Shown piece after piece: positions 1 to 23,031 of a stretch of 23,031 bases of DNA. Positions within the stretch are counted from its first letter, which is position 1. Each line of letters starts with the position of its first letter. The DNA is from a virus, in the IMG/VR virus record IMGVR_UViG_3300031281_000008, positions 1 through 23,031 of that record; one strand, written 5' to 3'. A program made the position numbers and the translations under genes. A model generated the notes under the pieces. The model was not told the origin of the DNA. It saw only the letters and a program-made list of their open reading frames with translations, and made no database searches.

Positions 1-204
1 TTGTATGACTACACTACCCAGAGAATGACCCCCCGCATAATCACTACGGTATAGTTTCACTCTCAACGAAGTCGGTACGTATGTCTCAGACGCTGAGAAT
101 ACCTCGGCAAGCCACGTATTTTCCGACAAGGTGGGGTCAAGAATACTGGCGGTAAAATATAAGCCAGAATCATCATTGGTTTTGTAGTAATCCACCGAGG
201 CCAT
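1..204 (-). CDS. Virion structural protein, N-terminal part (cut by window edge)
   Basis: The frame opens with ATG at 204 and runs without a stop off the left edge, giving 68 residues. The start follows the TAA of the upstream gene directly (TAAATG), and a GGAG lies about 9 nt before it. The visible part is beta-rich and polar. It ends in a segment containing LRVKLYRSDYAGG, reminiscent of small beta-sandwich modules in phage tail or fibre proteins and of the choice-of-anchor type domains. Function is inferred mainly from position at the distal end of the virion operon. A tail fibre or tail-associated role is plausible, but the truncation prevents a firm call. Confidence 0.7.
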   Translation of the reverse strand, partial: MASVDYYKTNDDSGLYFTASILDPTLSENTWLAEVFSASETYVPTSLRVKLYRSDYAGGHSLGSVVIQ

Positions 205-429
205 TTACGGGGACTCCACCGAGGATACCGAGCAGATCGCAACCACTGGCTGTTCGTCACCGCCGATCTGATCGCCACTACCCCATTTCGATTGGCCGTC
301 GCGTTGTCCGCCGCGCAGACGACCGCCATAATACGGACGGACATTCTGCATGTTCGGACTCGTCTGATCCGGCTGTGCCCCGTGGGGCCCGCCCCGATGC
401 TGTCCTTTGAACGGGAATCTTAAAATCAT
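205..429 (-). CDS. Small Gly/Gln-rich protein, probably structural
   Basis: A 74-residue protein of unknown function, starting at ATG 429. The start overlaps the stop of the preceding gene as ATGA, which implies translational coupling, and GAGG lies 8 nt upstream. It has a basic, glycine-rich N-terminal half with RPYYGGRLRGG and a short hydrophobic stretch (QPVVAICSV) near the end. There is no signal peptide or membrane segment of usable length. Placement between a connector/tail candidate and another structural protein suggests a minor virion component. I do not recognise a family. Confidence 0.65.
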   Translation of the reverse strand: MILRFPFKGQHRGGPHGAQPDQTSPNMQNVRPYYGGRLRGGQRDGQSKWGSGDQIGGDEQPVVAICSVSSVESP

Positions 430-1688
430 TGCTCGTACCTCACAATCGGCCTCGTTACATACTTGACGACAGGGCCGCTCCCAGAGCCCATGCGTCCCAG
501 CTTTTTTGGTGCGCTCCGCATATCAGTAAGGTACGCGGCGGGAAGGTCGTGCTGCAGGTACTGGCCCCAGTACCCCCGGTCCACATCCACGAACTCGCGT
601 TCCGTGTGGGCCCGTATAGACGACAGAATCGTATCATCGAACTGCATACCCGCCGGATGTGTTTCTGATAACTCCACGTAGTAGGCGGAGCCCTCCTCGG
701 GATCAGTCCCCCCGGCTGTACCATCTACGAAAAGCCAATCCGCGACGGTGAACGTTCCACTGACACCAGTGTAATCGGTGATGGGGGCGTAGCTTCCGCG
801 TCCCGTGTCGCTTATAACCTTAATGGTATACCCGTTGAAGTAGTCATCTGGGTACAGCCCGGCAAGATTGGAGTCCACAAGCGTAGTCGCATTAGCAGAA
901 GCGGCCGTGCCGGCGACCAGAGTCACCTTGTCGAACGACGCTTTATATGGGAACACCACCGTAGTCTCATCCGTGGGTTCCGGGTCAACGAGGAACTCCC
1001 AGCGGCGTTGCGTAGCATTTGGTTTGATCGCCGCAACGAACGGAGAATCGCTCGTGTTGACGCTAAGCTCGCGTAGCTCGCGAATATTCGCTTCGCTCGT
1101 CCACTCGATATGGCACGTATTCTGATCGGCCGCAAAAGTGATCGGACCCTCGTACTGCCCCTGGAAATCCTGGCTCAACAGGTACCGCGAAGGGTCGGAG
1201 TTGATAACCTGGGTCGATCGGCAGATACGATACTGGCTTGTCGTGTCAGGGGTAGAGCCGCCGGATAGGGCGGCGAAGGTGAACGTCCCAAGAGTCCCGT
1301 CATAGTCGGTGACAGTGGCGTACTCCGCTACACCCGTACCAGCCGTGATCGTAAGTACGTACCCATTGAAGTAATCGTCGTCGTAGTCCCCAGCGATCCC
1401 GGTATCGGTCAGCGACGTCGCCTCACCATCGGTCGCCGTTCCTGTGTAGCTCCGAACGAGATCGATCTCCATATCCCGGTTACGCCACCGCCACCCGTTG
1501 GGCGGACCATGCGAGATGAAGTGGCGGATCGCATTATTCACGACACGCAGGCACCGGTCCATATCGGTGATATCCACGGGGATAGTCGCGGGTTGATCCC
1601 CCGAAGCTCCGTAGTAGGCGATCTCGGCGGCTATAGCGACCTCGAACACCAGGTCATATACTGTTAACGCTGAGGTGGGCTCAGCCAT
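426..1688 (-). CDS. Putative connector/tail structural protein with two internal repeat domains
   Basis: A 420-residue protein. I chose ATG 1688 because AGGAG lies 8 nt before it; a longer frame extending upstream would run through a separate small gene. Two copies of a beta-rich module are visible. The first is around residues 90-165, with DDDYFNGYVLTITAGTG followed by a TDYDG turn. The second is around 265-345, with PDDYFNGYTIKVISDTG and TDYTG. Such GTG/ITDYDG modules recur in environmental phage virion proteins. The N-terminus is helical (AIAAEIAYYG) and the C-terminus is rich in charged and aromatic residues. Its position beyond the capsid genes favours a head-tail adaptor or tail-tube role. 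This is inference from context. Confidence 0.75.
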   Translation of the reverse strand: MAEPTSALTVYDLVFEVAIAAEIAYYGASGDQPATIPVDITDMDRCLRVVNNAIRHFISHGPPNGWRWRNRDMEIDLVRSYTGTATDGEATSLTDTGIAGDYDDDYFNGYVLTITAGTGVAEYATVTDYDGTLGTFTFAALSGGSTPDTTSQYRICRSTQVINSDPSRYLLSQDFQGQYEGPITFAADQNTCHIEWTSEANIRELRELSVNTSDSPFVAAIKPNATQRRWEFLVDPEPTDETTVVFPYKASFDKVTLVAGTAASANATTLVDSNLAGLYPDDYFNGYTIKVISDTGRGSYAPITDYTGVSGTFTVADWLFVDGTAGGTDPEEGSAYYVELSETHPAGMQFDDTILSSIRAHTEREFVDVDRGYWGQYLQHDLPAAYLTDMRSAPKKLGRMGSGSGPVVKYVTRPIVRYEQ

Positions 1689-1836
1689 TTTTATTCTCCT
1701 GCTCGTCCTCCTGTTTCTCGCAGGCCCCGTCGTATAGCATCTCCAGGGCCCCGGACACACGGAGGTAATCTGCACGTTTGAACGGAAGCTGCTCGATTAT
1801 GCCGTCCAGTAGGTCTCGTGCTTCTTTCATTGTCAT
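1681..1836 (-). CDS. Small hypothetical protein (51 aa)
   Basis: The frame begins at ATG 1836, with a second in-frame ATG two codons later, and AAGGGG is well placed upstream. It ends with TGA at 1681, overlapping the next gene start by 8 nt. The predicted protein is a helical, mixed-charge peptide (KEARDLLDGIIEQLPFK at the start) with an acidic/Gln-rich tail (KQEDEQENKNG). Its ribosome-binding site lies immediately downstream of the strong terminator at 1862-1908. Expression therefore depends on read-through, or on a promoter I cannot see. No family recognised. Confidence 0.7.
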   Translation of the reverse strand: MTMKEARDLLDGIIEQLPFKRADYLRVSGALEMLYDGACEKQEDEQENKNG

Positions 1837-1861
1837 TACATTCCCCTTACGTCCCCCCCGG

Positions 1862-1908
1862 AAAAGAAAAAGACGGAGCCGGGCAGGGGAACGAATCCCA
1901 GCCCCGTC
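1862..1908 (-). terminator. Rho-independent terminator after the capsid-level genes
   Basis: On the minus strand GACGGGGC (1908-1901) pairs with GCTCCGTC (1879-1872), giving eight pairs with one G-T. An inner GGG/CCC helix adds stability, and TTTTTCTTTT follows at 1871-1862. It sits about 40 bp after the stop of the second lectin-like gene and only 25 bp before the next start codon. Confidence 0.85.
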
Positions 1909-1949
1909 CTATTGAACCCGCGACCTCATGGATCACGGGGGCGTATAGA

Positions 1950-2984
1950 CTACGTAGCCCTGCCGCCTTCCTGCAGAATACGGACCCAGTCGATGTGCAT
2001 GACACCGGCTGCGGACTCATAGCCAGCAAAGGCTGATAGGCACATTACTGCGTTCGGGATCGCCGCCGTAGTGGTTCCGGTTTCGACCAGCGCCCCATTC
2101 ACATAGAATTTCACGCTTGTCAACCCGTCTATAACGAATCCGAGTTTGACGTAGGTGTTATTAACGTTGGCCGCAACATCAACCGTGGCGTCCTCAGTGC
2201 TGGTACGCGAACAGATCGAACTGATCTTGTTGTCCGTGCTAGCGGCATGGTGGAAGAAACCGCACTTGTCCACCACGTCATCGACCACGCCAGACGCCAT
2301 CAGGGTCGTGTCCACACCCGCAAGTCCGAGGTAGAACTGCTGGGTTGCATCGGTCATATTGACCCGGGCCTCGAACCTGATCGTCACGCCCGCAGCCGGT
2401 TTGAACAGACAGTTCGTAAGCTGGGCGTTGATCGAATCGTCGGCTGTCGAACCGACCGAGTTGACGACCAGCACGCCGCCTGGATCGGTAGCCAGGCCGG
2501 AGATGGTCCCGGTGGAGTTGCTCTGCGTGAGTGTCCAGCCGTCCCCAGTTGTTACGTCGATCGGACCGAGGAAATCGTCGAAGTAGTAGAAGTTGTCAGT
2601 CGGATTCAGAAGCGTAGCCAGGATCGGTGCCGCGTCCCAGATCAGGGGACTCGGTCCAGTTCCCGCTGCGGTGCCCGCAAGTTCGGTGGCATCAACATGA
2701 TCCACCACGTCTGAGGCTGTAACCACCGAGTCGATGTTCTCGGTAGTCACTACCTGGTTAAAGTCAGCACTCGCCAACGTACCCTCGTTGATATACACAG
2801 CACCGCTATCCGTGTCGATAAAGCGGCAACCGGGTGCGTACCCAGTTGCCGTATCGGTCGGAGTGGTTGTTCCATAGCAGAGGGTAATACCATCTTCGGT
2901 GGCGTGCTGAGTCTTAGGAGTCGCGGTCCCGGCCGGAGCCGGAATGAACCCCATGTCCTCAAGTTCCTTATACTGGAAAGCCAT
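1950..2984 (-). CDS. Lectin/LamG-fold-like virion protein, paralogue of its neighbour
   Basis: A 344-residue protein starting at ATG 2984, with GGAGG 5 nt upstream. The N-terminal third is unique and includes a module near residues 30-75 (CYGTTTPTDTATGYAPGC) resembling the short head of capsid-associated fibres. The C-terminal two thirds, from about residue 130 (YYFDDFLGP), form a beta-rich domain. It carries NNTYVKLGFVIDG, VKFYVNGALVETGT and a terminal IDWVRI, a pattern typical of concanavalin-A/LamG-like jelly rolls. The same signatures occur in the next gene upstream, so the two are paralogues. Probable role: capsid decoration, head fibre or glycan binding. It is the last gene before the terminator at 1862-1908. 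Confidence 0.8.
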   Translation of the reverse strand: MAFQYKELEDMGFIPAPAGTATPKTQHATEDGITLCYGTTTPTDTATGYAPGCRFIDTDSGAVYINEGTLASADFNQVVTTENIDSVVTASDVVDHVDATELAGTAAGTGPSPLIWDAAPILATLLNPTDNFYYFDDFLGPIDVTTGDGWTLTQSNSTGTISGLATDPGGVLVVNSVGSTADDSINAQLTNCLFKPAAGVTIRFEARVNMTDATQQFYLGLAGVDTTLMASGVVDDVVDKCGFFHHAASTDNKISSICSRTSTEDATVDVAANVNNTYVKLGFVIDGLTSVKFYVNGALVETGTTTAAIPNAVMCLSAFAGYESAAGVMHIDWVRILQEGGRAT

Positions 2985-2999
2985 AGTTTCCTCCGAAGA

Positions 3000-3833
3000 T
3001 TAGCGGCCGCAGGCGACCTTGTCGCACGCAAACCGTACCCAATCGATTTTGAGGTCATCGTTCCCACCGGCATCGTCCTTGATCCCGATGATGATGCCGA
3101 GGGCGTCATCCAGCTTATCGCTGGTCAAGTCATCGACATCGAGCGTCGTACCACTCGCCACACCGTTGACGAAGAACGTCACCGTAGACCGGCCGTCGAA
3201 CACGAAACCGAGCTTGACGTAGGTATCGTCATTGTCCGTGCCGCTGTTCGCGAGTACGTCGGCCTTCACGATGGTCACCGTACCGCTATCACCGTCCTGG
3301 TGATAGACGCTGTCGATCCCGCCCATGTTGGACCCGTCTGTACCAGCCATGAAACCGATAAAGTCGTAATCGTTAAGGGCGCTGGTCGGGTAGCTAGTGG
3401 GGTCGTCGGCGATCGCCTCAGCGGCCATCAGAGCGGATTCCCCGAGGCCACAGATGATCGACACGTCGGCATCGGCATCGTCCATCTTGATGCAAGCCTC
3501 GAACCACAACCGCTTGTTCGAGTTTTTCTTGATGACCTCGTTGCACAGTAGGTTACTGCACAGGTACGCCTCGTCATCGCCCGCGCCACTGCCGCTGATA
3601 TTGATGACGCCATACGGCTCATCGGTGACAACGGCGGTATCGGGGTTCGTACCGACCACCAGCCAGTTGCCGAGGATGACCTCGTTCGCGGTGAAATTGT
3701 TCAGGAAATCGTCCCACAGGTAGCAAAGCTCGTCAGGAGCAGTCAGCGACTTATCCACCGGGCAGCCCCCCCAGATGCTGGGGGAGGGCTGACCGGCGGT
3801 ACCCGCGTTGTTGTATCGAACAGCCAAACTCAT
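3000..3833 (-). CDS. Lectin/LamG-fold-like virion protein (paralogue)
   Basis: A 277-residue protein with ATG at 3833 and AGGAG 8 nt upstream. It shares the domain of the following gene in the same order. YLWDDFLNN is near residue 38, LWFEACIKMDD near 108, DDTYVKLGFVFDG and VTFFVNGVASGTT near 200-225, and LKIDWVRF close to the end. It lacks the longer N-terminal head of its paralogue. It lies directly downstream of the major capsid candidate, so it should be made in large amounts. Known relatives of this fold in phages are capsid decoration or adhesion proteins; the binding target cannot be read from the sequence. Confidence 0.8.
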   Translation of the reverse strand: MSLAVRYNNAGTAGQPSPSIWGGCPVDKSLTAPDELCYLWDDFLNNFTANEVILGNWLVVGTNPDTAVVTDEPYGVINISGSGAGDDEAYLCSNLLCNEVIKKNSNKRLWFEACIKMDDADADVSIICGLGESALMAAEAIADDPTSYPTSALNDYDFIGFMAGTDGSNMGGIDSVYHQDGDSGTVTIVKADVLANSGTDNDDTYVKLGFVFDGRSTVTFFVNGVASGTTLDVDDLTSDKLDDALGIIIGIKDDAGGNDDLKIDWVRFACDKVACGR

Positions 3834-3879
3834 AGTATTTCTCCTATATTAGGATAGTGTTTTTGTTGTAGGCCAGCGA

Positions 3880-4986
3880 TTACGAAGTGATCGCCTTGTG
3901 GATGACGAAGCCAGCGGCACGAGGACTATCGCACCAAACATTATGGGCCCCATCTTTGTACATGGTCCAAACCGTATGCTGCTTCGTCCCGCCATGCACC
4001 GGACCCTTGATGTTCATCCAGTATCCGGAATACACGATCGGCATGAAGTGCGAGAAGTCGATGCAGTACCACGGATCAGTCGTGCTACTGGTAGCGGGAT
4101 CAGTAGCGCCCTCAAGGCTATCGATGGCCATGACGTCATGACCGTTGATGAGCATGTCCGTACCCTCAGTGACGACCATACGGCCGAACGCTTCCTTGGT
4201 CTGGTGAACGTCATCCTTGGCATCGAGATAGTCGAACATATCTTCCTTGCCACTGAAGCCGGTGTAGATACGCCGCTTGGCCGCTTTCCGAACCTCGAAC
4301 TGCGTGGCACCCAGGGGGGCCTTGAACCTGGACCGCAGGAACGCCTTCCGTAATTTATGGATGAGGTCGTTATTCACGGCCGTATACGTGTCCGCCCAAT
4401 TCTTCCACGTAGGGTAAAGATTTGCATCGATATCGGAGCATACGGTGCTCGTCGTACCATTACGGAACCGGATCGTCTGACCATTAAAGCCAGCGGTCGT
4501 GGAATCAGCGTCCAGCATACGAATGTAATACGGAATGCCACGGGGATACAACTTATCGGTGGCACTCGTGGGAGCCTGCCAGAAGCAGTCTTCAAACAAC
4601 TGCGCCAGGTCCCACGTGGCCTGCATCTCTTTGGCCTGGGCGAGATCGATGAACCCCGCCTCGTCTGCCTTGTTCTGAAGGATCTCGAACTCATCCCAAG
4701 ACCAGTTCGTGGTCACACGGGCCCACGGCATAGTGAACTCATGGGCCGTCTCGCCCTGGCTGAGTTCATCGATCTCGTAGTAGCCGACATACTTAGCATT
4801 CCCGGTCGGGCTCAAAATAGCCTTACCGGAGATCGTAGTGCCCCCCTGCTTCTTCATACTCTCTTCATTGAAGATTCGGGCGGCTTCCCAGTTGTGGTCA
4901 TCCCACGTTACAGTAAGCTCGTTCCGGGGATAAAGCGTGTGGGTGAAGGCCACCAACCCCGCAAGCTGGTCATACGTATAAGACAT
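3880..4986 (-). CDS. Major capsid protein (candidate)
   Basis: A 368-residue protein with ATG 4986 and a strong AGGAGG 6 nt upstream. It follows the scaffold-like gene by 17 bp and precedes the lectin-like genes, the usual capsid position. The early segment (LAGLVAFTHTLYPRN, then WDDHNWEAARIFNEESMKK) and an alternation of helices and beta strands fit a HK97-type capsid chain of normal size for small phages. No protease-like or signal sequences are seen. The assignment rests on order, size and the very good ribosome-binding site rather than on a diagnostic motif. Confidence 0.85.
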   Translation of the reverse strand: MSYTYDQLAGLVAFTHTLYPRNELTVTWDDHNWEAARIFNEESMKKQGGTTISGKAILSPTGNAKYVGYYEIDELSQGETAHEFTMPWARVTTNWSWDEFEILQNKADEAGFIDLAQAKEMQATWDLAQLFEDCFWQAPTSATDKLYPRGIPYYIRMLDADSTTAGFNGQTIRFRNGTTSTVCSDIDANLYPTWKNWADTYTAVNNDLIHKLRKAFLRSRFKAPLGATQFEVRKAAKRRIYTGFSGKEDMFDYLDAKDDVHQTKEAFGRMVVTEGTDMLINGHDVMAIDSLEGATDPATSSTTDPWYCIDFSHFMPIVYSGYWMNIKGPVHGGTKQHTVWTMYKDGAHNVWCDSPRAAGFVIHKAITS

Positions 4987-5003
4987 TTTGTCCTCCTGGA
5001 GAC

Positions 5004-6107
5004 TTACGCGAAAACTTCACGCAGTTTCGCGGCCATCTCGTCAAGTGCTTCTGCTCTGTTGAACTTACCGGGTCCGGCACGATCCGGTGTCCGGTTACCA
5101 TTGGGCTTCAATGTCAGCCCGCGTTCGCGTTTCTTCGCCGAGGCGGCGATTCGGTGGCGAACGACCTGCTCAGCCATCGGTGCAGCGATTTCAAGATGAG
5201 CCCGCTCCATAGCCTCTGCGGTCCCCATCTCCATTCCTGTTACAGCAGCACCGTATAGAATCATATGGGCCCGCTCACAAACCTCTTTTCGGTTTGCCCT
5301 CTGCCCCGGTGTAAGGTGCGACCAGTCTCCAAGTGCAGACGCGTTCTCGCCGTACAGATCGGAATACGCTTCCAGGTCATTAGACCCGAAGAACGTGTTG
5401 ATCTGCTGTCGGGCGGCGATTTCCTCTTCTACCGATCGCTGCGGAATTTCCGCCTGCTGGGGTTGGGACTGCGGCTGCGGCTGCGGCTGCGGCCGCTCTC
5501 GGCGGTCCTGCAATACCTCGATCAGTACATCCGCCAGCGGGTCATCGGCACCGTCGTAATGGTCCTTGATCCGCTCAATCAGTTTACCGATCCTGGCATT
5601 CGACTGCGGTGCATCCTGTTGCTGCTGTGACTGAGCGACAGGCCCGGCCTGGGCCTGCTTCTGTGTGGCACGTCCCAGGGCTCCGAGTTGCTGGGATGTC
5701 TTGTTGACCATCTCATAGCATTTCGCTACGGTCTTCACCGCGAGATCAGGTGACTTATCGTAGAGTTCGGAAATCTCCTCGGGGCTCATGCCCATACGAA
5801 TCGCTGCTCGATAATGACTGTCGGACAATGCTGGCTTGTCGTCTTCCTCACCACCATTGTCACTGTCCTGGGTAGGATCTGAATCAGCTTCCGCCTCCTT
5901 GTTCCCCCCGTCCAGATCAGTGTCGGTACTGGACTCGGGATCAGCCGTGCGGGTAGGTGTTTCGTCAGCTTCCAGTTTAGTGACAGGCGTATCTTGGGTA
6001 GACGCGGCGGATGTGGCACCCACCGGAGCAAGACCCCCGTCAAAATCGATCGCTTCGATTTGCTTCTGTAGTTTGTTGACTGCTTCCTGGTTCTCGTCTG
6101 CTGTCAT
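5004..6107 (-). CDS. Scaffolding-like capsid assembly protein
   Basis: A 367-residue protein starting at ATG 6107 after AAGGGGAGC. Residues about 10-95 are strongly acidic and disordered (DTDLDGGNKEAEADSD, NGGEEDDK). A Gln-rich stretch (AQSQQQQD) and a (PQ)n linker (PQPQPQPQSQPQQ) are in the middle. Helical segments and a basic C-terminus (RHRIAASAKKRERG) follow. An acidic head, coiled middle and basic capsid-binding tail, placed immediately before the capsid gene, is the standard description of a podovirus scaffold. The repeated CAG/CCG-type codons of the PQ tract could be length-variable between isolates. Alternative: another internal head protein. Confidence 0.8.
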   Translation of the reverse strand: MTADENQEAVNKLQKQIEAIDFDGGLAPVGATSAASTQDTPVTKLEADETPTRTADPESSTDTDLDGGNKEAEADSDPTQDSDNGGEEDDKPALSDSHYRAAIRMGMSPEEISELYDKSPDLAVKTVAKCYEMVNKTSQQLGALGRATQKQAQAGPVAQSQQQQDAPQSNARIGKLIERIKDHYDGADDPLADVLIEVLQDRRERPQPQPQPQSQPQQAEIPQRSVEEEIAARQQINTFFGSNDLEAYSDLYGENASALGDWSHLTPGQRANRKEVCERAHMILYGAAVTGMEMGTAEAMERAHLEIAAPMAEQVVRHRIAASAKKRERGLTLKPNGNRTPDRAGPGKFNRAEALDEMAAKLREVFA

Positions 6108-6118
6108 ATTAGCTCCCC

Positions 6119-6382
6119 TTAGTCAATTCGTGTATACCCAGCTTCAAATGCTTCCGCCGGACTCCAACTCGTGTACCCATCCTCGTACACCACATAGTAC
6201 CCCCCGACCTCGGGATCATGCTTGCGCATATACGCGGCTGGTAGAAATATCCAGTCGAAACCTTTGTCTTCCGGTAGAAACATACAGTCCCCGGAGGGCA
6301 GCGGTTCTCCCATCTCCTTAATCTTCAAGGCGTGAACGACTTTGTGGCTGCGATATTTTGGCATCTCTCCACTACAACACAT
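6119..6382 (-). CDS. Conserved small phage protein (GGYYVVYEDGY type)
   Basis: An 87-residue protein whose ATG at 6382 overlaps the preceding stop as TAATG, with GGGG 8 nt upstream. An alternative start at the second Met (MPKYRSHKVV) has its purine tract too close. The visible pattern is a basic N-terminus (YRSHKVVHALKI), a middle DWIFLPAAYMRKHDPEVGGYYVVY, and an end YTSWSPAEAFEAGYTRI. I have seen this layout in many small phage proteins of unknown function encoded near head genes. Its role is unknown. Confidence 0.75.
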   Translation of the reverse strand: MCCSGEMPKYRSHKVVHALKIKEMGEPLPSGDCMFLPEDKGFDWIFLPAAYMRKHDPEVGGYYVVYEDGYTSWSPAEAFEAGYTRID

Positions 6383-6759
6383 TACTTTGTCCCCTGATTC
6401 ACTGTGGCCTTGGTTACACGCCGCCGATTACGCTTCGGTGGCTTATAGATGCCGCGTGCTTCGAGGTATCTATCGTGCTGCTTGAAGCTGCGGAATACGG
6501 GTCGGCATTCCCTATCCAGCGGTACATCGGGATACCGCTCGTGATGTTCCGCTCGCTGCTCCGGATGAATTGCCAGGGCATCAGAGTGTAGCTCTTTAGA
6601 GTAGCTATCAGCATGTACCCGGGGCATATTCGCGGCTACGCTTCTACGCATGGGCGTTCCGCAGTCGAGACATTTCTCCGTCCGATCGAGATCAGACATG
6701 GACTTGACAACGTCCTCGTGCTCCCCACAAGCGTCACATACATATGCATATGTAGGAAT
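6382..6759 (-). CDS. FmdB-like zinc-ribbon protein with apparent ATT start
   Basis: An ATG start at 6699 would give 105 residues but would leave out the first half of the zinc ribbon. Reading upstream in the same frame gives MPTYAYVCDACGEHEDV if ATT at 6759 is the start. This places CDAC before CLDC (CxxC-x20-CxxC), as in FmdB-family ribbons that begin MPTY. An in-frame TGA lies six codons before ATT, and no ATG, GTG or TTG is available between. The tract GAGGGGGG is 8 nt before ATT, and the previous gene ends at TAA one base before it. After the ribbon come LAIHPEQRAEHHERYPDVPL, a Lys/Arg-rich tail, and a stop overlapping the next start. Role: small nucleic-acid or protein-binding zinc protein, function unknown. 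Confidence 0.75.
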   Translation of the reverse strand: MPTYAYVCDACGEHEDVVKSMSDLDRTEKCLDCGTPMRRSVAANMPRVHADSYSKELHSDALAIHPEQRAEHHERYPDVPLDRECRPVFRSFKQHDRYLEARGIYKPPKRNRRRVTKATVNQGTK

Positions 6760-6760
6760 T

Positions 6761-6979
6761 TTACTGCCCCCCTCTCAGGCGATCGATCTCTTTCTGAGAA
6801 AGCCCGGCGGCTTTCAGTCTGTCGGAGACACTCTTGGTCCGCAACGTCTCCTTGCGTTTCGGTGCCCCGAAGTGTTCCTCGTACCCATACTTGTTCTTGA
6901 GCCTCTTGTTGACCTTTTTCCGCTCAGCCTCGTTACGGGGTTTCCCCACTTCGATTGATTTCCTGGGATTCCCAAACAT
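6761..6979 (-). CDS. Small basic protein next to portal (72 aa)
   Basis: ATG 6979 lies two bases beyond the portal stop (TAG GA ATG). A longer in-frame reading would sit inside the portal gene and is rejected. The protein is very rich in Lys and Arg (RKSIEVGKPRNEAERKKVNK; KRLKNKYGY) and ends in a short helix SDRLKAAGLSQKEIDRLRGG. Such small basic helical proteins are common beside portal genes and may bind DNA or the portal, but no family is certain. Confidence 0.7.
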   Translation of the reverse strand: MFGNPRKSIEVGKPRNEAERKKVNKRLKNKYGYEEHFGAPKRKETLRTKSVSDRLKAAGLSQKEIDRLRGGQ

Positions 6980-6981
6980 TC

Positions 6982-8805
6982 CTACAGACCGCCTTTCATT
7001 GTTCGCTGCCCCACGGCTGCTGTGGCCTGGGCATTCTGGTTGAATTGCTGAGTCGGCGTCCCTATCGGTGAACCACCCACGGGGAAGCCGTTGTTTTGCG
7101 GGGCCCCCGTACTGTTCATCCCGGAGCCCGCACCCATTTTCTTCGGAGCGCCCGTCATGTCCGCGTACCATGCCATACGACTCCGGAACGACGGATCTTC
7201 CCAGATACCATCGACAATGCCGGAGATCCCGAGGTCTTCGGCAACATTGGACAGGTACGCTGCTACATTGAAGGGCATCCCGGCCTGTGTCGCTACCTGC
7301 AGCGCCATAAAAGCCTGTGGGAGGATCTGGGTAATGAACTGGGACACGAGACGTTCCCTCGTCATCGGATCGATGACCGACATTGAACGCTGTACGATCT
7401 CGAATCCGAGAGTGTCAAACCTCCCGGTCTTATCTTCTGGCGTTAGGTATAGTTGCTGTTCCTCACCGGTGGGCATCCGCTTGATGAGGGGGATACCCGG
7501 CTCGCCTGGTTGGAACAGCAGATCGTCGTTGTGCAAATACCATGCCTGCTTGCTCGCGATGTCCGCCGTAGATTCATACGTCATGTCCCGCATATCATTG
7601 ACGCTGACGGAGGCATTCTGCTGCAGAATCTGCTGTCCGGTAGCCTTGTTGGAATTGATCGCTGAACCGCTCATCATATCCGGGTTCCCCGCGACCAGAT
7701 TGAACCACCCGTACAGGTTTTGGGTCATCTGTATGGTACCCTGATCCGCCCCCTCGAACGACTGAATGTTGATCTCGCCCGGGCTTTCTGTAGCCAACCA
7801 CTCCCCATCTATCGCCTCATGGGCAGCTTCGGCTACATCAGCATTATTGGGGCTGTAGAATCCAATATTCTTCTGACGATCGGACTGGTCCATAGCCTTT
7901 TTGAACAGGCGATTCGTCATGTCCGCGAGATCCCGCCACACCCCAACGGGGGCCACGGGGAACGGGTTATCCGGAACCGGCTGCGTCAGGGAGGCGAACG
8001 TATACGGCCCATCCGGGGGTCCGTAGTATTCCTCCATACGGAGGAAGTCCTGTGGTGCCGACTCATCCGGATCGGGGATGTAACATACGGCCCCGGCTTC
8101 CGGAACCCATATCTCTACCACATTAACGTAGTCCTGCCAGGCGTGGAACTCTAAGGAACTCGTATCAGCCTGCGTCAATGCCTCCGACCTTTCACCCTGT
8201 TTCGATGTACCCGCACGCGGGAGTCGTTTGACGAGGTCGTGATCCCACCCGTCCAGATCGAGTAACTTTGCCCGCTCCACGCGGACACGGTGTCCGATAA
8301 ATCTGCTCTCGTCGAATCTTCGACACATCGGGTCCACCGTGAGGTCATCCAGACTCACCGAAGCCGTGTATATCTGCATCGGGTCTACATCGATATCCGC
8401 GTCCACTGTGAGCTTCTGACCCGATTGCGATATCGATGTTTTGTACACCCCGAGACCGGATAAGGATGTATCAACGAGTCCGGCCCGCAGTATTTGGTGC
8501 ATCTTCAACTGTCGGTGCAGCCGGGTGAGGGCCAGTCCGATCTTTTCCGCGTACTCGCGCTGCTGGAGGATATCGGTCAAAACCTTCGTTGCCCCTGGGC
8601 GTTGGATGATATTCGGCACCAATGCACGGATCGTGAGGAACACAAGATTGATCGGGCGCTCGCCAGTGAGCCCGTACGCCTTGGTCATGTACTCGCCCAT
8701 GTACTCACGTATCGCGTATGCACGAGCCTTACGGAATCTCTCCAGCCGCTCGAAACCTTCTGATACGCTCTCACCTAGTTTTCGTGCTGTCAGGGATCTG
8801 GTCAT
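6982..8805 (-). CDS. Portal protein
   Basis: A 607-residue protein, ATG 8805, preceded by GGAG and joined to the upstream stop as TAAATG. Size and position between terminase and scaffold fit a portal that forms the dodecameric DNA gate and connector. Visible features are an N-terminal helical part (GFERLERFRKARAYAIREYM), then NLVFLTIRALVPNI. A conserved region around residues 380-420 reads NPDMMSGSAINSNKATGQQI followed by LQQNASVSVNDMRD, typical of podovirus portals. The C-terminal 70 residues are Gly/Gln/Asn-rich and probably disordered (barrel or internal tail). The membership is firm from context and pattern. Confidence 0.93.
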   Translation of the reverse strand: MTRSLTARKLGESVSEGFERLERFRKARAYAIREYMGEYMTKAYGLTGERPINLVFLTIRALVPNIIQRPGATKVLTDILQQREYAEKIGLALTRLHRQLKMHQILRAGLVDTSLSGLGVYKTSISQSGQKLTVDADIDVDPMQIYTASVSLDDLTVDPMCRRFDESRFIGHRVRVERAKLLDLDGWDHDLVKRLPRAGTSKQGERSEALTQADTSSLEFHAWQDYVNVVEIWVPEAGAVCYIPDPDESAPQDFLRMEEYYGPPDGPYTFASLTQPVPDNPFPVAPVGVWRDLADMTNRLFKKAMDQSDRQKNIGFYSPNNADVAEAAHEAIDGEWLATESPGEINIQSFEGADQGTIQMTQNLYGWFNLVAGNPDMMSGSAINSNKATGQQILQQNASVSVNDMRDMTYESTADIASKQAWYLHNDDLLFQPGEPGIPLIKRMPTGEEQQLYLTPEDKTGRFDTLGFEIVQRSMSVIDPMTRERLVSQFITQILPQAFMALQVATQAGMPFNVAAYLSNVAEDLGISGIVDGIWEDPSFRSRMAWYADMTGAPKKMGAGSGMNSTGAPQNNGFPVGGSPIGTPTQQFNQNAQATAAVGQRTMKGGL

Positions 8806-8964
8806 TTACTCCGGCTCGATATAAAGAGTATCACCTATTTCTACTATGGTAGCGGGAGTCTCGGACGGACGGGGGGAATAGTGTTCTCCCGAGTTCAGTT
8901 CGATCATCACTTGTCGGTCGCCGTCATACTTCGCTAACTCCTTCATCATGTCCAGTACTGTCAT
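8806..8964 (-). CDS. Small hypothetical protein between terminase and portal
   Basis: A 52-residue protein. I take ATG 8964 because GGGGAA lies 5-6 nt upstream; longer readings would overlap the terminase gene in another frame. It begins with a helix (TVLDMMKELAKYDGDRQVM) and ends in a strand-rich part (TIVEIGDTLYIEPE). The pattern resembles very small phage proteins with a leading MTVxxLIxxLxxxDxDxxV motif, which are often encoded near head genes. Function unknown. It abuts the portal start as TAAATG, so translation is likely coupled. Confidence 0.7.
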   Translation of the reverse strand: MTVLDMMKELAKYDGDRQVMIELNSGEHYSPRPSETPATIVEIGDTLYIEPE

Positions 8965-8974
8965 GCTAGTTCCC

Positions 8975-10912
8975 CTAAGCAAAATTAAAGCTTTTCTGCC
9001 AGCCCTTCTTACGACGCTTGGTTGTCTTCCACCTATTGAATCGCCCCTCCCAGGAAGCCTCGGGAGCATCCGAGTAGTTCGTGCGAGGCTTGATCTTGCT
9101 CTTGTTCAGCGTCGTCAGGGCATCGGCAATAGTCCTGTCGCCATGTCCAAGGTAATCGGCCTTTTTCTTGTCGCTCAACTCGGCCGGTCCTACCCCACCG
9201 CTCGGGTACGTGATATACGTCTTGGTCTGATCGAGACTCTGCTGGTCCCGGTTTATCGTCCGCCCCTCAAGCAGAGATCGCTCGTACGACCGTAGCAATA
9301 GGTTCTTACGGTCACGGCTGGAGTGCCACCCATACTTTGCCGTCTTCTTGGTAGAAACAACCCCGATCGTCTCGTCACGGTAGTAGTACGGATACCGCAT
9401 TGTCTTAATGAACACATGCCCGAAGTCCCACCCGGGACCATTCATTTCCCAAGCAGTGAACGGAAGCTTTCTCGGGGCTGCGCCACCAACCCACAGGGCC
9501 AGGGCCGCGACAACCCGTGCCATTTCGTACGGTGGCGTTGTTTTACTGGCCCACTTTGCGACGATTTCACCAGTCTGATCGCATCGGATAGAGACAACAG
9601 ATTCTGTTGTTCCTTCACCACCCTGCCCCTTCGATAGATCGATCCCCATCGTATATGTCTTCGACTGATCCAGTCGCCCGCGAATAAGCGTAGCCCACAC
9701 AACCAGGTCACCGCGTACGGATCGGGTGAGTTTAATCGCTTTCACATCACGACGACGCAGGATCGCCCCGACTGATGCGTTGGATATCTTGTCACGCAAT
9801 TCGATCTGCAACGTATGCCGGGGCTTCCGGGCGTACATGGCAGCGTGCTTATCGATCTCGGTGTTGGTGAAGAACGAGTCGCCGACAGCGCCCTCCTGGG
9901 CATAGATTTCCTTGGCAACTTCTTTCCATCCGTTTCGTTCGATTTCGTGCTCAATGAAAGGCGACGTTATGCGGTACGCTTTGGTCACTTCATCCTGTAC
10001 AATGAACCGGCCTTTCCCCTTCACTGGGTGGTCCCAGGCCATCAGGTTGAAGACCTTGATCTTCCCGGAGTTCTTCCAGGTGGAATAGCAGGAACCGGGC
10101 ATATCGACAGTACTATTCACCAGTCGGCACGACGTTACGGGTGAAGTGGCCCGTTTGATACTTTCCCCGTTCTCCACCTTGGAGAACTCATCGAGCAAGA
10201 GTATAGCACATCGGTCACCGGAAAGGGCGGCACTATTCGTAGACTCACCGGCGATGGTGGTCCCGTTCAATTCATTATGGATACGCAGCTTAGTCCGATT
10301 CTCACGGCCCCGCCGCAGTACCCCCGGAGGTCTCATCCACTCAGGCAGGTATACGTTGATGAAATCATGTTTGTAGAACAGCGACTTCGCAATCGGGCTG
10401 TCTACCATCTCCTCAACACGGCTCATCTCACGTATCTGCGTACTGGGCCGGAACAGCCAGATGTGGTGTAACAGGAGCGTGTGTAGCCACGACGCTCCCA
10501 TTTCCCGGCTCTTATCAGTTAGCCCATCCTCGCCCTTCTCGAAGCATTCCTCGGCCCATGTGAGCCACTGGCGCTGTCGTTCAAAGGGGAGGAACGGTTG
10601 GATCGCCATGCCAGTCGGTGTCGGGCGGTACCCATCACCCGGATTATCCGGGTCAACATCTATCTCCCAGAGCGTAAAGGCGAAGGTGGATATCCAGAAT
10701 AGACGGCTGGCCCGGCAGGCGGAGAGTAGATCCCGCTGCATTATGGGGTCCTTCTCAGCCCGCCGCAACGTCTTAATCCGGAACTCCAGATTCTTTTCTG
10801 GCGCAAACGGGATCTTGATGCCCGTTGTCGGGCATACAAGTACTTCCGGCTCATTCGGAAAAGGCGTAGGTAGCGCGGGTTTAATCGTCGCCAGTGCCAT
10901 CAGTGATAACAT
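8975..10912 (-). CDS. terL: Terminase large subunit
   Basis: About 645 residues. The start is uncertain: ATG 10912 or ATG 10900, both inside the end of terS, fit a normal terL overlap better than the far-upstream ATG 11020. The protein packages DNA at the portal using an ATPase and an RNase H-like nuclease. With start 10912, a Walker-A-like KSREMGAS is at residues 134-141. The Walker B strand with catalytic acid, CAILLLDEF, is at about 235-243. The nuclease acids are in YTMGIDLSKG (Asp ~425), AWEMNG (Glu ~489) and the late GHGDRTIAD (Asp ~592). The motif order and length are normal. The P-loop is non-standard (REMGAS rather than GxxxxGKT), as is common in terminases. Confidence 0.95.
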   Translation of the reverse strand: MLSLMALATIKPALPTPFPNEPEVLVCPTTGIKIPFAPEKNLEFRIKTLRRAEKDPIMQRDLLSACRASRLFWISTFAFTLWEIDVDPDNPGDGYRPTPTGMAIQPFLPFERQRQWLTWAEECFEKGEDGLTDKSREMGASWLHTLLLHHIWLFRPSTQIREMSRVEEMVDSPIAKSLFYKHDFINVYLPEWMRPPGVLRRGRENRTKLRIHNELNGTTIAGESTNSAALSGDRCAILLLDEFSKVENGESIKRATSPVTSCRLVNSTVDMPGSCYSTWKNSGKIKVFNLMAWDHPVKGKGRFIVQDEVTKAYRITSPFIEHEIERNGWKEVAKEIYAQEGAVGDSFFTNTEIDKHAAMYARKPRHTLQIELRDKISNASVGAILRRRDVKAIKLTRSVRGDLVVWATLIRGRLDQSKTYTMGIDLSKGQGGEGTTESVVSIRCDQTGEIVAKWASKTTPPYEMARVVAALALWVGGAAPRKLPFTAWEMNGPGWDFGHVFIKTMRYPYYYRDETIGVVSTKKTAKYGWHSSRDRKNLLLRSYERSLLEGRTINRDQQSLDQTKTYITYPSGGVGPAELSDKKKADYLGHGDRTIADALTTLNKSKIKPRTNYSDAPEASWEGRFNRWKTTKRRKKGWQKSFNFA

Positions 10913-11309
10913 CCTCGGCGATATCGTTAATTGTTCCCAGCCCGATACGAGATATCTTGTCGGGCAGTGATTCTGTGTGGTCCTCGTCTCCTCCCTTTTG
11001 GGCTCCGGGCTTACCTTCAACCCGATCGAGGACGATACGAATATAGTCCAGATCGGGCTCGTGCATGTTCCCTTCGTCGTCCTTATGCGGCAGGGCCTTC
11101 ATCCAGATAAACCGGGCCATCCGCTCGGCTTTGGAGCATATCCGGGGCGGGCCCGGGGTAGCCCCATCGTCGAGGACGACCTCTGTGATTTCTGTACCGA
11201 TCGCCCTCAACATTTCGCTGAGCGCCCGACCCGCTCGCCGCTTCGTCCCGAGTTCCCGGAGAGCATCGCCGTGGGGATGCGGTTCTTTGTCTTTCCGTTT
11301 CTTAGGCAT
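10881..11309 (-). CDS. terS: Terminase small subunit
   Basis: A 142-residue protein starting at ATG 11309, with AAAGG 6 nt upstream; an in-frame GTG further back has no support. The N-terminus is strongly basic (PKKRKDKEPHPHGDALREL). A helical block follows (SKAERMARFIWMKAL). The motif YIRIVLDRVEGKPGAQ and an acidic tail complete it. The RVEGKPG segment and the position overlapping terL identify it as the DNA-recognition subunit that selects the packaging site and stimulates the large subunit. Confidence 0.88.
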   Translation of the reverse strand: MPKKRKDKEPHPHGDALRELGTKRRAGRALSEMLRAIGTEITEVVLDDGATPGPPRICSKAERMARFIWMKALPHKDDEGNMHEPDLDYIRIVLDRVEGKPGAQKGGDEDHTESLPDKISRIGLGTINDIAEDVITDGTGDD

Positions 11310-11538
11310 GTCTGGCCTTTTGCGCCTGGGAGTCAACAAGTTTTGACAGGTCTTCCAGGGCCTCGCCCATCCGGGGCTGTATTGCACTCACGGGGTCCGC
11401 ATTCGTATCTATATAGAAGCTCGTTGCAAACCGAAATATACACCTTACAACTCCGGGTTGTCTTGCCTCATCCGCCTGAATGACCGGCTCCATACCCACC
11501 AGTTCTATGCACTTATTTTTTATTTGTTCTTCAGTCAT
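11302..11538 (-). CDS. Hypothetical protein upstream of terS (78 aa)
   Basis: ATG 11538 follows GGAGGAGAG. The start overlaps the upstream stop by 8 nt and the end overlaps terS by 8 nt, so it sits in a coupled chain. The sequence is mostly helical, starting MTEEQIKNKCIELVGM and ending in an Ala/Gln/Lys helix (SKLVDSQAQKARHA). A single short strand (VVRCIFRFATSFYI) is in the middle. No signal peptide or known domain. Its function may be linked to packaging because of the neighbour, but that is only context. Confidence 0.72.
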   Translation of the reverse strand: MTEEQIKNKCIELVGMEPVIQADEARQPGVVRCIFRFATSFYIDTNADPVSAIQPRMGEALEDLSKLVDSQAQKARHA

Positions 11539-11791
11539 TAACTCTCCTCCACCCGAGACGCCACAGGAATCGGGCGATATCCCGGGCTATGTCGGTTACT
11601 TCATTCTCGCGGGCCCTCCAGTCGCACGCATGAAGGGCTTCGTGAATCGTCGTCTCAAGTCCCGCTCTTGTCTGCATCGGCCTCATCACATAGAGCCACC
11701 GTCTCCCATCGTCCTCCTGCTCGGCCATTCCGTCTAGTCTATCAGTCGAGATATGGTACTTCCGGCTGCAGAATGTGTGCGTCTTGACCAT
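11531..11791 (-). CDS. Small HExxH metallopeptidase-like protein
   Basis: An 86-residue protein with ATG 11791 overlapping the upstream stop (TAATG); a GAAGG tract is upstream. Residues about 49-56 read IHEALHAC, a HExxH zinc-binding motif, with acidic ENEVTDIARD downstream as possible third-ligand region. The last helix is FLWRLGWRR. The layout (short strand, HExxH helix, then EEVTRIA-like helix) matches small SprT/WLM-like metallopeptidase-related phage proteins. The chain is much shorter than a full protease, so activity is unproven; it may be a minimal zinc hydrolase or a degenerate fold. Confidence 0.72.
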   Translation of the reverse strand: MVKTHTFCSRKYHISTDRLDGMAEQEDDGRRWLYVMRPMQTRAGLETTIHEALHACDWRARENEVTDIARDIARFLWRLGWRRVND

Positions 11792-11958
11792 TATGCCTTC
11801 TTCCTGTGCGGCTTCGAGAACGACCGCTCCGGGAGGTCACTGATCTTTTGACCCCGAACGTATTCGCACGCCTTCTTCTTGGACAAGCCCTTTTTCTTGA
11901 CGGCTCCCCCGCATACGGCCCCCATGAATCGGGCCTGTGCTTTACTCTTGGCTGGCAT
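11791..11958 (-). CDS. DUF3008-like small basic protein
   Basis: A 55-residue protein, start ATG 11958, with AAGGGG 9 nt upstream; the stop overlaps the next start as TAATG. It begins MPAKSKAQARFMGAV and is rich in Lys, with a second helix (KKKGLSKKKACEYVRGQ) and an end reading SDLPERSFSKPHRKK. The MPAKSKAQxRFM opening and the closing LPE-x-K pattern are those of the DUF3008 family found in phages and bacteria. Its biochemical role is unknown. The charge suggests nucleic-acid or virion binding. Confidence 0.75.
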   Translation of the reverse strand: MPAKSKAQARFMGAVCGGAVKKKGLSKKKACEYVRGQKISDLPERSFSKPHRKKA

Positions 11959-12103
11959 AGCCGATCCCCTTACTCTTGTTGTGGAGCCGTTTCATCTTTT
12001 TCTCAAACTCCTTGAACGTAATCCGTCCAAACGCCAGGGCGTACCGGATATCCTCCTCTTGCCGCGATATCAGCCTCGGACGTCTGGCCGATCCCTTACT
12101 CAC
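11942..12103 (-). CDS. Small basic protein with GTG start (53 aa)
   Basis: The gene begins with GTG 12103 after a GGGGGA tract 8 nt upstream and overlaps the end of the groES-like gene by 8 nt. The stop at 11942 lies 17 nt inside the next gene. The protein has a basic opening (SKGSARRPRLISRQ) and a clear helix with RYALAFGRITFKEFEKKM. The TFEEF-like helix resembles small phage proteins of unknown role. The consistent overlaps on both sides and the ribosome-binding site support it despite its small size. Confidence 0.65.
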   Translation of the reverse strand: MSKGSARRPRLISRQEEDIRYALAFGRITFKEFEKKMKRLHNKSKGIGYASQE

Positions 12104-12482
12104 GCCGAAATCCCCCTATTTCGGGAATGTCATGTAGCATTACAGGCGGCTCGGCGTGGGTATACGGTTCACAGGGGATACCCTCTACGTCCTTCTCCCA
12201 TACCACCGCGACGTCCTCTTCCTTTACGACCAGAGCCGGTTCCGGCTTGCCCGGGACCAGTTCAACCTCAAGGTCACACACACCGGTCTGTCGCATACGC
12301 ATCAGGGTGAGCAGCGGAATCAGAACCCTATCGCCGACTGCGACGTTCTTGCAGTCAGGCCCGACGCAGATGACTTCTCCGTATGGTTTTTCCTTCCGTG
12401 CATTCTCCGGGAGTAGAATCCCGTTCTTCTCGGCGTCACTCTTTTCGCGTACGATAATCATGTTGTTGGCAAGACATTTCAT
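12096..12482 (-). CDS. GroES-like co-chaperonin
   Basis: A 128-residue protein; ATG 12482 has AGGGG 8 nt upstream. The family works as a heptameric lid on GroEL; phage versions help fold the capsid protein. The visible order is a strand NNMIIVREK, a mobile-loop region KSDAEKNGILLPENARK (residues 14-30), PYGEVICVGPDCK (33-45), then VAVGDRVLIPL (48-58) and a last strand VVKEEDVAVVWEK. These match the Cpn10 fold, including the GILLP loop motif. It carries about 28 extra residues after the domain, rich in Pro and acidic residues. An inserted segment (TLMRMRQTGVCDLEVELVPG) replaces the usual roof loop. Confidence 0.88.
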   Translation of the reverse strand: MKCLANNMIIVREKSDAEKNGILLPENARKEKPYGEVICVGPDCKNVAVGDRVLIPLLTLMRMRQTGVCDLEVELVPGKPEPALVVKEEDVAVVWEKDVEGIPCEPYTHAEPPVMLHDIPEIGGFRRE

Positions 12483-12506
12483 TGTTCGTTCCCCTTTCAC
12501 TGTTGT

Positions 12507-13307
12507 TTAGTACCCGCTATACCCGTCGTAGGCCGGATGTTGAACTTCCGGCTCGGGATCTGGCGTACTTCCGACAACGTTGAATCGGCATAATTCAAAC
12601 CACTGCCGCACCGTCTCAAGCGTTGTATTGAATCTCACTGCCGGGACTGCCCAATTCAATGTAGCGTCCACCCCCGCTACAAGCACGCCAACAACTTCGC
12701 CATCCGTATTGAATACCGGTCCGCCGCTATTGCCCGGGTAGGCCGGAGACGTCGTTTGCAGCATCACGTGCCACGTGTACCGGGCCGCTTCGCTTGACGC
12801 TTGAGCGGTAAGGTCGCGGCTTGTAGCGCTGAGAATACCGAAGCTGAACGTATTGAAGTTGTCCTTCCCGAGCGGGCTACCCCCGATAATCAGGCCGTCC
12901 CCCACCCTGGGATCGCGGGTAGTTAGTGCGGCGTAGGGCAGGTTTGGTTCCTGGCCGCCGAGGTCCAACTGCATGAAGCTCACGTCGTTCTCGGTATCCT
13001 CGATCGTATACTTGACCGGAAACTGCCGTCCGTCATCCAGGGTTACGGTGTATTCCCCCGGCTCGCTGTCGCTGACATGCTTGGCGCTGAATAGAATCCC
13101 ATCGGGGGAAATCAGGCACCCGGAGCCCTGGCATTCTCCCTGCTTGAGGATATGCACGACAGCCGGCCGTATTCTGGCGACTTGCGGAGCGATGGTGAAG
13201 TGCTGGTCTTGGTCTTGGATTTCCGGATGATACACGACCAGTGCGTATACCGCCACTACTGTGACAGCCAATATGATGATATTCCGCAGCCTCAAGGGTT
13301 CTTTCAT
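12507..13307 (-). CDS. Membrane-anchored HtrA/DegP-like trypsin-fold serine protease
   Basis: A 266-residue protein. ATG 13307 has GGGGAA in front and overlaps the previous stop as ATGA. Residues 8-26 form one hydrophobic segment (IIILAVTVVAVYALVVY), a signal anchor. This places the protease domain outside the cytoplasm. The catalytic triad is visible: His in SAKHVSD (about 77), Asp in TENDVSFMQL (about 108) and Ser in PGNSGGPVFN (about 194). The region VGDGLIIGGSPLG and a C-terminal Pro/Glu-rich tail follow. No PDZ domain is present, unlike complete DegP. Located between the GroES-like and repeat-protein genes, it may act on the host envelope or a secreted target; a prohead-protease role is less likely because of the anchor. 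Confidence 0.87.
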   Translation of the reverse strand: MKEPLRLRNIIILAVTVVAVYALVVYHPEIQDQDQHFTIAPQVARIRPAVVHILKQGECQGSGCLISPDGILFSAKHVSDSEPGEYTVTLDDGRQFPVKYTIEDTENDVSFMQLDLGGQEPNLPYAALTTRDPRVGDGLIIGGSPLGKDNFNTFSFGILSATSRDLTAQASSEAARYTWHVMLQTTSPAYPGNSGGPVFNTDGEVVGVLVAGVDATLNWAVPAVRFNTTLETVRQWFELCRFNVVGSTPDPEPEVQHPAYDGYSGY

Positions 13308-13489
13308 CTCTGTTCCCCTACGAGTAGCCGGTAACATCGCAGGATCGAGTACAGGGCTACGGCTATGCTCGTCCATATGAACAAAGGTTCCAACATGCTA
13401 CATGACATCGGGGCTCGAACCCGAATCGATTTCTGTTGGCCAGCAGCATAGTAACCGGCTACTATCCCTCGTCGTCGTACCTTGGCCAC
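13304..13489 (-). CDS. Small membrane protein, start uncertain
   Basis: The end is well supported, because its TGA overlaps the protease ATG (ATGA). The start is not. GTG 13489 gives 61 residues without a clear Shine-Dalgarno; ATG 13396 gives a 30-residue peptide made of one membrane segment (LEPLFIWTSIAVALYSILR) with a basic tail. In the alternative a separate 35-residue frame (13505-13398) would precede it, coupled at both ends. The hydrophobic segment is the only informative feature. A short inner-membrane peptide next to a membrane-anchored protease could be a partner, but this is a guess. Confidence 0.5.
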   Translation of the reverse strand: MAKVRRRGIVAGYYAAGQQKSIRVRAPMSCSMLEPLFIWTSIAVALYSILRCYRLLVGEQR

Positions 13490-13504
13490 GTAGCGTGTCG
13501 GACA

Positions 13505-13714
13505 TTAGGCATTACCCCAGGTTTCGATATCCGTATCCCCATCCAGGGGGCATCGTTCAATAGTGTACACGGTTTTTTTGTCGTATTGTGTGGTCGTTCC
13601 TGTGTACATCCGGACCATATCCTCAAACTTCTTCTTATGCTCCTCATTCGTGGTGGACGTACAGGTTACTGTTCCCTTTTGAGTCTTCCAGTAGTAGTCG
13701 GATCTCGTTGCCAT
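13505..13714 (-). CDS. Small hypothetical protein (69 aa)
   Basis: It starts at ATG 13714, two bases after the stop of the repeat protein gene. The upstream purine tract is weak (ACGGCG), so translation may depend on coupling. The protein is polar and strand-rich, starting ATRSDYYWKTQKGTVTCTST with a central charged helix (NEEHKKKFEDMVRMYTG) and ending in an acidic DGDTDIETWG. No domain recognised. Good placement in the tight gene chain is the main support. Confidence 0.6.
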   Translation of the reverse strand: MATRSDYYWKTQKGTVTCTSTTNEEHKKKFEDMVRMYTGTTTQYDKKTVYTIERCPLDGDTDIETWGNA

Positions 13715-13716
13715 AG

Positions 13717-14679
13717 CTACGCCGTTGTGGATACCGTCCAGCTCCTGCCCGTTACCAGAGTTGTCTTATTGGCCTCTCCCGCTGCGGAGGGGGCCGCATT
13801 AGTACCAGCCAGGTCCAGCGTCTTTCCGGTCACTCCGGAATCGACACAGTCCTGGAGTACGCGGTCAACATCATTCCAGAGCAAAGAGCAATTGTCAAAA
13901 TCGATTTTGGTTAGGCTACTGGTTATTCCATCGAAAGCGTTCCCAGTTCCATAGGTTACTGATGTGTTGTTCACATAGAGAATCACCAGTGAACTTGGTA
14001 ATACCCATCCGCTAATGTCTCCTGAGACTGATGTGGCGGACACATAGAAAGACACCAGTGTACTCGGTAATGTCCATCCGCTAATGTCTCCTGAGACTGA
14101 TGTGGTGGACACAGAGAGAGTTGCCAATGAACTTGGTAGTGTCCATCCGCTAATGTCTCCTGAGACTGATGTGGAGTTCACAGCGAGAGTTGCCAATGAA
14201 CTTGGTAGTGTCCATCCGCTAATGTCTCCTGAGACTGATGTGGAGTACACATAGAGATACTGTAGTGTACTCGGTAATACCCATCCGCTAATGTCTCCTG
14301 AGACTGATGTGGAGTACACAGAGAGATACTGTAGTGTACTCGGTAATACCCATCCGCTAATGTCTCCTGAGACTTTATCACTGTGGGTATCAATAGTCGT
14401 AACGGACTGCCAATCGGTGAACCGGTACTCGACTGAGTCCCCGTTTATTACGGCAATCGTCGCTTCAACATTGCTGGTAATAGATGAGGAGTACACCCCG
14501 TTGATGTATACCTCACACACTCCACGACTGAACACGAACTTCGGGGTAAGGTTACCCGTTGCTGTGGCGGTGAGCCGAAGCGTATACTCCCCGAAATGGC
14601 TATATCGGGATCGGGAGATATCCCCGTACTCATTACGGGATCGGTTGAAGTCCCATCGTTGTCGTCTGGCCAGGTCCAC
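13717..14679 (-). CDS. LRR-like repeat protein, probable adhesin or tail-associated
   Basis: A 320-residue protein with GTG start at 14679 (GGAG 6 nt before it). Residues 1-100 form a beta-rich head (GEYTLRLTATATGNLTPKF). From residue 103, six tandem 23-residue units follow with the consensus VSGDISGWxLPSxLxxLxVxxTS, a leucine-rich-repeat-like solenoid. The last 80 residues make a cap containing LTKIDFDNCSLLWNDVDRVLQ, another LRR-like helix, then an Ala-rich tail. The gene opens the late operon with the 162-aa protein. LRR-like repeats and a beta head suggest binding of a host surface partner or a virion decoration. No signal peptide. Confidence 0.78.
   Translation of the reverse strand: MDLARRQRWDFNRSRNEYGDISRSRYSHFGEYTLRLTATATGNLTPKFVFSRGVCEVYINGVYSSSITSNVEATIAVINGDSVEYRFTDWQSVTTIDTHSDKVSGDISGWVLPSTLQYLSVYSTSVSGDISGWVLPSTLQYLYVYSTSVSGDISGWTLPSSLATLAVNSTSVSGDISGWTLPSSLATLSVSTTSVSGDISGWTLPSTLVSFYVSATSVSGDISGWVLPSSLVILYVNNTSVTYGTGNAFDGITSSLTKIDFDNCSLLWNDVDRVLQDCVDSGVTGKTLDLAGTNAAPSAAGEANKTTLVTGRSWTVSTTA
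13960..14373 (-). repeat. Six tandem 69-bp units within the LRR-like gene
   Basis: The motif CATCCGCTAATGTCTCC (plus strand) recurs at about 14006, 14075, 14144, 14213, 14282 and 14351, exactly every 69 bp. Each unit encodes 23 residues. The invariant part is VSGDISGW; the variable part is the LxxLxVxxTS half. Two adjacent unit pairs are nearly identical, which points to recent duplication. Confidence 0.9.
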
Positions 14680-14680
14680 G

Positions 14681-15169
14681 CTATACTCCGGAGTAGTCGT
14701 ACGAAGCCGTGCCGTTCACCGTGGTCGGGATCAGGGCGAACTCCAGATACCCGAGGGTGTCGAGCCACACGCTACCCTGATAGTTGGCCGCGTTGGATAC
14801 CGCCGCGATCTTGTTCGTGGGCCACACGATGTTGCTCAGAACAATAGTATCCACAAATAGCACGGTTGCTGACCCCTTCTGACTTGTTCCCACCGTACAT
14901 GTGGCGGTCGCGATCCGGTGGAAGTAGTCACCCTGCCCTCGGCAGGCCAGAATGTCGAATACGAGGCTGTGGCCATCGGTGGAACCGGTGAAACGTAGCT
15001 CCAGGGCGTTCAACACATTATCGAGGTGGATAAGTGGTACGATCGCCTTGACGTCTTCGTAGGATCGGGCGGATACGGCCGGTGTGGTGACTGCGGCGGT
15101 CCAGTTTTTGCCGATATTCGCCCACTGGAGCCGTTCTGTTACGGATGTGCTGAGGGTACCCCTGCTCAT
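14681..15169 (-). CDS. Beta-rich hypothetical protein, first gene of the late operon
   Basis: A 162-residue protein starting at ATG 15169, with AGGAG 7 nt upstream. The stop TAG at 14681 precedes the GTG of the repeat protein by one base. It reads as alternating short strands (ALELRFTGST; SLVFDILACRG; SATVLFVDTIVLSNI; SVWLDTLGYLEFALIP) with no membrane segment. This looks like a single beta-sandwich, of the kind used in virion or carbohydrate-binding modules. Being first gene of the leftward arm it is read from a promoter in 15170-15447 that I could not pin down. No family recognised. Confidence 0.75.
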   Translation of the reverse strand: MSRGTLSTSVTERLQWANIGKNWTAAVTTPAVSARSYEDVKAIVPLIHLDNVLNALELRFTGSTDGHSLVFDILACRGQGDYFHRIATATCTVGTSQKGSATVLFVDTIVLSNIVWPTNKIAAVSNAANYQGSVWLDTLGYLEFALIPTTVNGTASYDYSGV

Positions 15170-15447
15170 ATGTCTACTCCTGTGCGCAGTTCGTCTACTC
15201 TTTTCGAGGACTCTTCCATATTATGGTCATAGTTGGTACCGTATTGGGCGTTTTTGGTTAAGATTTTTGTATTTTTTTCTTAAATTGGGGCCCCGGGGGT
15301 TAAAATTCTTGTATTCCCAGGGTTTGGGTAGGCTTTCTGGGAATTTTGTGTGGGGTGGGGGTCTCCGAACCCGGGTCCCCTCCGGGCTGAACAGAGAACC
15401 AAGGGTACCACCCCCCACCCCCACGCAACAAAAATCTCAGAAAATCC
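15170..15447. promoter_or_regulatory. Divergent control region between the two transcription arms
   Basis: No convincing gene lies here. The region holds a near-perfect direct repeat (GGTTAARATTYTTGTATT at 15256-15273 and 15298-15315, 16 of 18 identical, 42 bp apart). It also has an inverted pair ATTCCCAG...CTGGGAAT around 15312-15347 and a G-rich/C-rich pair (GTGTGGGGTGGGGG and CCCCCCACCCCCAC) that could form a large hairpin. I find no sigma70-like promoter on the minus strand here. A phage-specific or activator-dependent leftward promoter is possible. Confidence 0.6.
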
Positions 15448-15476
15448 TTGCAAACACCCGATCCATGCTGTATACT
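15448..15476 (+). promoter_or_regulatory. Sigma70-type promoter for early genes
   Basis: TTGCAA at 15448-15453 and TATACT at 15471-15476 are separated by exactly 17 bp. The predicted transcription start near 15483 gives a leader of about 33 nt that includes the AAGGGG ribosome-binding site of the gene at 15516. Confidence 0.8.
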
Positions 15477-15515
15477 CTATGCAGTGGCGACGATGCCACA
15501 TTGAAGGGGAATGCA

Positions 15516-15716
15516 ATGAAGAACCACACAGGTATAATAGAACTACGAATAAACGGCGACCCGTACGGACGCGGGTATACCGGCGTGGAATACAGGGATC
15601 AGACAGAATATGAGTCTGGCATCGGCACCTATCGTGGCGATATCGGGGCCCGGTCCCGACAGTGGTGGCGGGACTACTGCCGCAGTAATGGGTACCTACT
15701 TCGGATGGAGGACTAG
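15516..15716 (+). CDS. Small early protein (66 aa)
   Basis: The first rightward gene; ATG 15516 has AAGGGGA 6-7 nt upstream and lies about 33 nt after the promoter start point. The protein is hydrophilic. It begins MKNHTGIIELRINGDPYGRG and ends in an aromatic/basic part with RQWWRDYCRSNGYLL. No domain or membrane segment is seen. Immediately early small proteins of this type often inhibit host factors, but nothing here identifies the target. Confidence 0.7.
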   Translation: MKNHTGIIELRINGDPYGRGYTGVEYRDQTEYESGIGTYRGDIGARSRQWWRDYCRSNGYLLRMED

Positions 15717-15720
15717 CACA

Positions 15721-15783
15721 ATGACACGAGACTGGCGACAAATCATATGGCTTGCAATAGCGGCATACATGGCACTCTGTTAG
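15721..15783 (+). CDS. Possible 20-residue membrane peptide
   Basis: A very short frame with ATG 15721, preceded by GGAGG at a spacing of 9 nt that lies in the end of the previous gene. It encodes MTRDWRQIIWLAIAAYMALC, a positively charged head plus one hydrophobic stretch. It fits between two clearly spaced genes and shares their ribosome-binding site style. Real micro-proteins of this shape occur in phages, but coding is uncertain at this length. Confidence 0.4.
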   Translation: MTRDWRQIIWLAIAAYMALC

Positions 15784-15795
15784 GAAGGTAATACA

Positions 15796-16014
15796 ATGGC
15801 GGGAACAATGTGGATACGTTACGGCGGCAGTAACCGAAAGCTAACAGAGCATAAGCGAATACTAGTCGATCGTTTCGGCGATAGTTTTCGACCGATGGGA
15901 TCGGCCGCGCTTGGGATACACTGGTCGAACCAACATGGGATTATCCCGGATACACCGGAGAATCGCCAGTGGGTACGGGACATAAAAGGTATTACGATAC
16001 AGCGTAGAAGTTAA
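15796..16014 (+). CDS. Small basic early protein (72 aa)
   Basis: ATG 15796, with GGAAGG 7 nt upstream. The 72 residues are basic and mixed alpha/beta: AGTMWIRYGGSNRKLTEHKR, then RILVDRFGDSFRPMGSAALG and a C-terminal VRDIKGITIQRR. It may bind nucleic acid or a host protein. I do not recognise a family. It belongs to a run of five tiny genes with regular spacing that closes at the terminator 16441-16467. Confidence 0.68.
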   Translation: MAGTMWIRYGGSNRKLTEHKRILVDRFGDSFRPMGSAALGIHWSNQHGIIPDTPENRQWVRDIKGITIQRRS

Positions 16015-16027
16015 GGGGGCAACTAAC

Positions 16028-16204
16028 ATGACAGTAGATAGTAAACGAATCTCAGAGTTCCTCTGGGCGCATCAACTAGAGGACGGCGGCTGGATGCTGC
16101 ATGACACGTTCAAGGACGAGTTCTCACACCAGACCTACCCGACAGTATCGGCAGCGCGTGCCGCCTACGATCGGGGTGAACCTACTTGGACACCTAGGAG
16201 GTAG
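16028..16204 (+). CDS. Small early protein (58 aa)
   Basis: ATG 16028 follows AAGGGGGC. The protein starts MTVDSKRISEFLWAHQLEDG and contains WMLHDTFKDEFSHQTYPT, then an Ala-rich helix and TPRR end. The last codons supply the AGGAGG ribosome-binding site for the next gene, so both must have been kept together. No known domain; the acidic/aromatic content suggests a protein-binding role. Confidence 0.65.
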   Translation: MTVDSKRISEFLWAHQLEDGGWMLHDTFKDEFSHQTYPTVSAARAAYDRGEPTWTPRR

Positions 16205-16208
16205 TGAC

Positions 16209-16415
16209 ATGAACAAAGACCTACGAACAACACTTGCAAGAATAAACTGGCACTACGGCAAGGGGGACCTTGTTCGTGTGGGTAAGGGTGTTTGTACTCG
16301 TCGCATACCCATCGGCCATACGGTTGCGCAGTATGACTATCCAAAGTACAGTACGGATGGGCATCGTGTGACGTTCCTGGGGCGGACTCGTACAATCGGG
16401 TATCAGTCAAGATAG
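16209..16415 (+). CDS. Small early protein (68 aa)
   Basis: ATG 16209 has AGGAGG about 7 nt upstream, one of the best ribosome-binding sites in the window. The product is basic and beta-rich (NWHYGKGDLVRVGKGVC; DGHRVTFLGRTRTIGYQSR). It might be a small beta-barrel or SH3-like nucleic-acid binding protein, but this is only from composition. It is the last gene of the first rightward unit and is followed 25 bp later by a terminator. Confidence 0.66.
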   Translation: MNKDLRTTLARINWHYGKGDLVRVGKGVCTRRIPIGHTVAQYDYPKYSTDGHRVTFLGRTRTIGYQSR

Positions 16416-16440
16416 AGCATCTTCTCCGCCCACCCCCAAT

Positions 16441-16467
16441 AGCCCCCCCTGTCGGGGGCTTTTTCTT
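16441..16467 (+). terminator. Rho-independent terminator of the first early unit
   Basis: AGCCCCC (16441-16447) pairs with GGGGGCT (16454-16460) around the loop CCTGTC, followed by TTTTCTT. It ends the unit of genes 15516-16415. Confidence 0.92.
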
Positions 16468-16540
16468 GGGTTTTCAGTAGCACGAATCGTGGGATCGTAT
16501 GTCGGAGGGGTCCGAAAACCCCAAACCACCTCCCAAAAGA

Positions 16541-16556
16541 GTTAGGCTTGCCTAAC
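16541..16556. repeat. Palindrome GTTAGGC-TT-GCCTAAC
   Basis: A perfect 7-bp inverted repeat with a 2-bp centre. Half-site GTTAGGCAAG recurs at about 20008 after the zinc-ribbon gene, so it could be a protein-binding site. Confidence 0.7.
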
Positions 16557-16630
16557 ATTTCCCGTTTCTCTATCACTAGCAGCATTTACTCTAACCTTAC
16601 TTCACCCTTTGTCCCTCAAAACAAGTAAAG

Positions 16631-16911
16631 AATCGGCCCCACTAACTCTGAAACCCCTATTTTCTCTCTCTACACCACCTAATAAAAGAAATAGTATAAG
16701 GAGTATAGAAATAAGGGGGAAGAACACCGAACACAGTATAAGCGAATCTAATACTACATCCCCAACATTCGCAGCGTCTCTCTCTATAGGGAAAGTGTTG
16801 GGGGCATATAAAAGGGGAGTATCGGGAGAAAATCGGCCCCCACAGCCCGTAAACGCCGAAACATTACTTAAACCGCTTTTTCAGGTTAGAGTAAAGGGGG
16901 TGTAATCGGCC
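16631..16911. repeat. Repeated AATCGGCC(CC) motif
   Basis: AATCGGCCCC is at 16631-16640 and 16831-16840, exactly 200 bp apart, and AATCGGCC is at 16904-16911. Iteron-like spacing is possible but only three copies are present. Confidence 0.5.
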
Positions 16912-17012
16912 TTAACTGAGGAACAGAAGAGTAATCCAAGGCCCCCCTAATCCCGGATCAGTAGAGAAAACAGCGCCGACCCCCGTTAAAATAAACGAAC
17001 ACACCCCCACAC

Positions 17013-17038
17013 TATAAGCAGAGCTTATACTAGTATAA
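17013..17038. repeat. Two overlapping inverted repeats upstream of the 17080 promoter
   Basis: TATAAGC-AGA-GCTTATA (17013-17029) runs directly into the perfect 14-bp palindrome TTATACTAGTATAA (17025-17038). They lie about 40 bp before the -35 box, where an operator or activator site would be expected. A tandem CCGCCAA pair follows. Confidence 0.72.
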
Positions 17039-17079
17039 CCGCCAACCGCCAAGCTAACCAACTAAAATAAAAGTTCTGC

Positions 17080-17108
17080 TTGCATACCAACACGGCATAT
17101 GTTATACT
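17080..17108 (+). promoter_or_regulatory. Sigma70-type promoter for second early unit
   Basis: TTGCAT at 17080-17085 and TATACT at 17103-17108 are 17 bp apart. The leader to the first ATG (17156) is about 40 nt and contains GGAGAA. The TATACT box is the same as in the promoter at 15448. Confidence 0.8.
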
Positions 17109-17155
17109 ATCCATAGTGGCAACACTGAACCGAAACCGAAGAATGGAGAAACGCC

Positions 17156-17467
17156 ATGAAGACTATTACAGACTACGAAATCATCTGTCACGGCATCGAG
17201 CGCAGTGACTACTTCCAGGGCTGCGGCACGGCATTCACCGAGTTTACCGACGTCGCCACGGGTATCGGCAGTAGCGAGAAGGAAGCGTTGGAAGACGCAT
17301 TAGACCAGCTTGCCCAATCCGATTGGAATACAGAGAGCAACCCTGACCTCCGGACCGACATCGGCAGAGCCGACTACACGGACGTCATCGACGAATTCGA
17401 CGACGACGACGACGGCGACGAAGACTACGACGCACCCTCAGTCTATGTATCGGTGCGGGTACGCTAA
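17156..17467 (+). CDS. Small acidic protein with poly-Asp tail region
   Basis: A 103-residue protein with GGAGAAACGCC before ATG 17156. The N-terminal part (KTITDYEIICHGIERSDYFQ; then GCGTAFTEF, GIGSSEKEALEDALDQLAQ) has a conserved look seen in small proteins of actinophages and other phages. The later part is highly acidic (DEFDDDDDGDEDYD). The Asp run is encoded by repeated GAC/GAT codons and could vary in length. Acidic tails of this kind can mimic DNA, though no such activity is shown. Confidence 0.75.
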   Translation: MKTITDYEIICHGIERSDYFQGCGTAFTEFTDVATGIGSSEKEALEDALDQLAQSDWNTESNPDLRTDIGRADYTDVIDEFDDDDDGDEDYDAPSVYVSVRVR

Positions 17468-17481
17468 AGGGGAGAAGCGCC

Positions 17482-17832
17482 ATGAGAACACACTATAGAA
17501 ACGGCGATGAGATAACACTGACGCATTGCGGATGCGATGGATGCACGCCGAGTACGATAAACGGGGTCATATGTCATGAGCATGGATGCATGGACGCTTG
17601 GCGGGACCGTTTGAATGAATGCCGAGAATGTGGCTGTGATTTCAGTCCGTCCGAAAGGGGCCAACGTGTGTGCGGCGATTGTTTGGCCGACGATGAGCAT
17701 CCGGAAATACTTCATCCGACGTCACAACTAGAATGTGATGAGCTATACGAAGACGGGCATATGAACATATGTTGTTGCGAATGTGCCGATGCTAAAACCT
17801 GCATGATGCAATCAGACGCCATTTGTGGATGA
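17482..17832 (+). CDS. Cys-rich zinc-binding protein
   Basis: A 116-residue protein with 17 cysteines, starting at ATG 17482 after AAGGGGAGAAGCGCC. The pairs CGCDGC, CHEHGC, CRECGC, CGDC and CCCEC make at least two zinc ribbon-like modules. The central one (NECRECGCDFSPSERGQRVC) matches a common phage/bacterial motif with CxxC and a following C(x)2C. It lies two genes before a radical SAM gene with auxiliary cysteines. Probably nucleic-acid binding or protein-protein recruitment; no catalytic residue seen. Confidence 0.75.
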   Translation: MRTHYRNGDEITLTHCGCDGCTPSTINGVICHEHGCMDAWRDRLNECRECGCDFSPSERGQRVCGDCLADDEHPEILHPTSQLECDELYEDGHMNICCCECADAKTCMMQSDAICG

Positions 17833-17847
17833 ATGGAGGACAAGACG

Positions 17848-18042
17848 ATGAAACTACCGAAACACAACCACCCGACGACACACCCCCACAGCCCGCAAAC
17901 CTGTGATAGATGCAAACTCGAAGCGGCTGCGCCGGATTTGCTCGAAGCGTGTATAAGGCTCCGGGCGAGGTGCCATTGTGAAGAAGGTGAATGCGGAATG
18001 TGCAAGCTCTTGGATTCAGCCATCGCCAAGGCCACAGAATAG
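17848..18042 (+). CDS. Small APDLLEA-type protein (64 aa)
   Basis: I chose ATG 17848 because GGAGG is 8 nt upstream; an in-frame ATG at 17833 would place this site inside the coding part. The N-terminus is His/Pro-rich (HNHPTTHPHSPQ), followed by CDRCKLEAAAPDLLEACIRL, a CHCEEGECGMC cluster, and a helix LLDSAIAKATE. The APDLLEA helix followed by a Cys cluster and a closing AIAKA helix is frequent in small phage proteins of unknown function. Confidence 0.7.
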   Translation: MKLPKHNHPTTHPHSPQTCDRCKLEAAAPDLLEACIRLRARCHCEEGECGMCKLLDSAIAKATE

Positions 18043-18054
18043 GAGAACAAGACG

Positions 18055-18762
18055 ATGTACATCCAAATAACAACTCGGTGCAACATGTCCTGTAGGCATT
18101 GCTCGTTCTCCTGTACTGCACAGGGGGAGGATATGAACCTTGAGACATTCAGGGCCGCACTCACTCTATCAGAGGAGTATGGGGAAGAAACCATCTGTAT
18201 CGGTGGGGGAGAGCCCACGATACACCCCCAATTCTGGGAGTTTATGGGGCTATCTCTTGGCCACTCGGAGTATGTTTGGCTCGCTACGAACGGGAAAATG
18301 ACCGATACCGCCATCGCCCTATGCCGTATGGCTCGGCGTGGCGTTATCAGCTGTGCTCTGTCGATCGACCCGTACCACGACCCGATCGACAACCGTGTCG
18401 TATCGGCGTTCTCCGCTGGGCTATCCCACACGGGGCGGGGCCGGAATATGCACCCCTCGACCAAGCCACAAATGTACGGGAGGGACCTCCGAGAGGTCCG
18501 GGATACGTCTCACAATCTGGCAAACCAGGGGAGAGCCCGCGATAACGGGATCGCCCATAGTGACCGTTGCGGGTGCCCTGAGTTGATGGTTACCCCTGAC
18601 GGGAGCGTCAAGGCGTGCGGTTGCAACGACTCCCCCACGTTCGGTAACGTGAGCGGGATTATCAACATCCCGGAAGATTGGGACATTTGCGAATGCCACC
18701 GGGCGCAGGAATCAGTTGTATGTGCCTCTGGATATCACAGCGACTGCAAAGAGGAGGGATAG
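18055..18762 (+). CDS. Radical SAM family enzyme
   Basis: A 235-residue protein, ATG 18055 after AGGAGAAC. It has the diagnostic CxxxCxxC of the [4Fe-4S] cluster in CNMSCRHC (residues 9-16), and GGGEP (50-54) that binds the amino group of S-adenosylmethionine. A third core element is LATNG (76-80). The C-terminus has eight Cys: CGC near 172, CGC near 188, CEC near 212, C223 and C231. They are arranged with VTPDGSVKACGC as in SPASM/twitch-like auxiliary-cluster domains. The chain is shorter than typical SPASM enzymes, and the core has about 165 residues before the extra Cys. A phage enzyme for peptide, tRNA or nucleotide modification is possible; the substrate cannot be named. Confidence 0.87.
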   Translation: MYIQITTRCNMSCRHCSFSCTAQGEDMNLETFRAALTLSEEYGEETICIGGGEPTIHPQFWEFMGLSLGHSEYVWLATNGKMTDTAIALCRMARRGVISCALSIDPYHDPIDNRVVSAFSAGLSHTGRGRNMHPSTKPQMYGRDLREVRDTSHNLANQGRARDNGIAHSDRCGCPELMVTPDGSVKACGCNDSPTFGNVSGIINIPEDWDICECHRAQESVVCASGYHSDCKEEG

Positions 18763-18766
18763 AACG

Positions 18767-19027
18767 ATGAAACCATACAACGGACACCGTATCTGGAACG
18801 CTTGGAACGTATCACTATGGATTAACAAGGACGAGGCGCTTTACTACTTAGCCCTGGATTGTATCGAAAGGGCTAGACGAGGTGCTCGTACTCGATCACG
18901 CATAATCAGCTCAGCCGCCAAGTATTTCCTGGACTCCGTAGGGTGGGGTTCCAGGACGCCGGACGGCGCTGTGTACAATCATCTGTGTGTTAAACTTGCT
19001 CTTCAAGGCTTGATAGAGGAGGAATAG
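18767..19027 (+). CDS. NGHRxWNAWNVSLWINxDE-type phage protein
   Basis: An 86-residue protein; ATG 18767 follows GAGGAGGG, so I prefer it to a longer frame. The start KPYNGHRIWNAWNVSLWIN followed by DEALYYLALDCIERARRG is conserved in phages with broad host range. It is helical afterwards (TRSRIISSAAKYFLD) and ends LALQGLIEEE. The role is unknown, but conservation in early regions suggests a real function in host takeover or DNA metabolism. Confidence 0.75.
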   Translation: MKPYNGHRIWNAWNVSLWINKDEALYYLALDCIERARRGARTRSRIISSAAKYFLDSVGWGSRTPDGAVYNHLCVKLALQGLIEEE

Positions 19028-19031
19028 AACA

Positions 19032-19697
19032 ATGGAAGTACCCAAAACAGCCCCGATCCCGGGATTCAAGTTGTACGAAGCGTCCAAAGACGGCCGCATA
19101 TGGTATCGGAGTCTTGGTATTACAAGGCCTAGTATCATCCGACCGCTAAAGCCGGACAAGAGCGGGCGCGTGCAGCTATCCACCTACCCCGGACAACCGG
19201 CCAAGGCGTACCTCGTAGCCCCCCTGATCCTAAGTGCGTTCACGGACTGGCACCGGCCTCAGTACGGCCCGATACCGAGGATCCGGTACAAGGACGGCAA
19301 CAAGAGAAACACGGCCCTGAGTAACCTGGAGGTCGTGCCCCGGGAGCAAAAAGACCCACCCAAGTACAAGCGTAAGAGGGTTATTCGGATAAACGGTAGG
19401 CCGCATGATCTCCATAGCCTACATCAGATCCATCGAGGAGATGTAATTCTCGGCAACGGTCATAGACTGGCCAGCGTATGGGTATCAGATGCAACGGGTC
19501 CCGAGAACATTGTCATTGCGGGTATACGCGATTACTCCCGCCCAGGGGCCCCTACGCGGTGGATGCAGGCAGAAACCGCTGAGGACATACGCGCGGTTAT
19601 CGCCGCCCTGGGACGCACACGAGCCGACACGCGGTGCCTGGAGAGGTTCGCCGCGACGGCACCGAAGAAAATCCTAAGATCAGACTTGACACCCTAA
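19032..19697 (+). CDS. NUMOD4/HNH-like protein, probably catalytically altered
   Basis: A 221-residue protein with GAGGAA before ATG 19032. Residues 9-24 (IPGFKLYEASKDGRIW) are a NUMOD4-like DNA-recognition motif. About residues 60-103 follow the layout of an HNH endonuclease (AYLVAPLILSAF, then IRYKDGNKRN, then SNLEVVP). The usual histidines are replaced: canonical forms read V-x-H-R-L-V and H-x-DGNxxN, whereas here Ala-Pro and Arg occupy those positions. The C-terminal half (RINGRPHDLHSLHQIHRGDV) has several His but no motif I know. It may be a nicking enzyme with changed ligands or a DNA-binding derivative. The next promoter starts inside its 3' end. Confidence 0.72.
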   Translation: MEVPKTAPIPGFKLYEASKDGRIWYRSLGITRPSIIRPLKPDKSGRVQLSTYPGQPAKAYLVAPLILSAFTDWHRPQYGPIPRIRYKDGNKRNTALSNLEVVPREQKDPPKYKRKRVIRINGRPHDLHSLHQIHRGDVILGNGHRLASVWVSDATGPENIVIAGIRDYSRPGAPTRWMQAETAEDIRAVIAALGRTRADTRCLERFAATAPKKILRSDLTP

Positions 19698-19714
19698 CCC
19701 ATGTATGGTATATT
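19686..19714 (+). promoter_or_regulatory. Strong sigma70-type promoter for third early unit
   Basis: TTGACA at 19686-19691 and TATATT at 19709-19714 are 17 bp apart; the -35 is the exact consensus. Transcription would start near 19720, about 17 nt before ATG 19737, leaving room only for the ribosome-binding site. Confidence 0.85.
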
Positions 19715-19736
19715 GTGAATATGAAAGGGGACAGGA

Positions 19737-20006
19737 ATGAAAAGACTCAAAGACATCGAAACCGATGAGGTATCACTGGAAGTCTACCAGTGCGATTGCG
19801 GATTCCACGTCGGCCTTGACGCCACATACACCGATCAAGTGGGCCCCGCGTCGGTCGTCTGTCCGTCTTGCGGTCTCAGGCTGGATACTGCAGAGTTGCG
19901 GGACATGAATCGTGACAGCTATGACCGCGACGGCTATGACCGCGACGGCTATGACGAATACGGCTATGACCGTGCTGGCCGTGACCGCGACGGCTATGGC
20001 CGCTAG
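19737..20006 (+). CDS. Zinc-ribbon protein with tandem DRDGY repeats
   Basis: An 89-residue protein with AAAGGGGACAGGA before ATG 19737. The N-terminal domain has CDC and CPSC (YQCDCGF and VVCPSCGL), a zinc ribbon. After residue 55 the chain becomes a low-complexity array of the five-residue unit (DRDGY)n, with visible members DRDSY, DRDGY, DEYGY, DRAGR and DRDGYGR. The DNA carries matching 15-bp units (GACCGCGACGGCTAT). The array is disordered and strongly charged; a nucleic-acid or phase-separating role is speculative. It is the first gene after the strong promoter. Confidence 0.74.
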   Translation: MKRLKDIETDEVSLEVYQCDCGFHVGLDATYTDQVGPASVVCPSCGLRLDTAELRDMNRDSYDRDGYDRDGYDEYGYDRAGRDRDGYGR

Positions 20007-20071
20007 GGTTAGGCAAGACGAAAAGTTCTGAAGATACATTAATGCGATTACACGATTGAAGGAGAACGAGA

Positions 20072-20824
20072 ATGATCCGGTACAAGCTGGTTACAAAGAA
20101 TTATAAGACCAGGAAAGGACACGGCAACGAGACTACGTGGGAGATCGGAAAACGTGTAGAAGCTACAGGCGACCCGTCGCAGGGTTTATGCTCAGATGCG
20201 TATGTGCATTGTTATGACAGTCCGCACTTGGCCTTGCTGATGAACCCAGTTCACGCAAGTATACCAAACCCCCGGCTACTGGAGGTCCGTGTACACGGCC
20301 GGAGCAGGAACGACTACGGGCTCAAGCGGGGCTACCGCGCGATGACTCCGGTCAAAGAAATCAGTTGCCCCCCGATAACGAAAACCCAACGGGTGAGGTT
20401 CGCGATCCTCTGTGTATTAGAGGTGTACCACAATCCCGACTTCGTAGAGTGGGCTAATAACTGGCTTGAGGGGAGAGACCGTACCGCCCATGCTGCCAAT
20501 GCCGCCAATGCTGCCGCCCATGCTGCCAATGCCGCCTGTGCTGCACGGGCTACTGCCAATGCTGCCGCCTATGTTGCCTATGCTGTCGATGCCGCCTATG
20601 CTGCCGTCTATGCTGCCAATGCTGCTGTCGATGCTGCCTATGCTGTCGATGCTGTCGATGCTGTCGATGCCGCCAATGCTGCCGTCAATGCTGCCGCCTA
20701 TGCTGCCAGTGCTGCCGCCTATGCTGCCTATGCTTCCCATGTTGCCGATGCTGCTGCCTACGCTGCCGGTGCCAGGGTACTAGATTTAGTGGCTATAGCC
20801 GAGAAGGCGTGTACCGAAGAGTGA
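20072..20824 (+). CDS. DUF7666-like protein with extreme Ala-rich repeat region
   Basis: A 250-residue protein; GGAGAACGAG precedes ATG 20072. Residues 1-138 form a folded-looking domain (WEIGKRVEATGDPSQGLCSD; AYVHCYDSPHLALLMNP; VHGRSRNDYGLKRGYRAM). It resembles DUF7666-type phage domains. Residues about 139-234 are almost entirely Ala with Asn, Tyr, Val, Asp and His (AHAANAANAAAHAANAA and similar), so a long amphipathic-poor helix or coil. The end ARVLDLVAIAEKAC is a normal helix. Function unknown; the repeat is described separately. Confidence 0.72.
   Translation: MIRYKLVTKNYKTRKGHGNETTWEIGKRVEATGDPSQGLCSDAYVHCYDSPHLALLMNPVHASIPNPRLLEVRVHGRSRNDYGLKRGYRAMTPVKEISCPPITKTQRVRFAILCVLEVYHNPDFVEWANNWLEGRDRTAHAANAANAAAHAANAACAARATANAAAYVAYAVDAAYAAVYAANAAVDAAYAVDAVDAVDAANAAVNAAAYAASAAAYAAYASHVADAAAYAAGARVLDLVAIAEKACTEE
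20486..20773 (+). repeat. GCN-type trinucleotide-rich coding repeat
   Basis: About 290 bp of tandem GCTGCC/AAT, GCCTAT and GTCGAT codons coding for alanine-rich triplets such as NAA, YAA and VDA. Units are imperfect but dense, a likely site of slippage or recombination. Confidence 0.85.
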
Positions 20825-20874
20825 ATTATTTCCAATTTTGTTGTGTGGACTCTAACGTATTTTAGGAGATGACT

Positions 20875-21129
20875 ATGGTAGAAACACGCATACGTGTAGT
20901 AACGAAACGGGTACCCGACAAAGGGTGGGCGGTTGTCATTGACGATCCGAGGCGTAAGGGGCATGACCCAGCGGGCGACGAGTTTTACCTGGCCGGTACG
21001 GGATGCACGGTACCAGGACGAGTGAAGACCTACTTCGCGTCCCGCCAGATCGCCCGCGAGGCCATACGCGAGTACAATCAGTGTAACACGGGCGAATACG
21101 GCTTCCGAATGGTTGGAGGTCTTCACTGA
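20875..21129 (+). CDS. Small hypothetical protein (84 aa)
   Basis: I prefer ATG 20875 because AGGAG lies 6 nt upstream; ATG 20869 is too close to it. The stop overlaps the next start (TGATG). The protein is alpha/beta (ETRIRVVTKRVPDKGWAVVI; VKTYFASRQIAREAIREYNQ) and ends in YGFRMVGGLH. No known domain. The basic central segment and good coupling to the next gene are the only clues. Confidence 0.68.
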   Translation: MVETRIRVVTKRVPDKGWAVVIDDPRRKGHDPAGDEFYLAGTGCTVPGRVKTYFASRQIAREAIREYNQCNTGEYGFRMVGGLH

Positions 21130-21404
21130 TGGGACTTTCGTTCGTGTCATACAGTGGGGAATACCCAAACCTGTGCTCAGGGATATTGATTCTAAGCCTG
21201 GACGGTAAGAGAGTAGTATTCCCGGATAACTGCTTATACAGTGGTGGGTACGTAACCTTTAATGAGGATGGGTCAGAGGAAGTAGGGGAGGGTCCCTGGA
21301 GCATAGCAACGTTTCCAGAGGGCTTCCCCTCGGAATTAGAAACGGAAGCCGAGCGTCTCGTGAATGAAAATGTGGTATACGGATGTTGTGGGGGGTGCAT
21401 CTAA
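21129..21404 (+). CDS. Small hypothetical protein with Cys-rich end (91 aa)
   Basis: ATG 21129 overlaps the previous stop; GGAGG is 9 nt upstream. The sequence reads as strands and loops (LSFVSYSGEYPNLCSGILIL; GKRVVFPDNCLYSGG; GPWSIATFPEGF) and ends YGCCGGCI, where two Cys pairs could bind metal. Translation of the next gene begins at its stop (TAATG). Function unknown. Confidence 0.68.
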   Translation: MGLSFVSYSGEYPNLCSGILILSLDGKRVVFPDNCLYSGGYVTFNEDGSEEVGEGPWSIATFPEGFPSELETEAERLVNENVVYGCCGGCI

Positions 21405-21682
21405 TGGCAAAGAAAATTGACGACACGGAACTCCCGATCGGCCGCGCCGCCCGGACCGTTGTGGTGACTCTGATAGGAGTCCACGGGCTACGCAGAGCGG
21501 CACAGATAGCCGCATGGATACAGGAGCAGATGATTGCTGAAGTGACCTCACAGGCGCGACGCCACCCGGATGAGTGGAGCGAAGAGGATGTTCGCGAGTT
21601 AACGGGCTACGGTCAGTCGCGGGGGGGCCCGGAATCGGGGGTTCCGCCGGTACCGGAGATACCTGCTGTTCCAGTAATTTGA
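21404..21682 (+). CDS. Small hypothetical protein with Pro-rich tail (92 aa)
   Basis: ATG 21404 is coupled to the previous stop as TAATG, and GGGGGG lies about 8 nt upstream. The first two thirds are helical (RAARTVVVTLIGVHGLRRAA; AWIQEQMIAEVTSQARRH), with a DEWSEEDVREL stretch. The tail is Gly/Pro-rich (GGPESGVPPVPEIPAVP). It could be a small helical regulator; no HTH motif is convincing. No family recognised. Confidence 0.68.
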   Translation: MAKKIDDTELPIGRAARTVVVTLIGVHGLRRAAQIAAWIQEQMIAEVTSQARRHPDEWSEEDVRELTGYGQSRGGPESGVPPVPEIPAVPVI

Positions 21683-21724
21683 GTCTCAGGTAACAACTGT
21701 GACAGTATTATGAGGAGACCAATA

Positions 21725-22132
21725 ATGGACAAAGCAGATAGCTTCTTAAGACAATGTGTTATCGACGGCCGAATGACGGAGGCTGAGTACCTCTCCGTCC
21801 GGCTTGACCGCGAGAGCAGCGAATGCACTCGTCCGGACTGGAAGGAATTCACCGCTGTCCCGGACGATGTCTTGGCCCCGCTCGGGCTCACTGTCCGGGA
21901 CTGCGAGATATACATCAATTACCCGGCCTGGACTCTCGCTGCGATCGCCGAACGCACCGGGATCACGATTAAATCGGTTCGCCGGGCACTCGCTCGCGTC
22001 CGGGGTTGTTTCCCATCGCTATGTAACGACCCATCCGGTAACCAGGGTTTGCCCAACTTGAGCCACATGATACCGCTGGACGCGCCCAACGTGTACGAGC
22101 CGGATATCATGGGGGAAGCGGTTAAGTTCTGA
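21725..22132 (+). CDS. HTH DNA-binding protein (sigma/region-4-like)
   Basis: A 135-residue protein; GAGGAGACC precedes ATG 21725. Residues about 69-93 (WTLAAIAERTGITIKSVRRA and the following LARVRG) form a good helix-turn-helix, with AAIAERTGI as first helix and SVRRALARV as recognition helix. The N-terminal part (DKADSFLRQCVIDGRMTEAE) is helical and acidic. No sigma region 2 or nuclease domain is present. It probably regulates phage transcription or binds the upstream palindromes, but that partner is inferred. The structured element at 22136-22210 follows 3 bp after its stop. Confidence 0.72.
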   Translation: MDKADSFLRQCVIDGRMTEAEYLSVRLDRESSECTRPDWKEFTAVPDDVLAPLGLTVRDCEIYINYPAWTLAAIAERTGITIKSVRRALARVRGCFPSLCNDPSGNQGLPNLSHMIPLDAPNVYEPDIMGEAVKF

Positions 22133-22135
22133 TTG

Positions 22136-22210
22136 CGAACGGGCTGCGGACCATGTGTCATCAGGCACATTCCTATAAAGCGGCCGACAGCAGCCCGTTC
22201 GTATTTTTCT
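22136..22210 (+). terminator. Large structured terminator/leader before the MazZ-like gene
   Basis: CGAACGGGCTGC (22136-22147) pairs perfectly with GCAGCCCGTTCG (22190-22201), a 12-bp stem, extendable by a G-T and a T-A pair. TATTTTTCT follows. The 42-nt loop contains a second helix ATGTGTC/GGCACAT (22153-22170, loop ATCA, one wobble) plus a conserved-looking single-stranded part. The next start codon is 24 nt after the stem. It can act as a plain terminator or as an attenuator/riboswitch-like element. Confidence 0.85.
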
Positions 22211-22224
22211 TTCGAGGCCCACAG

Positions 22225-22653
22225 ATGAATAAAAAGGACACCAATCCGAAAGATGCCGTTGGCGTGCGTAAGTGGCGGCAGTATGCGACGGTCCCATGCA
22301 CTGCGATCTGGGCCATAGGCGCTGCGATGCTGGAGGGAGCCCGCAAGTACGGACGGCACAATTATCGTGTAGCCGGGGTTCGGGCCTCCGTATACGTGGA
22401 CGCTGCAAAGGGGCACATCGACCAGTTTTGGGAGGGGGAGGACCTCGACAAGGACAGTGGGTTACCCCATCTCGCAAAAGCGATGGCGTCACTCGTTGTC
22501 TTGTACGATGGGATTGCCGTTGGGAACTGGGTAGACGACCGCCCTCCGCGTATAGACCTGGACCATGTACGGCAGGAACTACAGGATGCCGTGGATGGTA
22601 TCTTTGATAGAATCCCGAACGCGGCACCCCCGTACACGGAGATAGGCGACTGA
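22225..22653 (+). CDS. dATP/dGTP diphosphohydrolase-like protein (DUF5664/MazZ-like)
   Basis: A 142-residue protein; ATG 22225 follows GAGG at 7 nt, and I reject an upstream ATG (22153) that lies in the hairpin. The family hydrolyses purine dNTPs to dNMP and pyrophosphate using a MazG-like metal site. The conserved order is NPKDAVGVRKW at the start, AAMLEGARKYGRHNY (33-47), SVYVDAAKGHIDQFWEGED (55-73), DLDKDSGLPHLAKAM (73-87) and VDDRPPRI. Candidate metal ligands are Glu37, Glu70 and Glu72 with Asp73/Asp77. The family is widespread in phages, where it can alter the dNTP pool or filter dATP in 2-aminoadenine phages. Its length is normal for a single-domain form. Confidence 0.85.
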   Translation: MNKKDTNPKDAVGVRKWRQYATVPCTAIWAIGAAMLEGARKYGRHNYRVAGVRASVYVDAAKGHIDQFWEGEDLDKDSGLPHLAKAMASLVVLYDGIAVGNWVDDRPPRIDLDHVRQELQDAVDGIFDRIPNAAPPYTEIGD

Positions 22654-22919
22654 TGGATGGTATCAATGGCATATTCGAGAGCGTAGGTTGCGTGTTCGTA
22701 TTCCTGAATGTGCTGCGGCTACATCGGGACAAAAAAGTCCGTGGGGTCAGCCCGATAGCAGTTATTTTCTTTACCCTGTGGGGGTTTTGGAACCTCCTGT
22801 ATTACCCCTCGCTTGGCCAATGGTTTAGCGTCGTGGGTGCCGGTGGCGTTGCTGGTATGAATGCCATATGGCTAGGGCAAATGGTTTACTATCTGAGAAA
22901 GGAAAGGTATGAACTCTGA
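22653..22919 (+). CDS. Small membrane protein, SemiSWEET/MtN3-like
   Basis: An 88-residue protein coupled to the previous stop as TGATG. Three membrane segments are visible: about 8-23 (FESVGCVFVFLNVLRL), 34-50 (SPIAVIFFTLWGFWNLLYY) and 60-80 (GAGGVAGMNAIWLGQMVYYL). The pattern (three helices, WGFWNLLYYPSLGQ, charged loop, K/R-rich end) fits a SemiSWEET half-transporter or a related small phage membrane protein. It lies between a nucleotide hydrolase and the start of an HD hydrolase. Transport of a sugar or nucleoside is possible but not shown. Confidence 0.7.
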   Translation: MDGINGIFESVGCVFVFLNVLRLHRDKKVRGVSPIAVIFFTLWGFWNLLYYPSLGQWFSVVGAGGVAGMNAIWLGQMVYYLRKERYEL

Positions 22920-23031
22920 GATACTAACTGCAACCGGTAAGCTGGTTGATCTTATGTCACCGGACCCCAGTGATGTATGTATCGAGGACATAGCCCATGC
23001 GCTGAGTAATACCTGTCGGTTCGCCGGGCAT
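22909..23031 (+). CDS. HD-domain hydrolase-like protein, N-terminal part (cut by window edge)
   Basis: The start ATG 22909 lies 11 nt inside the previous gene and AAAGG is upstream. Only 41 residues are in the window: TGKLVDLMSPDPSDVCIEDI, then AHALSNTCRFAGH. Early residues of this kind (DL...P.P.DI.IEDIAHALSxxxRFxGH) match the beginning of YfbR-like HD phosphohydrolases. The catalytic HD pair itself should lie past the window edge, so the call is from the opening motif only. Confidence 0.7.
   Translation, partial: MNSEILTATGKLVDLMSPDPSDVCIEDIAHALSNTCRFAGH

Follow-up and report, generated by a model that had tools for sequence, protein, structure and literature searches.

An exchangeable enzyme slot beside DUF5664 in uncultivated phages: a candidate two-step dNTP-draining cassette without evidence of base replacement

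Introduction

Phage-encoded hydrolases of purine dNTPs are best explained where 2-aminoadenine replaces adenine (Z-DNA). In the PurZ-MazZ-DatZ cluster of cyanophage S-2L, and in SH-Ab 15497, a dNTP hydrolase is encoded near an HD hydrolase, as at the locus described here. In PurZ0 Z-phages such as Wayne, DUF5664-1 occurs with DutZ/DmtZ, and a stand-alone DUF5664 is again found beside an NDT-family enzyme that acts on dNMPs (PMC12884076). In vitro, the stand-alone DUF5664 of Arthrobacter phage Wayne converts dATP, dUTP and dGTP to dNMPs (PMC12884076), and because it does so alone, DUF5664 can be an enzyme by itself. In the Wayne-type scheme the dNMPs are then broken down (PMC12884076), and the same theme is what we propose here.

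The locus lies at the end of a viral DNA of 23,031 bases (the window, by which we mean the whole stretch analyzed), which is IMG/VR record IMGVR_UViG_3300031281_000008 in full. A sequence-only reading of the window had proposed that a MazZ-like DUF5664 protein and an HD hydrolase form a purine-dNTP-filtering pair that might belong to a complete or reduced 2-aminoadenine system. We compared the locus with its relatives and with these described systems.

Results

Gene layout at the end of the window

The window closes with the following genes:

21710..22132, + strand: helix-turn-helix (HTH) protein, sigma-70 region-4-like, 140 aa (weak Sigma70_r4_2 match, E 0.002)
22225..22653, + strand: stand-alone, complete DUF5664 protein (PF18909, dGTP_diPhyd_N), 142 aa (77.7 bits)
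22653..22919, + strand: small three-helix membrane protein with a predicted SemiSWEET fold, 88 aa (AlphaFold2 and Foldseek)
22909..23031, + strand: HD-domain hydrolase of the phrog_318/Atu1052 type, first 41 residues (phrog_318, 5.1e-16)

The membrane protein gene shares 1 base with the end of the DUF5664 gene and 11 bases with the beginning of the HD gene. The HD gene is cut at residue 41, since the window is the entire viral record. In its description of these genes the earlier reading was accurate: the motifs it quoted for DUF5664 (NPKDAVG, LEGARKYGRHNY and GEDLDKDSG) are all present in the 142-aa frame, and the HD frame begins one small gene downstream and runs for exactly 41 residues to the contig end. 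Judged by these sequence matches, the observation of a DUF5664 gene together with an HD fragment is far beyond chance. In relatives, an HTH gene is often found upstream of DUF5664 at the same position, as recognized by a profile seeded with the window protein.

Several other features of the window were noted. We set aside a terminator-like stem at 22931-22948, which falls within the HD gene and is no more than expected by chance. An Ala/Asn-rich frame with a degenerate repeat occupies 20072-20824 (+), and locus L091 has a similar gene (2243-3046) upstream of its HTH gene. A serine-protease-like gene (12507-13376, -; phrog_9683, "protease") is close to the terminase, and such genes are also close to the terminase in L096 (4416-5204) and L369 (9433-10053).

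The DUF5664 protein

The window protein matches PF18909 (formerly DUF5664) well above the Pfam cut-off of 27 bits, over positions 2-99 of 99, and it also matches phrog_2252 (1.2e-54). Across an alignment of 36 rows, 21 residues do not vary, including E37, H64, D75, D95, D104, D105 and R106. The AlphaFold2 model is all-helical (pLDDT 87.8). With this model Foldseek gave no PDB match at the E 0.001 level, the best one listed having E 2.2, so that a MazG-like fold is neither supported nor excluded, and a sequence search of the PDB gave chance-level matches only. By analogy with the Wayne enzyme, we predict that the protein is a dATP/dGTP(/dUTP) pyrophosphohydrolase.

In a tree of 42 rows, the window protein falls within a clade of 26 phage sequences that includes those of Gaia, Manda, Hannaconda, RcCWillis, Pan1 and R5C. 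A split with support of 100/100 separates this clade from the group to which both Z-phage clades belong. No PurZ was found in any of the six named phages. In Mycobacterium phage Gaia (L077), which is one of them, genes annotated as nucleoside 2-deoxyribosyltransferase, MazG-like protein and DUF5664 are consecutive (5226-6423).

RefSeq phage DUF5664 proteins (H4, H7, H13 and others) carry the label "endolysin; inhibits RNA polymerase". This label appears to be wrong and to have been carried over from the name of phrog_2252; our analysis gave no support for a role of DUF5664 proteins in lysis.

The HD fragment

In addition to phrog_318, a family annotated as HD deoxyribonucleoside 5'-monophosphate phosphatases, the fragment matches Atu1052 (PDB 2gz4, 0.0016), and its N-terminal segment is of the phrog_318 type and closes with R[FY]xGH. 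To compare it with DatZ, we built local HMMs from six DatZ proteins and from six phrog_318 proteins, with leave-one-out controls. The fragment scored 57.5 bits on the phrog_318-type HMM and had no match to the DatZ HMM. When left out, the six phrog_318 N-termini reached 42-53 bits with their own profile and no more than -0.9 with that of DatZ, while the six DatZ N-termini, cut to 41 residues, reached 35-53 bits with DatZ and no more than 9.5 with phrog_318. These clean scores show that 41 residues are enough to tell phrog_318 from DatZ. BLASTP gave no alignment between the fragment and S-2L DatZ. In a tree of HD proteins, the window fragment and the full-length HDs of related loci group with phrog_318, and DatZ and E. 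coli YfbR lie on the opposite side of a 100/100 split. The description of the fragment as a YfbR-like HD hydrolase is thus right as to HD and loose as to YfbR, since E. coli YfbR is on the DatZ side and the nearest solved relative is Atu1052.

We predict that the window HD is a deoxyribonucleoside 5'-monophosphate phosphatase. The gene is cut before the metal-binding residues, and the HD may not be intact; of ten complete or nearly complete HDs of the slot type, each shows the arginine and first-histidine motifs and seven show the strict HDAxE pattern. Most phage loci that encode this HD family have no DUF5664 nearby.

The membrane protein

The 88-aa protein gave a confident AlphaFold2 model of three helices (pLDDT 94.0). 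Its best Foldseek match in the PDB was the SemiSWEET 4rng (TM 0.81/0.86, probability 1.00, E only 0.03), and the first 15 matches were all SemiSWEET or SWEET proteins. The family was aligned from 13 relatives, and among its 13 members none matched a Pfam family above cut-off, transporters included. On the strength of the model, the protein is predicted to have a SemiSWEET fold. We found no study of a phage SemiSWEET in the literature library searched.

An exchangeable slot in related loci

Starting from terminase relatives of the window, we reached contigs that carry an NDT-like gene and then a metallophosphoesterase (MPE) gene after DUF5664. Among these terminase-related contigs, phrog_318 was found in the window and two control phages only; relatives with an HD gene were recovered through MPE and HD alignments instead of terminase. 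We then took a census by searching with the MPE alignment and retaining 34 non-redundant loci having PolA downstream or an HTH gene upstream. The layout common to these relatives is DUF5664, a slot, MPE and PolA.

The slot before MPE holds an NDT-like gene in 20 loci, a HAD gene in 10, an HD gene in 2 and a DUF1937 gene in 2, and never two enzymes. Our profiles recognized the slot enzyme in 32/34 loci, and the two apparent blanks proved to be the DUF1937 genes, which also match DUF4406. Slot genes mostly overlap or abut MPE. From their sequence relationships, all four families are predicted to act on deoxynucleoside monophosphates. The HAD enzyme matches NT5C above cut-off and the 5'(3')-deoxyribonucleotidase 2jao in the PDB (1.4e-5), and full-length slot HDs match phrog_318 (6e-56) and Atu1052. 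The weakest of the assignments is that of the NDT-like family, which scores under Pfam cut-offs and matches phrog_355, nucleoside 2-deoxyribosyltransferase, at up to 1.8e-7. Its invariant Y4, D73 and E100 are spaced almost like the catalytic Tyr6, Asn77 and Glu103 of DmtZ, and a profile comparison with the DmtZ part of Wayne was weak (probability 65%). In another phage group (L213, L215, L216 and L219), a HAD deoxyribonucleotidase-like gene lies about 1 kb after MPE.

The exchange is most easily seen in a pair of close relatives, L277 with an HD gene and L266 with a HAD gene, which share 94.8% identity in MPE, 80.2% in PolA and 79.5% in the membrane protein. Their DNA aligns over the membrane protein gene, fails to align within the slot and aligns once more where MPE begins. 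HD and HAD genes are therefore swapped cleanly between close relatives. Across the group, the PolA tree requires at least 8 slot changes. In one locus (L231:3124-3894), a DUF5664 domain and an NDT-like domain are naturally fused in one reading frame. DUF5664 was not recognized as a separate gene by our local profile in 14/34 loci, of which L231 is the fusion and L233 has a divergent candidate (E 0.024), so that the slot enzyme can stand without DUF5664.

L277, which is on a 50-kb contig, and L286 have the order HTH, DUF5664, membrane protein, HD, MPE and PolA. This is the order of the window, and L277 has the same 1-base and 11-base overlaps; MPE is thus probably the next gene, missing from the window. 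The membrane protein is upstream of HD in eight HD loci, whose HDs form one clade. Within the 34 loci, it accompanies 5/12 phosphatase slots and 0/20 NDT-like slots (Fisher p 0.004, for related loci that are not independent).

Evidence bearing on Z-DNA

The 2-aminoadenine part of the earlier proposal found no support. One outcome that the earlier reading had itself named as refuting, an HD protein that does not group with DatZ, is what we observed. PurZ (PF00709) gave no match in the window or in 61 distinct related contigs, 23 of which are at least 46 kb, although contigs may be incomplete; the positive controls SH-Ab 15497, S-2L and Wayne all scored. The MazZ-like identity fared no better: S-2L MazZ belongs to PF04447, the window protein matches only PF18909, and BLASTP gave no alignment between the two. 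MazZ (PF04447/DUF550) was found in 0/23 records of the group, window included. PolA proteins from 22 related contigs, representing a region that in this phage lies beyond the window, cluster together and separately from both DpoZ-1 and DpoZ-2; the tree program warns of long branches meeting near DpoZ-1. A non-exhaustive Pfam scan of ten proteins of an HD-slot relative (G029) identified families for replication and nucleases and none for base modification. What stands is the pair itself: enzymes acting on purine dNTPs are plausible, given the activity of Wayne DUF5664 and the annotation of the HD family as dNMP phosphatases, and a 2-aminoadenine system is not supported, with no PurZ in the window or related contigs, no PF04447 MazZ in the 23 records and an HD that does not group with DatZ.

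Discussion

Gene identities, gene order, slot exchange and the absence of PurZ in relatives are established here; substrates and purpose are what we infer. We lean toward the view that a two-step cassette for draining dNTPs begins with these three genes, in a tailed phage that shows no evidence of base replacement. In the first step, DUF5664 would hydrolyze purine dNTPs, and probably dUTP, to dNMP and pyrophosphate, as the characterized member of its family does. In the second, the slot enzyme would destroy the dNMP and so block its re-phosphorylation. In the window, the HD 5'-nucleotidase would yield a deoxynucleoside, and the nucleotide would be lost to the pool; in relatives, the equivalent step would fall to a HAD 5'(3')-deoxyribonucleotidase or to an enzyme with the NDT fold, of a type to which dNMP N-glycosidases belong. 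The purpose may be to lower or skew part of the dNTP pool, for example against the host or a rival phage. As a guess, the SemiSWEET-fold protein may carry the product across the membrane. Selection for the combined reaction best accounts for the exchange of unrelated enzymes at one site and for the single fusion.

A fuller scheme would be a modular drain in which one dNTP pyrophosphohydrolase is combined with any of several unrelated dNMP destroyers and, where the destroyer is a phosphatase, sometimes with a SemiSWEET-fold protein that exports the nucleoside, all in a lineage without known base replacement. We offer this as speculation that is unlikely to be correct in every part.

If the cassette is not a drain, it could be a form of house-cleaning, in which the main task of DUF5664 is to remove dUTP in phages that lack a dUTPase, with dUMP or other stray monophosphates left to the slot enzyme. 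Wayne DUF5664 does hydrolyze dUTP, with a kcat of 0.22 per s vs 0.48 per s for dATP (PMC12884076), no PF00692 dUTPase was found in the 23 group records, and the NT5C-type slot enzymes take their name from pyrimidine deoxynucleotides. However, destroying dUMP with an N-glycosidase or a phosphatase would waste a precursor of thymidylate, and PF00692 is one dUTPase family only. We consider house-cleaning rather improbable, if the most credible of the alternatives.

The slot could also be a mere insertion hotspot for unrelated accessory genes, with the common theme a coincidence. Its mosaic content, with the repeated changes on the PolA tree, would fit, and so would the fact that our profiles were built for families first met in the slot. 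Yet 34/34 slots hold one of four families predicted for deoxynucleotides, and never two, where unrelated genes would also be expected; reading frames overlap, and one pair of genes is fused. Coincidence of this kind seems to us quite unlikely.

We find a third possibility decidedly unlikely, namely that the cassette recycles phosphate or bases of degraded host DNA, or removes nucleotides that host defenses sense or make. Phosphatases, glycosidases and a transporter-like fold would all suit scavenging, but the substrates of DUF5664 are triphosphates and not DNA breakdown products. Nucleotide-sensing and nucleotide-depleting defenses do exist (PMC12265719), but we found no link to any defense system.

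Finally, a full or reduced Z-DNA system, in which the pair removes dATP and dGTP while 2-aminoadenine replaces adenine, is suggested by the presence of DUF5664 in Z-phages (adjoining PurZ0 in Wayne, and in the protein after PurZ in SH-Ab 15497), by the HD hydrolase close to DUF5664 and by the mere 23 kb known of this phage, and is opposed by the absence of PurZ from the window and 61 related contigs with controls scoring, the absence of PF04447 MazZ from the 23 records, an HD that is not DatZ by HMM and tree, a DUF5664 outside both Z-phage clades and relatives' PolA outside DpoZ-1 and DpoZ-2; given possibly incomplete contigs and a phage genome seen only in part, we call it highly unlikely and put it no more strongly.

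If the dNTP-draining reading is correct, the same biochemical theme is conserved in an uncultivated phage group in which no PurZ was found, with the second enzyme repeatedly replaced by unrelated folds. Such replacement points to selection on the pathway and not on any single protein. It suggests that a dNTP drain is useful apart from Z-DNA, and it gives a testable reason for the presence of DUF5664 in many phages without PurZ.

Comparison with known systems

The S-2L cluster resembles this locus in outline and differs in its components: here there is no PF04447 MazZ, the HD is of the phrog_318 type and not DatZ, and PurZ was not found. In SH-Ab 15497, DUF5664 is fused to DUF550, whereas that of the window is stand-alone. 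Gaia, Manda, Hannaconda, RcCWillis, Pan1 and R5C encode PF18909 proteins of the window's clade with 55-65% identity. Several of these genes are close to MazG, dCMP deaminase or nucleoside deoxyribosyltransferase genes, and the order DUF5664, membrane protein, HD is not annotated in the regions read. Atu1052 (2gz4), deposited as a hypothetical protein, and phrog_318 match both the N-terminal segment in the window and its full-length counterparts. The SemiSWEET transporters 4rng and 4qnc are alike in the predicted three-helix fold (TM about 0.8), and no sequence match to a transporter family reached cut-off.

Compared with the PurZ0 Z-phages, the window and the tested relatives gave no PurZ or PF00692 dUTPase, their DUF5664 proteins mostly form a separate clade, and the second enzyme can be exchanged among HD, HAD, NDT-like and DUF1937. 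The closest precedent is nonetheless DUF5664 with DmtZ in the PurZ0 Z-phages (PMC12884076); what is new here is a locus without PurZ, another DUF5664 clade in the window and an exchangeable second enzyme.
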